A stretch of 64,000 bases of DNA from Paenibacillus sp. V4I3. Its GTDB lineage: Bacteria > Bacillota > Bacilli > Paenibacillales > NBRC-103111. The stretch lies in the NCBI RefSeq assembly GCF_030817215.1, contig NZ_JAUSZA010000001.1, forward strand, positions 6,732,501 to 6,796,500, written 5' to 3'. The notes below the pieces were generated by a model. The model saw only the letters and a program-made list of their open reading frames with translations. It did not search any database and was not told where the DNA came from. Shown here one piece after another: positions 1 to 64,000 of this stretch. How positions within the stretch are numbered: position 1 is the stretch's first letter; the number at the start of each line of letters is the position of its first letter. Both the position numbers and the translations under genes were made by a program.

Positions 1-1
1 C

Positions 2-376
2 TACGAATTTCTCGATACAGCCGCAGCCGAATATGGATTTGATCGAGGCAATTTAGTGGCTATTGGTTATTCTAACGGAGCCAATATAGCAGGAAGCCTT
101 CTATTCCATTATCAAAATGTATTAAGAGGTGCTATTCTTCATCATCCAATGGTTCCACGAAGAGGCATTAAACTACCGGATTTATCTGATACCCCAATAT
201 TTATAGGTGCTGGTACTAATGATCCGATCTGTTCTGCGCAAGAAACCGAAGAGCTTCAAAACCTGCTTCGTGAAGCCGGAGCATCTGTTGATGTACATTG
301 GGAGCATTTTGGACATCAATTGACAACTAGTGAAGTGGATGCAGCCGCGGTTTGGTTTAAGGAAATTTTGTTGTAA
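2..376 (+). CDS. alpha/beta hydrolase (carboxylesterase/phospholipase type), C-terminal part
   Basis: The reading frame is open from the window edge, so the N-terminus lies outside. The visible 124 residues carry the serine nucleophile elbow GYSNG, an acid residue in GTNDPIC and a final catalytic-type histidine in FGHQL, in the order and spacing of the Ser-Asp-His triad of alpha/beta hydrolases. The closest family I recognise is the small soluble carboxylesterase/phospholipase group that includes MhqD-like hydrolases. The substrate cannot be told from sequence. An internal GTG at 56 falls inside the conserved core and is not a plausible start. Confidence 0.8.
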   Translation, partial: YEFLDTAAAEYGFDRGNLVAIGYSNGANIAGSLLFHYQNVLRGAILHHPMVPRRGIKLPDLSDTPIFIGAGTNDPICSAQETEELQNLLREAGASVDVHWEHFGHQLTTSEVDAAAVWFKEILL

Positions 377-707
377 ATTTGTTTAGAGCATTCGATTTTA
401 ATAAAGTCTTATATGTTTTTGAATGGAGCGTTCATACGTTGTCTTCAAAAAGAAAAAGCGCTCCCGGATCGCACCCCTGATATCCCGCTCTGTTGCAATC
501 GTTGTGGGCGTTGCTCGATACATAAACATGGAAACGAGTCTTCGCCTATTTAAAAGCTTTATTTTGGTATGGGTGTAACCCGTCAACGTGAGTCTAGAGC
601 ACGTGTCGATTTTAAGCTGTCTGACATACAATTTGTGCAAGCACACCCTCGATAAACTGAACAAACAAATACACATGCCAAGCAAGCTGCTTAATTTTTT
701 TCAAACG
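377..707. other. intergenic stretch, no supported gene
   Basis: Short open frames exist on both strands but none has a ribosome site or recognisable motifs. It separates the convergent ends of the hydrolase and the LysR gene. Confidence 0.5.
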
Positions 708-1631
708 TCACTCTATTTTTGGGCTAGTCTCGCCTCGGATAAATTGAATTATGAAATTGAGTCTTGCTTGCATTAGCATTATTTCAATAAAAGTTCGAAC
801 CGCAAGTTTTTGAAATGTATTTTTACGATAGCTAAGCTTTATTTCTCTTGTAGGTATAGGATCAGTTACTCGAATAATTTTTACTTTGGGATGGTTATAG
901 CTTTCAACGAGTGGTAAGGATAATAATGCTGCTCCATATCCATGATGCACCATACAAAGAAGGGATGACGATGAAACTGTTACAACCGTTGAGTTTAAGG
1001 TCATACCTAATTTCATAGCATAAGAATCAATAATTTCCCGGCACATGGTAGATTGAAAAAACAATAAGGTATCTAATTGTTCTAGCTCGTGAAATGAAAT
1101 CATCGCTTTTTCTGCCCAGGGATGGTTTTCTGAAACAATAAGTACCTGCTCTTCTTTGGTTAAGTGAATACTATCTATATGCTTGTTTTGTTCCGAACCC
1201 GTAGTTATTCCGATATCGATTTTATTTTGCAATAACTGTTCCGAAAAGTCTTCAGTTTCTACAAATTTCAGAGAAATATCTGGATACTGTTCACGAAATT
1301 GAGCAAAGTCTGGCATAAGATAGAAAAGATCACCTGGTAATACGCCGATTATAATCTCGCCTCGCTGAATATTTTTTAACTCATAGATTTCTATTCGAGA
1401 TTCTTCAATAAGTTGCTTCACTGAAAGTCCCTTATCAAGCAGAATTTGCCCTGCCTTCGTAATCTGAATCCCTCTTCCGACTCTATAAAATAAAGGAGTG
1501 CAATATTCATCCTCTAACACACGAATTTGTTGACTTAAAGTAGGTTGGGAAACCATCAATACTTCAGCGGCTTTAGTGAAGCTTCCTTCTTTACATATTT
1601 GTATAAAATAATCTAGTTGTCTTAATTCCAT
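708..1631 (-). CDS. LysR-family transcriptional regulator
   Basis: About 307 residues, a normal LysR length. The N-terminus has the winged helix-turn-helix (MELRQLDYFIQICKEG, then AAEVLMVSQPTLSQQIRVLE), followed by the periplasmic-binding-like effector domain. The ATG at 1631 is chosen over the in-frame ATG at 1643: the methionine starts the canonical LysR motif and is preceded by GGGG six bases upstream, while the first ATG has no ribosome site. No divergent target gene is adjacent, because the upstream side carries only pseudogene fragments, so its regulon is unknown. Confidence 0.88.
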   Translation of the reverse strand: MELRQLDYFIQICKEGSFTKAAEVLMVSQPTLSQQIRVLEDEYCTPLFYRVGRGIQITKAGQILLDKGLSVKQLIEESRIEIYELKNIQRGEIIIGVLPGDLFYLMPDFAQFREQYPDISLKFVETEDFSEQLLQNKIDIGITTGSEQNKHIDSIHLTKEEQVLIVSENHPWAEKAMISFHELEQLDTLLFFQSTMCREIIDSYAMKLGMTLNSTVVTVSSSSLLCMVHHGYGAALLSLPLVESYNHPKVKIIRVTDPIPTREIKLSYRKNTFQKLAVRTFIEIMLMQARLNFIIQFIRGETSPKIE

Positions 1632-1847
1632 TTGATACCCCATTTATATGATTATGAAATTACCTGTTAAGTGAAATGAAAGCATGCAAAAAGAACTATA
1701 ACTTTGGAATGCGTGAACCATTCCCTTAAACTTCAGTACACATCATTCTATAAGTTAGCCTACTATCAATCAATATCAGTTTAACTATGTGACGTATAGG
1801 CATTGCTTATGTTTTCCATCTGCTTAGTCCAGTAACGAATGCGGCAT

Positions 1848-2120
1848 TTAAGGATTTCGTAAAGAAAAACTTTCTTTCAACATGATCCCTTGAAACACTG
1901 CTTTGGCAATCTCTTCTTTTCTACCCTCGGTACGTTTAAGCGGCCATTCCATATTAGACTGTCCGCCTACTATCCATACTTCTCCTATCAAAATATCATC
2001 CAGCACAATCGTGTCTTCACTGCTAGAGATGGTCATTGTAAAAGGCCCGCCAGCTTGTTTAGGAGCAAGCTTAACAAACCATTGCCCCCTACCGCTTCTA
2101 TCGATATCAACTCTCCGCAA
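1848..2120 (-). pseudogene. sialate O-acetylesterase-like fragment
   Basis: About 80 residues match the start of the esterase core: a GGPFTMTIS segment, then EVWIVGGQSNMEWPL, where GQSNME is the catalytic-serine block of the SGNH/sialate O-acetylesterase family. The rest of the roughly 500-700 residue enzyme is missing on both sides. The fragment overlaps the end of the neighbouring GH3 fragment in another frame, so the two are joined by a deletion or recombination. Confidence 0.7.
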
Positions 2121-2412
2121 AATTCAACTGAAACCTGAACCTTACCCTAAGCTGTATCCTTAATCTCAAACGTGTAGCTGATTCGTTTATCATTGGAAGA
2201 CGATCCGACAGTACGGTCATTGCCCCCGCCTCAATTATCCATTTCATATCCACATCCAAAAACGCAAACTGATTCACTTTAATCATGAAATCAACGGTTT
2301 TCGTTTGCCCCGCTTCAAGCGCAATTCTCTTAAAGCCGGCCAGTTCCATATTGGGACGCAGCATACTTGAAACTTCATCGGTTACATAAACCTGTACGAC
2401 TTCCTCACCATC
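2107..2412 (-). pseudogene. GH3 beta-glucosidase C-terminal Fn3-like domain fragment
   Basis: The frame encodes EEVVQVYVTDE, then MLRPNMELAGFKRIALEAGQ, then VNQFAFLDVDMKW. These are the strand motifs of the fibronectin-III-like domain that ends GH3 glycosidases. An in-frame TAG lies just upstream and no catalytic domain is present. The C-terminal residues after about position 2180 are an arginine-rich tail unlike the family, marking the junction with the esterase fragment. Confidence 0.65.
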
Positions 2413-2545
2413 CTCCTAAAGGAATCATTAGTCTGCTACTATAGGGACGAATTCGCTAGTGTGACCTGTCTTTTTTATTTTTTGGATGCTAGCCAGCTGG
2501 CCAACGTTTCAATTTCTTGCTTGTTCAGTTTATCTTTGAAACCAC

Positions 2546-2842
2546 ATGGCGCCGGAAGAGACAGTAATTGATTCCAGTTCGTTAACTAAGTTTCGTAAAC
2601 TACGGCTAAAGAACCTGTATTTGTTCGACATGCTGATCAATAAGACCGTTGAAATCGCGATTGAAAAGGGGATTATTCAGAGCAAAGCGATTATGTCGAT
2701 GCGACCATACGAATGCGCGTTACAATCAGAAATCCCCTCGAGAAATTTTGCAGACCGTTCCCGAAAGCAGAGAAAAGCCATCTACATGGCCAACGAATCC
2801 TTGAAAACCAAGTTCGGCGATTCCCTCCCTTTTGTACTTTAA
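2546..2842 (+). pseudogene. IS1182-type transposase remnant
   Basis: APEETVIDSSSLTKFRKLRL and the following MLINKTVEIAIEKGII match the region before the second catalytic segment of IS1182-family DDE transposases. The expected VDATHT-like catalytic segment and its ARYNQKSPREILQ continuation are visible only in a neighbouring frame around 2697-2755, so at least one frameshift is present. Both ends are truncated and no terminal repeats were found. Confidence 0.6.
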
Positions 2843-2915
2843 TAGGCCAGTCATGATTGGGCAACGCTATTTTAGTGAGGTAAACATGAATTCGAACATA
2901 ACCTGCCCAAGAGGT

Positions 2916-2951
2916 AATAAGGCTGCCGCTTGAACCTGCGGCAGCCTCAAC
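2916..2951 (-). terminator. intrinsic terminator of the rbs operon
   Basis: A GGCTGCCGC stem with GCGGCAGCC lies 29 nt past the rbsB stop and is followed on the minus strand by TTATTA. The stem sequence is the same type as in element A, but the conserved flanks of element A are absent. Confidence 0.6.
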
Positions 2952-2979
2952 ACAGCTTTGATGAAACATATACGGATAC

Positions 2980-3933
2980 TTACTTTTTCGTGATCAATTC
3001 CAAATCTACCGGAATAAATTTCTCTACTTGTTCCCCTTTAAGCACTTTCAATGCTGTTTTCACAGCTGTATCTCCGATGGATGCCGGTTTTTGAGCTACT
3101 GTTGCTGCAAGTTTTCCGTCATTTACGGCTTTAACCGCGTCATCTGTAGCATCGAAACCAACTACTGCAATATTTTTACCAGAGGATTGAATCGCTTGAA
3201 GGGCACCTAATGCCATTTCATCATTATGAGCGAATACCGCCTGAATATCTTTATTTCCTTGTAGAATATTTTCCATAACGGAAAGCCCTTTTGCTCGGTC
3301 GAAATCAGCAGGTTGAGAAGCAATCACTTTTACGCCAGTTTTTCCGTCAACAGCATCATGGAAACCTTTTCCCCGATCACGTGCTGCCGAAGTTCCTGCA
3401 ATCCCTTGAAGTTCTACAAGATTACCTTTGTCACCAAGGGTTTTCAAAATAAAGTCGCCTGCCATTTTGCCGCCTTTTACATTATCTGAAGCAATGTGAG
3501 TAACGACTGTTCCGCCATTGGCTGCACGGTCAACCGTAATTACAGGAATATTGGCCTTATTTGCAGATTGTACCGCAGTAACAATAGCATCGCTATCTGT
3601 CGGATTGATAAGAATTACGCTTACCTTTTTCTGAATTAAATCTTCAATACCGCTTATTTGTTTCGCTGTATCATTTTGAGCATCTACAACGACCAAAGTA
3701 GCACCAGCTTCTTTTGCCGCTTTATCCGCACCGTCTTTCAATGTGACAAAGAATGGATTATTTAAAGTGGAAACGGAAAGCCCAATTGTCATTTTGCCTG
3801 CAGCTGCTTTGCTATCGGCGGTAGCTGATGGTGCGGCAGTAGCTCCTCCCTCAATTTTAGATTGTGTCGAACAACCAGCCAGTATCAAGAACACCGCTAC
3901 TACGGCAGATAATACGAGATTCATTTTTTTCAT
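2980..3933 (-). CDS. rbsB: ribose ABC transporter substrate-binding lipoprotein
   Basis: 317 residues. A signal peptide with lipobox LAGC (Cys21) is followed by a low-complexity A/T/S linker and a periplasmic-binding-protein type 1 domain ([66 protein letters not shown]). These are the signature segments of RbsB. It binds ribose outside the cell and delivers it to RbsC/RbsA. The start is preceded by AAAGGGGAG. It is the last gene of the rbs operon, 23 nt after rbsC, and is followed by a hairpin terminator. Confidence 0.95.
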
Positions 3934-3956
3934 GGTAAACTCCCCTTTGATGTGTT

Positions 3957-4913
3957 TTATTTTCGAGCTTTTGATCGGTCTAACAATACTGCAATTAAGA
4001 TGACTACCCCTTTAACCACCTGTTGATAAAAGGATGAAACATTTAATAGGTTAAGACCGTTATCCAATACACCAATAATCATGGCACCAATCAATGTACC
4101 GACAATCCAACCTCTTCCCCCAGATAAGCTGGTTCCGCCAAGAACCACAGCTGCAATCGCATCCAACTCAAACGCTCCTCCTGCTGTCGGCTGAGCGGAG
4201 TTAAGTCTGGAAGTTAGAATGATACCGCTAATTGCAGCTAATAGACCGCTAATCGAGTAAACCAAGATTTTTACTTTCGATGTGTTAATACCTGAAAGCC
4301 AAGTCGCCTCCTCGTTGCTGCCGAGTGCGTAGACACGTCGACCAAAAGTTGTATGTTTTAAAATGATATATAAAACTGCAAAAGCAATGACCATCCATAT
4401 AATCGGCATTGGAATTTGCAGAAAATACCCCTTCCCTAATAAAGCGAAATCCTCTTTGAAGCCCGTGATTGGCCTTCCCTGCGTATAAACTAAGGTAAGT
4501 CCGCGGAATACTGTCATTGTTGCCAGTGTCGCAATAAATGGAGCTACCTTACCTTTCGTGATTAATAAGCCGTTGATCGCCCCCATGACCAAACCGCCAA
4601 TTAGACCGATTCCTACAGCTAGCCACGTATTCATCCCGCTTGCCATTAAACCAGCCGTAAAAGCACTTGATAAAGCCAGTATGGATCCTACAGAAAGATC
4701 GATTCCCCCAGTCAGAATGACGAATGTCATACCGAAGGCAATAAGAGCATTAATCGAAATTTGACGAAGAACGTTAAAAATATTACCAACGGTTAAAAAG
4801 TCACCGTTCACTACTGACAAAATGACTACAATTAGAACCAATCCCAATAAAGACCCAAGACTCTGTATCTTACCTATTTTGGGTCTGCTTAAAGCTTTAC
4901 CGTCAACCTGCAT
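3957..4913 (-). CDS. rbsC: ribose ABC transporter permease
   Basis: About 318 residues, strongly hydrophobic with 8-10 predicted membrane segments. The conserved permease motif GGIDLSVGS and the sequence [13 protein letters not shown]-like near the C-terminal third are typical of RbsC/AraH permeases. The ATG at 4913 is chosen because GGGGGAGGG lies 8 nt upstream; an earlier in-frame GTG at 4937 overlaps that site. The start overlaps the rbsA stop by 11 nt, which implies translational coupling. Confidence 0.94.
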
Positions 4914-6411
4914 GTCGGTTCCCTCCCCCTGTTGCACTTAACATGATTTTTTCCTGACTTGCATCTTCTTGTGTAAATTCACCGCTTATTTTCCCCTCGT
5001 GCATGACGAGTATACGGTCACTCATTCCTAAAACTTCCGGAAGCTCGGAAGAGATCATAAGAATGGCTACACCTTGCGAAACTAGTTCATTCATTAGATC
5101 ATAGATTTCTTTCTTAGCACCGATATCAACTCCGCGTGTAGGCTCATCCAATATCAATACTTGCGGATTCGTGGCCAACCATTTCCCGATTACCACTTTT
5201 TGCTGATTACCTCCGCTTAGAGAGCCGACCTTCTGCTCACTGTTTGGTGTTTTAATCAGCAGTTTTTTTATCATGGAATCCGATAGTTCCCGTTCCTTTG
5301 AACGATTCATGAAACCAAATGATGATAATATCTTCAAATTCGGAAGGGCTAGGTTGTCGTTTACTGAGAGGGGAAGGAGCAGTCCCTCATCTTTCCGATC
5401 TTCCGTGATTAAGCCAATACCAGCGTGAATGGCATCAATTGGTTTCTTAATTGAGACTGGTTTTCCGTTAATGGAAATCGTTCCACGATCAATAGACGTC
5501 ACTCCGAACAGTGCTTTCGCCAGTTCTGTTCTTCCAGCACCCATAAGTCCGGCGATGCCTACGATCTCTCCAGCCCTTACAGATAAGGAAATGTCATGGA
5601 GCTTCCCTTTTTGAGTCAACCCGTTGACCGTCAGTTTTTCTTCTCCTAGGGTGACTTTTACTTTAGGAAAACGGTCTTTAATTTCCCTGCCAACCATCAT
5701 TTTGACGAGATGATCCATCGTCGTATTGGCAATGTACTCGGTTCCAATATAATGTCCATCGCGCATCACCGTAACTTGATCGCAAATCCTAAAGATTTCT
5801 TCCATCCGATGGGAAATATAAATCATGCCGACACCCTTTTCCTTAAGGGAAGCGATGACCAGGAATAATGCCTCAATTTCACGGTCCGTGAGAGCCGCCG
5901 TCGGCTCATCCAAAACAAGAATTTCTGCTTTCATAGATAACGCTTTCGCAATTTCGACCATTTGCTGTTGACCTACAGAAAGCTCATTAACTAACGTACC
6001 CGGATCAATATTCAAACCCAATTGAGATAAATAACGATGAGACTCTTGTCTCATCCGTCTCCAGTTAATTAGCTTCGACTTCCCATAAGTGAATTCTCGG
6101 CCAAGAAAAATATTTTCCATGACCGTTAAATGGGGAACCATATTTAGCTCCTGATGAATAATAACGATGCCTAAGTTTTGCGCCATGGAAGGTGATGCAA
6201 TATCGTAAACGTTTCCATTAACAGTAATGGACCCACTATCCTTTGTATAAATTCCACCTAATATTTTCATTAGCGTAGATTTACCAGCCCCATTTTCCCC
6301 CATCAACGCATGAACTTCTCCGCGATGCAGGGTAAAATCAACCTGCTCTAGCACCTTAACTCCAGGGAAACTTTTACTGATTCCCTTCATTTCTAACAAT
6401 TTGGACGTCAT
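4903..6411 (-). CDS. rbsA: ribose ABC transporter ATP-binding protein (two ABC domains)
   Basis: 502 residues, the usual RbsA length. It has two tandem ABC domains. The first has Walker A GENGAGKST, signature LSVGQQQ and Walker B LVLDEPTAAL. The second has a degenerate Walker A (GLMGAGRTE), signature LSGGNQQ and LILDEPTRGVD, as is normal in sugar importers of this family. It powers ribose uptake through RbsC. It lies 14 nt downstream of rbsD and overlaps rbsC. Confidence 0.95.
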   Translation of the reverse strand: MTSKLLEMKGISKSFPGVKVLEQVDFTLHRGEVHALMGENGAGKSTLMKILGGIYTKDSGSITVNGNVYDIASPSMAQNLGIVIIHQELNMVPHLTVMENIFLGREFTYGKSKLINWRRMRQESHRYLSQLGLNIDPGTLVNELSVGQQQMVEIAKALSMKAEILVLDEPTAALTDREIEALFLVIASLKEKGVGMIYISHRMEEIFRICDQVTVMRDGHYIGTEYIANTTMDHLVKMMVGREIKDRFPKVKVTLGEEKLTVNGLTQKGKLHDISLSVRAGEIVGIAGLMGAGRTELAKALFGVTSIDRGTISINGKPVSIKKPIDAIHAGIGLITEDRKDEGLLLPLSVNDNLALPNLKILSSFGFMNRSKERELSDSMIKKLLIKTPNSEQKVGSLSGGNQQKVVIGKWLATNPQVLILDEPTRGVDIGAKKEIYDLMNELVSQGVAILMISSELPEVLGMSDRILVMHEGKISGEFTQEDASQEKIMLSATGGGNRHAG

Positions 6412-6425
6412 TCCAATTCCTCCTT

Positions 6426-6821
6426 TCAGAAGATAACTCCAGCCTGAAGAATGACATTGGCATATGGAGTAAACTCACCTGTTCGTATGATTGCCTTAGC
6501 CTGATGAGTCATTGTCTTCAGTTCTTCATGACTCACCTCGTGCACAGTTACCCCGTTTAAGGAAGTTTCCATTTGCTTCTTTAGCTTTGGAGTTACCTGA
6601 TCCATTTCACTTGCAATGAAAGCCTGCTCAACTTGCATTTCTAGAAGTACGGTTTCCAAACAATCCATAAAAGAAGGAACACCTTGTTTCAAAGCCAGAT
6701 CAATTCGCTTTACGTGAGCAGGAATAGGCAACCCGCTATCACAAATGACAATCGTGTCGGTATGCCCAAGTTCACTGATCACCTTGGAAATTTCACTATT
6801 TAAAATTCCAATCTTTTTCAT
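6426..6821 (-). CDS. rbsD: D-ribose pyranase
   Basis: 131 residues, full length for RbsD. It interconverts the pyranose and furanose forms of ribose so that ribokinase can use it. Conserved features include the N-terminal MKKIGILNSEISKVISELGHTD with the catalytic-type histidine and the C-terminal TGEFTPYANVILQAGV. The start codon overlaps the rbsK stop (ATGA), so translation of rbsD is probably coupled to the end of rbsK. Confidence 0.95.
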   Translation of the reverse strand: MKKIGILNSEISKVISELGHTDTIVICDSGLPIPAHVKRIDLALKQGVPSFMDCLETVLLEMQVEQAFIASEMDQVTPKLKKQMETSLNGVTVHEVSHEELKTMTHQAKAIIRTGEFTPYANVILQAGVIF

Positions 6822-7760
6822 GTAGGTTCTCCCTTGGAATTTTTCGCAAACACTTCCACATCCTTCATGCTTGGCATACCAGCTTGAGCACCAAACTTAG
6901 TAACGGCTAGTGCTGATACCTTCGCTGCAAATGATACAGATTGTTCCAAGCTGTTTTGCTTGGCAAGCGAAAAAGCTAATCCGGCATTGAATGAATCCCC
7001 AGCGCCTGTCGTATCAACAACAGAAACCTTATAACCGGGAACTTTTTGAAGTTTCCCTTTTTCTAAAAAAGCGGATCCATCAGCCCCCAACGTCGTGACA
7101 ACGTTGTTTGCTCCCCTTTGTATTATGCTTGTCATCGCAGTTTCCAATTCATCACCTTCCGCCTGAATCCCAGTAAGCAAACTCAATTCCGACCGGTTGG
7201 GAGTGATGTAATCTACATTCCTCAATAGTTCATCCGGCAAAAACTGAGCGGGAGCCGGATTCAAGACAACAGTCTTCCCAAACGACTTTGCCTTTTTCGC
7301 TGCATGAATAACCGTATCTAAAGGAATTTCCAACTGAAGAAGAAGGATGTCCGCATTTTGGATGATTGCATCATATCTATCGATATCGTCTGGCAGCAAT
7401 TGATAATTAGCACCCGGAACAACCACAATGCTGTTATCCCCATTTGAAATAAAGATGGAAGCTATCCCCCGTTGCAGTGCCATCCACGAGTTTAACCGAG
7501 TTTCTACTGATCTTATTATCATCTAAAGCTTTCAGCAGCTCTTGACCAAAACTGTCTGTGCCGACAGCTCCAATCATTGTTGTTTTGGCTCCGAGCCTTG
7601 CAGCCGCTACCGCTTGATTTGCACCTTTGCCACCTGGTATGAACCGGGCGTTAGATCCAAGAATCGTTTCTCCCAGTTGTGGGTGTCTATTTGCTTCAAT
7701 TACGATATCCATGTTTAAGCTTCCGATAACAACGATATGAGGTACCTTCAATTTACCCAC
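6818..7760 (-). pseudogene. rbsK: ribokinase with a +1 frameshift in a G run
   Basis: Two overlapping frames together give a complete PfkB-family ribokinase. The N-terminal part (to about residue 97) has VIGSLNMDIV and GGKGANQAVAAARLG. The C-terminal part has LLLQLEIPLDTV, TPNRSELSLLTG and the anion-hole/catalytic motif DTTGAGDSFNAGLAFSLA. The frame switches at 7466-7470, where the coding strand has five Gs; four Gs would restore ACG-GGG-ATA and a continuous protein. It is either a real null or phase-variable allele or a sequencing error in a homopolymer. The gene start overlaps the rbsR stop by 8 nt, and the rest of the operon is intact. Confidence 0.9.
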
Positions 7761-8751
7761 TCCTCTTCGTAGATTCTCTTGGAATTAACGTGACATCCAG
7801 TTCATAAATTTGATCCTCTTCGATGGTGCCTTCGATCTTCTTAATTAAAATCCTTGAAACCAAAGCTCCCATATCATAGATGGGCTGTGCGATTGTCGTT
7901 AATTCAGGTTCTGTAATTTCGGTCATATTTATTCCATCGAATCCACAAACGGCTACTTGTTCAGGAACTTTAATGCCCATTCTATGCAAAGCTTTCAAGG
8001 CTCCAACGGCCATCAAATCATTTCCTGCAAATATAGCATCAATATCAGGGTGCCGGCGCATAAGTTCACCTGTAGCTTTTATACCACCGCTAATCCCAAA
8101 ATCCCCTTGAACCAATAAGCTTGGGCTGAACCAATCAAAAGCTCTTACGGATTCCTCATATCCAATTAATCTCTCTTTGGCAGGGATCAGATCCTGAGGA
8201 CCATAAATATGCCCGATTTTCTTGCTTCCTAATTCAAGAAGATGCTTTACTGCTAATCTGCCTCCCTCACGATTGTTCGAACGAACAACGCTGCAGGACT
8301 TGTTGGTAGGCGCTCGGTCTAAACAAACAAACGGGATGTTAAAAGACGCCAATTTGTCTACATCTTCTTGACCCAATGTATTGGATGCAAAAATAATGCC
8401 ATCGATATTTTTGCTCTTTAATATGTCAATATAATTTTTTTCTTTACCAATTTGACCGTCAGAATTGCATAAAATGACGGTAAATCCATAAGTAGAAGCA
8501 ACATCTTCAACCGCCCGGGCTAACTCTGGAAAAAAGGGATTTGAAATGTCGGGTAAGATTAGCGCAAATGTTTGTGTGCTTTTTCCAGCAAGCCCCCTTG
8601 CTACAACACTAGGTAAATAATTCAGTTTTTCAATCGCATGTTTTATATTCAGTTCCGTATCTGCGTTTACATATCCACTTTTGTTTAAGTAACGAGAGAT
8701 AGTGGCAATAGAGACTCCGGCTAACTTGGCTACATCACGAATGGTTGCCAT
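7753..8751 (-). CDS. rbsR: LacI-family repressor of the ribose operon
   Basis: About 332 residues. The N-terminal helix-turn-helix MATIRDVAKLAGVSIATISRYLN is the canonical LacI start, so the ATG at 8751 is preferred over the in-frame ATGs at 8802 and 8814. No strong ribosome site decides it. The rest is the sugar-binding effector domain (LILPDISNPFFPELARAVED, IFASNTL, AVCGFDGINMTE). First gene of rbsRKDACB, so it is probably autoregulated. A palindromic operator lies about 80 nt upstream. Confidence 0.88.
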   Translation of the reverse strand: MATIRDVAKLAGVSIATISRYLNKSGYVNADTELNIKHAIEKLNYLPSVVARGLAGKSTQTFALILPDISNPFFPELARAVEDVASTYGFTVILCNSDGQIGKEKNYIDILKSKNIDGIIFASNTLGQEDVDKLASFNIPFVCLDRAPTNKSCSVVRSNNREGGRLAVKHLLELGSKKIGHIYGPQDLIPAKERLIGYEESVRAFDWFSPSLLVQGDFGISGGIKATGELMRRHPDIDAIFAGNDLMAVGALKALHRMGIKVPEQVAVCGFDGINMTEITEPELTTIAQPIYDMGALVSRILIKKIEGTIEEDQIYELDVTLIPRESTKRSG

Positions 8752-8832
8752 CCTAGTTTCACTTCCAACTTCATATTTATGGTAACGATACCTTATATTC
8801 ATATTAAAGCCCATAATACCAACGTTTAATCA

Positions 8833-8850
8833 TGTGGTACCGGTTACACA
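8833..8850. promoter_or_regulatory. LacI-type operator upstream of rbsR
   Basis: TGTGGTACCGGTTACACA is an imperfect palindrome with a central CG, the usual layout of LacI/GalR-family operators; seven of nine positions per arm are complementary. Its position just upstream of the first gene fits RbsR autoregulation. Inference from symmetry and position. Confidence 0.6.
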
Positions 8851-8914
8851 CAAAATATATCACAGTTTATTTTCGTCCGCAAGCTAAATATTTTAACTCC
8901 CGCAAAAATCGGAA

Positions 8915-8936
8915 AAGCCGCAATATTACGCGGCTT
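8915..8936 (-). terminator. intrinsic terminator
   Basis: GAAGCCGCG and GCGGCTTTTCC form a 7-8 bp stem ending in a short T run on the minus strand, about 100 nt past the stop of the truncated sugar-binding protein. Confidence 0.55.
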
Positions 8937-9034
8937 CAGTTTATGTTTTCACCTTTTAATACCAAAAGGTACACGAAAAATTTATAAAATAAGATCGTGA
9001 AATCGTGCCTATAAACAGTAACTATTTCAGATGA

Positions 9035-9520
9035 TCAATAATAGCAGCAATAATCTGCGATAATAAGAACGATGGGAAGTACTATAGCATAAACTGCATA
9101 GTAACTAAATAAGTATTTTTGGATCCATTCGATGTTATCTACTATAAAATCGGAGGTGAAATTGTTGATAACATCCGGACCTTCTCCTGCGGCAATCGCA
9201 ACGTTCACCTTTTGAATGTAACCGGTTAAATCCCCGGGTACCCCCAAGTAGTTAATTGTAATATTCGGATTTTTGGCCATGAAATCTTTTGCGACCCCTT
9301 GCCAGAACGTATCTCTCTCCGGCGTTGTAGCTGCCGCCCAAAATGTAATCGTCGATTTCTTGCCTGAATCCTGCCCTGCAGCTGCATTAGTTGGCCCAGC
9401 ACTGGCGCTGGCGTTTGATCCGGAACCGGAACCGTTGCCCCCGCAAGCTGTCAGTACGATTCCAGAAAGCATGACCGCGGCTATTCCAAGCCCCCACAGT
9501 CTTTTCTTCATTTCAATCAT
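9035..9520 (-). pseudogene. sugar ABC transporter substrate-binding lipoprotein, truncated
   Basis: The N-terminal ~135 residues are a type 1 extracellular sugar-binding protein: signal peptide with lipobox LTAC (Cys26), a Gly/Ser/Ala linker, then TITFWAAATTPERDTFWQG and NVAIAAGEGPDVINNF. A full protein has about 430 residues. After IEWIQKY the sequence changes to a hydrophobic tail (SYYAVYAIVLPIVLIIADYC) that does not belong to the family and may derive from a permease. The start has an intact AAGGGG site. Confidence 0.75.
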
Positions 9521-9615
9521 CTCTTCATACCCCTTAATTATTTGGCAAATCTGACGAGAAATTTCGTCTTGCCTTTAGTTTAGCGTGGGCACTCAAATTT
9601 CGACATAAGTTTTCT

Positions 9616-10296
9616 TTAACTCTTTGTCTGTGTCAAAGTTGGTTCAATTATAATCTTTCGATACCCTGGTGCTGCCATTCGTATTCCTAATACATAGGTA
9701 AGCCACTCTTTTACATGCCCCATCATGGCATGATTTCTTGACCTCACCATCCCTTGCCATAACTCCTCGTAATTCCAGTATTCAGGCAAAGTAGTTAATT
9801 TATTATCAACAAAGAACTTATAACTAGGCTGCGTATCATTCATAACCATTTTATACACAATATCGTTCTTCCCATACTTCCCGAGCGAAGCAAACACTTG
9901 TTTTAAGCCTACTTCGCCTGACGAAAGGTGATAATCACGGATTTGGACGGCTTCTACAAGTCGATTAACCGCAATCTCATTATTTTCTTCTAAAATGATG
10001 CCGCTAAATAGCACACATCCATAGCTTGTTTGACTACCATTACCATAAATGCGGCTTTCCGGTTGGTAGCACTCCGCATGCAGGTGAAATTGCTCCTTTA
10101 CTTTTTCAGCCTTAGCGGCGAAATTCATTACATCCCCGGAATGCCCTGTCAATGCTGCAATCTTAGCCATCGTGCTCAGTAAGTAATAGTAAGCGCAATT
10201 TTCTACCAGTGTTACTGGGGTGTTTTCATGTAACTGCCCCCAGGCGATCAGTTGATCGTCTATAATTGTCTCTTTGATACCCAAATGATAGATCAT
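9616..10296 (-). pseudogene. GH78 alpha-L-rhamnosidase, C-terminal fragment
   Basis: Segments such as DDQLIAWGQL, NGSQTSYGCVLFSG, FASLGKYG, LPEYWNYEELW and GMVRSRNHAMMGHVKEWL are typical of the six-hairpin catalytic barrel of family 78 rhamnosidases, followed by the C-terminal beta domain (GYRKIIIEPTL). A whole enzyme would be 700-1000 residues, so only the last third remains. The 5' break is at about 10,290, where an AraC fragment on the opposite strand begins. Confidence 0.75.
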
Positions 10297-10848
10297 CTAT
10301 CTCTCCTACTTCATGATTCTCCAATCAGGGAACATCTCAGTTCTCTTGCGGACGGTACTTCGACCTATTTCTCTATCTTCGATAGCGATAATTCATTTGA
10401 AAACATTATAATGAGGCTTTACCGTGAAGTCTCTGCTCCCTGTATGGGTTCTACTACCATGCTTCAAACACTCTTAGCCCAGTTAGTCGTTGCCGTTTAC
10501 AGACAGAAATTCGGAGAAATAGAAAAGCCGACAACAGAAGCTGCCGACTTTTCTAGAGTACTCCAGTACATTGAGAACCATTTATACGAGCCAATTACGC
10601 TTTTAGATTTGGCGTCATTATCACGGTGGAGCAGTCGACATTTGCAGCGCATGTTCATGCGGCATACCGGCCAATCCTTCGGTTCCTATCTGCAAAATTG
10701 TCGCGTCCAAAGGAGCTGTTCACTGCTTCGAGACTCCGATTACAAAATCACTGTAATTGCAGAGCAAGTCGGCTACATCGGAAGCTTTATCGTTCATAGA
10801 TCGATCTTTCGATCTATCCCTTTACTGCGCCACCCACGATGCCTTTAA
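10285..10848 (+). pseudogene. AraC-family regulator fragment
   Basis: The frame encodes a linker (FSRVLQYIENHLYEPITLLDLASL) and most of an AraC DNA-binding domain (SRHLQRMFMRHTGQSFGSYL, then CSLLRDSDYKITVIAEQVGY). The second helix-turn-helix stops at about 10,790, where the sequence runs into an ABC permease end on the other strand. The N-terminal sensing domain is also cut. Both ends are therefore truncated. Confidence 0.7.
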
Positions 10849-11158
10849 TAAAATGCTTTTGCAAGATCAGAAAAGTAATAATTAACGGTAATGTTCCCAG
10901 CAAGATAGCTGCAAAAATCATGTTCCAATTATTATTGTATTGACCCGTGAAGGTGAAAATAGCCATCGGAATCGTACGACTTGTTCTTTCCTGTAAAAAG
11001 AGAAGCGGAACTAAAAAGTCATTCCATATCGAAAGACTGTTCGTAATAATAACCGAAGAGGTTACAGGTTTCATCAATGGGAAAATAATATTAAAAAACG
11101 TTCCAAAAGGACCACATCCATCAATTAATGCTGCATCTTCCAGTACGTTCGGCATCGC
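10814..11158 (-). pseudogene. carbohydrate ABC transporter permease (MalG-type), C-terminal fragment
   Basis: From AMPNVLEDAALIDGCGPFGTF, which contains the EAA-loop motif of sugar importer inner-membrane proteins, through SIWNDFLVPLLFL to QKHFIKGIVGGAVKG, the classical permease end. The first half of the protein is missing. It fits the sugar-binding fragment at 9.0-9.5 kb, suggesting a deleted carbohydrate importer. Confidence 0.75.
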
Positions 11159-11356
11159 TTTCTTTAACTTAATAAATTTCAACTTCCGCAAATTGCATCC
11201 TGTACGTATTGTAGTCACTCGGGTTCAACCATAAATTCGTGCCGGTAACCTTCATATATCTGACTGATTGCAGGGTGAAACTTAAACTTTGAACGTTATA
11301 CTCTGGTTACGCATCCCCCGTTTTTGATACCACGGTAGTCCAATTTATTGTAATAG

Positions 11357-11425
11357 AACCAGCGGCAGCCATGGACGAGATAATAAAGTTCTAGACTGCC
11401 GCCGTTTTATTGAACTAACGTTCCT
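11357..11425 (-). repeat. element A copy (hairpin repeat)
   Basis: A GCGGCAG/CTGCCGC stem with the conserved TATTGAACTAACGTT flank on the plus strand. It begins 28 nt past the stop of the DUF4405 gene. The other 11,159-11,453 sequence shows no gene. Confidence 0.6.
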
Positions 11426-11453
11426 TATCTCCGCTTTATCATTGATCTACTTT

Positions 11454-12134
11454 TTAAGCCTTAGCCTTTTCATGTTTCTGAATATATTTCAAAGTATAAT
11501 GAGTCCCGCAAATATAGATCCCCATGATAGCTAGGTAATCTATTACAAACCTCAAGGCGGTTTCATCGAAGCCCCAATACCCAAATGGATTATAAATGAG
11601 CAACCTAGAACCCATATCTCTTTCAAAGGAAATTTGCACACCATAAACAACAATTAACACCGCCAAGAAACGAAACGCAATTGTGCGTACACGGCTGGTA
11701 GTGATGATTCCCGTCATTTTTCTCGCTGCATTAATAATCCTTCCCCACGAGATTCCTATATGAACAGCCATGAGTATAAATCCCCAATAAGCACTCAGAA
11801 CATGTATCTGCCTTACGGTCATGTCATTATTTATCGGAATAAATGGAAATATGTCACGTGAAATTGGCACGGAACTAATCAGTGCAACAGCGATCGTTAA
11901 TAGAAATAGCAAATTTACCGCCATGCTAATAATTTGTTGTACCTTGTACTTTCCCCTAAAAATCGTTTTATACCACCGTCGATTCAAGATATTGTGAACC
12001 ATAAACAATACAAACAAGAAAACACCAACCAGTTCGTGGATCATATTTCCAGTAATATGATAAGCCATCGCTACCAACATGGATACTGTCATAATAAGGT
12101 CAATGACCAGCTTAATAAACATATTTGGATTCAA
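11454..12134 (-). CDS. DUF4405 membrane protein, cytochrome b-like
   Basis: 226 residues with about six membrane segments. Several histidines lie within or next to helices (AYHITGNMIHELVG, MVHNILNRRWY, RQIHVLSAYWGF, MAVHIGIS), the pattern expected of a heme-b-binding membrane protein and of DUF4405. The start is TTG at 12134, 7 nt after GGAGG. It follows the cytochrome P460-like gene by 25 nt on the same strand, so the two probably form an operon in which this protein passes electrons to or from the extracytoplasmic heme protein. That functional link is inference. Confidence 0.75.
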   Translation of the reverse strand: MNPNMFIKLVIDLIMTVSMLVAMAYHITGNMIHELVGVFLFVLFMVHNILNRRWYKTIFRGKYKVQQIISMAVNLLFLLTIAVALISSVPISRDIFPFIPINNDMTVRQIHVLSAYWGFILMAVHIGISWGRIINAARKMTGIITTSRVRTIAFRFLAVLIVVYGVQISFERDMGSRLLIYNPFGYWGFDETALRFVIDYLAIMGIYICGTHYTLKYIQKHEKAKA

Positions 12135-12159
12135 AAGCTTACCTCCATAACTTATTATC

Positions 12160-12840
12160 TTATGACTTTTTTTCGGATGATAGAGTAGCCATGTAATCTT
12201 TTAATGCATTTAACTCCCAATCTTCTAAAGGGATACCTGCAAGCCTCGATTCCGTATTGTTATCCTGCGATCCCATAAAAGTCTCAAGTTTGAAACTCTC
12301 CATTTGGTTGGATGTGTACACGAAGTCATCCCGCTCCTGACTTGCATGACAAGAAATGCAGCTCTCGATGTTTCTCTTGGTATTAACTGACTTGTCAGCA
12401 GTGAATGCCTGGTATCGCCAATCTCCGTTGCTCTTCTTTGGAGAGTTCTGATCGCCCCACCCAGTGCGCTTTTCCGAAACAAAAATGTCGGATAGTACTC
12501 CATCCCTGTATATCTCGAGAGTCAATGCGGTTCCGCTGGGGAACGGTTTGCCTGCTTTCACCGCTTCGATCGTTTCCTTACTCGCGTAAAGCAGCTCTTT
12601 GGCATTTCCACGAGTCACAGTCGTATAGAGTACGCCCTTATCGTAGTTCTCAGGGAGTTTAACTTGTTCACTGTCAGTTCCAGGAGGTTCCGCCTGCCGA
12701 GTACTGTTTGTCATGTCACTGTCAGTTCCAGACTGTTCAACTTGTCGAGTATTGTTTGCCATGTCGTTATTGTTACTTCCACATGCAGAGAATGTGAAGG
12801 CAGTAACTAATCCGAGGGCAAGTAATAATAACTTTTTCAA
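12160..12840 (-). CDS. cytochrome P460-like heme lipoprotein
   Basis: About 226 residues from a TTG start at 12840 that lies 7 nt after GGAGGAGG; a longer reading to 12924 has no ribosome site. A signal peptide with lipobox FSAC (Cys20) is followed by a linker holding two near-identical ~16-residue repeats, then a P460-type domain: LPENYDKGVLY, FVSEKRTGWGDQN and the heme c motif CISCH. P460 proteins act on hydroxylamine or nitric oxide; the activity here is not proven. The protein should be anchored outside the membrane. An FNR-like site lies about 200 nt upstream. Confidence 0.75.
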   Translation of the reverse strand: MKKLLLLALGLVTAFTFSACGSNNNDMANNTRQVEQSGTDSDMTNSTRQAEPPGTDSEQVKLPENYDKGVLYTTVTRGNAKELLYASKETIEAVKAGKPFPSGTALTLEIYRDGVLSDIFVSEKRTGWGDQNSPKKSNGDWRYQAFTADKSVNTKRNIESCISCHASQERDDFVYTSNQMESFKLETFMGSQDNNTESRLAGIPLEDWELNALKDYMATLSSEKKS

Positions 12841-13041
12841 TGTTTTTCCTCCTCCAAAATAAGCAATTACGGCTTCCTCAAAATTCCAAGATGAGCGTCC
12901 AGCGTTTTTGACCAGTATGTCCAAAATGATTTAGCGCTTGTTTCATGCGTAACCTTATTATGCAACAATTCAAAAAGGGATCGATATCCCGATTATCTTA
13001 AATGATTGCCTATTTCTCTTACATGAACGAACACTCATGAA

Positions 13042-13061
13042 TTTGTGATTTTTATCACTAA
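13042..13061 (-). promoter_or_regulatory. CRP/FNR-type binding site
   Basis: TTTGTGATTTTTATCACTAA contains TGTGA-N6-TCAC, the CRP/FNR half-site arrangement. It lies in the otherwise gene-free 12,841-13,319 stretch, upstream of the P460/DUF4405 pair, and suggests oxygen- or NO-responsive control. Prediction only. Confidence 0.5.
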
Positions 13062-13319
13062 CTTTCGCAGTTGCATCTTAACCGGCCAAGGATGCCGCTT
13101 ACCATTTCTTAAATGCTCCACCTATATTTAACTAATAAAAAAAACCAAATAGATTCCCCATCTGACATTGATGAGAGAGTTTCTACTTGGCCTTTTCTAG
13201 ATATAGCTCGAACTAACTGCTTAAGGATAATCGGAGGAATTTCCGTGCCGTATCAGCAGTGTTACCGAGCGGTGATTTCCAAACCTATAGGCTGATTAAG
13301 GTGGATGTCAGAATGCCTC

Positions 13320-14258
13320 TCACACATTGGATACTTGCTCAGTAATTACCTGTGTCTGATCATATGTTTCCTTCAGACGCTTCATATCAGCTTTGGGAGG
13401 AAAACCAAACATGCGAGAATATTCACGGCTAAACTGAGATGCACTTTCGTAGCCTACCCGGTAGGCAACCTCAGAAGCATCCGCCGACTCCGTTAATAAT
13501 AGGCGCCGAGCTTCTTGCAACCGAAGCTGTTTTTGGAATTGAAGAGGGCTCATAGCAGTGATTTCTTTAAAGTGTCTATGTAACGAAGAAATACTCATAT
13601 TTGCTATTTCGGCAAGTTCTTCAATCCGTAAGAGACTGTCATAGTTATTCATTATTTGTTCAATAACATCTTTGATTTGATGGGTTGAGCTTCCTTCCAT
13701 TACAATTTGCTCCAAAATAATCCCATTCTGACCTTGCAGTACCCGATAAAGAATTTCCTTCGTAAACAGTGGAGCAAGCACCGGAATATCTTTTGGATTA
13801 TCAAGCAAACGAACTAACCTGATAGCCGCATCTAACAAAGATGATTCCATCTGGCTGACAAACATTGCTCGCTTAGGATTTTCTTTCGGATCAACTCGAA
13901 TTTCAGACTCATGTAAAACCTCTAAGATTTGACTCGGTGTAAATTCAAGTTTGAAACCCAAATATGGAACATCGGGAGTGGCTTCAGTGACTTGGGCGGT
14001 AACTGGCAAGTGAACGGATGCAACAAGGTAATCGGCAGGACTGTATGTAAAGCGCTCCTGCGCTAGCCATACCTCCTTCTCCCCTTGAACTACCATACAA
14101 AAGGAAGGCTTGTAAACTCCGTGGCTTTGTCCGGCCGCATTCGAGACACGCATGAAAAATAAGGATGGAATAGCAGTTGGGTGAACACCGTCCTTTTCTG
14201 AATAGCGTTCAATGATTTTGGCGAGCTCTTTCTGCTGTTTAGTGATTATTTCACACAT
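13320..14258 (-). CDS. AraC-family transcriptional regulator
   Basis: 312 residues. The N-terminal half matches the AraC_N domain of YqhC-like regulators (QSHGVYKPSFCMVVQGEKEV, PADYLVASVHLPV). The C-terminal half has both helix-turn-helices (RIEELAEIANMSISSLHRHF; ASEVAYRVGYESASQFSREY). The start has AAGGAG six bases upstream. YqhC-type regulators control neighbouring aldehyde/ketone reductases; here an aldo/keto reductase lies divergently 460 bp away, separated by a truncated transporter, so control of that gene is a reasonable inference. Confidence 0.88.
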   Translation of the reverse strand: MCEIITKQQKELAKIIERYSEKDGVHPTAIPSLFFMRVSNAAGQSHGVYKPSFCMVVQGEKEVWLAQERFTYSPADYLVASVHLPVTAQVTEATPDVPYLGFKLEFTPSQILEVLHESEIRVDPKENPKRAMFVSQMESSLLDAAIRLVRLLDNPKDIPVLAPLFTKEILYRVLQGQNGIILEQIVMEGSSTHQIKDVIEQIMNNYDSLLRIEELAEIANMSISSLHRHFKEITAMSPLQFQKQLRLQEARRLLLTESADASEVAYRVGYESASQFSREYSRMFGFPPKADMKRLKETYDQTQVITEQVSNV

Positions 14259-14416
14259 TTGATTCTCCTTGTTCTATTCTTTATAGTTCGATTATAGTCC
14301 ATATTCATCTGTTATATAAGTGGTAGTGAGAGGATTAGGCAAACATTTGGCACGAATGGGATAACGGTCGCTTTGTCATCTGGTGAATAATAAGGATGTG
14401 AAAAGGAGGAGAATAC

Positions 14417-14671
14417 ATGGCAATGAGCAACACCTGGAAAATTTACATGCTGACCCTTATCAGCTTTTTGGTCGGTATGTCACAATTCGTGATCTCAGGC
14501 ATTTTAGATGAGGTCGCTAATTCCGTCGGCGTATCGTTATCGGCGGCTGGACAGCTTATCACTGTATTCGCGCTTGCCACTGCAATTGGTACCCCTGTAG
14601 TCATGGTGACGACAGCGAAGATGGGGCGGCGTAAGCAACTGTTGCTGGCTCTTTATGGGTGTAATGGATAA
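14417..14671 (+). pseudogene. MFS transporter N-terminal fragment
   Basis: Starts with a good ribosome site (AAAGGAGGAG) and encodes two membrane segments and the first MFS loop (YMLTLISFLVGMSQFVISG, then MGRRKQLLLAL). After about residue 78 the sequence becomes short and stops. An intact transporter has about 400 residues and 12 segments, so roughly 80% is deleted. It lies between the AraC regulator and the reductase. Confidence 0.75.
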
Positions 14672-14699
14672 GATCAAATCGATTTACAAATAATTTTAA

Positions 14700-15566
<867 letters not shown>

Positions 15567-15569
15567 CAG

Positions 15570-15742
15570 TAGGAAAACTGCATAAAATTATTACATTTTT
15601 TATGTTCCTCGATATAGCCCAATTCATGAATAATTTCAGCTTCATAACCTGTTTCTTCCTTGATTTCACGTAAAAATGCAACATCAGTATTTTCGCCTTC
15701 ATCTATCCCTCCACCAGGTAACTTGAATTGAATATTTCTGCC
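15570..15742 (-). pseudogene. NUDIX hydrolase fragment
   Basis: Minus-strand frame with FKLPGGGIDEG and LREIKEETGYE, the two halves of the Nudix box GX5EX7REUXEEXGU, then IIHELGYIEEH. Only about 55 residues remain. The 5' side is cut exactly where element A (15,739-15,805) begins; the 3' side ends against the reductase gene. Confidence 0.7.
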
Positions 15743-15805
15743 CTATAACGAAATAGGGCCGCCAAATTATCGGCAGCCCTACGTTATTGAACTAGGTTTA
15801 CAATT
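15739..15805 (-). repeat. element A copy
   Basis: CTGCCC left end, a GGGCCGCC/GGCAGCCC-type stem and the TTATTGAACTA flank (plus-strand reading). It begins 31 nt past the stop of the small membrane protein gene and borders the broken NUDIX gene. Confidence 0.7.
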
Positions 15806-15836
15806 ATGACCCATACGACATTCCCGAAACTCTTTC

Positions 15837-16046
15837 TTATCTTTTTCTATTAATTCTTTCCAGCGACCTATAATACTCATCTGAATCATTTTGTTTAGAT
15901 CCTTCGATAAAGTTAAGTATTTTTAAAAAAGCTATACCTGCAAATATTAAAATAAATGGAAGCATATAAAGTGAAAAGCCAAAGACGATTGTATAAGCAA
16001 TGATTAAAACCACTATCAAAAATATTAGCCAAAACCACTTTTTCAT
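15837..16046 (-). CDS. small membrane protein of unknown function
   Basis: 69 residues from an ATG at 16046 that follows GGGG by seven bases; an upstream in-frame ATG at 16121 lacks a ribosome site. Two hydrophobic segments (WFWLIFLIVVLIIAYTIVFG, LYMLPFILIFAGIAFL) are followed by a charged tail ending in ERINRKR. No family recognised. A single-gene unit followed by element A. Confidence 0.5.
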   Translation of the reverse strand: MKKWFWLIFLIVVLIIAYTIVFGFSLYMLPFILIFAGIAFLKILNFIEGSKQNDSDEYYRSLERINRKR

Positions 16047-16332
16047 AGGATTACCCCAATCTTGTAATAACTTCAACAACTTTCTAATTTCGTAATTTGA
16101 TGTTGAATACAATGGTTTCATTAAGTTATATCGCTATCCTATAATACCATATTTAGGAATAAATCAGTGTAAAATTTATCAAGAATATACATATATCTTC
16201 ACATCACATAACTGCCCGTCCCTCAATCGTTGGACTTTCCAGCTTACGTTTTGAATTTCATCTAATTTAACCTGTTGTTGAGAAAGGTTTTCAATTACGC
16301 ATAACAATACAAGTTCTTGGCATCATTCGGCA

Positions 16333-16486
16333 AACGATATATGTTCTTGTCATTGGCTTTTGACAAGAACATATATCGTTAAAACAAAAAAAGCCGCAAC
16401 TACACGACTTTTAAGCTTATATGTTCTTGTCACCCGAAAGTTGGACAAGAATATATATCCTTAAAAGACAAGAACATATATCCATA
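16333..16486. repeat. element B locus 1 (GACAAGAACATATATCC modules)
   Basis: Five copies of GACAAGAA(C/T)ATATATC are arranged as inverted, direct, hairpin spacer, inverted, direct, direct. The first pair (16333-16352 and 16361-16380) is a perfect 20-bp inverted repeat with an 8-nt loop. The spacer contains a GCCG/CGAC segment with A and T runs. Most of the gene-free 16,047-16,579 region is explained by this locus. Confidence 0.8.
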
Positions 16487-16532
16487 CCCCTTATAAACCC
16501 CTTATATCCATACCCAACCGCAATTTATAAAT

Positions 16533-16560
16533 AGAATAACCGCCGATTGGCGGTTATTCT
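16533..16560. terminator. bidirectional intrinsic terminator
   Basis: AGAATAACCGCC and GGCGGTTATTCT form a perfect 12-bp stem with loop GATT, 19 nt past the stop of the DJ-1 gene. Confidence 0.75.
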
Positions 16561-16579
16561 TAAAACCTTAATTTCATAA

Positions 16580-17158
16580 TTACAAAGCAATCTCAAGCCC
16601 CTGGCCGACAGGCTGAACCGTCTCCAGAACACGCTGGGTCATTTCATTCCCCATCAAAGAATCAATCACCCAAGCGGACAATTCTTGTCCGGCCAAACAC
16701 CCGGCAGCCGTGCTGATGTTACCGTTATTTACAAAGCTCTCGTTAACGACCTCTACGCCAAACGCGGCTAACTGTCCGGCCGCAGTCGGATAAGTGGTAG
16801 CCCGCTTTCCTGTCAAATAACCCAAAGCTCCCAAGAGCAAAGCACCCGAACACATGGATCCGATCAATTGCCGATCCGGAGAAAGTTGAAATCGGCTTAG
16901 ATAAGCCGGGTCCTTGAACAAGGGTTGCACCCCTCTTCCGCTTGCGAACAGGACGGCATCCAATGTATTCGCCTCCTCAACCATCCCATGCATGGGGATT
17001 CTTAATCCCGCCATAGACACATGCGAAGATGCGGTCCCCAGCAGCTTTACTTCCCAATCGGCGATACCACCGACCAATCGCACTCTATTCAACAAATCCC
17101 AAGGCAGGAACACATCAAGATCCGTAAATTCATCAAAGCAAATGATAGCTATTTTCAT
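16580..17158 (-). CDS. DJ-1/PfpI family protein
   Basis: 192 residues. A class I glutamine amidotransferase-like fold is indicated by MKIAIICFDEFTDLDVFLPWD, AVLFASGRG and the nucleophile elbow GSMCSGALLLGALG, in which the Cys is the catalytic-type residue. The length fits the DJ-1/PfpI group, including isonitrile hydratase-like members; the exact activity is unknown. Followed by a strong terminator, so it is a single-gene unit. The gene-free stretch 17,159-17,545 upstream shows only AT-rich sequence and a partial copy of the element B spacer near 17,345. Confidence 0.85.
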   Translation of the reverse strand: MKIAIICFDEFTDLDVFLPWDLLNRVRLVGGIADWEVKLLGTASSHVSMAGLRIPMHGMVEEANTLDAVLFASGRGVQPLFKDPAYLSRFQLSPDRQLIGSMCSGALLLGALGYLTGKRATTYPTAAGQLAAFGVEVVNESFVNNGNISTAAGCLAGQELSAWVIDSLMGNEMTQRVLETVQPVGQGLEIAL

Positions 17159-17545
17159 TTGTAAACAGCCCCTCTCACCTTTTTTTTGGGAAACGATACC
17201 AAATCCCTAGTATAGCGCATCTTTACGAGTTTACAATTCCCAATTTTTTTCTTTTTTTATAACAAAATTTCTATATAATTATCAGATGCTTCAAAACACT
17301 AAGGAAAACGGAGATTTTTTAAATGCTTACTGTTTTAAAAGAAAAGAAAAAACCTATGAACTACGCGACTTTTAAAATTTTCTCATGATTGCCGGCTTCA
17401 TCTATTAACCTCCATTCCCAAGAAAATCAAACTGTGCTTTTGTTGATGATTACTTTACTACAGTTAAATTGATAAGAAAAAGACATATATGTTATTGTAG
17501 CAATATGATTTACTTATATCTTGAAAATTAGGTGATCTCGGAAAT

Positions 17546-18457
17546 ATGGAGTTTAGACAATTAGCTTACTTCGTTGAAGTCGCGAGATTGAACAATTTAA
17601 CACGAGCGGCTGAACGGCTGAAAGTCGCCCAACCGGCGCTCTCGCAGCAAATCAGAAACCTGGAACGAGAACTTGGTGTAAGGCTGTTTAACCGCTCTGC
17701 CCGCGGTGTAGCGCTTACTGAGGTAGGAAAGATATTTTTTATTGGTGCAGAAAAAACATTAGCTGAGGCGGAACGGGCCAAAGATTCCGCCAAAGGATTC
17801 AACAACCAGCTAAGAGGGAAGGTAACTGTAGGTGCGCTAGAATCCGTAGTGCAAACCAGACTACCGCGAATGCTGGCAACCTTCGGGATTGAGTATCCGG
17901 GGATTAAAGTATTTATAAGGGAGAATACAACCAGATCGCTTCTTGAGGCACTTAAGAAGGGCGAATTGGATCTCGCTATTGCACATGAATGGGATGATAA
18001 ATATTTTCCACAGTTGGAAGATTCAAATCCTCCGTCTGGAATTTGTGCGAAATCGCTGTATAATGACGAGTTAGTTCTTGCCGTTGCTAAGGGTCATCCA
18101 TTGGAGAAACATAAAGCGGTTTCTATCCGGGAATTAAGGGAAGAATCGTTTGTATCTTTTAAAGAGGGATCGAGGTTACGTTCACTTGTATATGCGGCGT
18201 GCATCAGAGAGGGTTTTGAGCCAATCATTACCTACGAATGCGCTTCTCCGCGGATACTGGTGGCAGAAGGCCTCGGGATTTCGATACTCCCTAGGCTGAT
18301 GGCAGAGACGCCAGGGCCATCTATTTCGATTATCCCACTGGATCTTCCTCTATCTCGTTCGGTGGCCATCTTTTCCTTCGAGGGACGTTATCTCTCGCCG
18401 GCAGCCGATATTTTTATGCGTTATGCAGAAAAGTATCTAGGTACGGGTATTCCATGA
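17546..18457 (+). CDS. LysR-family transcriptional regulator
   Basis: 303 residues. The N-terminal domain MEFRQLAYFVEVARLNNLTR with AAERLKVAQPALSQQIRNLE is a canonical LysR helix-turn-helix; the effector domain follows (GKVTVGALESV, LDLAIAHEWDD, EGLGISILPRLM). It is one of the few plus-strand genes in the 17-47 kb region. Its target is not obvious: the divergent DJ-1 gene is 390 bp away and is a possible candidate. Confidence 0.9.
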   Translation: MEFRQLAYFVEVARLNNLTRAAERLKVAQPALSQQIRNLERELGVRLFNRSARGVALTEVGKIFFIGAEKTLAEAERAKDSAKGFNNQLRGKVTVGALESVVQTRLPRMLATFGIEYPGIKVFIRENTTRSLLEALKKGELDLAIAHEWDDKYFPQLEDSNPPSGICAKSLYNDELVLAVAKGHPLEKHKAVSIRELREESFVSFKEGSRLRSLVYAACIREGFEPIITYECASPRILVAEGLGISILPRLMAETPGPSISIIPLDLPLSRSVAIFSFEGRYLSPAADIFMRYAEKYLGTGIP

Positions 18458-18526
18458 GGGGATAGACTCACACTCTCATCAACACTCCCGCACTTTCCCC
18501 AACAAATTTTTTATGGTAGGGTTCAC

Positions 18527-18614
18527 CTTAACGGTCATAACGGCGAAAAAGCTACCTCGGCAGCTCCCTTTTTAGTTGCTATACTTATTACGCTATTGTT
18601 TCCGTTAGTTTAAT
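18527..18614 (-). repeat. element A copy
   Basis: A short AGCT-type stem (AAGCTACC / GGCAGCT) and the conserved CGCTATTGTTTCCGTTAG end (plus-strand reading), 16 nt past the stop of the lipoprotein gene. Confidence 0.6.
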
Positions 18615-18630
18615 ACTCAATATACATGCT

Positions 18631-19110
18631 TTATGAAACTTTGATTTTAAGAGGCTGTGATTCGATTTCAAATTCATAGTATTTATCAACATGTTTAATT
18701 CTGAATTTTGCCTTTGAAACGACATCATAGTTTCCTGCTTGTAATATGAATTCATTATTTTTTGGATTAACATGCCCTTCTCCATCGTAACTATATTTCG
18801 CATCTGGCTTCAAAGACATCATTAATCCGATGTCATTAACGACTCGTAGCTTTACATCTTGCAGAGCAGGTTCACCATTATGATAAACAACATAAGTGAA
18901 CATATCTGCACCATGTTCTACTTCCCATGAACTGTCGGAATTATTAACCAAAGTACCTTTTACAATAAAAAGTTCATCCGCTTGTAAATCTTTAGGTGCA
19001 TCAACATTAATACTGAAAATCTTAGCATTTGGTATCGTCTCTATATCATTTTGACATCCAACAAGTGTAATTATTATGACTAATAAACTTACTAAAACAT
19101 AACGTTTCAT
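18631..19110 (-). CDS. lipoprotein of unknown function
   Basis: 159 residues from the ATG at 19110, eight bases after AAGGAGG; the ATG two codons earlier is too close to that site. Signal peptide with lipobox LVGC (Cys19). The rest is beta-rich (IFSINVDAPKDLQADELFIV, KGTLVNNSDSSWEVEHG, GNYDVVSKAKF) and resembles an intracellular-proteinase-inhibitor/Ig-like fold seen in Bacillus lipoproteins; no firm family. Single-gene unit ending in element A. Confidence 0.7.
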   Translation of the reverse strand: MKRYVLVSLLVIIITLVGCQNDIETIPNAKIFSINVDAPKDLQADELFIVKGTLVNNSDSSWEVEHGADMFTYVVYHNGEPALQDVKLRVVNDIGLMMSLKPDAKYSYDGEGHVNPKNNEFILQAGNYDVVSKAKFRIKHVDKYYEFEIESQPLKIKVS

Positions 19111-19188
19111 AAACATAACCTCCTTCTCATGAATATATAAACGAAATCATATTTAGAAAGTTGCTACCGTCCCATTTTCTTTTTTCAC

Positions 19189-20130
19189 TATCCTGCTCGT
19201 TACTTCAATAGAAAAGAGGAGCTGCCACATAGCAAACTCCTCCACTATCGGTAACAATAGGTAAGCGTTTGATGCTATCTCCAGCTTTTCCCCTGTCCCA
19301 CACGGAGCGTGCTAGTTTCCCAGCACTCCGCGTTCCCTCTAACTGAATTTACTAGATCATAAGTTCCTCGTTACTCAAGGATATGGACCGTTAAGTCATC
19401 CCAGTAGCTTGCACTGTGGCATCCATTGATGTCCCCACGTTCCTACCTGATCGGTGCAATTCACGCTTGGAAAACAATCTTTCTTTTCAGTTAGACTTGG
19501 GGCTGTTCCTCCACTCCCATTACAGGAGATTCATCAGTCGTGCCCCTACCCTCACAAGGATTATTGTATTTCGGCATGCGCCTTATAACAAATGTTTTGG
19601 GTAACAGCCCTTGTTGCAACGTCCCTTGCTTTCCAAGTCCCTTACATCCTAGCTATTCTTTCTGGACTTAGGTGCTTCCTCTAAGCCTGTGAGACCAATG
19701 CCGCCATTGTTCGGCATAGCGTATTTCATAGAAAAAATTTTTACTTTACGCCGCCCACCCCATCGTTTGATGGTACATATGTTTCCCTATGCTCTAACTT
19801 TAGACCTGTACATTCGGAAGTTCGTCAGTTCAGTCTGTTTGAACATTCTCACCATATCCAGTTTTTCAGCCACGCGGCATATCCGTTAGCATACCTTTTC
19901 TATTCGAATGGCTCTAGCCTTCGTTCTGCCGAATCTACCTGTACTTCACACCACATGACCTGTTAGTCATGACGCGCGCAGGAGTATTGGCGGAATGGTT
20001 TCGGGATACATGGTTCCGTCATTCCCATCCTCGGTTGTAAAGTTAAGATTACTCATTGTAATCTCCTGCTTTTCACGAAGTTAGTCGCTTATAGCAGAAC
20101 TTGTCATACTTCTTCGTTAGTGCAACCTTC
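19189..20130 (-). repeat. element A copy interrupted by a group II intron
   Basis: The two halves, 19,189-19,250 (CTGCTCGTT end and a GGAG/CTCC stem) and 20,110-20,130 (TTCTTCGTTAG), join to a normal element A when the intron is removed: ACTATCG + TTCTTCGTTAG. The copy begins 13 nt past the peptidase E fragment. Confidence 0.75.
19251..20109 (-). mobile_element. ORF-less group II intron, copy 1
   Basis: 859-nt minus-strand element with 5' end GTATG and 3' end GTTAC. Domain V is the 34-nt hairpin at 19,300-19,333, with GAAA tetraloop and a CGC triad; domain VI follows. Compared with copy 2 at 36,857 it has compensatory changes in domain V (GGAG/CTCC here against CGGA/TCCG there, and U-A against C-G), which shows selection for RNA structure. 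No intron-encoded reverse transcriptase is present, so mobility would need a protein supplied in trans. The insertion is precise within element A. Confidence 0.85.
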
Positions 20131-20143
20131 CTGTTCATTACAA

Positions 20144-20347
20144 TCATTCGATAATAATGACTTCTCCATCCCTCAAAGCTTTAAAAAGAATTTTATTATC
20201 GATCATATATTCAACTGCTTTATCCATATCTTCAGATTCTCTATGATCTGACTTATAATGTGGGGCAATTACATAATCCAAAATATTTAATCCTTCCCAA
20301 ATTGTTTGATATTGTGAATGATTCGCTATCTCTACGGTATCGAAGAA
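20144..20347 (-). pseudogene. peptidase E (S51 family) C-terminal fragment
   Basis: About 66 residues: GLNILDYVIAPHYKSDH, then AVEYMIDNKILFKALRDGEV, the characteristic end of S51 dipeptidase E-like proteins, which includes the conserved histidine after IAPHY. The N-terminal two thirds with the catalytic serine are missing; the upstream side is replaced by a different gene on the plus strand. Followed by element A. Confidence 0.65.
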
Positions 20348-20417
20348 ACGAAAACAAGGAAAGAAAAAGAGAACAACCGGAACGCAGTTCAGTCGGTTCT
20401 CCCTATCCAAACAAAAA

Positions 20418-20618
20418 GTGAATTTCATCTGTTTGCAATGTAACGAGCAAGAGGAGATTCCGCTTGATGTAGTAATGGATATGGACCGAATGGATGATCG
20501 GAACCCGACAGTTCCGCCACAATTCTCATGTGAACAATGTAATGGGGTCATGTATCCGGAGTATTACAAAGGAGTCCGGGGGTACGAGTACAGAATTACC
20601 GATATCCGCCCAACTTAA
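20418..20618 (+). CDS. small zinc-ribbon-like protein
   Basis: 66 residues with two CxxC pairs (CLQC and CEQC) about 35 residues apart, the arrangement of a zinc ribbon, and a conserved-looking end MYPEYYKGVRGYEYRITDIR. The start is GTG at 20418 without a clear ribosome site, so the N-terminus could have been altered by the rearrangement that cut the peptidase E gene. I recognise it only as a small conserved protein of Paenibacillus-type genomes. A terminator follows directly. Confidence 0.55.
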   Translation: MNFICLQCNEQEEIPLDVVMDMDRMDDRNPTVPPQFSCEQCNGVMYPEYYKGVRGYEYRITDIRPT

Positions 20619-20622
20619 AAAG

Positions 20623-20646
20623 GACCTAGCGGTGGCTAGGTTTTTC
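20623..20646 (+). terminator. intrinsic terminator
   Basis: CCTAGC-GGTG-GCTAGG stem followed by TTTTT, a few bases after the zinc-ribbon gene. Confidence 0.8.
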
Positions 20647-20769
20647 TCATTGTGGCCTCTTGGAAACATTGTTAGCCTGGAGCATAAATACAAAAACTGT
20701 CAACGCACCTTGCTGGGCACATTTACATAAGATGATTAAAGCATAAAAACGGAGGTGTGTTGTTCAAAA

Positions 20770-23124
20770 ATGAATTATAACAATTACTATAGAAATAATT
20801 CAATCATTACTTATGGGCAATATGTTCCTGTTACGGCCTACTCCGCAGATCATCCCATATATATTAATGGGGTGGATATAAATGGGGGAAGATATCCTGT
20901 TCTATTTTTCCACCCCCAACAAACACAGTATCCAATTCCTTATGTACCGATTACAGATGTTAATAGGGTAGGCGCTACCGGACCCTGGAATGCAAACCAA
21001 ATAGTGGATCCACAATCCAGTGTGTTTGATCCATTAATGTCCGAAACTTATAAATTAAGACAAAGGGCAACGGAAATAGATGCTCTAACCAATACTGGAA
21101 TCATAAGGGCCAATGAACTAAATTGGCAAATGCATTTTGGCGACCAGGGAAATACAAAATATTCTGATGCCACAGTGCCAGTGCAATTGACCTTAAGTAC
21201 CAATCCTTTTACCAATGCTTCTTCCTTGTTTAGTGTGGACCAGAATCAACTGTATTCTGTAGAACGCATTGAGAAAAAAATTCTTTCGGCTACCGATTTG
21301 GCGACCAATCAAGAGAAATGGGTTTTTTCAACGGACAATAAGGATGCCTTTCTTGATTTGATCGCAAGAGATGGTGTCGTATACGTTTCCACCATGAATA
21401 CACTTTATGCCATCCAAGATAACGGTACATCAACACAAACACTTTGGACAGTTAATACACTTGCCAACCGTCTGTTAATAGATCAAACCACATTGTACTA
21501 TTACACCAGAGATACTGTGCAGGGAATCGCTGCAGTAGATACAAAAACAGGTCAATTGAAATGGAAATACAGCCTAAAAACAAACGAGCAGGTCGAGGGA
21601 GTTTTCGCTGCTGGCGGAAACCGGCTCTATGCCAATATACGGAATCCGGTTCAAATCACCTCGAAAATGTATGCATACGATGCAGCTTCAGGTACTGTTC
21701 TTTGGGCATTTGATGTGCCTGCTGGCAACCCCATCTATGGTAATCCTGTCTATAAGGATGAGAAGCTTTACATCGAAACGATCACAAATGCAGTAAGAAC
21801 CATTTGGGTACTTGATGCGCCTACAGGACGGACATTATGGAAGTTTAACCCAACGGGGACCTATGTGGTGCAGCCAATTTCTGTAACGAATGATTCCTTA
21901 ATTGTCCTTGATGAATCCAATGTCATGGCCATTGATAAAAATACAGGAACACAAAAATGGAAGACTATGTATGCGGATCAGGTCACTCTTGGTGGCTCTC
22001 AGACGATTTCTGGGTCAAGGGGAATGCTCGTGGCATCTGACAAAATTATTGTGGAAAATGCAAACAAAATCAAATTTTTCAATACTACAACGGGCCAGCT
22101 TATTTCTTCGTCACTTCCACTTTCCACTCCTACTGGCGGCATTGGCGTTCGGCCTATCGGTGTGATTCAAGACACCATTTTTGTAACAGAGTCCAATCAA
22201 ATTCTTTACACCTATGCAGTGCCAAAGCCAACTCAGCCAGATACAGTAAAGCCGACGGCAACGATTAATTTGCCGGCTGTCAGTCCGCTTGCTGAAGATG
22301 GGAAACTTACGATTCCAGTGACAATCAGTGAAGATTCGGATATGAATGCAACGATCGTCGATCAAAGCGGTCTTGTGGTTCAAACCATTGGCGCGGGAAG
22401 ATTTTTGAAGGGTACGGCCAATTTTTATTGGAATGGAAAAAATAGCCGGGGATTTAACGTAACCAGAGGTAATTATCATCCTGTTATAAAGCTTACAGAC
22501 CTCGCGGGAAATGTGAATGTGTATGATGCGAGTGAAAAGGTGATTCAGGTGACGGCGGGGTTTGGGTTAACTTTAAAAAATTCCAACTTGCGCACAGCAG
22601 CAGATCCATCAAGTACCATCCTAAGAGTGATTCCTTTCGGATCCGAAGTGACCATCACAGGTGAAACAGGTGATTGGTATCAGGTAGAGTATCGGATTGT
22701 GAGCTCGGTGCTGAAAGGATATATTGCCAAGACGTTGATCAAAGTTCCATCCAACCAAGAGATTCTAAACATTTCAAGTGCCATAACCAGGACGAATGTC
22801 AATGTAAGAACATCAGCCGGAACGCAATACGGCACAAAAATAGTGCTCCCGATGAATACCGCTATCAAGATTATTTCTGCTTTAGGAGACTGGTATTTAA
22901 TCGAATACCAAAAAGATACCATTTATATCGATCAGGGCTATGTGGCAAAATATCTTGTTACGCTTCCAACCGTATCTACTTTCATTTATACCGTTGTTGC
23001 CGGCGATACCCTCTGGAAGATTTCCCAAAAATTTGGTGTCACCGTCGACTCCATCGTCAAAGGCAACAACCTTAATATCAATCAGCCGCTTTATATTGGT
23101 CAAAAATTGACGATAGTAAAATAA
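20770..23124 (+). CDS. multidomain beta-propeller/SH3/LysM protein, possibly spore-associated
   Basis: About 784 residues. The N-terminal ~110 residues are Tyr/Asn/Pro-rich and contain no signal peptide. Residues ~115-490 are PQQ-type beta-propeller repeats (AATDLATNQEKWVF-like blades: GQLKWKY, GTVLWAF, GRTLWKF, GTQKWKT). Then come a FlgD/Ig-like domain (ARFYWNGKNSRG-like), two bacterial SH3 domains (NLRTAADPSST, NVRTSAGTQYG) and a C-terminal LysM domain (YTVVAGDTLWKISQKFGVTVD). The last two domain types bind peptidoglycan. ATG at 20770 lies 14 nt after GGAGG; a GTG at 20755 overlaps that site. Absence of a secretion signal with wall-binding domains resembles spore coat/cortex proteins; this role is inference. 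Confidence 0.8.
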   Translation: MNYNNYYRNNSIITYGQYVPVTAYSADHPIYINGVDINGGRYPVLFFHPQQTQYPIPYVPITDVNRVGATGPWNANQIVDPQSSVFDPLMSETYKLRQRATEIDALTNTGIIRANELNWQMHFGDQGNTKYSDATVPVQLTLSTNPFTNASSLFSVDQNQLYSVERIEKKILSATDLATNQEKWVFSTDNKDAFLDLIARDGVVYVSTMNTLYAIQDNGTSTQTLWTVNTLANRLLIDQTTLYYYTRDTVQGIAAVDTKTGQLKWKYSLKTNEQVEGVFAAGGNRLYANIRNPVQITSKMYAYDAASGTVLWAFDVPAGNPIYGNPVYKDEKLYIETITNAVRTIWVLDAPTGRTLWKFNPTGTYVVQPISVTNDSLIVLDESNVMAIDKNTGTQKWKTMYADQVTLGGSQTISGSRGMLVASDKIIVENANKIKFFNTTTGQLISSSLPLSTPTGGIGVRPIGVIQDTIFVTESNQILYTYAVPKPTQPDTVKPTATINLPAVSPLAEDGKLTIPVTISEDSDMNATIVDQSGLVVQTIGAGRFLKGTANFYWNGKNSRGFNVTRGNYHPVIKLTDLAGNVNVYDASEKVIQVTAGFGLTLKNSNLRTAADPSSTILRVIPFGSEVTITGETGDWYQVEYRIVSSVLKGYIAKTLIKVPSNQEILNISSAITRTNVNVRTSAGTQYGTKIVLPMNTAIKIISALGDWYLIEYQKDTIYIDQGYVAKYLVTLPTVSTFIYTVVAGDTLWKISQKFGVTVDSIVKGNNLNINQPLYIGQKLTIVK

Positions 23125-23133
23125 ATCCAATCC

Positions 23134-23180
23134 GTGGGGACAGTTCTAATGGCACAAAAGCCTACAGAACCGTCCCCATG
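23134..23180 (+). terminator. hairpin after the LysM protein gene
   Basis: GTGGGGACAGTTCT pairs with AGAACCGTCCCCAT across an 18-nt loop, ten bases past the stop. A GGGACGGTTCT segment recurs near 46,822. Confidence 0.6.
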
Positions 23181-23261
23181 TCTAATATCTTGAAAGATTA
23201 TTGGCTTTGTTGAGAAGATAATAGTAAATATTCAAATTAAATAATAAGGGTGAGAAGCAAA

Positions 23262-23390
23262 ATGATACGGTTTGGAATAGTTGGAACCAATTGGATTACG
23301 GATCGGTTTTTAAAAGGAGCTCTTAAAGTAGAGGGATTTTCATTAAATGCTGTTTATTCACGAAGTGAAGAAAAGGCAGATAATTTTCGC
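23262..23390 (+). pseudogene. Gfo/Idh/MocA oxidoreductase N-terminal fragment
   Basis: Begins with an AAGGGTGAG ribosome site and the dinucleotide-binding motif MIRFGIVGTNWITDRFL, then NAVYSRSEEKADNF. After ~43 residues the family similarity stops and the frame closes. The rest of the roughly 330-residue enzyme has been replaced by the decayed transposon that follows. Confidence 0.7.
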
Positions 23391-23480
23391 TATGCTCAAG
23401 CTAAATCAAAGCTTAATCGGGATAATTTCTAACAATTACAGGTCACGGAATGGCTTTCCGTACCCTAGTAGGCGAGATTG

Positions 23481-23564
23481 GGGACATTCCTCATGCAGCG
23501 CAAAGAACAAGAAGCCCCTGCTGTGTCCTACCGTGCTGTACGGAAGGAGACAGGTCATGTTTGA
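23481..23564 (+). pseudogene. C-terminus of a DDE transposase (partner of ExeA-like ATPase)
   Basis: The frame ends FLMQRKEQEAPAVSYRAVRK and its stop codon overlaps the ATG of the ATPase (ATGTTTGA). This overlap and C-terminal sequence are what I expect of the integrase-type transposase that precedes ExeA/TniB-like ATPases in two-gene transposons. Only ~27 residues remain. Confidence 0.5.
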
Positions 23565-23934
23565 GACATTCTATGGGCTCCATCATTCCCCATGTCCGAT
23601 GACGCTTATCTTGGTGGGGCAAAGTGAACTTTGGGATCGGTTAGGACTTCAAGCTTACGCTGCGATCAGGCAACGAATCGACTTGCAATGCAAGCTTCCG
23701 CATTATGACCTGGCACAGGTTGGGGATTATATAAAGCGTCATTTGACGTATGCTGGGGCTGAGAATGAGATCTTCTCGGATGGAGCGATTGAGGATATTT
23801 ATCGGTTTTCTAGCGGTTCAGCTAGGCTCGTCAATAAAGTTTGTACACACAGTTTAATCTACGGTGCTCAGAATGGGCATCGCATCATCGATGATCACAT
23901 GGTCAAACGCGTCATCCAAGGAGAATGTTCATGA
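23557..23934 (+). pseudogene. ExeA/TniB-like AAA ATPase of a transposon, internally deleted
   Basis: The N-terminal MFETFYGLHHSP is fused in frame to PMTLILVGQSELWDRL and then IRQRIDLQCKLPHYD, HLTYAGAENEIFSD, FSSGSARLVNKVCTHSLIYG and IIDDHMVKRVIQGE. The family is normally ~270 residues; here 126 remain. The missing ~145 residues include the Walker A motif, so the protein cannot hydrolyse ATP. It is the regulator-type ATPase of a two-gene transposon; the element is dead. Confidence 0.75.
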
Positions 23935-24135
23935 TTCCCCCTTTTTTTTAACAATCGACTGGACAGCTTGTCCGTCAGGGTTAGGACAACATACGCCGTC
24001 AATTGGCGGACAGTATGCTTTAGCAGTAACAATATTATGAAACGAGTAATCTATAATCTTATTATTTGTTATTGCTAGATGAATTGCATGTGGGTGCCAT
24101 TTGAAGGATGGACATGTTACCACGCCCCGTTTCAT
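23929..24135 (-). CDS. possible small cysteine-containing protein
   Basis: A 68-residue frame tail to tail with the ATPase remnant. It has an uneven, protein-like composition (CPSFKWHPHAIHLA, AYCPPIDGVCCPNPDGQAV) and AGGAGG 12 nt before ATG 24135. No family recognised. The region also reads as degenerate GGACA repeats, so it may be non-coding. Confidence 0.3.
   Translation of the reverse strand: MKRGVVTCPSFKWHPHAIHLAITNNKIIDYSFHNIVTAKAYCPPIDGVCCPNPDGQAVQSIVKKKGES
23961..24020. repeat. GGACA-unit repeats at the end of the decayed two-gene transposon
   Basis: Three imperfect units GGACAGCTTGTCCGTCA, GGACAACATACGCCGTCA and GGACAGTATGC follow the ATPase remnant at spacings of 15-20 nt. Their form resembles the GGACAA/GACAAGAA units of element B. 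Interpreted as transposase-binding end repeats; inference. Confidence 0.35.
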
Positions 24136-24196
24136 TATGAAAATTATCCTCCTCATTTTACCATATGCTTCATTTAGCGTTAATCATAATCCCTTT

Positions 24197-24305
24197 AATG
24201 ACCGTTAACGCGGAGAAGGCTAACGGATCCAATCTGCCGGTAGCCTTAATCTGATGTTATTGAACTTTCGTTCTCCGTCCCTCGGTTTTAAGGGTTTATC
24301 TCACG
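24197..24305 (-). repeat. element A copy with an adjoining IS1111-end fragment
   Basis: 24,197-24,285 has the GTTAACG left end, a GGCTA/TAGCC-type stem, and TTATTGAACTTTCGTT. It runs into a 30-nt stretch (24,275-24,305) with CCCTCGGTTTTAAGGG that is identical to the sequence before the IS1111 remnant at 40,789. The remaining 24,306-24,533 shows no gene. Confidence 0.6.
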
Positions 24306-24533
24306 TATGCTCACTCCATGACTCGTTGATGATCCAACATGCCAAACGACAACAATACCGGTATTCAACTATTAACCTCCATGTTCCCTAATTTACGATG
24401 TACAATTTTCTTGTTTCGAATTGATGTTCATAAAACCGTTATTACTACTAATAAGGAGCATTGCAAACCATTTAACAGGAACCTCCAATAATATTTTTAA
24501 ACTAAACTGCCCCTTCGTTGCCTACTATTGAAA

Positions 24534-25436
24534 TTAAGATGCTGACAACTTCGAAATAATTTGATTTACATCTTCATCCTCGAGGTCATACCAATTCTCT
24601 CCATTGTTATATTTAATCTGTGCTTTCCCTTTATACAAGTTCAATTGGATTTCTTCGCCGTAATAATAAAATGTCATATTCAGCTCGGCAGCTAAAGTAT
24701 TCTTTGGTTTTACACTTTCGCGTTTATTCGAATTAAAAAAAGCAAGAGCGACTGATCGTACTCGTCCAGCAATAAAAACATAGAATGTATCTTTTTCTCC
24801 AACCTTTATTAGACCGCTGTTTACCATTTTTGCAATTACTGGCTCATTTGACATATATGAAGGTCGATTCATAAACGCCTTTCCGAGCTGATAAGCATTA
24901 TTATCGACTTCAAAATATATGCCAGGGTAAAGATCTTCAAATGTTACAACACCTTGTTGCACGATATTGACTTTTACTGTTCCATGGGGAGTTGTCAGTA
25001 AATACTGAATTGGTTCGATATCAGCTTGAGGTCCACTGCCGAGCAAAGCTTCTTTTTTTATAATAAACAAATTAGAAATGCTATTGAGAAGGACAGGTTC
25101 AGTAATTTTTATAGTTCCTTTTGAGTCATTTAATTCGATTTTTATATAATCCTGAGCAGTAGTAAAAACAGCCAATCTAGGATATATAACCGGAATAGGT
25201 TGTTCCGCAGATTGCTTAGACTCATTAGAGCTTTGTAATTCTTTGTATTTTACTTCTATCTCCTGGATTTGCGACTGTAATTGGTTGACTTGATCATGTA
25301 AAATCTTGTTTTCACTTTCAATGGCAACGTAAGAATTCTTATTGCTATCCGTCACGGCAGGTTTATTTCCTTCCATACAGCCAGTAAGAATCATTACAAT
25401 TGCCATTATTAATGAAATATATAATGTATTTTTCAC
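24534..25436 (-). CDS. lipoprotein with coiled coil, unknown function
   Basis: 300 residues from a GTG start five bases after GGGGGGAAG. Signal peptide with lipobox LTGC (Cys20). Residues ~40-70 form a coiled coil (ENKILHDQVNQLQSQIQEIE). The remainder is a beta-rich domain with LLTTPHGTVKVNIVQQG and a C-terminal segment MTFYYYGEEIQLNLYKGKAQ. No family recognised. It should be surface-anchored. Single-gene unit: downstream at 24,499-24,516 there is a minimal element A end (CTGCCCCTTCG) only. Confidence 0.7.
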   Translation of the reverse strand: MKNTLYISLIMAIVMILTGCMEGNKPAVTDSNKNSYVAIESENKILHDQVNQLQSQIQEIEVKYKELQSSNESKQSAEQPIPVIYPRLAVFTTAQDYIKIELNDSKGTIKITEPVLLNSISNLFIIKKEALLGSGPQADIEPIQYLLTTPHGTVKVNIVQQGVVTFEDLYPGIYFEVDNNAYQLGKAFMNRPSYMSNEPVIAKMVNSGLIKVGEKDTFYVFIAGRVRSVALAFFNSNKRESVKPKNTLAAELNMTFYYYGEEIQLNLYKGKAQIKYNNGENWYDLEDEDVNQIISKLSAS

Positions 25437-25627
25437 GCACTCTTCCCCCCATATATGACTATTCTACATACCATTCAGCGTAATAGATGCCGATTACCTT
25501 ATTGCTTGGTGAACATAAAATAAACGTTTTCAAAACTCATCACTCCCAAATTTAATTCTAATGAGTTAGACGAAGCGCACTTGTAATAAGTTTCCATTTA
25601 TAATTTTATTTCACGAAGATTATTTCA

Positions 25628-25721
25628 TTAAACTGCCCATTCGCGAAATAGGCTGCCGCAATTAATTTCTACGGCAGCCTGTATTATTATTATGCTATAG
25701 TTTTCCGATAGTTGAATGAAT
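25628..25721 (-). repeat. element A copy, complete
   Basis: Left end TTAAACTGCCCATTCG, stem GGCTGCCG/CGGCAGCC, right end TTTTCCGATAGTTGAATGA (plus-strand reading). It begins 2 nt past the DinB stop codon. This is one of the best full copies. Confidence 0.85.
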
Positions 25722-25723
25722 GA

Positions 25724-26257
25724 TCAATGATACTGTCCTGTTATGTGTTCATTCGAATCTTTCAGTAATTTGGAGAGTAGCACAATTTGCCCTGCATGAT
25801 ATCCGTAGTGTGCCGAAACCTGAACAAGAAGCCGACTGATTAATCTCACTTCATAGGTTTCATCTTCTGAAGCATTAACCCGAAGCATTCTGTTCCAATC
25901 CTCCAAGTCATAGCGGATTATGACTTCCCTTTTTAAATCCTCCTCAGACAATGCTGATAATATACTTGCCGATTCGGACCGTGTCTTCGAAAGAAGAATA
26001 ATCAATTCATCCTTCGATATGCCGCCTTCAGAATTAAATTCTCGAGTACGTTCCCGAATGAAAGGTTTGTTTCCGATTGCACTTATGAGGTTTTGATATT
26101 CGTTTCCCGCTAAATGTAAGCAAAGATTACCTATGCTGTTCATGGAATCCTTCATTTTTTTCCAAATCAAATCATCATCAAGTTGGTTTATGCTCTTTAT
26201 AATCCGATCGAGTTGCTTTTCCATGTCTTCGAGTACGTTTCTTGTCAGTTCTAGCAT
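25724..26257 (-). CDS. DinB-family protein
   Basis: 177 residues of the four-helix DinB/YfiT fold, DUF1572-like. The candidate metal-binding histidines are in LCLHLAGNEY and VSAHYGYHAGQI, the usual positions. GAGGGG lies six bases before the ATG. Family members are often thiol-dependent or nickel/zinc-binding enzymes of unknown substrate. The stop is immediately followed by element A. Confidence 0.8.
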   Translation of the reverse strand: MLELTRNVLEDMEKQLDRIIKSINQLDDDLIWKKMKDSMNSIGNLCLHLAGNEYQNLISAIGNKPFIRERTREFNSEGGISKDELIILLSKTRSESASILSALSEEDLKREVIIRYDLEDWNRMLRVNASEDETYEVRLISRLLVQVSAHYGYHAGQIVLLSKLLKDSNEHITGQYH

Positions 26258-26336
26258 GATTATCCCCTCTTCATATTTTTTTATTTTTTACTTAAGTAAG
26301 CAAAATAAGAACCGCTGTTAAAGCGACTCTTTCACA

Positions 26337-26362
26337 AACGTTATCCTTTAGTTTAATAAAGC
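26337..26362 (-). repeat. element A, half copy
   Basis: On the minus strand TTAAACTAAAGGATAACG immediately follows the GNAT stop and matches the gene-proximal half of element A; the hairpin and distal half are missing. Confidence 0.45.
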
Positions 26363-26365
26363 GTA

Positions 26366-26902
26366 TTAAATTAACTCTTTTTTTTCAAACCATTCATTTT
26401 CTAAAATACTCATTTCCCACAGACTCCAGAATTCGTTCTCAATCTTTCTTGCTTCTCGAAGTAATCCTTCTTTTACAAACCCAGCCTTCTCGTAACATGC
26501 AATTGCAGAAAGGTTGAAACTAAACACACCAAGACTAACTCTGTGTAATTTTAATTCTTCGAAAGCAATATTTAAAACCTTTTCTATCATCAATTGTCCT
26601 ATGCCTTGTCCTCTCTTGCTTTTTTCTCCAATCAAAACTTTTCCTATCCTTGCCGATTTATTTATCCGATCAATTTGTAAAGATATATGTCCAATAACCT
26701 CATCATTTTCTTCATGCATCACCCTATATATTAGGGTCTGACTAGCATAAGTATTAGCACTTTTAATGTAATTTTCCAATTGTTGTTCATCTAAAGGAAA
26801 GCAAAAAGTTTGACCTCCCCATTGAAGTAAAAACTTCGGTGAATCAATCCAATCAATAAGCTTTTTAAAGTCGGTACGTTCGAAATGTACAAGTTTTATC
26901 AC
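26366..26902 (-). CDS. GNAT-family N-acetyltransferase
   Basis: 178 residues from the GTG at 26902, ten bases after GGGGAGG; the open frame extends to 27175 but the extra N-terminus shows no family similarity. Motifs: RIGKVLIGEKSKRGQGIGQLM (motif A, acetyl-CoA pyrophosphate loop) and NLSAIACYEKAGFVKEG (motif B). It resembles YhhY/RimJ-type acetyltransferases. Substrate unknown. The upstream stretch 26,903-27,169 holds no other supported gene. Confidence 0.82.
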   Translation of the reverse strand: MIKLVHFERTDFKKLIDWIDSPKFLLQWGGQTFCFPLDEQQLENYIKSANTYASQTLIYRVMHEENDEVIGHISLQIDRINKSARIGKVLIGEKSKRGQGIGQLMIEKVLNIAFEELKLHRVSLGVFSFNLSAIACYEKAGFVKEGLLREARKIENEFWSLWEMSILENEWFEKKELI

Positions 26903-27169
26903 TAAAATCTTTCCTCCCCATGCGATAATACGATGTATTGCAAGGTTTTCGAACAAGTTATTGAAAATAAATAGATGTTCCCCCGCTTGATATTTATTAT
27001 ACAAGTTAGAGAATAGAACAGATGCAAGATAGCAGAACAGATTACTGGGGCTAAGCTTCCCAAAGCACTTCCTGTGGAAGATTTTTTGAACGAAAGCTTC
27101 CGGCAATCTGTGAGCTACGTTGTTCATACATAAATAACAATAGGATCTCCCAACGCTTTTCATAGACGA

Positions 27170-27268
27170 CTTCAACTATGCTGCCCTTTAGTTGAATAAA
27201 AACGAGCAGGCTGCGGCAGCACCTGCTCGTTGATGTTTTGTTTAAAAATCGTTCGCCGTTAGCGCAAT
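27170..27268 (-). repeat. element A copy, complete
   Basis: CTGCCCTTTAGTTGA left end, an alternative stem ACGAGCAGG/CCTGCTCGT, and ATCGTTCGCCGTTAGCG right end. The stem sequence differs from the common GGCTGCCG stem, yet pairing is preserved. It begins 61 nt past the aldo/keto reductase stop. Confidence 0.8.
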
Positions 27269-27329
27269 TCCTTATTTTACGTTTCTCCGAATAGGAAGTT
27301 TAAAATAATACTTTGCGGATCCACCCCAA

Positions 27330-28352
27330 TTAATACCCCAGAACTTCCGCGATTTGCGAATCATTCGTCATGGCAGTAAACCAATTTGGATACAAGGAAA
27401 CTGGTCGCGTTATTTCATCCAGTCTCGTAACATCTTCGGTGCTCAACTGAAGCTCTACCGCGCGCAGATTATCTTCCAATTGGGCTAGTTTACTGGAGCC
27501 GACCAATACGCTACTAATGTGGGGCTGGGCCAGAAGCCAAGCCAGCGAAACTTGTGCCGGTGTCGCTCCATATACTCCAGCTATTACGCGAACAGTGTCC
27601 AAAATCTTGAAGCCCCATTCTTTGTCATGCGGCAGAAAGTCAAAACCGCTTAAGCGGTTTTGATCGTCATTCAAGTTCTCTTTGGTATATTTTCCGCTCA
27701 AGAAGCCGCCAGCGAGCGGACTCCAGACAGTTAATCCGATTTTGTTTCGGACCGCGAATGGAACCGTCTCATGTTCAATGTCACGGCCAACTAAGGAATA
27801 ATATAACTGACCGTTAATAAAGGTCGCCCATCGGCGCTCACGCTGCATCGATACGGCTTGCGCCGCCTGCCAGGCCGGCCAATTCGAGTACCCGATATAG
27901 CGAATTTTCCCTTGCCGTACCAGATCGTTTAGCGCTTCCAATGTTTCCTCGAGCGGTGTGTATGGGTCTGTTTTGTGTACGATATAGAGATCTATGTAAT
28001 CAGTGTTTAAGCGACGTAGACTAGCTTCGCAAGCTTCGAACAGATGCTTACGGGATAAGCCTGCTTGTACGAGCCCCGGACCGACGCGAAAGCCGCCTTT
28101 CGTAGCGATGACGGTTTCCTTGCGCCGGGAACCGAGCAGCCGTCCAAGCATCTCTTCACTTTGCCCGTCCGCATAACCGTCAGCGGTATCAAAGAAATTG
28201 ATGCCCGCGTCTAAAGCGCGGTCAACAAGCTGCTGCGCGCCGCTTTGGTCCACCTTGTAGACACTGGGATTGTTCCCTGATCCGAAAGTCATCGCCCCGA
28301 ATGCCAGCCTAGAAACAATCAATCCTGATTGACCCAATATTGCGTATTTCAT
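27330..28352 (-). CDS. aldo/keto reductase
   Basis: 340 residues, a full-length AKR of the long-chain (AKR9/11/12-like) type. Catalytic tetrad segments: NFFDTADGYADGQSEE (Asp, Tyr), TVIATKGGF (Lys), LYIVHKTDPYTPLEET (His); also IGYSNWPAWQ and the NADP-binding SSVLVGSSKLAQLEDN. GGAGGAGAGAGG precedes the ATG. It reduces a carbonyl compound with NADPH; the substrate is unknown. Single-gene unit followed by element A; the 321-nt gap upstream holds only the next element A copy. Confidence 0.9.
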   Translation of the reverse strand: MKYAILGQSGLIVSRLAFGAMTFGSGNNPSVYKVDQSGAQQLVDRALDAGINFFDTADGYADGQSEEMLGRLLGSRRKETVIATKGGFRVGPGLVQAGLSRKHLFEACEASLRRLNTDYIDLYIVHKTDPYTPLEETLEALNDLVRQGKIRYIGYSNWPAWQAAQAVSMQRERRWATFINGQLYYSLVGRDIEHETVPFAVRNKIGLTVWSPLAGGFLSGKYTKENLNDDQNRLSGFDFLPHDKEWGFKILDTVRVIAGVYGATPAQVSLAWLLAQPHISSVLVGSSKLAQLEDNLRAVELQLSTEDVTRLDEITRPVSLYPNWFTAMTNDSQIAEVLGY

Positions 28353-28493
28353 CCTCTCTCCTCCTCGATCCCCCTAAATTGGAATACAAATCCAGTATAT
28401 CAATAATGTAAACTGATAGTATGAGACTTAAGTCGATGAGTCGAAAGACACTGTCCATCGACTTATATTGTGCCTTCGATGGAGCCTCTCATT

Positions 28494-28586
28494 TTATTGA
28501 TCTATCCTGCCCGGAATAGGCTGCCGTCACCGGAAGCCTTGGTACTAAAATATTATTGAGCTATCGTTGTCCGTTAGCTGAATGAA
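28494..28586 (-). repeat. element A copy, complete
   Basis: CCTGCCCGGAA left end, GGCTGCCG/CGGAAGCC stem, GAGCTATCGTTGTCCGTTAG right end (plus-strand reading), 87 nt past the lipoprotein stop. Confidence 0.8.
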
Positions 28587-28673
28587 ACGACTGTATTCGT
28601 AGAACGATGACCATGACCCAAGGGTTAATAATAGTGTTAGCATAGTTGCACTCGACATTGAGAATCTATATTA

Positions 28674-29066
28674 TTATCCTTCAACTAATTGATAAAATCT
28701 AATGTCTCCTCTTTCTGTTTCAGCTATTAGTATGTCATTTCGCTCTTTGACACGAAAGATCTTTGTTCCGACTGCCAGTTTATTTGCTGTTCCGTTTTTA
28801 AAAGCTTTACCATTATTACTTTGGTGAGTAATTTCAGTTACTTGTATGTCTTTGGTTAATTTCAACTCGTCTACCCAAGGAATTCCTGCATTATAAATGG
28901 TGTCTTTACACATAAAAACATTAGCATTCGGATCCATTCTTAAAACTTCTTGTGCAGTTGGATTTCCAATTGTTTTAGTCTGTTCTGAAGTAATTAATAT
29001 TTCATCTTTCGTGCACCCTGTTGTAATGAAACACATTAACAAAAGAATAAACACAACTATTCTCAC
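28674..29066 (-). CDS. small lipoprotein of unknown function
   Basis: 130 residues from a GTG start seven bases after AGGAGG. Signal peptide with lipobox TTGC (Cys18). The mature part contains DPNANVFMCKDTIYNAGI and a closing ETERGDIRFYQLVEG, resembling small Bacillus lipoproteins that hold one extra cysteine, but I recognise no family. Single-gene unit followed by element A. Confidence 0.7.
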   Translation of the reverse strand: MRIVVFILLLMCFITTGCTKDEILITSEQTKTIGNPTAQEVLRMDPNANVFMCKDTIYNAGIPWVDELKLTKDIQVTEITHQSNNGKAFKNGTANKLAVGTKIFRVKERNDILIAETERGDIRFYQLVEG

Positions 29067-29119
29067 GCACTTCCCTCCTTCAATTAAAATGATGGGGTAA
29101 TATTCTATACATAAGGACG

Positions 29120-29629
29120 CTAGACGTTAATTGCAAATAAACGGACTTCTTCATCTGTATCCGCATATCTTATCATGCTTTCAAAATGCAACCCCAGTTT
29201 TTCTAATAGTTTGGCCGAAGCATGATTATCTTCAGAGGTAATAGCCACAATGCGTTTTAGTACTAAAACGCATTGTGCATAACTCATCACTGCGGAAGCA
29301 GCCTCAAAGGCGTATCCTTTCCCCCAGAACCTAGGAAGCAAAGCAAATCCAATATCTACATCTTCTAAGAAATCTCTTTTTACCAATCCGCAGATGCCGA
29401 TCGGAATGCCTCCTTCCTTCAACTCCGTCAAATAAAATCCGAAACCCAAACGGGCATACATGTCTAGAGCTCCTTTTAAAATATAGTCCCGCGCATCATC
29501 GATGGTTCTCACGCCTCTATCGCCTATGTACTGGATCCAAGAAGGATCATTCAATAGCTCAAGGATAAAAGCGGCATCCTCTATTTTTTGGTGACGAAGA
29601 ATTAGCCGTTCTGTTTCTAGTACTATCAT
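29120..29629 (-). CDS. GNAT-family N-acetyltransferase (RimJ/RimL type)
   Basis: 169 residues from the ATG at 29629, eight bases after GGGGG; an earlier ATG at 29644 precedes that site. The RimJ/RimL pattern is clear: LETERLILRHQKIEDA, GFALLPRFWGKGYAFEAA (acetyl-CoA loop) and TSEDNHASAKLLEKLGL. These enzymes acetylate N-terminal amines of proteins or small amines; substrate unknown. Inside the coding sequence lies a 32-bp perfect palindrome. No element A separates it from the downstream lipoprotein gene. Confidence 0.87.
   Translation of the reverse strand: MIVLETERLILRHQKIEDAAFILELLNDPSWIQYIGDRGVRTIDDARDYILKGALDMYARLGFGFYLTELKEGGIPIGICGLVKRDFLEDVDIGFALLPRFWGKGYAFEAASAVMSYAQCVLVLKRIVAITSEDNHASAKLLEKLGLHFESMIRYADTDEEVRLFAINV
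29246..29277. repeat. 32-bp perfect palindrome inside a GNAT gene
   Basis: CACAATGCGTTTTAGT is followed at once by its exact reverse complement, with no loop. It encodes residues around CVLVLKRIVA without breaking the frame. Confidence 0.9.
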
Positions 29630-29769
29630 GATAGATGCCCCCAAACGCTTAAAATAGTCTATGTATATAATTATAACAAAAAAAATCCGCCCAATCCCAC
29701 AAGAGCGCTCTTTCTTTGCTTGCTGTTAATCTTCTCTTTACAGGTGCTGCTTGACGGCAGGCTCTTATT

Positions 29770-29868
29770 AAGCAAATCTGCCCGTTCGTTGAGAAAAGGC
29801 AGCCGATCATCGGCTGGCTGCCTTCATGCTTTACAGATTGAACTATCGTTTTTTCCGTTAGCGTAATG
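29770..29868 (-). repeat. element A copy, complete
   Basis: CTGCCCGTTCGTTGAG left end, stem GGCAGCC/GGCTGCC, TTGAACTATCGTT and CCGTTAGCGTAATGA right end. It begins 100 nt past the next gene's stop and is the closest copy to the consensus. It accounts for most of the gap 29,630-29,968. Confidence 0.85.
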
Positions 29869-29968
29869 AGTTACCCTATTAACCGGGTTTTTACCACTTT
29901 ATGGTCTGACAGTTGGCTAACTGTAGTACGAATATGATGTTATCTGATGTGCTATGAAAATGAACCAT

Positions 29969-30373
29969 TCACTCATTAACAAACGCTCTATATCTAACTA
30001 GTACCATATCATCTTCCTCATCAAACCTATAAATAACCCAGTATCTTTCGTAATCCGTTTGCATTTCAGCAATCCTGTTATTGTAACAAATTCGAATATC
30101 TTCATTCAGTCTGTCAGTTTCGAGGTTATATCTGTCTAATATCTCTATTAAAATTCTAATGAGAACCTCGTCTTTAGCATTTAATATATCAATACTAAAA
30201 AGGGCATGGTCTGGAGTCATCATACATGAAAAACCACTTTGTTCGTTTTTGCTTATTACCCCAAATTCTATTTCCGGGTCTAAATTTGTATCAATCTTAT
30301 ATTCTTTAAAATTGCTAATAATATTCATCAGGCTTTCTATGGTTGGAACTGTTACTCTTTGTTCGTTAAGCAT
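29969..30373 (-). CDS. hypothetical protein
   Basis: 134 residues, soluble and acidic, with a good AAAGGAG site. Contains TVPTIESLMNIISNFKEYKI and a C-terminal RYWVIYRFDEEDDMVLVRYR. No motif or family recognised. Single-gene unit with element A downstream. Confidence 0.6.
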   Translation of the reverse strand: MLNEQRVTVPTIESLMNIISNFKEYKIDTNLDPEIEFGVISKNEQSGFSCMMTPDHALFSIDILNAKDEVLIRILIEILDRYNLETDRLNEDIRICYNNRIAEMQTDYERYWVIYRFDEEDDMVLVRYRAFVNE

Positions 30374-30463
30374 AGTAATCTCCTTTGATTTGACCTACAT
30401 TTATTTTATTGTGTATTCAATGACCTGCTGTAGAATCCTGCCAGTTAGTTGTCGGGTGACAAG

Positions 30464-30602
30464 AAGATAGTCCGATTAATATCCGCCTAATTGGCGGTTT
30501 TTTTGTTTTATCGGATTATTTTCTTGTCATTTCTCAATGTCAAGAATATGATCCGATTGCCGAACCAGGCCAAGAATATCGTCCGATTGCCGACAAAGGG
30601 AC
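30464..30602. repeat. element B locus 2 (GACAAGAA-type modules)
   Basis: Order: direct GACAAGAAGATAGTCCGATT, terminator-like hairpin CCGCCTAATTGGCGG with TTTTTTT, inverted unit, two direct units (TCAAGAATATGATCCGATTG and CCAAGAATATCGTCCGATTG). The CCGATT half is shared by all units here but differs from loci 1 and 3. The rest of the 30,374-30,817 gap shows no gene; a CCTGCCAGTTAGTT fragment at 30,438 recurs at 35,101. Confidence 0.8.
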
Positions 30603-30817
30603 ATAATAAATATATGCTGGGTCAATCCGAGGAACGGGCAGAGTAGTTGAATCAAGAAAGTTTATAAAAAATGACATACACCAACTTAATTTTTTTGGTA
30701 AAATATACATGAAAGCAAGCCTCTCCTCGTCCTTCGGGCTGCGGAGCAGATGCTCATCCTGAACAATTACGGAAATTCTTCGAAAAGATTCTAAAAACTA
30801 TATGAGGAGAGTGGATC

Positions 30818-31225
30818 TTGCTCACATCGCTTGAACACATGCAAATTCCTGTGCGTCATATGGACCAGGCCATCTCATGGTACACCGAACAGTTGGGGTT
30901 TCAATTGAGCAGCCGCGATGGCGACCGCATCGCTTTCCTCACCTTGCCGGATGGGCCGCTCCTGATGTTATGGCAAACCTTTGAGGATTCGACGTATGCA
31001 CACTTTACAGTGAATGGGACAGATTTTCCGGTGTTGTTATACCGGACGATCCGGATTCAAGAGCTCTATGAACGCTTGACAAAACTCGATACCCCGATCC
31101 AACTGTATCAGGATGAAGGATTCGCCTGGGTGCTCAAATTTTATGATCCAGAGGGGAATTTATGGGGTGTCCTTCAATTTAACCCGTCTTCTGACAAGGA
31201 CGACAATAACAAGAGTGCAACATAA
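30818..31225 (+). CDS. VOC-family (glyoxalase-like) protein
   Basis: 135 residues from a TTG start eight bases after GAGGAG. Glyoxalase/bleomycin-resistance fold: LEHMQIPVRHMDQAISWYTE with the first metal-type His, GPLLMLWQ, and FYDPEGNLWGVLQF with the final Glu-type position. VOC proteins include glyoxalases, dioxygenases and resistance proteins; activity cannot be assigned. One of few plus-strand genes in the repeat-rich region. Confidence 0.82.
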   Translation: MLTSLEHMQIPVRHMDQAISWYTEQLGFQLSSRDGDRIAFLTLPDGPLLMLWQTFEDSTYAHFTVNGTDFPVLLYRTIRIQELYERLTKLDTPIQLYQDEGFAWVLKFYDPEGNLWGVLQFNPSSDKDDNNKSAT

Positions 31226-31268
31226 TATCCACGAGGCTGCCGCAGGAAACAATCGGCAGCCTCGTTAA
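31226..31268. repeat. element A-type hairpin only
   Basis: GAGGCTGCCG/CGGCAGCCTC stem directly after the VOC stop. It acts plausibly as the terminator of that gene; the conserved flanks are missing. Confidence 0.6.
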
Positions 31269-31354
31269 AGCTATGACGGTCATCGGCAAGGATGTCGCGT
31301 CACACGGTGTACCGGAGGAGATTTTAGCGGAGCTAAAGGAAGGGGATCGTCGAT

Positions 31355-31489
31355 GACTATCTTGTCAATAATGCCGGCTTCGGTTTGTACGGGACATTTT
31401 AATGTGGCTTCATTGGTGGCTTTTTTTCCGGGACCTATGATGTCGGTTTACTACGCGACGAAGCCGTATGTGCTGTCGTTCACTGTAGA
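31355..31489 (+). pseudogene. short-chain dehydrogenase fragment
   Basis: DYLVNNAGFGLYGTF (the NNAG motif) is followed by an in-frame stop and then, in the same region, SVYYATKPYVLSFT, the YxxxK active-site segment. The ~45 residues that should lie between them are deleted. The fragment ends at element B locus 3. Possible further SDR remnants (FARTFFTGEFVDRLAEQSL) follow at 31,655-31,720. Confidence 0.6.
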
Positions 31490-31622
31490 ACGACAAGAAC
31501 ATATATACTTTTGGATCCGCGCTCTGCGCGGCTTTTTTGTTTTATGGATATATGTTCTTGTCTTTTACCGAGGACAAGAACATATATCCATTGCCGATTC
31601 TAGACAAGAACAAATATCCTTA
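31490..31622. repeat. element B locus 3
   Basis: Same order as locus 2: direct GACAAGAACATATAT, hairpin CCGCGC/GCGCGG with TTTTTT, inverted unit, two direct units, each followed by TTGCCG or TAGCCG. It interrupts the SDR remnant. The gene-free sequence to 32,023 holds pseudogene debris and the next element A. Confidence 0.8.
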
Positions 31623-31859
31623 GCCGCTGAAGGTACCCCAAACTGCGGTAGCTTTGCTCGTACCTTTTTTACAGGCGAATTTGTGGACCGGCTAGCTGAA
31701 CAGTCGCTCAACTGGCTGCTTGATCGGGGTGCTCGTCTTGCAGGCGGTCCCCGGTGGGGTTACGGCCACATACCATTTTGACGGCGATCTCGTCTCGTAT
31801 GTGACCGATAGCGGGCACGGTTTACTGGTCTGCTTATGACCACGAGGGAACGCCAATCT

Positions 31860-31944
31860 TCATGAACTATTTAGTTCAGAAAACGGCAGCCATTAATGAT
31901 ACGCTGCCGTTTCTTCGTGTTTATTCAGCTATCGTTCCCGTTAG
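31860..31944 (-). repeat. element A copy, complete
   Basis: Stem CGGCAG/CTGCCG, right end CAGCTATCGTTCCCGTTAGCC; 79 nt past the DinB stop. Directly beyond it, 31,944-31,985 has a GCCGCACAAGCGCGGCACCA hairpin that recurs at 42,641. Confidence 0.75.
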
Positions 31945-32023
31945 CCATCCATGCCGCACAAGCGCGGCACCACAGAGAATGAAAGTTCATCCGTTCTTTC
32001 ATGGTAGTTGAAGAACAGATCCG

Positions 32024-32494
32024 TTATTTGAGGAGTCCTCTTCCAATTAAATTCGCCGAAACAGGTTCTCTCCCAATTTCCCTTGCCCATACAGATAATT
32101 GACCGATGTGATGAATTTCGTGGGCGATAACATGGCGTAGAGCCTCGCCATACTGAAATGTCTGTTCTTTACCTGTCAGCTTAACTGTCACCGTCCTGCG
32201 TTCCTGCGTATCGGTCCAGTTTGTAACGAAGTCACGGACTACAGGATGAAGTTTTCTGGATAGTGAGACCACGTTGTCGAGGCTCACTTGTCGTTCCCAC
32301 CTATCCTCAATATCAGGGTGTCCTGTTAAATCACAAATCCAACTATATTCGACCACAATAACGTGAAACAGTGTCTGTAGAATTCCACCAACCCCACCGA
32401 CCCGCGGTTTGAGCAATTCTTCTACTGAGATGGTTTCACACCAAGAGAACCATTCATCACGAACCTGCCAATTGTATTGAAACAGCGACTTCAT
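32024..32494 (-). CDS. DinB-family protein
   Basis: 156 residues from the ATG at 32494, six bases after GTGAGG; the frame opens earlier but those codons lie within element A. DinB four-helix fold with the three histidine positions TLFHVIVVEYSW, ALRHVIAHEIHHIGQL. The HEIHH cluster is typical of this metal-binding superfamily. Function unknown. Unrelated in sequence to the DinB gene at 25.7 kb beyond the fold. Confidence 0.8.
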   Translation of the reverse strand: MKSLFQYNWQVRDEWFSWCETISVEELLKPRVGGVGGILQTLFHVIVVEYSWICDLTGHPDIEDRWERQVSLDNVVSLSRKLHPVVRDFVTNWTDTQERRTVTVKLTGKEQTFQYGEALRHVIAHEIHHIGQLSVWAREIGREPVSANLIGRGLLK

Positions 32495-32556
32495 TGAACG
32501 CCTCACTCTCCCTTGACGGGTTACTTCGTCACTGACCTGCAATTTCCTCTTTCGCA

Positions 32557-32651
32557 AATACCCCTTTAGCTTAATAAAACCAAGGAGCAGCTGTTCAGCA
32601 ACATAACTGCTCCTTGGTTTTTTTCAACTATACTTCTGCGTTAGTTGAACT
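32557..32651 (-). repeat. element A copy, complete with variant stem
   Basis: Stem CCAAGGAGCAG/CTGCTCCTTGG replaces GGCTGCCG, with a TTTTTTT tail on the plus strand; the right end GCGTTAGTTGAA is conserved. 12 nt past the stop of the next gene. Confidence 0.8.
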
Positions 32652-32663
32652 ATCACTCTCATT

Positions 32664-33005
32664 CTAATCGATACTGTAAAAAGCCCTTAATCCGAGCCAG
32701 GCCTCGTACCAAAATGTTTTATGTTTTTGTGGCACCGTCACTTCAATTGCTTCGCCATTTTTAATGACATAGACCTTCTTGTTCTCAATCTGGAGCTTAT
32801 CTCCAAACCCAAAGACAATCTCAAAACAATACTTTTCAAAACTTTCTTCTCGTGTAACCGACCATTCAGACTTTTCGATTGAAGATCTTTTTTTGATATC
32901 TACGTCCTCCTTGTGAGCCTCAGTTTTATAACATAACATAACAGCTCGATAGGTGATATTATGGCATATTCGCTTCTCCCACGATTTCTTTTGTAAGGGG
33001 GTCAA
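32664..33005 (-). CDS. hypothetical protein, start uncertain
   Basis: Up to 113 residues. The C-terminal ~70 (WSVTREESFEKYCFEIVFGF, VYVIKNGEAIEVTVPQ, WYEAWLGLRAFYSID) look like a compact beta-rich protein. A strong AAGGAGG at about 32,910 is not followed by a normal start codon, and the ATGs further upstream lack ribosome sites, so the 5' end may be damaged. No family recognised. Confidence 0.45.
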   Translation of the reverse strand: MTPLQKKSWEKRICHNITYRAVMLCYKTEAHKEDVDIKKRSSIEKSEWSVTREESFEKYCFEIVFGFGDKLQIENKKVYVIKNGEAIEVTVPQKHKTFWYEAWLGLRAFYSID

Positions 33006-33048
33006 TTAGGATGTTTCCTTCTACTCCGTTAAGTAGGTATCCAACCTT

Positions 33049-33219
33049 TCAATAATGAGTTAATTTGAACCAAACTATTTCAGTACCAGTTACAACGTAA
33101 TTACTTTCTTCACCATGAAACACAACAGAAATAACTTCTTTTTTTGCAGAAGAATAACCCAAACAAGCTATTATAACAATGAGAATGAATATAATTGATA
33201 ATTTTATTTTCTTTCTCAT
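33049..33219 (-). CDS. small exported or membrane-anchored peptide, possibly interrupted by TGA
   Basis: 56 residues from an ATG after AAGGGG. An N-terminal hydrophobic segment (IKLSIIFILIVIIACLG) suggests a signal anchor. The frame stops at TGA but continues open for 36 more codons (to about 32,940) with protein-like sequence including LIDPLTKEIVGEANMP, so the stop may be a nonsense mutation. No family recognised. Confidence 0.4.
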   Translation of the reverse strand: MRKKIKLSIIFILIVIIACLGYSSAKKEVISVVFHGEESNYVVTGTEIVWFKLTHY

Positions 33220-33356
33220 AAAGACCCCTTTTTTTAATGAACTTGGCAATATGATAATTTAAGAATGTAATTTCAGCCAATCAATGACTATTACCATTGT
33301 TATGTAAATGTTTATTTTACTCCGATAGTTGAGCCCAAACTACAAGGTTTACTAAA

Positions 33357-33440
33357 GTAAACTACCCGTCCCTCGGAGCGAAGGTAGTACCACTAGGCAG
33401 CTTTATATATTTAGCTCTCGTTATCCATTAGTTCAATAAA
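33357..33440 (-). repeat. element A copy, degenerate stem
   Basis: CTACCCGTCCCTCGG left end and CTCTCGTTATCCATTAGTTC right end around a weak hairpin; 29 nt past the next stop. Confidence 0.65.
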
Positions 33441-33469
33441 CAATCCAACCTTTTCTTATGCTCTTGTTT

Positions 33470-33784
33470 TTATGAAATACAATTTCGGATAATAAAAGCG
33501 ATATTGCCGATTGGGTAAGTTTTTAAAAATGACAATGTGTACAGATTTGCAACGTTCAAAATAATCATAACTGTCAAATTGATGGTAATGTACACTTTTG
33601 ATTTACTCATGTTAGCGAAGATAGTTGATATGATAGCAGTGAGACAAGCTATTGTACCGTTCCAATACAAACTCTCTTTTTTAATCAATTGAATGAGAAT
33701 TCGACTCTCGCCAAAGCCTCCCGAAAAATTTAGTTTAAAATTGACGACGAACATGTTTCCTGCATATCCTAAGAAAAAACTCAT
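33470..33784 (-). CDS. small membrane protein, unknown
   Basis: 104 residues with two likely membrane segments near the C-terminus (WNGTIACLTAIISTIFAN, INLTVMIILNVANLYTLSF). The start lacks a convincing ribosome site and abuts the divergent SMP-30 gene, so the N-terminus could be lost. No family recognised. Confidence 0.4.
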   Translation of the reverse strand: MSFFLGYAGNMFVVNFKLNFSGGFGESRILIQLIKKESLYWNGTIACLTAIISTIFANMSKSKVYITINLTVMIILNVANLYTLSFLKTYPIGNIAFIIRNCIS

Positions 33785-33831
33785 CCTGGGTCTTAAAGGA
33801 GAAATACATTTGGATATTGCAGGTAAAAGAA

Positions 33832-34725
33832 ATGAAAGCTAATATTGCATCTAACGTATTTTATGATTTGTTTCCTCAGATCACCTGTCTCGAACAGGCG
33901 GCCACCGGATTTATTTTTACCGAGGGTCCAGCTTGGGATAAAACGGACGGCTCGCTTGTATTCAGCGATATTAAGGCAAACACGATTTATCGCTTGAAGG
34001 AGCAGGACCATCTCTCCGTAGTGCGGCGTCCAAGTGGAATGTCGAACGGACTGGCGTTTGACGCCGAACAGCGGCTCATTGCTTGCGAACATGCTGGTCG
34101 AAGGCTCTCTTTATATTCCCTGTATGATCCGATTGGACCGATCGTTACGCTGGCTGACCGCTATGAGGGAAAACGCTTGAACAGTCCGAACGATGTGATT
34201 GTAGCTTCGGACCGCTCCATTTACTTCACAGACCCCAATTACGGTTTAGTGAATGAATTGCAAGCACCGAAAGCGCAAGAGCAGTTGTTTCAGGGAGTCT
34301 ACAGGTTATCTCCGTCAGGCAAACTGACACTACTGATCAATGACTTTGCTGGTCCTAACGGTTTAGCGTTATCGCCTGATGAACGAAAGCTGTATGTCAG
34401 CGACACGGAACGTCAGCATATCAGAGTGTTCGATCTTGATGAGCAAGGCCGATTGGTGTACGGCAGACTGTTCGCCAAGCTGGACGTGAGCAAGGGAGAG
34501 GGCGTCGCCGATGGCTTGAAGGTGGACGCAGAGGGGCACGTGTACTGCGCAGGACTGGGAGGAGTATGGGTGTTTGAACCAGACGGAAGCGTTATCGGAT
34601 TGTTGAAGATTCCTGAATTAACTACCAATTTAACGTGGGGAGGAGTATTAGGACGGACCATGTATATTACCGCCACTTCCTCCGTATACAAGATACCCGT
34701 TGGGGTGACTAAAGCAGGATTTTGA
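33832..34725 (+). CDS. SMP-30/gluconolactonase-family protein
   Basis: 297 residues, six-bladed beta-propeller of the SMP-30/Gnl/LRE family. Metal-ligand segments are present: FTEGPAWD (Glu), LNSPNDVIVASD (Asn), GPNGLALSPDERKLYVSDT (Asn/Asp). Such enzymes hydrolyse sugar lactones in the cytoplasm. ATG at 33832 is chosen; a TTG at 33817 is 15 nt from the AAAGGAG. Stands alone, so the pathway is unknown. Confidence 0.85.
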   Translation: MKANIASNVFYDLFPQITCLEQAATGFIFTEGPAWDKTDGSLVFSDIKANTIYRLKEQDHLSVVRRPSGMSNGLAFDAEQRLIACEHAGRRLSLYSLYDPIGPIVTLADRYEGKRLNSPNDVIVASDRSIYFTDPNYGLVNELQAPKAQEQLFQGVYRLSPSGKLTLLINDFAGPNGLALSPDERKLYVSDTERQHIRVFDLDEQGRLVYGRLFAKLDVSKGEGVADGLKVDAEGHVYCAGLGGVWVFEPDGSVIGLLKIPELTTNLTWGGVLGRTMYITATSSVYKIPVGVTKAGF

Positions 34726-34902
34726 TCCGAAGCGAATAAGGAGAAGCTAGTACCCTTTCGAACCTGACGAATCCTACTACGGAAAAACGATACGCGTATC
34801 TCCTTTTGTTGGAGATACTATCACCTTATAAGGACAAGTTGGACTCCAAGTAAGCCCATTATATACGGTGCATGTTTATGAGAATTCATTATTAGACCTT
34901 TG

Positions 34903-35101
34903 TCAATGTGGGGAATTCCTCCCAAGTTCTACCCATAGTTCTTTAATGTCTCTAGGTAAAATCCCGAAATTCAACACGAATATGAGAAACAGAATCAAAA
35001 AAGCTATTAGTCCAACAATAATGCCCATAATAACTCCCATACATATACCCGTCCATAGTTCCCTATTAATTGGTATTCCCCAATTAACATTGAAAGTATC
35101 C
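34903..35101 (-). pseudogene. membrane protein fragment, unknown
   Basis: Minus-strand frame with one long hydrophobic stretch (GVIMGIIVGLIAFLILFLIF) and the tail GILPRDIKELWVELGRN. No start codon with ribosome site; it begins at a CCTGCCAGTTAGTT motif shared with 30,438. Rest of the 34,726-35,377 gap holds the terminator below and no gene. Confidence 0.35.
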
Positions 35102-35200
35102 TGCCAGTTAGTTTAGTCGCCGGGGCGGCCATCACTTTACAATCCCGCCTAACAAAGATTCTTCATCTAGAATAATTATCACTCCCACCCTACTAAAAAA

Positions 35201-35224
35201 GCGTTCACTCAGTAGAGTGAACGC
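35201..35224 (-). terminator. intrinsic terminator
   Basis: Perfect stem GCGTTCACTC/GAGTGAACGC with loop AGTA (plus-strand reading), followed by TTTTTT on the minus strand; serves the serine hydrolase gene. Confidence 0.8.
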
Positions 35225-35377
35225 CTAATTACTTCAAACTTTATTGTTCTTCAACACCTGTTATTTATCAGTGTCTCAATAAAGGAAGGGATTATCTAAT
35301 TCGATGCTTCTCAGTTTTTGAATCATTTGCTGTGATTATGGCGCCAATGTATTCTCTCGCCACCGTTAACCCCGAAC

Positions 35378-36541
35378 TTAGTCCAATGCCCCGTAAATGG
35401 CAGCCCGCAACCGGGGATGAATGAAGGGCTCAAGGCTCGGCAGTAGCTGCTGCATGTACACGACGGACAGTTCTTCCTTCGGATCGATCAACAAGTACGA
35501 CCCGGCTAGACCGGCCCAGCCAAATTCACCGATCGAGCCGTTGATGCCGCCGGCTGCAGGATCGATCATGACACGGACCCCCAAACCATAGCCATAACCA
35601 CTCATATGCGGCCAGTTGAAATCCTTGAGCTGCTGCGGACTTAAATGATTGGTTGCCATCAATTGAACCGTCTTGGGGCTAAGAATCCGCACTCCGTCCA
35701 GCTCCCCGCCCTTCGCAAGCAACTGCGCAAACCTGCTGTAATCGCCGATCGTCGAAAGCAGGCCGCCTCCGCCGCTTTCATGACGGCTTCCCGGTTGATA
35801 GCGGGTGTCCATCCTGGTATTAGGAGTAAGCGTGCCGTCTTCTGCACGATCGTACATGGTGCATAGACGATCCAGCTTGTCCTTCTGTATCCGAAATGAG
35901 GTGTCGGTCATCCCCAACGGATCCAAAATTTCCTTCTGCAGAAACTCTCCGAATGTTTGTCCGGACAGCACTTCGATCAATGCAGCCAAAACATCGTGGC
36001 TTGTACCATACTTCCAGTGCGTGCCGGGATCAAAAGCCAGCGGAACGGACGCCAACGCATTGGACAAAGCCTGCATGTCCACGGTCGCTGCAGCGTTCTC
36101 CATGAATGTACGGGTTTGCCGTTCGGTTTCCGTGCTGTCCCCACCGTATGTAAGCCCGGAGGACATCGTGAAAAGATCCTTGATCCGGATCGGACCCGCC
36201 GCAGGAGATAATGACTTGGCGCCATATTCGTTATATCGGTACACCTGCGGATTTTTGAACTCCGTCAGGTATTCCTCCAACGGATCGTTAAGCAGACAAA
36301 GTCCTTTCTCATAAAGCATGAGCGCCGCTGCGCAGGTAATCACCTTAGTCATCGAATAGATCCGGTAGATAGTATCCGGAGTGATCTCCTTCTTCTTCTC
36401 CAAATCCGCATAACCCAGGGTTTCCTGATAAACAACTTCTCCCCTCCGCACAACGGTACAGGCACAGCCGGCAGGTCCCTTTTCCATGACGCTCTTAAGC
36501 AGCGGAGTCAACCGTTCATTCATTCGATTACTTCGGTTCAT
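35378..36541 (-). CDS. serine hydrolase, beta-lactamase (class C/esterase) family
   Basis: 387 residues without a signal peptide. Catalytic SxxK as SMTK, second motif in WKYGTSHDV (Tyr), and FGWAGLAGSY in place of the HxG/KTG box, as in beta-lactamase-related esterases (family VIII) rather than true beta-lactamases. SSGLTYGG and DPLGMTDTSF are typical. Probable cytoplasmic esterase or peptidase-like enzyme. Ends at a strong terminator; not part of an operon. Confidence 0.88.
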   Translation of the reverse strand: MNRSNRMNERLTPLLKSVMEKGPAGCACTVVRRGEVVYQETLGYADLEKKKEITPDTIYRIYSMTKVITCAAALMLYEKGLCLLNDPLEEYLTEFKNPQVYRYNEYGAKSLSPAAGPIRIKDLFTMSSGLTYGGDSTETERQTRTFMENAAATVDMQALSNALASVPLAFDPGTHWKYGTSHDVLAALIEVLSGQTFGEFLQKEILDPLGMTDTSFRIQKDKLDRLCTMYDRAEDGTLTPNTRMDTRYQPGSRHESGGGGLLSTIGDYSRFAQLLAKGGELDGVRILSPKTVQLMATNHLSPQQLKDFNWPHMSGYGYGLGVRVMIDPAAGGINGSIGEFGWAGLAGSYLLIDPKEELSVVYMQQLLPSLEPFIHPRLRAAIYGALD

Positions 36542-36559
36542 TTTCCTATCCCCTCCCAG

Positions 36560-36675
36560 AAAACGTTTTCAACTATAATTATAACATAATCTTCCATAAG
36601 GATTAGAGCAATTCCTTTTTTCTCTCGGTATTGGGCGGGAGTCATCCCCATGAGCTTACTGAATGTACGAATAAT
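36560..36675 (-). pseudogene. AraC-family C-terminal fragment
   Basis: IIRTFSKLMGMTPAQYREKKG is the end of an AraC helix-turn-helix domain. No upstream part is recognisable. It directly precedes the serine hydrolase gene. Confidence 0.5.
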
Positions 36676-36778
36676 TCCGGTTGAAGTTACAACATCATTC
36701 CGATTTAGAAGCGATCGCTTGTGTAATAATCTGATGCTACCATTAGACGTGATCGTTTGCGCCGATAATGATATGTTG

Positions 36779-37734
36779 ACTGAATCTGCCCGGTAGCTGA
36801 GAAGGCCGCCGATCGTTTGAAGTCGGCAGCCTTCTCTTGATGTTATTTAACTAATGGTAACAATAGGTAAGCATTTGATGTCATCTCCAGCTTTTCCCCT
36901 GCTCCACACCGGACGTGCCAGTTTCCCGGCATCCGGCGTTCCCTCTAACTGAATTTACTAAATCATAAGTTCCTCGTTACTCAAGGATATTGACGTTTTG
37001 TCATCCTAGTAGCTTGCACTGTGGCATCCATTGATGTTCCCACGTTCCTACCTGATCGGTGCAATTCACGCTTGGAAAACAATTTTTCTTTTCAGTTAGA
37101 CTTGGGGCTGTTCCTCCACTCCCATTACAGGAGATTCACCAGTCGCGCCCCTGCCCTCACAAGGATTAATGTATTTCGGCATGTGCCTTATAACAACCGT
37201 TTTGGGTAACAGCCCTTGTTGCAACGTCCCTTGCTTTCCAAGTCCCTTACATCCTAGCTATTCTTTCTGGACTTAGGTGCTTCCTCTAAGCCTGTGAGAC
37301 CAATGCCGCCATTGTTTGGCATAGCGTATTTCATAGGAAAAATTCTTACTCTACGCCGCTCACCCCATCATTTGATGGTGCATATGTTTCCATATGCTCT
37401 AACTTTAGACCTGTACATTCGGAAGTTCGTCAGTTCAGTCTGTTTGAACATTCTCACCATATCCAGTTTTTCAGCCGCGCGGCATATCCGTTAGCATACC
37501 TTTTCTATTCGAATGGCTCTAGCCTTCGTTCTGCCGAATCTACCTGTACTTCACACCACATGACCTGTTAGTCATGACGCGCGCAGGAGTATTGGCGGAA
37601 TGGTTTCGGGATACATGGTTCCGTCATTCCCATCCTCGGTTGTAAAGTTAAGATTACTCATTGCAATCTCCTGCTTTTCACGAAGTTAGTCGCTTATAGC
37701 AGAACTTGTCATACTTTTCCGTTAGTTGAATGAA
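36779..37734 (-). repeat. element A copy interrupted by a group II intron
   Basis: 36,779-36,856 (CTGCCCGGTAGCTGAG, stem GGCCGCCGA/TCGGCAGCC, TTATTTAACTAATG) joins 37,715-37,734 (TTTTCCGTTAGTTGAATGA) into a normal copy once the intron is removed. Confidence 0.85.
36857..37714 (-). mobile_element. ORF-less group II intron, copy 2
   Basis: 858-nt minus-strand element nearly identical to copy 1 at 19,251, with the same 5' GTATG and 3' GTTAC ends. Domain V is at 36,906-36,939 with a GAAA tetraloop. The two copies differ by paired substitutions in domain V. No reverse transcriptase frame. The insertion point in element A is the same as for copy 1, so the repeat itself is the homing site. Confidence 0.85.
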
Positions 37735-37798
37735 TGAGTGCTTATATGGCAGTTCTAAATTGGATTATTTCAATAGGTCAGAAATAGCATTTCTACTT

Positions 37799-37888
37799 GA
37801 ATAATTCTGTCAGTTAACGGGGAGAGGTAGCCGTTCTTTCAGCTACCTTTATATTTGTATATAGAGCTATTGTTTCCGTTAGGTTGAT
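37799..37888 (-). repeat. element A copy
   Basis: Stem GGTAGC/GCTACC, right end GAGCTATTGTTTCCGTTAGG; 64 nt past the lipoprotein stop and only 65 nt from the intron-bearing copy, so two copies are adjacent without a gene between them. Confidence 0.75.
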
Positions 37889-37952
37889 GTTCGTCCTTAA
37901 TCAACCGCGTATGATCATTCAGTTGATCTGCGAATCGATGCAATCCGCTTCA

Positions 37953-38630
37953 TTAATGTTTATTGTATAATTTGCTATTCGCCCAAATCAAATCCCCATC
38001 CTTTTCTAGTGTCATGTAATCTATATCCTTGTCTGTGGGGTATAATCGCAAACGATCAAAATTGATTTTATTTTCATTTATGCCCGCAATACGATAAACT
38101 ACGACTTCTTTACTTTCAATTTTTAATATCAAATCATCCATTATAAATACCGCTCTTTCAGGCATATCTTCAACATGATGCTCGGTAAAGCTCTTGATAT
38201 CGATCCACGAAATAACAGAACGATGGATACCTGATCCGAATGAATAGGCATAAACGATTTCTAAAACCCCGTCTTTATTGACATCGTATGGCACAGCGCT
38301 TGTTACACCGAACCCGCCAAACCCATTGCCAATATGAACAGCCTTTTGATTCGTCACGATAAACGTTTCCGAGTTCTTATAATCATCTACAATTTTATAA
38401 AGCTGACACTTTGTTTGATCCCAAATATTAGAGGGAGTAATCTCAATCAGTTCAATATCCGTTTTACTCGATTGAGAAATATCTGGAGTTGCTAAAATCA
38501 GTTTTTTTGCTTCTTCAATCGATATCTTTTCTTTGGTTTCTTCAATTATTATCTTTTTGGAATCACATGCCGAAAAAAGAAAGCAAAAAATCAACATAGT
38601 AATAAGCCCCATTAGCAGCTTGTTTTTCAT
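37953..38630 (-). CDS. lipoprotein of unknown function
   Basis: 225 residues. Signal peptide with lipobox FSAC (Cys22). The mature part has YDVNKDGVLEIVYAYSFGSG, which resembles an FG-GAP/VCBS-like calcium-binding loop in secreted proteins, and a beta-rich remainder. No firm family. Single-gene unit ending in element A. Confidence 0.68.
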   Translation of the reverse strand: MKNKLLMGLITMLIFCFLFSACDSKKIIIEETKEKISIEEAKKLILATPDISQSSKTDIELIEITPSNIWDQTKCQLYKIVDDYKNSETFIVTNQKAVHIGNGFGGFGVTSAVPYDVNKDGVLEIVYAYSFGSGIHRSVISWIDIKSFTEHHVEDMPERAVFIMDDLILKIESKEVVVYRIAGINENKINFDRLRLYPTDKDIDYMTLEKDGDLIWANSKLYNKH

Positions 38631-38699
38631 TTATATTTTTCCTCCAAATACAAATTATCTTCGTCATAATTATCCCACTACTCTTGACATCAACACAAA

Positions 38700-38788
38700 A
38701 ACACTAAACTACCCAAAGCAGCATAATAAGGCTGCCGCTTGATCTCGCGGCAGCCTGTTGTTGTACATAGTTCTCCGATAGCTGAATA
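38700..38788 (-). repeat. element A copy, complete
   Basis: CTACCCAAAG left end, stem GGCTGCCGC/GCGGCAGCC, ATAGTTCTCCGATAGCTGAA right end; 120 nt past the stop of the next gene, which has its own AGGCTA/TAGCCT hairpin at 38,868-38,897. Confidence 0.8.
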
Positions 38789-38908
38789 ACTAATCGAACA
38801 TCATTCATATAAAAAGACCTTTGGGTTACATTCCGGCAGCAAAAAACTTATAAAACTTCTCTTTCATTAATAAAGAGGCTACCCAATCAGAATAGCCTTT
38901 AGATGATT

Positions 38909-40621
38909 CTATTTAAACAACACCAAAATCTGATTTGGACCTGTACGTTTCATCACCCGATACCCTTGATGGGAAGCAGTCGCGATCCCTTCAGCATTCG
39001 GTTTACAATATCCACCTGCTTTGCAAATTCCATCATCACGTACAAGCAATTGCCCTAATAGACCAACTGCAACCCATTCTGGTCTTTCTGAACGCGGAAG
39101 GTATTCTTTTGTATGATCCCAATTAGTATTCAAAATAGGTTGCCTTTCCGTTCTTTCTGGAAAGATAACATTTCCTTCTTGATCCTTTTCTTCTGGAATG
39201 ACGACATCATGATATTGGACCCTCCCCCATTCATCGGTGACGTATTTATGCTTCCATCTTAATTCTCCGCTGTTTCCTAATATTGCAGGAGTAGCGCTTG
39301 TAATACCCAAAAGATAATCATCTTTTTCATTCGCTTTTCGTATTTTCTCACTCTCATCATCAAAGGTCACGAAGTACCCAACATCAATCGGCTGTCCGTC
39401 CACCGCTTCAAACATTTCCGCATAGTCGGCATTCCCTGTAACCCATCCATTATCAGCAATCCCTGTTCCACTACTTAAAATTTTCGCCGCTAATGATCGA
39501 TTCGTTGCACTCGTCCCGTTTGCAAGATGCCATGAATAAGCGTCTGTTGCATTTCCGAATTTACCCATGACATGAACACCTTCCAAAAAGTTCGCATCCG
39601 TCGATTGTCCCTCCGTGTGGGAGAAAAATCCGGAAGCAATCGTGCTCACTCCCTCCGCGTGCGAAGTGAATCCGCTCGCAATGCTAAGAGCGCCTTCTGC
39701 ATGAGAGTTTTGGCCGAGCGATTGCGTCTGGTTTCCTTCGGCATGGGAAAGATCGCCGGAAGCGATGGTGCGTTGTCCCTCCGCATGTGAAAAAATGCCG
39801 CTAGCCACTGTCAAGTTACCTTCCGCGTGAGACGCTCTTCCGCTGGCTGTCGTCTGGTCACCTTCTGCATGCGAAGATTCTCCTTGAGCCATCGTACCCT
39901 GTCCCTCCGCATGGGAAACGAGTCCACTGGCTACCGTATTTTCACCCTCCGCATGGGAGGCAATGCCCGAGGCGGTCGTTAGATTTCCCTCTGCATGGGC
40001 ATGTGAGTTCATGGCTTGTGTTCTCGAGCCCTCCGCATGAGAGGCGGTTCCACTGGCAATCGTACTAATTCCTTCGGCATGAGAAGCACCTCCGCTGGCA
40101 ATTGTACTGCTTCCTTCTGCATGGGAAGCTCCTGCACTAGCGGTGGTATTGGCTCCCTCCGCATGGGCAGTAAGAGCATTCAAACCCGTTGTTGTGTTTC
40201 TCCCTTCGGTATGGGAAGCCTCCCCATTTGCCGTCGTAGCTTGCCCTTCGGCGTGAGAGGCTCTGCCGATGGCTTGGGTTCGCTTGGGTGTTCCAGCGAT
40301 TGTGAATTCTTCACCTTCTGCATGAGAGGCCGTTCCACTGGCAATCGTACTAATTCCTTCGGCATGAGAAGCACCTCCGCTGGCGATTGTACTGCTTCCT
40401 TCCGCATGGGAAGCTCCTGCACTAGCGGTAGTATTGGCTCCTTCTGCATGAGAGGACGTTCCACTGGCAGTACTAAATCCTTCTGCTACAGAACATCCAT
40501 TTGCAGGATCAACAACAATACAGTCACTACAACAAGGTGTTAATGCCATAATCCCTACTTCTTGTTCTTGATTCTCTTCCTGCTGATTTTCACTAGACTT
40601 CATCTCGTTTTGATCAGACAT
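38909..40621 (-). CDS. YadA-head-like repeat protein with peptidase G2 (autoproteolytic chaperone) domain
   Basis: 570 residues from the ATG at 40621, eight bases after AGAGGGG. After a short acidic N-terminus and a Cys-containing segment (CCSDCIVVD) come about 20 repeats of the 14-residue type SHAEGxxTxASGxx, the left-handed parallel beta-roll of YadA/Hia heads. The C-terminal ~190 residues (GNADYAEMFEAVDGQPIDVG, then LGQLLVRDDG) match the peptidase G2/IMC-type domain of phage tail and Bacillus fibre proteins, which trimerises and cleaves itself off. No signal peptide. It is probably a trimeric fibre protein of phage-like or spore-surface origin. Confidence 0.8.
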   Translation of the reverse strand: MSDQNEMKSSENQQEENQEQEVGIMALTPCCSDCIVVDPANGCSVAEGFSTASGTSSHAEGANTTASAGASHAEGSSTIASGGASHAEGISTIASGTASHAEGEEFTIAGTPKRTQAIGRASHAEGQATTANGEASHTEGRNTTTGLNALTAHAEGANTTASAGASHAEGSSTIASGGASHAEGISTIASGTASHAEGSRTQAMNSHAHAEGNLTTASGIASHAEGENTVASGLVSHAEGQGTMAQGESSHAEGDQTTASGRASHAEGNLTVASGIFSHAEGQRTIASGDLSHAEGNQTQSLGQNSHAEGALSIASGFTSHAEGVSTIASGFFSHTEGQSTDANFLEGVHVMGKFGNATDAYSWHLANGTSATNRSLAAKILSSGTGIADNGWVTGNADYAEMFEAVDGQPIDVGYFVTFDDESEKIRKANEKDDYLLGITSATPAILGNSGELRWKHKYVTDEWGRVQYHDVVIPEEKDQEGNVIFPERTERQPILNTNWDHTKEYLPRSERPEWVAVGLLGQLLVRDDGICKAGGYCKPNAEGIATASHQGYRVMKRTGPNQILVLFK

Positions 40622-40828
40622 AAAATCAACCCCTCTTTGATTCAATCAAGATAGTATATGTATTGAAGAGAATCATGCATTGGGAATTTGAATAGATTAC
40701 TAAAAATTCCATGTATGTTTAGGACCATCTTATTGCCAAGTATTTTATAAAATCACACTATCATAGATTTGAGTTATTCCACAAAACTGCCCGTCCCTCG
40801 GTTTTAAGGGTTTATCTCACATTTACTC

Positions 40829-41150
40829 ACTCATTCGCAGGATTTCGTCGCCTTGTATAACAGCTGTACTCCAGAAAGTAAGCTTGTTAGACACCGTCGT
40901 TCCATTTTTGGATATGCGGGAACAGAAGAAACGTGTGGAACATTTCTCCAAGTGCTATTCTTCTGCACGCATACTCCACAATTTCCTTGGTGTTTACCAT
41001 CCCATGGCTCAACGGGTCTTTGCCCTTACATTCCTTCGTTACACCTAACCAAGGCGTGGAGACCGATAGCGTTTAGCGGACGGGTCTGAAGCCCTTGCTG
41101 GGCAGTAGCTCGGTTCTCCGTGCTTTCTTTTTGAAATCCTGCGAATGAGT
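40829..41150 (-). ncRNA. IS1111-type 3' non-coding block, candidate bridge RNA region
   Basis: A 322-bp gene-free block after the truncated transposase is bounded by a perfect 17-bp inverted repeat (ACTCATTCGCAGGATTT and its complement). IS110/IS1111 elements carry a bridge RNA in the non-coding region beside the transposase. Assignment is by position and is not verified. The rest of 40,622-40,828 holds no gene, only a CTGCCCGTCCC fragment of element A. Confidence 0.4.
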
Positions 41151-41166
41151 CAATCTATGTGATCTT

Positions 41167-41346
41167 TTAGTTCATTTTAAGCAGCTTGCTTAACGTTGGG
41201 GCAGTTTTCTCAGGAGAAAAAGTTTCTCCTTTTTGAACAATGCTAATGATGATTCGTGCCAGTTTTCCAAGCAGTTTAAATACTGACTGTTGCTTCTTCA
41301 TATGCTTGATTTGAACATTATTCTCATGCAACTGCCGGAAACTCTC
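41167..41346 (-). pseudogene. IS1111/IS110-family transposase, C-terminal fragment
   Basis: About 57 residues: FRQLHENNVQIKHMKKQQSV, then FKLLGKLARIIISIVQKGE, the end of an IS1111-type transposase. The sequence upstream is replaced by another IS1111 copy in opposite orientation; the join is near 41,345. Confidence 0.7.
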
Positions 41347-42206
41347 TCTACGCCCCAATTGAAGCGATATATCAGCGTTTACGCACAATCATGAACAATC
41401 GGGAGTCCTGGTCGAAGGACCTTGCCCACATAAAAAATCGAATGTTTCGCTGGATAGACATTAACTTCCCAGAATACGGAAAAATATTTAAGGATTGGAC
41501 AATTCCGCGTTCGATTGCGACACTCAAGTCTTTTCCCTTACCGATAGATCTCAAGGCTCTATCCACTGAGGAGATCATTACAGGTTGGCGGAAGCATATG
41601 AAACGTGCCGGCGGTTCCAGCGGTCTACAGAAAGCGGCTCTACTTCTTGCTGTATCCCGTCGTTCCATTGGACGTACCACTTGCGAGCAGGAAGAAAGGC
41701 AAAACCTGAAGTACCTCCTTGAAGATTACGAGAAGCTTGCAGCAAGGCTGAAAGAGATTGAGCAGGAGATCCTGAAGTTGCTGGATATGATTCCCGACAT
41801 CACTACTCCTCTACGCTCCATTAAAGGGCTCAGTACGCTCTTCATCGCCGCCATTTTGGCCGGAACAGGAGACCTACGTAACTATACACACGGCAACCAA
41901 ATTCTTTCTCATGCCGGTCTAAATCTTGCAGAGGACAGCTCTGGTAAGCAAAAGGGTAAAATCGTTATCTCCAAACGAGGAAGGCGTCAGTTACGCAAGT
42001 ACCTGTATCTCGCCGTAGTGCACCTAGTTACGAACAATCCGGCTTTCCGGTCATGGCATGACCACAACGTTCAGGTGAAGAAGATGAAGAAGAACCGCTC
42101 CATTTTCAAACTCATTGGCAAGCTCTCCCGTATTCTGATTGGGATTTCACGAAGTAAGGGTCATTTTGATCCTACAATTGCGATGCCTCTGCAGGAGGCA
42201 GCTTAA
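41339..42206 (+). pseudogene. IS1111/IS110-family transposase, truncated at the N-terminus
   Basis: The open frame runs back from ATG 41391 through TLYAPIEAIYQRLRTIMNNR, so the ATG is not the true start. The C-terminal IS116/IS110 domain is present (IPDITTPLRSIKGLSTLFIA, SHAGLNLAEDSSGKQKG, RRQLRKYLYLAVVHLV), but the N-terminal DEDD RuvC-like nuclease domain is missing. Inactive. It lies head to head with the fragment at 41,167. Confidence 0.85.
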
Positions 42207-42258
42207 AGTCGCTTTAATTGCTAAGTCATCGCAACACATCTTTGTTTTTGCATGTAAG

Positions 42259-42575
42259 CTCATTCGCAGGATAAACAGCTATAAATAGCGCTGGCAGTAC
42301 CGAGTGAAACATTCAAAAGGGCACAGACCCGTTGCTTAACAGCATCATCGGCCTCCACCTCTTGGACAGGTATAACGAAGGAATGTAAGGGCATAGACCC
42401 GTTGAGACATGGGAGGGTGAACCTCCAAGGGCATCGTGGAGAATAGCGCTCATACTGGATGAACATGGGAGATGGTACTTTCCCTCTGTTCCCGCATGCC
42501 TAAATTTCATAGAGTCTAGTAACTATCCCAGAAATTCAATCGGTACCACCATAAAAGGGGCAGATATCCTGCGAA
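42259..42575 (+). ncRNA. IS1111-type 3' non-coding block, second copy, candidate bridge RNA region
   Basis: Gene-free block after the second transposase, bounded by ATTCGCAGGAT and ATCCTGCGAAT. It shares the segment GGGCATAGACCCGTTGAG-like with the block at 40.9 kb in inverted orientation. Same interpretation and caution as the first copy. Confidence 0.4.
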
Positions 42576-42632
42576 TAAGCGAGCATTAGCGAGAAAAACC
42601 TTTCATACAGAGGGAGGAATGTTTAGCCACAC

Positions 42633-42675
42633 ATGCGGCGCAAGCGCTGCACCACAGATGATGAAAATTGGTCGA
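42633..42675. repeat. short hairpin repeat shared with 31.94 kb
   Basis: GCGGCGCAAGCGCTGCACCA resembles GCCGCACAAGCGCGGCACCA at 31,953, with TTAGCCA before and CACAGA after in both. The surrounding 42,576-43,014 has no gene I can support. Confidence 0.45.
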
Positions 42676-43014
42676 AGAATCTGTCAATACTGCTACTATG
42701 GCTGGGAGAGGAAGGTCGATAAGCTATGGTGCCATAGAGCCCATCCGTTAGTCTGACTCCAACGACCACGGTGCATCGCAGATTATCGCTCCCTTAAGGG
42801 AAGCACCCATGGGAGATTAATCCTACTCTGGTTGCTGCACCAGCCTCATTTTTATATTATGTAACTCTTCTCGGGCACAGCCTTTTTTAAAAAAATCATT
42901 TGGCTAGGTCTACTTTATTATTGTCTTTTTGGGGTTTTTAGCGGATTTAATTTTCATGGGAGCTTAATGCCACCACCAGACTAAACGAATCATAATGCAA
43001 TAGGGCTTAATTTC

Positions 43015-43235
43015 TAGTCCGTTAAAAACGGACAATGTTTGTGTCGCAAAACGATAATCGGATCAAGTTTGTGTCGCGAGCTGACGACACAAACTTGATC
43101 CGATAAATAAAAAAATCCCTAAGTTATAGGTACTTTATAGGACAATGTTTATGTCGTCCGACATGATGTGATGATTTGTCGGTTGACAAGAACTTGATGT
43201 CATAAATGACAAGAACATTATCCCATTCCCGACAC
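43015..43235. repeat. element B locus 4 (GACA-AA-TTG variant modules)
   Basis: GGACAATGTTTGTGTCG, an inverted pair around GCGAGCTG (TCGGATCAAGTTTGTGTCG and complement), GGACAATGTTTATGTCG, and two direct GACAAGAAC units. The layout is that of element B with a different shared core. Confidence 0.65.
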
Positions 43236-43337
43236 GCGCGACGGCCCCTTTTTAAAGATGCCGAATTGTTCTTGACTCGCTTGAAGTTGACGAGAATAAG
43301 CAGTCCAATGGCGGCTATGCCCCACCCGTAAAAACAG

Positions 43338-43383
43338 AAGCCGCCCTCAAAGGTTGTTATCGAACTTCCTTTGAGGGCGGCTT
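43338..43383 (-). terminator. intrinsic terminator
   Basis: Perfect 16-bp stem AAGCCGCCCTCAAAGG with its complement, 12 nt past the TetR stop. Confidence 0.8.
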
Positions 43384-43395
43384 TTGGTCATCTAT

Positions 43396-43986
43396 CTACG
43401 TTACATCTCTAAGAGTTACAGCATTCCAACACGAACGGATTGCACCGCTGACGCTCTCACTGCTTAACTCGAAGATTCCGTGCAGATGGGCCTTCAGCAT
43501 GTAAACAAATGTGCCGTAATGCATCTGCACCATCATTTTCGGATTCATCGGGATAAACAGCTTCTCCTGAATGGCTTCTTGATATAACTCGTTCATTGGC
43601 CCACACCATCCGCCGGTATAGACTTCTTGCTTTACCTCTTCGTAAATGTAAGGCGAGAACGAATACTGCTCAATAAATTGAAAGCCCTGAGGATATTGTT
43701 TCCCCAATTCGATAACCTGATTCCAACCGAATTCAAACTTTTCACGAATCGTTGTGCCCTTCAGCAAGCCTCCTCGCACATACTCTCCGTTAAACGTAAC
43801 AATGGCTTTGTACAATTCGTTAACGATATCTTCTTTACTTTTGAAATAATGATAAATATTCCCGGTCGATACACCAGACTCCTTGGCGATAAGCGCCATT
43901 GAGGTAGCTTGTAATTCCTTTCGGATGATGATGTTAAGTGTTGTTTCAAGGACAGCCTGCTGCACCTTGTTATAGTTCTCAAACAT
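43396..43986 (-). CDS. TetR-family transcriptional regulator
   Basis: 196 residues. N-terminal helix-turn-helix with TSMALIAKESGVSTGNIYHY and FKSKEDIVNELY, the TetR signature; the C-terminal ligand-binding domain is unassigned. It lies 122 bp downstream of the SDR gene on the same strand. The same palindrome, GAATGWTCATTC, occurs before its own start and before the SDR gene, so it probably represses both. Confidence 0.88.
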   Translation of the reverse strand: MFENYNKVQQAVLETTLNIIIRKELQATSMALIAKESGVSTGNIYHYFKSKEDIVNELYKAIVTFNGEYVRGGLLKGTTIREKFEFGWNQVIELGKQYPQGFQFIEQYSFSPYIYEEVKQEVYTGGWCGPMNELYQEAIQEKLFIPMNPKMMVQMHYGTFVYMLKAHLHGIFELSSESVSGAIRSCWNAVTLRDVT

Positions 43987-44010
43987 TTGGTTATCCCGCT
44001 CCCACCATAA

Positions 44011-44032
44011 GATCGAATGATCATTCTAATCT
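44011..44032. promoter_or_regulatory. TetR operator upstream of the regulator gene
   Basis: GATCGAATGATCATTCTA contains the perfect palindrome GAATGATCATTC, 24 nt before the TetR start. Confidence 0.6.
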
Positions 44033-44108
44033 AACATACACCTCATACAATCCGTAGTCAAGATTGTCAGATCGACCTGGCGTTATGACGAAGCGTTTCA
44101 TAATGGGC

Positions 44109-44930
44109 TTACATATAATTCTTAGCGATCGTCTCCAAATATTCTTCAATGGACACAGAATTTCTAAGTGCCATCAGATCATTGCCTGCTGTTCCGATAA
44201 CAGTGCGAAATTTATTGCTCTCTCCAGTCGCCAAAGCGGCTATGGCATCCACGATAATCTGAGGATCATCCAATGTTGAGCTGGATTCCGCATGATTCAT
44301 TAAATTCTGCACTTTCGTCATCAGATTATCGTAATCCTGTATGTTATCATCTCGGTTCCAAGTGATACTGTTCTTGAAATTATTTCCTGTAGAACCTCCT
44401 TGCTCGATCAATCTAAGCTCGATATTCAACGGCTTCAGTTCGTAATAAAGACCTTCCGTCAGTCCTTCCAAAGCAAATTTAGACATATTATAGAGAGATC
44501 CGAGCGGCACCGCTGTCGTAATTCCCATGAAAGAGCTGATATTGATGAACATGCCTCCGCCATTGGCTCTGAAATGTGGTATAAATTTACGAATGACATT
44601 GATCGGTCCTCGCGTATTAACGGCGAATTGCCAGTCGATCGCTTCCTCTTGGGCTAATTCCAACGGACCGTAAGTCCCCATACCGGCATTATTGATTACG
44701 ACGTCGATCTTACCGAACGCGGCTATGGCTTGATCTACCGATGTTTGAACTTCATGCACATTGGTGACGTCCAGTTTGAAAATTTTGATATTATCGTAAC
44801 CGGTAAGCTCCGTTTCTTTGTCGGGTGTACGCATGGTTGCAGCTACGTTCCAGCCCATTTCAGCAAATCGAGTCGCCGTAAGTTTTCCCAAGCCTGAACT
44901 GGTTCCCGTAATAAAAACTGTTTTACTCAT
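44109..44930 (-). CDS. short-chain dehydrogenase/reductase
   Basis: 273 residues, classical SDR: TGTSSGLG nucleotide motif, NNAGMG, catalytic Ser in ISSFMG and YxxxK as YNMSK. GGAGG lies seven bases before the ATG. NAD(P)-dependent oxidoreductase in the cytoplasm; substrate unknown. Probably induced through the adjacent TetR regulator. Confidence 0.9.
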   Translation of the reverse strand: MSKTVFITGTSSGLGKLTATRFAEMGWNVAATMRTPDKETELTGYDNIKIFKLDVTNVHEVQTSVDQAIAAFGKIDVVINNAGMGTYGPLELAQEEAIDWQFAVNTRGPINVIRKFIPHFRANGGGMFINISSFMGITTAVPLGSLYNMSKFALEGLTEGLYYELKPLNIELRLIEQGGSTGNNFKNSITWNRDDNIQDYDNLMTKVQNLMNHAESSSTLDDPQIIVDAIAALATGESNKFRTVIGTAGNDLMALRNSVSIEEYLETIAKNYM

Positions 44931-44954
44931 GTTAAAACCTCCAAATTATAAATT

Positions 44955-45002
44955 GAACATTCATTCTATACCAACTAAATGGTTTAGATCGAATGTTCAT
45001 TC
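44955..45002. promoter_or_regulatory. paired TetR-type operators upstream of the SDR gene
   Basis: GAATGTTCATTC at 44,991-45,002 and GAACATTCATTC at 44,955-44,966 flank the likely promoter. Both match the motif before the TetR gene. Confidence 0.55.
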
Positions 45003-45144
45003 TATTATGATACAAGATCCGTTTTCTGTCAAATACTTCAGTCGCAAGCCGTTTTGACGACTGGATAAAAACGCATCCTTATTGGAAAAAATATAAAAGC
45101 ACGTCTTTTCAAGCTGAATGGGATTTTTTGAGTCAGCCTATCAT

Positions 45145-45280
45145 GCTTGTCATCAGGAGCCCCCATCCCGATTAGTTCCATAGGGTCAAATTCATTAACA
45201 ATTTCTCTGATAGCTAAAAAATCACTCATATACTCCTTGGACAACTTCTTATTATTAATAACTACCAGCCCCCGATGCAA
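45145..45280 (-). pseudogene. DUF1871-like fragment
   Basis: YMSDFLAIREIVNEFDPMEL and IGMGAPDDKHDRLT resemble the N-terminal half of small DUF1871/YugE-type proteins. After that the frame becomes basic and unlike the family. Confidence 0.4.
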
Positions 45281-45311
45281 ATTTTATGCTGAATTAATGG
45301 TACCACATATT

Positions 45312-45372
45312 GGAACTATTCTGCCCGTTCGTATTATGAGGTCACCAGATATTTCTGGTCGACCTCATTTTT
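45312..45372. repeat. element A-like hairpin with new stem
   Basis: CTGCCCGTTCGTATTATGAG left end followed by GAGGTCACCAGA/TCTGGTCGACCTC and TTTTTTT. The right-hand flank is missing. A second CTGCCCGT lies at 45,412. Confidence 0.5.
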
Positions 45373-45394
45373 TTGAGGCCGTAAAATATCGGTA

Positions 45395-45571
45395 GCCGGG
45401 GATCGAACGATTCTGCCCGTGGGACTTGGATCCCGAGAGCTATTCAATTCATCCCCCCTACTTGTTCAACCATGGTTAGGCTGGTTGGGACATGAATCCC
45501 GTATCACATGCGATAGTGTGGAAGACAAGAAGGTTAGGGGTTGCCGGTGAAAATACTACAGGAGTGATGTT
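45395..45571 (+). ncRNA. IS110 5' non-coding region, candidate bridge RNA
   Basis: 177 nt of gene-free, structured sequence (GGATCCC/GGGACATGAATCCC and ATCACATGCGATAGTG hairpins) directly before the IS110 transposase. Classical IS110-group elements encode the bridge RNA in this position. Not tested for loops complementary to the flanks. Confidence 0.45.
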
Positions 45572-46774
45572 ATGAATCCAGTCATTGGTTTGGATGTATC
45601 AAAAGGAGAGAGCCATGCACAAGCTTTTTTAGACCGTGGAGTACCTCATGGGAAGATCTTTAGGTTTAATCATGATCTTGAAGGGTTAGCGTCTTTTCTA
45701 AATTATGTGAGAGGAGTGGAATCAGCTGCAGGGATGCGTCCCTCCATTGTTATGGAAGCAACAGGCCATTATCATAGCCCCGTTGTTCAGTTTCTGGATG
45801 AGCACCAGTATTTGAACATCGTCATTAATCCTCTAATCTCACATAACGCTAAGAAAACCAATTTGCGACGGTTGAAGACGGATGCCGCTGATGCCCATCT
45901 ATTAGGGACGCTGTTTTATAAAGAAGAGTTTGAACCCTACAAAAAACGGGGTCAGCATCTCATGAACTTACGCTATCTAACTCGCCAGCATGAATCTTTA
46001 ACGAGTATCTATGTCCAAGTAAAACTACAATTTCAGGCCATTCTGGATCAGGTTTCCCCCGAATATCATGGCGTGTTTGGTGACCTTTATTCAAAGGTTT
46101 CTCTTCGATTTCTGGCTTTACACCCAACGTCGAAAGAGGTCCTGGAACTGGATGAGAAGGAGATTGCTGCAACTATCGGGCGTCTTACAGGACGCGGCAA
46201 ATCAGCTTTATGGTGTCTGGAGCGCGCTCAAATCTTAGTAGCAGCAGCAAAGCGAAATCCCTTTAAGGAGACGGCTTTTCCAAGTCATCTGATCTCCATG
46301 CAGCTGCTCATCAAATTGCTTCTTCAATACCAGGACCATCTAGCAGACCTTAATAAATCGATAGAGGCCCTAGCTGAAGCGTTACTTGAATATGATTTAA
46401 TCCAATCGATACCCGGGATTGGCACTAAAATTGCTGCAACAATTTTAGCTGAGATCGGGGAAATCGATCGGTTTGATCACGCAAAGAAACTGGTGGCATT
46501 TGCTGGTATTGATCCAAGTGTTTTTTCTTCAGGCAAGTTTACAGCAACAATAAATAAAATAACTAAACACGGTTCCAGGAGGCTTCGTACTGCCCTATAT
46601 CAAGCTGTACGATGTGGTATTCGCAGTAATAGAAATAAAAAACTAAGAGATTATTTTGATAAGTAGCGTGCTGAAGGAAAGCTGTTCAAAGTAGCGATAA
46701 TTGCTTGTGTGAATAAACTCATCCACTGGATTTTTGCCATCTTAACTACTAAAGAAGCGTTCCGTTTAGATTAA
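45572..46774 (+). pseudogene. IS110-family transposase with one nonsense codon
   Basis: The first 364 codons encode a nearly full IS110 transposase: DEDD residues in GLDVSKGES, MEATGHYHS and TDAADAHLL, and the Tnp_20 domain (IPGIGTKIAATILAE, FAGIDPSVFSSGKF, RRLRTALYQAVR). TAG at 46,664-46,666 interrupts it, but the frame continues for 35 codons (AEGKLFKVAIIACVNKLIHW) to TAA at 46,774, as in the family. A single substitution therefore separates it from an intact gene. Ribosome site AGGAG is in place. Confidence 0.88.
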
Positions 46775-46896
46775 GTAGCAAGAAATAGAAATATATGGAA
46801 CTTTTTTCCGTGCTTTATGGGACGGTTCTTTCCCATGCACTTTTTTAAGTATACCACCTCATGAATCCGCCATTAATAATTAAATATTGACAAGCT

Positions 46897-46967
46897 ATTA
46901 GCTGGAATAGCGGAATAGGCTGCCGATCTATTGCTGGCGGCAGCATCGTTGTGTTGAATTTATTAGA
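46897..46967 (-). repeat. element A-like hairpin after metI
   Basis: Stem GGCTGCCG/CGGCAGC with a GTGTTGAATTTATTAG flank, 105 nt past metI. The distal end is not conserved. It may simply terminate the met operon. The remainder of 46,775-47,072 shows no gene. Confidence 0.5.
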
Positions 46968-47072
46968 CAGGTTTTTTAATAATAAAAAGAAACCGGTTAC
47001 CTCGGCGATCATCGGTCCCTCGGGCTCTCCGATTAAATTGGTTTCGCTACAATGTAGGTAGATTTGTGACTT

Positions 47073-47732
47073 TTACTTCCTCAATCTCTTCGATATCCAA
47101 TTTCCTAATGATTGCACGATCTGGACTATAAGAACAAGCAAAAGCACGGAGGTGTACATCACATCCGGTTCCCAACGCTGATATCCGAACCTTATTGCAA
47201 CGTCCCCTAATCCCCCGGCTCCCATAACTCCGGCCATTGCCGATGCACCTATTAACCCAATCGTGGCAATCGCTAGTCCGAGAATCAAAGCTGGCCGGGC
47301 CTCTCTTAAGATAACGCGAAATATAATCTGCTGTTTAGAAGCGCCCATAGCCTGATAAGCCTCTATGATACCAGGATCGACCTCTAATAATGCTGTTTCC
47401 ATCAAGCGTGAAATATAAGGCGCGGTGTAAAAAACAAGAGGGACGATAGCTCCTTTCACACCAATGGTCGTACCGACAAGCCATTTCGTTAAGGGGATAA
47501 TGGCAACCATAATAATAATAAATGGTATGGAACGAATGATATTAATGACAGCATTCAGTATATGATAAACACCTGAATTTGCATAAAGATTACCTGGTCT
47601 TAGTACCACCAGCAGCACGCCTAGCAATAGTCCAATTACGCTTGAAATCACTAACGAATATCCGACCATGACAGCCGTTTCGTTGATAGACTTCAGATAA
47701 AGGTCTGCATCTTCTATTAATTTATTTAACAT
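47073..47732 (-). CDS. metI: methionine ABC transporter permease
   Basis: 219 residues, five or six membrane segments, with the MetI-type EAA loop ALLEVDPGIIEAYQAMGASK. It forms the membrane channel of the MetNIQ D/L-methionine importer. Its start overlaps the end of metN, and it is the last gene of the operon. Confidence 0.94.
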   Translation of the reverse strand: MLNKLIEDADLYLKSINETAVMVGYSLVISSVIGLLLGVLLVVLRPGNLYANSGVYHILNAVINIIRSIPFIIIMVAIIPLTKWLVGTTIGVKGAIVPLVFYTAPYISRLMETALLEVDPGIIEAYQAMGASKQQIIFRVILREARPALILGLAIATIGLIGASAMAGVMGAGGLGDVAIRFGYQRWEPDVMYTSVLLLVLIVQIVQSLGNWISKRLRK

Positions 47733-48750
47733 CTTCGATCACCTCAATCCTTAAGCCCTGCTCCTTCAGAAAACGTATACCGTTCTCAATAACAACCGGA
47801 TCTCCCGTTAAATGCAATACCAATGTACCGAAAATTGTTTCTTTAATTTGAGTGATATTCCCGTAAATAATACTGGGACGCAAAGTAAATTTTGCTGTTA
47901 AGTCTGCCAGAACAGGCTCCGTCACAGAATCGCCGATAAATGAAGCCCGTATTAAGGTGCCTGCTCTCCCCGGATTTCGCAATTGAGTCCAAAGCATTTC
48001 CGGAATTTCCGTATCAAAAACACTTTTGATAAACTTGCGTGTTGTATCGGTTTGCGGTGCATAAAACAGATCGATAACCGAACCCTGCTCGACAATGCTG
48101 CCATTTTCCATGACGGCAACCCGATCGCAGATTTTTTTGATGACATGCATTTCATGCGTGATAAGGACAATCGTAATCTCGTATTTACGGTTAATATCCA
48201 GAAGCAAGTCCAGGATAGAGTCTGTGGTTTGGGGATCCAATGCTGAAGTAGCCTCATCGCAAAGTAAAATCTCCGGATCGTTCGCCAAGGCTCTGGCAAT
48301 CGCAACACGCTGCTTTTGTCCTCCTGAAAGCTGACGCGGATAAGACTTTTCTTTGTCCTGAAGACCAACCACTTCGAGCAGTTCTCTTACTTTGGCTTCT
48401 ATTTTCTTTTTTGGAACCTTTGCCAACTCCAGCGGTGCGGCTACGTTCTGATAAACGGTCCCTGATGAAAGCAGGTTAAAATGCTGGAAGATCATCCCTA
48501 TCTTTCTTCGCATCATCCTCATGTCCTTCTCATTTAATTGCGACATCTCAACACCATGGATCCTGATGCTGCCTGAAGTTGGCTTTTCCAAATAATTGAT
48601 GCAGCGCAAGAGCGAGCTTTTGCCTGCCCCGCTGTAGCCGATCACACCGAATATTTCACCTTTACGGATTTGAAGGTTGGCCTGTCTAACCGCTTCTACC
48701 CGTACTCCCTTTTGTTCAAATGTTTTACTGACATTTATCAAGTCAATCAA
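47722..48750 (-). CDS. metN: methionine ABC transporter ATP-binding protein
   Basis: 342 residues from a TTG start six bases after GAGGAGAGG. Walker A GYSGAGKSS, signature [15 protein letters not shown], Walker B ILLCDEATSALD. The C-terminal ~80 residues (LVLHLTGDPVVIENGIRFL) form the NIL domain that binds methionine and inhibits transport. It drives import through MetI. Confidence 0.95.
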   Translation of the reverse strand: MIDLINVSKTFEQKGVRVEAVRQANLQIRKGEIFGVIGYSGAGKSSLLRCINYLEKPTSGSIRIHGVEMSQLNEKDMRMMRRKIGMIFQHFNLLSSGTVYQNVAAPLELAKVPKKKIEAKVRELLEVVGLQDKEKSYPRQLSGGQKQRVAIARALANDPEILLCDEATSALDPQTTDSILDLLLDINRKYEITIVLITHEMHVIKKICDRVAVMENGSIVEQGSVIDLFYAPQTDTTRKFIKSVFDTEIPEMLWTQLRNPGRAGTLIRASFIGDSVTEPVLADLTAKFTLRPSIIYGNITQIKETIFGTLVLHLTGDPVVIENGIRFLKEQGLRIEVIEDVK

Positions 48751-48780
48751 GATGTACCTCTCCTCTTATGCAATCATAAA

Positions 48781-48813
48781 GGCAAAAGGCCTCCTTCAAT
48801 TGGAAAGAGACCT
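48781..48813 (-). terminator. hairpin between metQ and metN
   Basis: AGGTCTCTTTC and GAAGGAGGCCT form an 11-bp stem (with G-U pairs), followed by TTTTG on the minus strand. Its position suggests partial termination that gives more MetQ than MetNI. Confidence 0.55.
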
Positions 48814-48838
48814 CTGTTTTTTCCATCAAGCGCATTAC

Positions 48839-49726
48839 TTACCAAGACGGTACTATGTAGCTGCCGTATTTATCTAAAACAAGTTTCTTAACCTCTTCGG
48901 AATGGTAGGCTTTAATTAATCTTTGGTATACCGGTTTATCTTTATCGGCTGTTCGCACAGCTATAAGATTTACCCAAGGCGAATCTTTCGGTTCAATAAA
49001 GATTGCATCTTTAGTAGGTACAAAACCGTTATCCACAGCATAGTTCGTATTAATTACCGCAGCTGTAAGATCCGGCAGAGCTTTCGGAATGAAAGGAGCT
49101 TCCAATTCCTTGAATTTAAGCTTCTTCGGATTGTCTACGATATCGCGAACGGTGGCTTTAACACCAACACCTTCCTTCAGCTTGATCAATCCCGCACGTT
49201 CAAACAGAATCAAGGCTCTTGCCCCGTTAGACGGGTCGTTCGGCAATCCCAGCTCATCACCTTCTTTGATCTCCGAAACGTTTTTAATTTTCTTGGAATA
49301 CAAGCCTATCGGAAAATTTAACGTATTAGCCAGCTTAACGATGTCCAGCTTGTTATCCGCCTTGAATTGATTGAGATAAGGCTCATGCTGGAAGGCATTA
49401 GCATCCAATTGGCCATCTGCCAACACTTTGTTCGGTTGAATGTAATCGTTAAACGTTACAATTTCAATTTCCAAATTGTCCTTCGCCGCTACCTCTTTAA
49501 CCTTCTTCCAAATTTCTTCCTCCACGCCTGCGGAAATGCCGACTTTCAACTTCGCTTTCTCACTTGCCGGACTGGCTGCTGGCGAAGGAGCGGATGAAGG
49601 ACTAGCGGCTGCTGTCGGCGCTGCGCTTACTGATGTTGCAGTTTTCGTTTCTACTGTTTTTCCACATCCGGTTACCACCAATATTACAATCATGGTAAAA
49701 ATGGATATTAAATGCGATCTTTTCAT
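48839..49726 (-). CDS. metQ: methionine-binding lipoprotein
   Basis: 295 residues. Lipobox VTGC (Cys21), a Ser/Ala/Pro-rich linker, then the NlpA/MetQ domain (LKVGISAGVEEEIWKKVKEV, DANAFQHEPYLNQF, FPIGLYSKKIKNV, GLPNDPSNGARALILFE). Captures methionine outside the cell for MetNI. It lies 128 nt downstream of the threonine-synthase-like gene; no SAM riboswitch fold is evident in that gap. Confidence 0.95.
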   Translation of the reverse strand: MKRSHLISIFTMIVILVVTGCGKTVETKTATSVSAAPTAAASPSSAPSPAASPASEKAKLKVGISAGVEEEIWKKVKEVAAKDNLEIEIVTFNDYIQPNKVLADGQLDANAFQHEPYLNQFKADNKLDIVKLANTLNFPIGLYSKKIKNVSEIKEGDELGLPNDPSNGARALILFERAGLIKLKEGVGVKATVRDIVDNPKKLKFKELEAPFIPKALPDLTAAVINTNYAVDNGFVPTKDAIFIEPKDSPWVNLIAVRTADKDKPVYQRLIKAYHSEEVKKLVLDKYGSYIVPSW

Positions 49727-49853
49727 ACCTTTCCCACTCCCTTTATTCTCTGTTAATAATCATCTAAAAGAATTCCTTGTCGAAACCTGACTTCTCAAGC
49801 CTTCACCATTGATCTTTTGGTTCACATACCAGAATTCAGAATGAATATCAGGT

Positions 49854-51068
49854 TCAAATCCTTCTCATCGAATCCCCAGGTTCCAGAACTGGCACCGCAA
49901 CCATGACGGTTTCCGGATACTTAATGCCACTGCCCGTGTTCAAAGCGATAACAGTCTCGCCCTCCTGGATCCAACCGTTTGCCCTGAGCTTACGTGCCGC
50001 AGAGAAGGTCGCCGCTCCCTCAGGACAAACAAACGCGCCTTCCAGGCGGGCGATGTTCTTTTGCTCCTCGAGCAACTCGGTATCCTCTATCGCAATGGCG
50101 CAGCCACCCGTCTTGTATATAGCTTCAAGAACAAGAAAATCCCCGAGTGCTTTCGGCACATTTATCCCAAAGGCAACGGTTGTGGAGTCAGCCCAGAACT
50201 GCGAGTCCGGCATCCCTCTCTCCCATGCCTTTACAATCGGAGCACAACCTGCCGCCTGAACAGCAACCAAACGCGGGAGCTTATCTTCGATCCATCCTAG
50301 TTCTACGAGCTCCCGAAAAGCTTTATAAATGCCAATGAGACCCACACCTCCACCTGTCGGGTACAAGATGACGTCGGGAAGCTTCCAATCCAACTGTTCT
50401 GCGATCTCAAGACCCATTGTTTTCTTCCCTTCGATGCGATAAGGCTCTTTCAGGGTCGAGGCATCGAATAAATCATAGTCATTCACCGCTTGAGCAACGA
50501 TCTTTCCCGCATCGCTGATTAACCCGTTCACCAAATTCAGGTTCGCTCCTGAGACTGCGCATTCATTTCTGGTAATTACAGGTGCGCCGACCGGCATAAC
50601 AATCGAAGAACGTAGTCCAGCTCTAGCAGCGTACAAAGCCCAAGCTGCACCGGCATTTCCATTGGTGGGCATAGCCAGCTCCTGTACGCCAAGCTCTTTC
50701 GCCTTCGAAACACCGACGGCAGCTCCGCGAGCCTTGAAGCTGCCTGTAGGGATTATCCCTTCGTCCTTCATCCAAAGACTGCCGATTCCCATGTCTAAGC
50801 CCAGACGGTTCATCGGTAGTAGCGGCGTCATCCCTTCTCCCAGCGTTACGACGTTTTCCGGTGATGTGACGGGCAGCAGTTCATGGTAACGCCATAAATT
50901 TGAAGGTCTGACTGACAAATCCTTGGATGTCAGTTGATTTCTCAAGCTTTCCAAGTCGTAGTCCACCAATAATGGAGAGCCGCACACACATAATTGATGA
51001 ACTTCATCCGGACGATAAATCTTTTGACATTTAGGGCAATGCAGATGGGTTAAGTAGCTGAATGGCAT
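49854..51068 (-). CDS. threonine synthase-like PLP enzyme
   Basis: 404 residues. N-terminal zinc-ribbon-like segment (CPKCQKIY ... CVCGSPL) and a fold-type II PLP domain: Schiff-base lysine in PTGSFKARG, PTNGNAGAA, phosphate-binding TGGGVGLIGI. This is the threonine synthase family architecture (O-phosphohomoserine to threonine). Its position between ssuA and metQ is unusual for thrC, which normally sits with hom and thrB; members of this family also include cysteate synthase, so a role in sulfur amino-acid metabolism is possible. Confidence 0.8.
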   Translation of the reverse strand: MPFSYLTHLHCPKCQKIYRPDEVHQLCVCGSPLLVDYDLESLRNQLTSKDLSVRPSNLWRYHELLPVTSPENVVTLGEGMTPLLPMNRLGLDMGIGSLWMKDEGIIPTGSFKARGAAVGVSKAKELGVQELAMPTNGNAGAAWALYAARAGLRSSIVMPVGAPVITRNECAVSGANLNLVNGLISDAGKIVAQAVNDYDLFDASTLKEPYRIEGKKTMGLEIAEQLDWKLPDVILYPTGGGVGLIGIYKAFRELVELGWIEDKLPRLVAVQAAGCAPIVKAWERGMPDSQFWADSTTVAFGINVPKALGDFLVLEAIYKTGGCAIAIEDTELLEEQKNIARLEGAFVCPEGAATFSAARKLRANGWIQEGETVIALNTGSGIKYPETVMVAVPVLEPGDSMRRI

Positions 51069-51145
51069 TCAATATCACATTCTCTTTTCTTTGTAAAATA
51101 TTAAAATCTGTTTTTGACCCCGAAAAATCTACGGAAGACAATTTT

Positions 51146-52201
51146 TCATTTTTTCTCCGATTTCAATTCCTGCAAAGCTTTTTCAATATAGCTGTTATCC
51201 ACTACTTTGGACGCTTCGACTTTCCCTTTTAATCCTCCGACTGACTGAAGCAGCTCCGCTGTATTCTGCTGGGTTTTTATAACTTCCTGAGTGATCGGAA
51301 CATTTGCAGGCTCGGAGTTCTCCAATACCCGGCGAATCGTTTCTTTATCCTGTTTTTTCAATTTGGCGTATAATTCAATGGCTTCATCGACATGTTCTAG
51401 TTGCCACTTCGTTGCTTTTTCCGTGACTTTCAGATACAACACGACAAGTTCCGGATGTTCCTCAGCAAAATTGGTGCGAACGATTTGAAACCCTGGACTG
51501 TATGACTTGACCGCATTTCCGTTAGCAAGAACTCTGGCGCCGTTTTTCAACACTTGAACGGATTGAAAAGGTTCCCAAATGGCCCATGCATCCACCTTCC
51601 CGGTTTCAAATGCTGGCTGAGCCTCATCAGGCTGTAATTGAATGATTTTCACATCATCAGGTTTAAGTCCGCCAAATTCCAATGCTTTATACAGCAAACC
51701 ATAAGAGCTGCTTGCCTTGGCTACAGCGATTTGTTTACCTTTCAAGTCCTGGATCGTATTAATTGGGCTGTCTTTCGGGACAAGTATGGAATCTCCCTTT
51801 TCACCAAAACTGGCTGTTGCTATCTCCTTGAATTTTATATCTGCTGCTTGCCCTGCTAATACAGGTATATTCCCTACGCGTCCAAAATCCAGCCTGTCTG
51901 ATGCAATAGCTTCAAAATAAGCAGGCCCGCTTTGAAACTCTACCCAGTTAACTTGTGCGCCAACTTTTTTAAACTCTTCCTCAAACCAGCCCTTTTCTTT
52001 AGCAGCAAGAATTGGCCAAATACTTTGCTGAATACCGATGTTTACAACCAGTTGATTTTTGGCTTCATTGTTCTTGGCGACTTCTTTCGGCGCTGCGCTT
52101 TCCAAATTTTTCGTCGTTGGTTTACCAGCTCCACAGCCAGCAAGAATTCCCAATCCTATCGTAAGTACTGTCGTAAGTACGAGCCCTCTGAAATTTCTCA
52201 T
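51146..52201 (-). CDS. ssuA: aliphatic sulfonate ABC transporter substrate-binding lipoprotein
   Basis: 351 residues, lipobox LAGC (Cys23). SsuA/NMT1-type binding domain: NIGIQQSIWPILAAKEKGWF, FGRVGNIPVLAGQAADI, KGKQIAVAKASSSYGLLYKA, QLQPDEAQPAFETGKVDAWA. Binds sulfonates or related sulfur compounds for SsuBC. AGGAGGG precedes the start. Separated from ssuC by an aldo/keto reductase gene in the same direction. Confidence 0.88.
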   Translation of the reverse strand: MRNFRGLVLTTVLTIGLGILAGCGAGKPTTKNLESAAPKEVAKNNEAKNQLVVNIGIQQSIWPILAAKEKGWFEEEFKKVGAQVNWVEFQSGPAYFEAIASDRLDFGRVGNIPVLAGQAADIKFKEIATASFGEKGDSILVPKDSPINTIQDLKGKQIAVAKASSSYGLLYKALEFGGLKPDDVKIIQLQPDEAQPAFETGKVDAWAIWEPFQSVQVLKNGARVLANGNAVKSYSPGFQIVRTNFAEEHPELVVLYLKVTEKATKWQLEHVDEAIELYAKLKKQDKETIRRVLENSEPANVPITQEVIKTQQNTAELLQSVGGLKGKVEASKVVDNSYIEKALQELKSEKK

Positions 52202-52243
52202 TCTGTAGCCCTCCTGAGTTGTTTAGTAACAATAAAGCTGATC

Positions 52244-53245
52244 TTATTTTACAACCAACTCCGGTTGAACACCGTTCGTGATCGCATCGATATCTCTCAA
52301 TTCATCTGGACTAAGCTTCTCACCGATCGCAGACAATGTTTCTGTAATGTGATGAGACTTGGAAGCCCCCAAAATCGCGGATGTAATACCTTCTCTGCTG
52401 AGCACCCAATTCAGCGCAAGCTGAGCAAGTGTCCAGCCTCTGCGTTCCGCAATAGGCTTTAACTGCTCTACGATGCGGAAATTCCGCTCCTTTTCGAGCA
52501 ATGTGTGAAGCCGCTGTTCGCCTGCTGCTCCGCGCGATCCGGCAGGCGGCTGCGCGCCGAAGCTATACTTGCCGGTCAGCAATCCGCGTCCAAGCGGACT
52601 ATACACGATAACGCCTACGCCTTCGGAAACGGCAAAAGGCAGCAAGTCCTGTTCGATACCGCGAGCGATCAGGCTGTATTCCGGCTGTACGCTTTCAAAG
52701 CGCTCAAGCCGCAACTGTCCTGAAATACCGTGCGCCTTAGCAATTTGCCATGCGGCATAATTCGAGCACCCGATATAGCGCACTTTCCCTTGACGAACAA
52801 GGTCTTCTAACGCACGTAGCGTTTCTTCAAGTGGCGTCTGTTCATCAAATCGATGCACTTGATACAAATCAATATAGTCTGTTTGCAGCCTTTTCAAACT
52901 ATTTTCCACCGCGCGAAAAATGTGATACCTGCTTTGGCCCGCATCATTAGGACCGAGACCCACTCGGCCATGAACTTTGGTCGCCAGCACGATTCGGTGC
53001 CTGCGCTCGCCAAGCAGATGACCGAGAATCGTCTCCGACTCACCGGTTTCAAGCGGGTTGCCTTTATCCATACCCGAACCGTAAACATCAGCCGTGTCAA
53101 TCAGCGTAATGCCCGCTTCAAGCGCAGCATCAAGCACATCAGCTGACTCTTTTTGGTCGATCCAGCGACCGAATGCCATCGTTCCAAGGCTCACTTCGGA
53201 GACATTTAGTCCTGTCCTGCCTAATTTTCTTTGTCCAATTGTCAT
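52244..53245 (-). CDS. aldo/keto reductase within the sulfonate operon
   Basis: 333 residues, with AKR motifs LIDTADVYGSG, VLATKVHG, YQVHRFDEQTPLEET, IGCSNYAAWQ and the C-terminal ILGASKSHHITE. It lies 12 nt after ssuC and 42 nt before ssuA, so it is almost certainly co-transcribed. A possible role is reduction of the aldehyde released when alkanesulfonates are oxidatively cleaved; this is inference from context. Confidence 0.87.
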   Translation of the reverse strand: MTIGQRKLGRTGLNVSEVSLGTMAFGRWIDQKESADVLDAALEAGITLIDTADVYGSGMDKGNPLETGESETILGHLLGERRHRIVLATKVHGRVGLGPNDAGQSRYHIFRAVENSLKRLQTDYIDLYQVHRFDEQTPLEETLRALEDLVRQGKVRYIGCSNYAAWQIAKAHGISGQLRLERFESVQPEYSLIARGIEQDLLPFAVSEGVGVIVYSPLGRGLLTGKYSFGAQPPAGSRGAAGEQRLHTLLEKERNFRIVEQLKPIAERRGWTLAQLALNWVLSREGITSAILGASKSHHITETLSAIGEKLSPDELRDIDAITNGVQPELVVK

Positions 53246-53257
53246 TGTTATCTCTCC

Positions 53258-54133
53258 TTATCCATTAAAGCTATCGCGCCATTTCAACAGTTTTTTCTCC
53301 AAAATGCGAACCAAAGAATCCGAGCCTTTTCCAACGAATGCAAAAATCATGATACCCACAAATACGACGGCCGTCTGAGAAAACTGTCTGGCATCCATAA
53401 TTAAATACCCTACACCTTCGCTGGATCCCATTATCTCTGCGACGACTAATCCCAGCCAGGCTACGCCGATTGATAAGCGCAACCCGAGCAATATATTGGG
53501 CAGTGCCGCAGGAAGCACCAGTTTGGTGATTTGCTTGAACTTGCTAAACTCCAGAACCCTTGCCACATCAAACAGCTTGGAATCGACATTGCGGATCCCT
53601 AGAAACGTCTGCACATAAAGCGGGAAAAAAGCACCTTTGGCAATAAGCAAAACTTTGGAGAATTCGCCAAAACCGAACCATAAAATGAAAAGCGGAGTTA
53701 TAGCCAAATGGGGAATGGTTCGAAGCATTTGTACGGTTGGATCAACCGAATGCTCAAACCTACGGAATAAACCAACGAGTAATCCGAAAATAAGCCCCAG
53801 ACTTCCTCCGAGCAAAAATCCGACTGCGGCGCGCCAAATGCTGATTTTCAAATGTTTGAACAGTTCACCGCTGATCAGCAAATCGTAAAATGCCAGCCAT
53901 ATTTCAATTGGAGTCGGCAGCAGCGTCTTCGAGATCATGCCTGTAGAACCAAAAATCTGCCAAATGATCAAAACGGTAACCGGAAGGACAGCCCCTCTCG
54001 CGATAAGCTGCCATTTGGTTTCTGTTTTATTCGTTTTCAAATTTCTTTCAACTTGCGGAGACGCAGGAACTTCTTTTGATGTTTGCTGGACGAGACTGTT
54101 ACCGGTTCCCGCTGCTAGCTCTGCTTGATTCAT
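53258..54133 (-). CDS. ssuC: sulfonate ABC transporter permease
   Basis: 291 residues. About six membrane segments after a 35-residue cytoplasmic N-terminus. BPD_transp_1 fold with the EAA-type loop and SIGVAWLGLVVAEIMGSSEG, typical of SsuC/TauC/NrtB permeases. Lies 29 nt after ssuB. Confidence 0.9.
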   Translation of the reverse strand: MNQAELAAGTGNSLVQQTSKEVPASPQVERNLKTNKTETKWQLIARGAVLPVTVLIIWQIFGSTGMISKTLLPTPIEIWLAFYDLLISGELFKHLKISIWRAAVGFLLGGSLGLIFGLLVGLFRRFEHSVDPTVQMLRTIPHLAITPLFILWFGFGEFSKVLLIAKGAFFPLYVQTFLGIRNVDSKLFDVARVLEFSKFKQITKLVLPAALPNILLGLRLSIGVAWLGLVVAEIMGSSEGVGYLIMDARQFSQTAVVFVGIMIFAFVGKGSDSLVRILEKKLLKWRDSFNG

Positions 54134-54162
54134 ATCCGGATCCCTCTCTTTCGTGAAATGAT

Positions 54163-54942
54163 TTAAATGCCGGAGCTGTCGATCAGCTCCAATTCCTCGA
54201 TTCGTTCGAACTCGTTCAGCACCAATTTCCGAAGCTCTTGAAAAGAACTGGACGCTTTCTTCCTTGGGTAAGGGAGGTCGACAGGAATAATTGTTCGAAT
54301 CGTCCCAGGTCTTGCATTCATTACAACGACGCGTGTAGCAAGGAAAACAGCTTCATCGATATCATGTGTGACAAGCACCATAGTCGTTCGATTAGCCTCC
54401 CAAATGTTCAGGGTAACCTCCTGGAGATGAGAGCGGGTAAAAGCATCCAGTGCGCCGAAGGGCTCATCCAATAACAATACCTTGGGATTACGGAGTAGCG
54501 CCCTGGCGATCGCCACGCGTTGCAACATTCCTCCTGACAGTTCACGAGGGTACGCCTTCTCAAATCCTTTCAGCTTAACCAATTCAATGAGCTCATCCAC
54601 CCTTTTGCGGACTGCAGCGTCATTCAAAGATAAATCTGCTGCGATGTTTGCTTCGACCGTTAACCATGGAAACAAGCGATGTTCCTGGAAAATAAACCCT
54701 TTATCAATACCAGGCTTGGTGACTTGCTTTTGTTCCAAAAGAACTTGACCTCCGTGATCCGTGTCCAATCCAGCAATAATTTTAAGCAGTGTGCTTTTCC
54801 CACAACCGCTCGGTCCGATAATGGTAATAAATTCTCCTTGTTTTACAGTCAACTTGATGTTGTTGAGCGCTTCTAATCTTGTGCCTTGAGGCGTATGAAA
54901 CCATTTTTGCGGTAAATCGATATCTAACGAAATTACACTCAT
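54163..54942 (-). CDS. ssuB: sulfonate ABC transporter ATP-binding protein
   Basis: 259 residues: Walker [10 protein letters not shown], signature [15 protein letters not shown], Walker [13 protein letters not shown], switch histidine in [10 protein letters not shown]. SsuB/TauB family. First gene of the minus-strand sulfur operon, with AAGGAGG eight bases upstream, and preceded by a terminator-containing leader. Confidence 0.92.
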
Positions 54943-55013
54943 AGAAGTTTCCTCCTTAAATTTGGCGTAAATGGCTCACCTGGCTAACACATTTCTCCTT
55001 CAGGGATTAAGGA

Positions 55014-55065
55014 AATAAAAAAAGACCCCCCTGCTCCATTCAAAATGAACGAGACGGAGTCTCCA
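55014..55065 (-). terminator. leader terminator (attenuator) before ssuB
   Basis: Minus strand: AGACTCC pairs with GGGGTCT around inner CTCGTTCATT/GAATGGAG pairing, then TTTTTTT. It lies between the promoter and ssuB, so read-through must be regulated. A 16-codon open frame (MKSKSTRPLETPSRSF, 55,090-55,040) runs into it. Confidence 0.7.
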
Positions 55066-55132
55066 GTGGTCTGGTAGACTTTGATTTCATTTTAATACTT
55101 TAATTCATATCGTTTTACTTGGATTTAAAGCG

Positions 55133-55162
55133 ATCATATCACCAGTCGTTCAAGTTGGTCAA
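55133..55162 (-). promoter_or_regulatory. promoter of the ssu-met cluster
   Basis: On the minus strand TTGACC (55,162-55,157) and TATGAT (55,138-55,133) are separated by 18 nt, a good vegetative promoter about 65-70 nt before the leader terminator. Confidence 0.65.
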
Positions 55163-55211
55163 CAACAATTTCCAAAAACTTGTTATATTAAAATCCTTAT
55201 ATTTCCTACTT

Positions 55212-55328
55212 GTATAATCGGATTAAACCTGCTAACATGACTTTTAACAGCCCATTAAGCCTATTGGTCCACCAAAGGCTCCCTTGCTGCCAGCGTTATT
55301 AACTGGTATGCAGGCGGAGTCTTTTTTA
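55212..55328 (+). promoter_or_regulatory. leader with possible Cys-Cys peptide and terminator before the monooxygenase genes
   Basis: A TATAAT (55,212-55,217) is followed by a 21-codon open frame from ATG 55,237 to TAA 55,302 that has two adjacent Cys codons (55,285-55,290, in RLPCCQRY). It overlaps a hairpin (GGCTCC/GGAGTC, with inner CCAG/CTGG) and TTTTTT at 55,277-55,328. The arrangement resembles amino-acid attenuation. The peptide lacks an obvious ribosome site, so its translation is uncertain; the terminator is clear. Confidence 0.55.
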
Positions 55329-55361
55329 TTTATTCAACTTGTAAAAAAGGGAGGGAACGGG

Positions 55362-56705
55362 ATGACAAAACAAACTCGTCAAATGCATTTGAATCTTTTT
55401 CTTTCCAGTATGGGGCATCACGAAGCCGCCTGGCGACATCCAAGCTCTAATCTGAAAGGAGTCCATGATTTCAATCATTATCAGGAGCTCGCGCGTAAAG
55501 CCGAAGCTGCCAAGCTGGACTCGCTTTTTCTCGCTGACCGCTACGCAACTTCACCAACGGCGGTCCAATACGGCGCTCTTGGCGGTTTTGAGCCGCTCAC
55601 ACTATTGTCGGCTTTAGCCGTCGTGACGAAACGAATCGGTTTAATTGCCACCGTTTCCACGAGTTTCAATGAACCCTACAATGTCGCCCGCCGGTTCGCA
55701 TCATTGGACCACCTTAGCCAAGGCCGGGCCGGATGGAATATCATCACCTCGGGTACGGATAGCGAAGCGCAAAATTTTAATCTCGAGCACATTGCCGGTC
55801 ACCAAGAACGATATGAACGAGCCACAGAATTTGTGGAAGTCACGGCAAAGCTTTGGGATAGCTGGGAGGAGGAGGCCCTGATCCGGGACAAGAAAGCCGG
55901 TATTTATGCGGACAGAAATAAGGTGCATGAACTGCATCATAAGGGAAAATTCTTCTCGGTTCGGGGGCCATTGAATACAGCGCGTTCACCGCAAGGCCGC
56001 CCGATTCTCGTGCAAGCAGGCTCATCGGAGGACGGCAAGGATTTTGCCTCTCAATGGGCTGAGGCCATCTTTACCGCACAGCAAACATTAGAGGATGCGC
56101 AGACATTCTATGCTGATGTCAAAGCCCGTGTGCTTCAGCACGGAAGAGAAACGGAGCATGTGAAAATTTTGCCCGGTATCTGCCCGATTATCGGCAAAAC
56201 CGAAGCCGAGGCGAAAGAGAAAGAAGCCGAACTGCACGAACTGACGAATCCGGCATACAGTCTGCTCCAACTCTCGAATCGGATCGGCATTGACCTTACC
56301 GCTCATCCTCTGGACGCACCGCTGCCGGAACTTCCCGACTCCAGCAAAATCCCCGGCCATCAAAGCCGCACGAAGCTGATCCAAGAACTGGCCGGTAGAG
56401 AGAAGCTGACGATCAGGCAGCTGCTGCTGAGACTGGCGGGAGGACGCGGTCATAAGACGATCGCCGGTACGCCGAAGCAAATTACGGATGAGCTGGAGGC
56501 ATGGTTTGTCAGCTATGCGGCTGATGGCTTCAATATTATGCCGCAGCTGATGAACGGCGGACTGGATGATTTCCTGGAACAAGTCGTCCCCGAACTGCAG
56601 CGGAGAGGCCTGTTCCGCACTTCTTATACAGGCACCACCCTTCGTGATCATTATGGCCTGCCTTTACCTGCCAATTCATTCGCGAAGGCGAGAGTATACC
56701 ATTGA
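55362..56705 (+). CDS. LLM-class FMN-dependent monooxygenase (NtaA/SnaA/DmoA family), copy 1
   Basis: 447 residues from the ATG at 55362, seven bases after GGGAGG; the earlier in-frame start lies in the leader hairpin. Bacterial luciferase-like TIM barrel: MHLNLFLSSMGHHEAAW, KLDSLFLADRYA, ERIGL-type strand, SLDHLSQGRAGWNIITS, and GTPKQITDELEAWFVSYAAD. The NtaA/SnaA/DszA/DmoA group uses FMNH2 and oxygen to split C-S or C-N bonds. Placed beside an SsuABC importer it probably releases sulfite from sulfonates or sulfones. Its paralogues follow directly. Confidence 0.88.
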   Translation: MTKQTRQMHLNLFLSSMGHHEAAWRHPSSNLKGVHDFNHYQELARKAEAAKLDSLFLADRYATSPTAVQYGALGGFEPLTLLSALAVVTKRIGLIATVSTSFNEPYNVARRFASLDHLSQGRAGWNIITSGTDSEAQNFNLEHIAGHQERYERATEFVEVTAKLWDSWEEEALIRDKKAGIYADRNKVHELHHKGKFFSVRGPLNTARSPQGRPILVQAGSSEDGKDFASQWAEAIFTAQQTLEDAQTFYADVKARVLQHGRETEHVKILPGICPIIGKTEAEAKEKEAELHELTNPAYSLLQLSNRIGIDLTAHPLDAPLPELPDSSKIPGHQSRTKLIQELAGREKLTIRQLLLRLAGGRGHKTIAGTPKQITDELEAWFVSYAADGFNIMPQLMNGGLDDFLEQVVPELQRRGLFRTSYTGTTLRDHYGLPLPANSFAKARVYH

Positions 56706-56739
56706 ACCAATCAACCTACTTGTAAATGGAGGCTATTAC

Positions 56740-58098
56740 ATGAGTAACAATCCTCAGCGTCAACTGCATCTCGGTGCATTTTTATTTCAGGTCGGACATC
56801 ATGTAGCCGCATGGCGTTACCCCGATACGGATGCACACGGCATTCTAAATCATGACTTTTATGAGAACTTTGCGAAAACGGCAGAACGAGGCAAGTTCGA
56901 CATGATCTTTCTCGCCGATACATTAGCGGTTATCGACCGGTACCGAACCAGTATCAAACATACCGTCACAGTGAGGCCTGAACCGCTCACCTTGCTTGCT
57001 TATTTGTCCGGTGTGACGGAACGAATCGGGCTTGCTGCCACAGTATCAACAACCTACCACGAGCCCTACAATCTGGCACGGGAATTTTCTACGCTCGACC
57101 ATTTAAGCGGAGGACGCGCTGCGTGGAATGTGGTGACTTCGGGACGAGATGAAGAAGCCCATAATTTCAGCAAATTGAAGCACCCGGATCATGATCAGCG
57201 ATATGAGCGGGCGCGCGAGTTCGTCGATGTCGTCACTGCGCTGTGGGACAGCTGGGAAGACGACGCCATTATCTCCGATCGCGACGCCGGCTTGTTTGGC
57301 AATCCGCAAAAGGTTCATGAGCTCCATCATCGGGGTCCTGAATTCTCTGTACGTGGTCCCTTAAATCTGCCCCGCTCTCCACAAGGAAGACCGGTTATTA
57401 TTCAGGCGGGAGCGTCGGATACCGGACAGCATCTCGCCGCCCAAACGGCGGAGGTCGTCTTTACGGCTTGGCAGACACTCGAAGAAGCGCAGCGTTTCTA
57501 TGCCAGCGTCAAATCACTTGCCGTTCAGTACGGCCGATCTCCGGATGAAGTGAAAATTATGCCTGGGATCTTCCCTATCATAGGCGCGACGGAAGAGGAA
57601 GCCAGAGAAAAAGAAGCGCTGCTTCAGCAGCAAGTGTTACCTGCAGTCGGATTATCGATGCTGTCCGCATCGCTGGGTGTCGACCTGACCGGCTACCCGC
57701 TTGACGGACCGCTGCCCGAGCTTCCCGAGCTGGAGCAAATTAACGGAGGCAAAAGCCGCTTCCAGCTCGTGGCGGACATGGCCCGGAGGGAAAACTTGAC
57801 CATCCGGCAGCTCATGTACCGGGTGACGGGGGCGCGCGGGCATCGAACCATATCTGGTACTCCGGTGCAAATCGCCGATCAATTGGAGGAATGGTTCACA
57901 CAGGGAGCCTGCGACGGTTTCAATATTATGCCGCCCTATTTGCCTGGAGGCCTTGAGGAATTCGTAGAGAAGATCATTCCCGAGCTTCAAAAACGCGGGC
58001 TATTTCGTACCGAATACACCGGTACTACGCTGCGTGAGCATCTGGGTTTAGTTCGTCCCCCAAGCCGTTTCGAAAGCAATGCCGCTTCCGGGCAATAA
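56740..58098 (+). CDS. LLM-class FMN-dependent monooxygenase, copy 2
   Basis: 452 residues from the ATG at 56740, after GGAGG. Same family as copy 1 with closely parallel motifs (RQLHLGAFLFQVGHHVAAWR, FDMIFLADTLAV, STLDHLSGGRAAWNVVTS, GARGHRTISGTPVQIADQLE, DGFNIMPPYLPGGLEEF). It is more similar to copy 3 than to copy 1. Thirty-four nucleotides after copy 1, so co-transcribed. Needs a flavin reductase, which is not visible in the cluster. Confidence 0.88.
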   Translation: MSNNPQRQLHLGAFLFQVGHHVAAWRYPDTDAHGILNHDFYENFAKTAERGKFDMIFLADTLAVIDRYRTSIKHTVTVRPEPLTLLAYLSGVTERIGLAATVSTTYHEPYNLAREFSTLDHLSGGRAAWNVVTSGRDEEAHNFSKLKHPDHDQRYERAREFVDVVTALWDSWEDDAIISDRDAGLFGNPQKVHELHHRGPEFSVRGPLNLPRSPQGRPVIIQAGASDTGQHLAAQTAEVVFTAWQTLEEAQRFYASVKSLAVQYGRSPDEVKIMPGIFPIIGATEEEAREKEALLQQQVLPAVGLSMLSASLGVDLTGYPLDGPLPELPELEQINGGKSRFQLVADMARRENLTIRQLMYRVTGARGHRTISGTPVQIADQLEEWFTQGACDGFNIMPPYLPGGLEEFVEKIIPELQKRGLFRTEYTGTTLREHLGLVRPPSRFESNAASGQ

Positions 58099-58124
58099 CA
58101 CATAACAAATTGGAGGAATCATTC

Positions 58125-59477
58125 ATGGGGAATAAACAGAGACAGCTTCATCTGGGGGCATTCATTTTCGGAGTCGGTCATCATGTCGCTGCATGGAGAT
58201 ACCCGCACACCGATACCGCAGGTTTGTTGAAGTTTGACTTTTACCGAAAATTTGCGCAAACGGCCGAGCGCGGTAAGTTCGACATGATTTTTATCGAAGA
58301 CATTCCTGCCTTACCGGAGCATTTGGACACAGCGGTTAAACACACCGTGCCGGTCCGGGCTGAGCCGCTCATGCTTTTGTCTGCACTCGCTTCCGTCACC
58401 AAGCATATCGGCCTTGCCGGCACCGTATCTACCACTTACAGCGAGCCCTTTCATGTCGCGAGGAAATTTGCGTCACTTGATCATTTAAGCAGAGGAAGAG
58501 CGGCATGGAACGCGGTAACCACCAGTATGGAAGTGACCGCGCATAACTTTGGCCGCGACCAGCATTTGGATCATTCGCTTCGTTATGAACGCGCGAAAGA
58601 ATTCGTCGATGTGGTCACTGCACTGTGGGACAGCTGGGAAGATGAAGCTCTAATCATTGACAAAGCTTCCGGCATTTTCGCCAACCCGGACAAAGTGCAC
58701 AGCATCGATCATCACGGAACGCATTTTTCCGTCCGCGGTCCTCTGAATGTGCATCGCTCCCCGCAAGGACGCCCCGTTATCGTGCAGGCCGGGTCCTCGA
58801 CAACCGGTCAGGCTTTTGCTGCACAGACAGCGGAAGTTGTATTCACGGCTTGGCAAACGTTGGATGAGGCACTAAGCTTCTATTCCAGTTTAAAAAGCCA
58901 ACTCCCCTTATATGGCCGTACAGAGAGTGAGTTGAAGATTTTGCCGGGGATACTCCCTATTATCGGAGCTACGGAAGAAGAAGCCAAGGAGAAGGAGGCC
59001 GCTCTGCAAGAGCTCGTTCACCCGGCGGTTGGTCTCTCGATGATATCCGGGATTCTGCGGCATGATCTTTCCACTTATCATCTGGACGGAACGCTCCCCG
59101 ATCTGGTGGACTCCACGGGTATTAACGGGGCAAAAAGCCGATATCAGCTTATTCTCGATATGGCGAGGAGGGAGCAGCTATCCATTCGGCAATTAATCGC
59201 CCGAGTAACCGGCGCACGCGGGCACCGTACGATTGCCGGGACACCTGAACAGATCGCCGATCAACTCGAAGCATGGTTTTTGCAAGGGGCCTGCGATGGA
59301 TTCAACATTATGCCGCCTTATTTACCGGGAGGTTTGGAAGAATTCGTCGATCTGGTCGTTCCTGAACTCCAGCGACGCGGATTGTATCGTACCGAATATA
59401 CGGGCCGGACGCTGCGCGAACACCTTGACTTAGCTAAACCGATCAATCGTTTTCAGAAAGCCTCAGTCTCCTCTTAA
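58125..59477 (+). CDS. LLM-class FMN-dependent monooxygenase, copy 3
   Basis: 450 residues from the ATG at 58125, eight bases after GGAGG; a TTG at 58110 is inside the ribosome site. Family motifs as in copy 2 (QLHLGAFIFGVGHHVAAWRY, SLDHLSRGRAAWNAVTT, GARGHRTIAGTPEQIADQLE). Copies 2 and 3 look like a recent tandem duplication that has diverged in the active-site strands (IFLADTLAVIDRY against IFIEDIPALPEHL), which suggests different substrates. Confidence 0.88.
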   Translation: MGNKQRQLHLGAFIFGVGHHVAAWRYPHTDTAGLLKFDFYRKFAQTAERGKFDMIFIEDIPALPEHLDTAVKHTVPVRAEPLMLLSALASVTKHIGLAGTVSTTYSEPFHVARKFASLDHLSRGRAAWNAVTTSMEVTAHNFGRDQHLDHSLRYERAKEFVDVVTALWDSWEDEALIIDKASGIFANPDKVHSIDHHGTHFSVRGPLNVHRSPQGRPVIVQAGSSTTGQAFAAQTAEVVFTAWQTLDEALSFYSSLKSQLPLYGRTESELKILPGILPIIGATEEEAKEKEAALQELVHPAVGLSMISGILRHDLSTYHLDGTLPDLVDSTGINGAKSRYQLILDMARREQLSIRQLIARVTGARGHRTIAGTPEQIADQLEAWFLQGACDGFNIMPPYLPGGLEEFVDLVVPELQRRGLYRTEYTGRTLREHLDLAKPINRFQKASVSS

Positions 59478-59515
59478 AATAACTAATTAAAAATTTCAAA
59501 AGGGGGTTCTTCATC

Positions 59516-60604
59516 ATGAAAAAGCAAACATGGTTTTTCAAAAGCTTATCCGTCTTAACCATTCTCTATTTGGGGCTGGTACTAACAGCATGCGGAAAAA
59601 CAGCGAACACATCCGCCGGTTCGAATACGCCTGCTCCTTCACTTGCAGCATCTTCCACACCCAGCAGTCAAACTGCAGCGGATGCTAAGCCCAAAGAAAA
59701 AGTAACCGTCAATATCGGTGTACAGGGCAAAACCGGCATCCTCGTCTACGCCCGGGAAAACAGATTTTTCGAAAAAGCCTTTGCAGCTGTTGGAGCCGAA
59801 GTAAAATGGAACGAATTTGCCAGTGGCCCTCCCCATTTTGAAGGATTGGCTTCAGGAAGACTCGATTTCGGAAGCGTCGGAGGAACGCCGGTCATTTCCG
59901 GCCAAGTCGGCGGCTTAGATTTCAAAGCCATTGGCGTCACGGGAGACGGTAAAAAAGGCAATATGATCATCATTCCGAAAAATAGTCCGATCAAAGAACT
60001 AAAGGATTTGAAGGGCAAGAAAATCGCAGTAGCCAAAGGCAGCAGCGCTTATAATTTCTTATATATGGCTATCGATAAGGTCGGTTTGAAAGGCGACGAC
60101 ATTAAAGTGATTCAGCTTCAACCCGATGAAGCCAGACCTGCTTTGGATAGCGGCGCGATTGATGCTTGGTCGATTTGGGATCCATATGCGACCACTGCCG
60201 TCTTTCAAACCGGCGCTAAAATATTGGTATCCGGTCAAGATTTGAATATCAATGCTCCCGGCTTCTTGATTGCAAGAACCAAGTTTACCCAGGAACACCC
60301 CGATCTCACAGTGCTCTTCCTGAAAACTTACGAGCAAGCCCGCAAATATTACTTAGATCATCAAGACGAAGTTGCAGACGAATTTGTCAAAACGCAAAAG
60401 CTTGACAAAGAGATCATCGTCACTGTTTTGAAAAACTCAACACCTTTGCTATCACCGATCACTGCCGAATACGCCAAAGCCCATCAAGAGCAGGCCGACT
60501 TCCTTTATTCAGTAGGGGCGATAAACAAAAAACTTGATACTTCGCATGTATTGGAAAGTAAGTTTGTTGAGCAAGCGCTCAAAGAGCTGGGCACGCAGAA
60601 ATGA
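59516..60604 (+). CDS. second sulfonate/nitrate-type substrate-binding lipoprotein
   Basis: 362 residues, lipobox LTAC (Cys26). SsuA/TauA-type domain: NIGVQGKTGILVYARENRFF, FGSVGGTPVISGQVGGL, KGKKIAVAKGSSAYNFLYMA, QLQPDEARPALDSGAIDAWS. Parallel in every segment to the ssuA product at 51.1 kb. It has no permease or ATPase of its own here, so it probably feeds the divergent SsuBC. Ends at a strong terminator. Confidence 0.87.
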   Translation: MKKQTWFFKSLSVLTILYLGLVLTACGKTANTSAGSNTPAPSLAASSTPSSQTAADAKPKEKVTVNIGVQGKTGILVYARENRFFEKAFAAVGAEVKWNEFASGPPHFEGLASGRLDFGSVGGTPVISGQVGGLDFKAIGVTGDGKKGNMIIIPKNSPIKELKDLKGKKIAVAKGSSAYNFLYMAIDKVGLKGDDIKVIQLQPDEARPALDSGAIDAWSIWDPYATTAVFQTGAKILVSGQDLNINAPGFLIARTKFTQEHPDLTVLFLKTYEQARKYYLDHQDEVADEFVKTQKLDKEIIVTVLKNSTPLLSPITAEYAKAHQEQADFLYSVGAINKKLDTSHVLESKFVEQALKELGTQK

Positions 60605-60646
60605 GAATCGGCTCCGCATTTAGAAGCAGAGAGTTTCAATGTAAGA

Positions 60647-60682
60647 AAGAACCGTCAGGGAAGATCTCCCGACGGTTCTTTT
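60647..60682 (+). terminator. intrinsic terminator
   Basis: AAGAACCGTC-GGGA stem with TCCC-GACGGTTCTT and TTTT tail; ends the monooxygenase operon. Confidence 0.85.
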
Positions 60683-60733
60683 GGTTATATCCATCAATCC
60701 ACTTAATATTCATTCCGATTATTTCAAATCAAA

Positions 60734-61279
60734 TCATTGATCATGCAGAAATGACCGCAAATGATCTCTTTTTCTGGAACGAAGCCGTGCGGCCATTTCT
60801 TTGGACCAATCGGAATCCCGATTTCCCCCTGTCCGCGTTAGTAAAAATTCCCGAATGGCTTGGTTGTAGGATTCAATTCCAGCCGCATACGATTCCGTTG
60901 AGTACCTTTCATGATGAACAATCGTTTCAACCGGCAGACGAGGTCTTTGTGTCAGATGCTGAGCCGGGTATCCGACGCACATTCCATATACGGGATAGAC
61001 ACACTTGGGCAGTAACAGCAACTCGGATATCTCCTTTGGTTTATCCCGTATTCCGCCGATATAGACGATACCAAGGCCTAGCGATTCTACTGTAACCGCT
61101 CCGTTTTGCGCTGCCAAAGCGGCATCGATCGTTGAAATCAGGAAGATCTCCGTCGAATCGGGCAGCGTTAGTTCCTCTACATCATATAAACTGGCGGCAA
61201 TCTGCAGACGTCTAATGTCAGCGCACCATACGAGGAATACCGGACATTCATCGATATAGGGTTGATTATTAGCATGCCC
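60734..61279 (-). pseudogene. NfsA-type nitroreductase, N-terminally truncated
   Basis: The frame is open from GHANNQPYIDECPVFLVWCA through ISTIDAALAAQNGAVTVESL and LGIVYIGGIRDKP to PVYGMCVGYPAQHLTQRPRL, the FMN-binding and substrate segments of NfsA/NfrA oxidoreductases. The first ~65 residues, including the N-terminal FMN phosphate-binding RRS-type motif, are missing and no start codon with ribosome site exists upstream. It would otherwise be a flavin reductase suited to the LLM enzymes. Confidence 0.75.
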
Positions 61280-61339
61280 TTTTTCCCCTTTCTGTTCTTA
61301 GAACTGGTTTGTCAATTCCGATTGTCATACCCTGACATA

Positions 61340-61379
61340 AATAAACCGAAACCCTGATTTAAGGATTCCGGTCTATTTA
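61340..61379. terminator. bidirectional hairpin
   Basis: AAATAAACCG/CGGTCTATTT stem with inner AACCCTGATTTAAGGATT pairing, between the nitroreductase and sulfatase remnants. Confidence 0.5.
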
Positions 61380-61411
61380 GCCCAAGTAGAATATACTCAA
61401 TCCTTCATCTG

Positions 61412-62058
61412 TTATGGCTTTCTTTTATACGAATATGCAGTACTGTTATCAAACTGTTCCTGCCAATCCGGAGCGGCAATTCCCGAAACGCTTCCTTTCA
61501 ACAAAGGGTCTTTCGTACGGCTCATCCAAGCATCAACCTTAGACCTTAGCTCTATAAGAACTTCCGCATACTCTGGAAGGTTGGCAACGTTACATTTTTC
61601 AATCGGATCCTTCTCCAAATCGTACAACTCCTCCGGAACGTTAGGAGCGTAATACTCATCTCTTACGACAACTCCCGAAAGATTCGATGAATATCAAGCG
61701 GCAAGTAAACCGACGGGCCATCCTCAAAGTTACGGATATATTTAAATTTCCCTGTCCATACACTCCGCATAGGGTGATATTGGTCATGCCAGGTAAGCTC
61801 AGAAAAGGAATGATCGCGGGTTGGCAGATTACTTTCCGCAGGTTTCAATAGGTTCAAAAAGCTGTTTCTATCAATCCCTTGCGGGACATCTGCTCCAATA
61901 AATTCGAGGAGAGTCGGCATTAAGTCTACGTTGCATAACAGTTGATTTACAACCTTACCTCCATCCATACGCCCAGGATAATACATGACTAGCGCTGTTT
62001 CCAAACCAGCATCCATCAAAGTACCTTTGGCTCTCGGGAAAGCGATACCGTGATCGCT
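61412..62058 (-). pseudogene. sulfatase C-terminal fragment, frameshifted
   Basis: DHGIAFPRAKGTLMDAGLET, then VDLMPTLLEFIGADVPQGID and SVWTGKFKYIRNFE belong to alkaline-phosphatase-superfamily sulfatases. At about 61,660 the frame shifts; the neighbouring frame continues with SGVVVRDEYYAPNVPEEL and YDLEKDPIEKCNVANLPEY. The N-terminal half with the formylglycine cysteine is missing: the 5' end is fused to an ABC ATPase gene at a short GCGATC overlap. Confidence 0.75.
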
Positions 62059-62512
62059 ACTCGCTGCCGCTGTCCACCAGACAGCTCCGAAGGAAAGTGC
62101 TTCCTGCGGTCCAGTAAATCCACCGCTTCCAATGCATGAAATACAAGCGGCTCCCGCTCTTTCTTGCTCATTCCCCGATAAATCAAAGGCAGCTCCACAT
62201 TCTCATAAGCACTTAATCTCGGCAGCAAGTTAAAACTCTGAAAAACGAAGCCAATCTTCTGATTACGAATCTCAGCAAGCCCAGAATCCTTAAGACATTT
62301 ATTGCATGACCATCCAGATCATAGATACCTTTATCTACAACATCCAAACACCCGATGATGTTCATCAGTGTTGATTTGCCGGAACCTGACGGTCCCATGA
62401 TTGCCACGAACTCTCCATAATCAATATCTAACGAGACATCGTCTAACGCTTTAATCGTTTCCTCGCCCATCGTATAATACTTACTGGCATTTTCAATATG
62501 AATTAATGTCAT
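62055..62512 (-). pseudogene. ABC transporter ATPase (MacB/LolD type), frameshifted and truncated
   Basis: From the ATG at 62512 (after GGAGGTGAAGG): IHIENASKYYTMGEETIKAL, Walker A GPSGSGKST, MNIIGCLDVVDKGIYDLDG. Near 62,295 the frame shifts; the next frame gives LAEIRNQKIGFVFQSFNLLP, NVELPLIYRGMSKKEREP and signature LSGGQRQRVAI, and then runs into the sulfatase. Walker B and the rest are lost. Confidence 0.78.
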
Positions 62513-62572
62513 AACCTTCACCTCCATTACTTGCACATCGTCCAAATAAATGAAGTATCCGATTCGTAACCC

Positions 62573-62938
62573 TTATCGTTTCGCCTTATAAAACTCATGA
62601 TACAGTTTCATCAGCGCCCTCTTCTCAATCCGCGACACATAGGAGCGGCTAATGCCCAGCTCCTTCGCAATCTCTCGCTGCGTCCGCTCTTCACCGCCAA
62701 GCTCCAGCCCAAACCGGCCAACGACGACTTCCTTCTCGCGATCGTCCAAGATTTCCAAGTTCCGATATATTTTACTCTTCTCTATCTTGAGCTGAACCTT
62801 ATCCACGACATCATCGGCCTCCGTGCCGAGAATATCGATCAACGTGATTTCATTCCCCTCTTTGTCCGTTCCGATGGGATCATGCAAGGAAACATCTTTG
62901 CGCGTTTTCTTCAGCGAGCGCAGATGCATTAAGATCTC
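62573..62938 (-). pseudogene. sigK: sporulation sigma factor K, C-terminal half (SpoIIIC-like)
   Basis: Encodes [37 protein letters not shown] and [20 protein letters not shown]: sigma regions 3 and 4 of SigK, clearly closer to SigK than to SigE/F/G. Similarity begins abruptly at Glu-Ile-Leu just before MHLR, and an in-frame TAA lies one codon further upstream. In Bacillus subtilis the skin element splits sigK (spoIVCB/spoIIIC) at the matching place. Either the gene is interrupted by a developmentally excised element continuing to the right, or it is a plain truncation. There is no independent ribosome site. Confidence 0.8.
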
Positions 62939-62985
62939 TATTTAAATGTCATAAGTGTTCATTTGACACTTCTTAGATACATTTG
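62939..62985. other. sequence at the sigK break, candidate recombination site
   Basis: AAGTGTTCATTTGACACTT, an imperfect palindrome, lies within 25 nt of the point where SigK similarity stops. Serine-recombinase attachment sites are often imperfect palindromes; the assignment is speculative. Confidence 0.25.
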
Positions 62986-63564
62986 GAGCATTACTTTTCA
63001 TAGAACCTTTGAATTGATTAAATTTTTAGATGCTTAACATTAATTTTAAAGAAATTGAAGAAAATACTTCTTACCTAACCTTTAGTTTTTGAATAACTCA
63101 AACCAAATTAAAATAGATGTAAAAGAAATCTTTCTCCCCCGACACAGTAACACTGGAAACCTATTTTTCTCCGCAACTTTATATACGAACAGCCGCTGAA
63201 CTCTACTAACGTTGCAAGCGGAACAAGCAACGGTAAGAGTACATCATTTATTGGGAAAAGAACACCTCCCTGCATCCTATCAAAGAAGTATTTAAGGATT
63301 AATAACCCTATCCTCAAAGAGAATGGGGATTATTTTTTATTTAGCATTTGTTTATTCTTACTTTGATGAGATTTTATTCAAATTTATGGAAGCGTTGCTT
63401 GGTGTACACAACCTTTTGACGTCCCGAACGGGTGCTCCGTTAACCATGAGCAGGTGTCAGACGAGAGGCTTAATCCGAAGGAAGCTGATTGCAGTTGAAG
63501 AACGGCTTGATTAGCGAAAACTGCCAGTCAATGCTCAAACCAAAACTTATACATTTTCACTATC
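62986..63564. other. intergenic region right of sigK, no supported gene
   Basis: AT-rich sequence with short frames on both strands, none with motifs or ribosome sites. If a skin-like element interrupts sigK, this is its left end. Confidence 0.4.
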
Positions 63565-63630
63565 ATGGAGGTAACCGGGCTGACGAAAGAGGAGATTGAA
63601 AAATTAAATATAAGCACTGTTGATTTATAG
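63565..63630 (+). pseudogene. Rpn/PD-(D/E)XK transposase-type C-terminal remnant
   Basis: EVTGLTKEEIEKLN is the usual tail of Rpn-family recombination-promoting nucleases/putative transposases. Only ~20 residues are recognisable. Confidence 0.4.
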
Positions 63631-63631
63631 C

Positions 63632-63685
63632 AAAAAAAGGGACTATCCTCCGGCAATCATTCATGCCTGCGGATAGTCCCTTTTC
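63632..63685. terminator. strong intrinsic terminator
   Basis: GGGACTATCC/GGATAGTCCC stem with inner CCGGCA/TGCCTG pairing, T and A runs on both sides; serves the SLH gene on the minus strand. Confidence 0.8.
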
Positions 63686-63756
63686 CATTCGTTCATCTGA
63701 ATTTTTTGCTGCCGATCAATTTGGCGCTCAGCGATAGCAGCCCCGCATCAGAACCA

Positions 63757-64000
63757 CTACGGTTTCGCTTGTAAAGCTCTGAGAATGACCGTGACCGCTT
63801 CTGCGCGGGTCGTGTTCACTTTCGGTTTCACTGTGCCGTCTTCATAACCGTTGATCAAGCCTTTGGCTGTCGCCGTTGCAAGAGCCGTGCGTGCCCAGTC
63901 GGATATTTCGGCGCTATCCGGGAAGTTGACGCTCTTGTCCGTCGCAGCCAGCTTGGCGGCGCGAACGACGATCGCCGCCATTTGCTCGCGGGTAATGAGA
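63757..64000 (-). CDS. SLH-domain protein, C-terminal part
   Basis: The frame enters from the right edge with ITREQMAAIVVRAAKL and continues FPDSAEISDWARTALATATA, KGLINGYEDGTVKPKVNTTR, AEAVTVILRAL: one complete S-layer-homology repeat and the end of the previous one. SLH domains anchor surface proteins to pyruvylated cell-wall polymers. The rest of the protein, and thus its function, is outside the window. Confidence 0.85.
   Translation of the reverse strand, partial: LITREQMAAIVVRAAKLAATDKSVNFPDSAEISDWARTALATATAKGLINGYEDGTVKPKVNTTRAEAVTVILRALQAKP

Follow-up and report, generated by a model that had tools for sequence, protein, structure and literature searches.

A truncated sigK gene in the window

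The stretch analysed here, referred to as the window, comprises 64,000 bases (positions 6732501-6796500) of a single contig of 8,171,314 bases. It holds the 3' part of a sigK gene on the minus strand together with a broken ABC transporter gene and sequences that we assign to the ends of two kinds of element. In window coordinates, the features are as follows.

62016..62318, minus strand: remainder of the ABC ATPase gene in a second frame (same gene as 62213..62572)
62213..62572, minus strand: 5' part of an ABC transporter ATPase gene, broken by a frameshift
62573..62941, minus strand: sigK relic, codons 116-236 and stop; a 122-aa frame whose residue 1 (Ile) is part of the foreign end
62939..62953, minus strand: putative skin-type element end abutting sigK, reading TATGACATTTAAATA/GAGAT, with the GAGAT core at 62934-62938
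62946..62978, no strand assigned: imperfect palindrome next to the break, with two 13-nt arms (77% complementary); it overlaps the skin-type element end
63278..63392, minus strand: remnant of an element right end with a terminator-like repeat
63393..63419, minus strand: right end of a codon-69/70 sigK element, TCAAAAGGTTGTGTACACCAAGCAACG, with 1 mismatch to the end at 3390575

The translated relic frame (I-EILMHLR...KAKR) aligned with SigK profile models from position 112-114 through to the end, and agreed at all 121 aligned residues (100% identity) with the 3' part of the genome's intact SigK, the 236-aa frame on which codon numbering is based throughout. The break lies at codon 115/116 in the context Cys-Ile-Glu-Asn/Glu-Ile, which we take to be the position of the B. 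subtilis skin element. The sequence-only reading of this DNA had placed the cut at the skin position and had noted both an imperfect palindrome beside it and a decayed neighbourhood. All three observations hold: the palindrome arms occupy 62946-62958 and 62966-62978 with a 7-nt spacer, and the ABC ATPase after the sigK piece is split over two frames. This ATPase is also the 3' neighbour of sigK in the genome's other full-length copies, and an intact 235-aa homologue follows the intact sigK.

The element right end at 63393-63419 sits 450 bases to the right of the sigK piece, and its outer flank holds neither a sigK N-terminal half (N-half) nor a left element end. The remnant next to it is 88% similar to 3390573-3390715, a region beside an XRE-type regulator. 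On that outer flank, at window 63393-63440, the right end adjoins GTTCGGGACG (minus strand), possibly a secondary target or the product of a later rearrangement. Elsewhere in the window, two similar adjacent flavin monooxygenase-like genes, recognized by eye, and then a substrate-binding lipoprotein gene (56554-59477, plus strand) are probably ordinary cargo.

Further sigK copies in the chromosome and the genus

An intact sigK of 236 aa is present at 7010038-7010745 on the minus strand, 215 kb to the right of the window relic. With the pieces of any one relic counted once, the chromosome contains 11 sigK relics, at the following positions.

6640, 6689, 6795 (window), 6807, 6943, 6963 and 6989 kb, minus strand
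3327, 3357, 3369 and 4973 kb, plus strand

Two relics at 3.33 and 3.37 Mb (plus strand), with fragments at 3.36 and 4.97 Mb, are remote from the row that the others form. Such extra copies are widespread: at least 27 of 30 genomes of the genus carry sigK pieces besides the intact gene, and no extra piece appeared among the matches listed for G008, G011 and G019. The intact gene itself was found in 27 of the 30, being interrupted by a contig end in G013, G014 and G023. Of 51 relics listed from contigs that also bear the intact gene, 49 are downstream of it on the same strand, and the other two are the 3.33- and 3.37-Mb copies of this genome. In P. alginolyticus and P. marchantiophytorum the assembly has contig breaks within the row.

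The full-length copies in this chromosome, and those read in G016 and G017, have a common order of 3' half, ABC ATPase and then varying cargo. The youngest cassette of this chromosome spans 6989.7-7010.7 kb, and the eight of its proteins that were tested comprise a large SLH-domain protein, a GH123 enzyme, an oxidoreductase, two transporter permeases, an AraC-type response regulator, a histidine kinase and one unmatched protein; no recombinase was found among these eight. Four related tyrosine recombinase frames of 217-292 aa near the 3.37-Mb relic (G000:C1 3177289-3178131, 3282473-3283126, 3308305-3309147 and 3370756-3371634) were considered and set aside, as no link to sigK junctions was seen; some lie near Tn7-type-like transposition genes, as judged by eye.

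A common junction at codon 69/70

Full-length relics start at codon 69/70, unlike the window piece. Their 5' junction, TACGTTGCTTCGTGTTCACAACCTC/AA/AAAATTCGA, is common to 52 relics from 22 genomes; the 40 fetched relics were chosen from matches starting near codon 64-66, so that in them the end was kept by selection, and the window relic, which has no codon-69/70 end, is not among the 52. Over the 25 bases before AA these relics match the consensus TACGTTGCTTCGTGTTCACAACCTC at a median of 22 positions, with a minimum of 13 in a relic where a 2-base insertion shifts the comparison, and the 25 bases beyond these vary for the most part, except in a few columns adjoining the end. The same 25 positions match the consensus at 13 or fewer in the intact genes (n = 26; G024 was left out here and is included in the 27-gene dN/dS set below). 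We place the crossover at AA because the base preceding it is C in 51 of the 52 relics but mixed in the 26 intact genes (A, G, C and T in 10, 8, 7 and 1).

Across the 30 genomes, a search for N-halves found a single one in 25. The other five have extra N-halves, namely G002 (a fragment), G004, G009, G010 (two) and G027, and in all six extra N-halves the sequence after AA resembles the reverse complement of the relic end. These six mirror junctions (sigK N-half/AA/reversed end) in five genomes give the reciprocal attL/attR arrangement around a short core that is expected of an element moved by a serine recombinase, with 52 attL-type, 6 attR-type and 26 attB sites and AA as the core. In this genome, the only sigK N-half detected is that of the intact gene.

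Palindromic sites composed of both ends, the form expected of attP, were found in G017 and G013, and this genome has a composite site at 3390552; a search of IMG/VR for the attP-type palindrome gave 0 matches. The two near-perfect examples are chromosomal, at G017:C1:3931379-3931426 (L095, L102) and G013:C93:24582 (L097, L101). The G017 palindrome adjoins an XRE-type regulator and a gene that, judged by eye, resembles orf111 fused to a phosphotransferase.

A serine recombinase and a sigK carried by the element

Genes with the PF07508 domain are present in 22 of the 30 genomes. In three of the 30, G004 (P. alginolyticus DSM 5050), G010 (P. marchantiophytorum) and G027, a large serine recombinase, here called LSR1, is encoded on the strand of intact sigK, about 1.8 kb upstream of it. 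LSR1 is a 560-aa frame in G004 and G010, and in G027 its N-terminal part deviates and appears damaged. In P. alginolyticus its gene is at L142:2212-3894. The G004 protein, the one scanned for domains, contains PF00239 (resolvase), PF07508 (Recombinase) and PF13408 (zinc ribbon). The order is LSR1, then orf290, then sigK; orf290 had no above-cut-off match in Pfam, PHROGs or NCBIfam. On contig G010:C14, an LSR1 pseudogene, orf290 and a sigK N-half joined to an element end follow one another in sequence, and therefore a sigK carried by one element has itself been entered by another.

Upstream of 10 of the 27 intact sigK genes we found orf290 and/or LSR1, or remnants of them, compared with 0 matches upstream of the same 27 genes for reversed orf290 as a control. 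The ten genomes are these.

G001, G002, G004, G005, G008, G009, G010, G021, G027, G028: intact sigK with element remnants upstream

Comparison of 16 N-halves from the genus indicates that a homologous leader begins about 105 bp before sigK, and it contains CATACACTAATAC, which we take to resemble a sigma-E-type -10 element. The element therefore carries, with this promoter-like leader, a complete and probably expressible sigK.

No match to LSR1, orf290, orf111 or LSR2 (a second recombinase, described below) was found in 520 kb of this genome (6632-7024 kb and 3300-3428 kb), and no element remnants lie upstream of its own intact sigK, so for this genome the mechanism proposed below rests on relatives. 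The one PF07508 recombinase of this genome was considered as the sigK enzyme and set aside, being 22-26% identical to LSR1 and LSR2 and located beside phage-like genes.

In a scan of GTDB contigs, 16 LSR1 relatives were found, of which 14 have all or part of sigK in their fetched flanks; in those where sigK is broken beside the recombinase, the break falls at codon 63-71. At an E-value of 1e-40, LSR1 matched nine records each in plasmids and phages, with a best identity of about 30-32%, and relatives in viral contigs numbered three loci at 46-53% identity. The same layout is seen in Paenibacillus wynnii (L200 10001-21233), where a recombinase of only 55% identity precedes a complete sigK, itself followed by two 3' halves. 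In a Heliobacteriaceae MAG (L207 8424-12056), a sigK N-half, a recombinase and a 3' half occupy about 4 kb, apparently an intervening element that hardly exceeds its recombinase gene in size.

Divergence of the copies

Five copies from this genome, the intact gene and four relics, were compared in 10 pairs. These copies seem to have diverged as working genes, because dS is 0.50-0.92 with dN of 0-0.022. Mean dN/dS is 0.019 in the 27 intact genes and 0.047 in 50 relics, a set that takes in three relics with stop codons, one of them frameshifted. The nearest relative of a relic is in another genome in 30 of 50 cases and in its own genome in 20. A tree was built from 49 relics and 27 intact genes, 76 3' halves in all, leaving out the frameshifted relic G023:C159. 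On it, the changes needed number 5 for the copies of this genome, 5 for G027 and 6 for G022, near the shuffled means, and 1 for G018, whose copies are clustered. An AU test does not reject a single clade for the copies of this genome (p 0.35), so a separate outside origin for each of its relics is not proved; horizontal supply fits the data, unproved copy by copy.

A second cut at codon 115/116

The window break has one close counterpart. Relic G004:C3:47545 begins at the same codon 116, after AATGACATTTATATA, and the two ends (TGACATTTAAATA/GAGAT in the window and TGACATTTATATA/GAGAT in G004) differ at one of 13 bases. Similarity between the two loci stops about 800 bases on, and the later cargo is non-homologous. 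Because these 13 bases recur at the same codon in the G004 relic, and the pattern run backwards as a control gave 0 matches in the 30 genomes, the break at codon 116 is, by this comparison of sequences, more than chance. The codon-116 end is common to only these two relics. A search for the partner junction of this end, allowing up to three mismatches, found nothing in this genome and two weak matches in others, the backwards control likewise returning two.

In two more distant loci, L198 (a Bacilli MAG) and L201 (Aneurinibacillus aneurinilyticus), sigK is interrupted in two places, codon 69/70 and codon 115/116. An LSR1 relative lies beside the codon-69/70 split in each, and a second large serine recombinase, LSR2, lies beside the codon-115/116 split. 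LSR2 is 62.6% identical between the two loci and about 30% identical to LSR1. The ends adjoining LSR2, GACATTAGAATA/GAGAT in L198 and GACTTTAGAGTC/GAGAT in L201, resemble the window end. As the window end recurs in the G004 relic and resembles these LSR2 junctions, the window's sigK copy was probably also interrupted by a skin-type element.

Proposed mechanism and alternative explanations

We propose that elements with an LSR1-type recombinase carry a whole sigK and nest within sigK, and that the window piece is a doubly cut relic of this process; we put the probability of this reading at roughly 0.8. The elements would form an integrative family moved by LSR1 (about 560 aa), which we infer to catalyse insertion at sigK codon 69/70 with AA as the crossover dinucleotide. 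The predicted order within an element is end, (XRE regulator), orf111, LSR1, orf290, whole sigK, ABC ATPase, cargo and end, the cargo including, for example, sugar-uptake and glycoside-hydrolase operons. Insertion would split the resident sigK, but the element would bring a complete copy with a promoter-like leader, so that the cell keeps sigma-K. Because the newly brought copy holds the same target, the next element would enter that copy, in the manner of nested dolls. Downstream, the expected product is a series of 3' halves that each have an ABC ATPase and old cargo behind them. The upstream product would be N-halves with LSR1, since lost in most genomes, probably via recombination between N-half repeats; this upstream half of the model is retained in only 5 of the 30 genomes. 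A classical skin-type element would at some time also have interrupted the window copy at codon 115/116, leaving the end that now adjoins the piece, and a simple history would be that a deletion joined the right end of a codon-69/70 element to the skin-type end.

A wider reading, for which we see the chances as even, is that sigK is a mobile-element passenger throughout the genus and that each lineage owes its sigma-K to the latest arrival. An incoming uninterrupted sigK could then release its host from a skin element, and the window relic would be the trace of one such replacement. If the elements work as proposed, gene breakage is tolerated here by bringing a full copy, as opposed to the skin elements' solution of leaving at the right time, and sigK would be a self-renewing landing site that gathers cargo amounting to tens or hundreds of kilobases. 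Each chromosome would preserve its insertions in an order that can be read, and the evolution of an essential sigma factor replaced from outside would be open to study. LSR1, its relatives and the att sites can be tested directly, and the skin-codon recombinase would offer an independent second site pair in sigK.

Of the alternatives, the one with most to recommend it holds that only the codon-69/70 elements are real here and that the break at codon 116 is the end of a deletion that happens to coincide with the skin codon. Other relics are indeed cut at assorted codons, with matches starting at 108, 110, 122, 124 and 132, and the codon-69/70 right end just 450 bp away implies some deletion at this place. 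We nevertheless consider a coincidence unlikely, given that TGACATTTAAATA/GAGAT recurs as TGACATTTATATA/GAGAT in G004 despite the non-homologous later cargo, and that the end resembles the L198 and L201 junctions adjoining LSR2.

An integron-like platform is more doubtful still. Here cassettes without a recombinase, each consisting of a sigK 3' half, ABC ATPase, cargo and end, would be inserted into sigK and cut out of it by a recombinase acting in trans, and no second N-half would ever be made. The 25 of 30 genomes with one N-half only, the relics that mostly have no N-half partner and the eight recombinase-free proteins of the youngest own cassette are all as this scheme would have them. Against it, mirror junctions with N-halves occur in five genomes, including all three that have LSR1, and in G010:C14 the sigK borne by an element has been split. 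The scheme would also require serine integrases to pair att sites in an unusual way.

Plain decay had been raised by the sequence-only reading; it would have acted on sigK regions duplicated in tandem or by unequal crossing-over, with a chance break at codon 116. It describes well the present state of the window copy and its decayed surroundings; several relics are frameshifted or deleted, and some copies cluster by genome. As an origin it is very improbable, since it leaves 11 relics and site-specific junctions unexplained: 52 relics from 22 genomes share a single 25-base foreign end at the same codon, the copies of this genome have a dS of 0.50-0.92 with near-identical protein, and the codon-116 end recurs elsewhere.

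A working skin element, with an N-half and recombinase further to the right and sigK rejoined in sporulation, is suggested by the cut at the skin codon and the adjoining skin-type end, but is scarcely credible beside an intact sigK at 7010038 whose N-half is the sole one found in the genome, a scanned array with no such recombinase, and a single, distant PF07508 gene beside phage-like genes. The earlier suggestion of an intervening element excised during sporulation is therefore not borne out by the intact 236-aa gene 215 kb to the right; the only N-half found in the genome is that of this gene, and neither recombinase type was found in 6632-7024 kb or 3300-3428 kb. The same reading had named an intact sigK elsewhere, with no N-half or recombinase on this side, as evidence against itself, and this is largely what the chromosome (7010038-7010745, minus strand) contains. 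What survives of it is the skin element as a fossil, in the skin codon and the skin-type end that recurs in the P. alginolyticus relic, and not as a functioning system. The nested LSR1-type elements proposed above, with one additional skin-type interruption, remain our preferred reading.

Comparison with known elements

Skin (sigK-intervening) elements are known from B. subtilis and C. difficile (PMC5025042, PMC6957869) and occupy different sites in sigK (PMC5025042). They share with the codon-69/70 elements a large serine recombinase, insertion inside sigK and att sites with inverted repeats. They differ in keeping sigK broken until excision in the mother cell, whereas here 27 of 30 genomes have an intact sigK, and the codon-69/70 elements, unlike skin elements, bring a whole sigK. 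The window piece itself resembles a skin insertion in its fixed site within sigK, codon 115/116, where a second relic has the same end. It differs in that no N-half was found other than that of the intact gene, no internal serine recombinase was found in the scan of 6632-7024 kb, and excision would not restore the only sigK, as an uninterrupted one exists.

A 22-kb island at nucleotide 195 of sigK in Bacillus cereus biovar anthracis is excised in sporulation (PMC10745906). By position, codon 65 of its sigK is at or near the same target, and its cargo is likewise non-phage. Its recombinase is 31% identical to SpoIVCA, as LSR1 is about 30% identical to LSR2, a likeness that lies in these figures. 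The island excises to restore the host gene, unlike the elements here, and neither a whole spare sigK nor a row of relics is described in the available text of PMC10745906. Phages integrated in sigK are also known, for example Alicyclobacillus phage MMB025 (PMC13141910), which like the sigK elements has a serine integrase and a target inside sigK. It differs in an integrase 31.6% identical to LSR1 (hit H10), the core TCTC, a phage genome and a disrupted sigK. Skin elements at differing sigK sites, sigK-integrated phages, non-phage intervening elements and the 22-kb sigK island are thus already known. In the open-access full-text literature, outside which most subscription papers fall, we found no account of elements carrying a whole sigK or of rows of sigK relics.

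The best NCBIfam matches of LSR1 are to the Ccr recombinases of staphylococcal cassette chromosome (SCC) elements, yet at 120.6 bits (CcrB) and 105.8 bits (CcrC) they score far below the cut-off of 900. SCC inserts in a housekeeping gene, carries cargo and piles up at one site. The target (rlmH as opposed to sigK), the position within the gene and the carriage of a whole target gene all distinguish the sigK elements from it. An integron would have a tyrosine integrase with adjoining cassettes, and the enzyme associated with the sigK elements is a serine recombinase. Finally, tDNA islands restore the gene that they split and leave a displaced fragment (PMC4383910), and they share this logic with the sigK elements, in that a regenerated target and a displaced fragment mark the ends. 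Their targets are tRNA and tmRNA genes and their integrases are of the tyrosine type, whereas the sigK elements carry a whole protein gene with its leader and their insertions nest inside one another.
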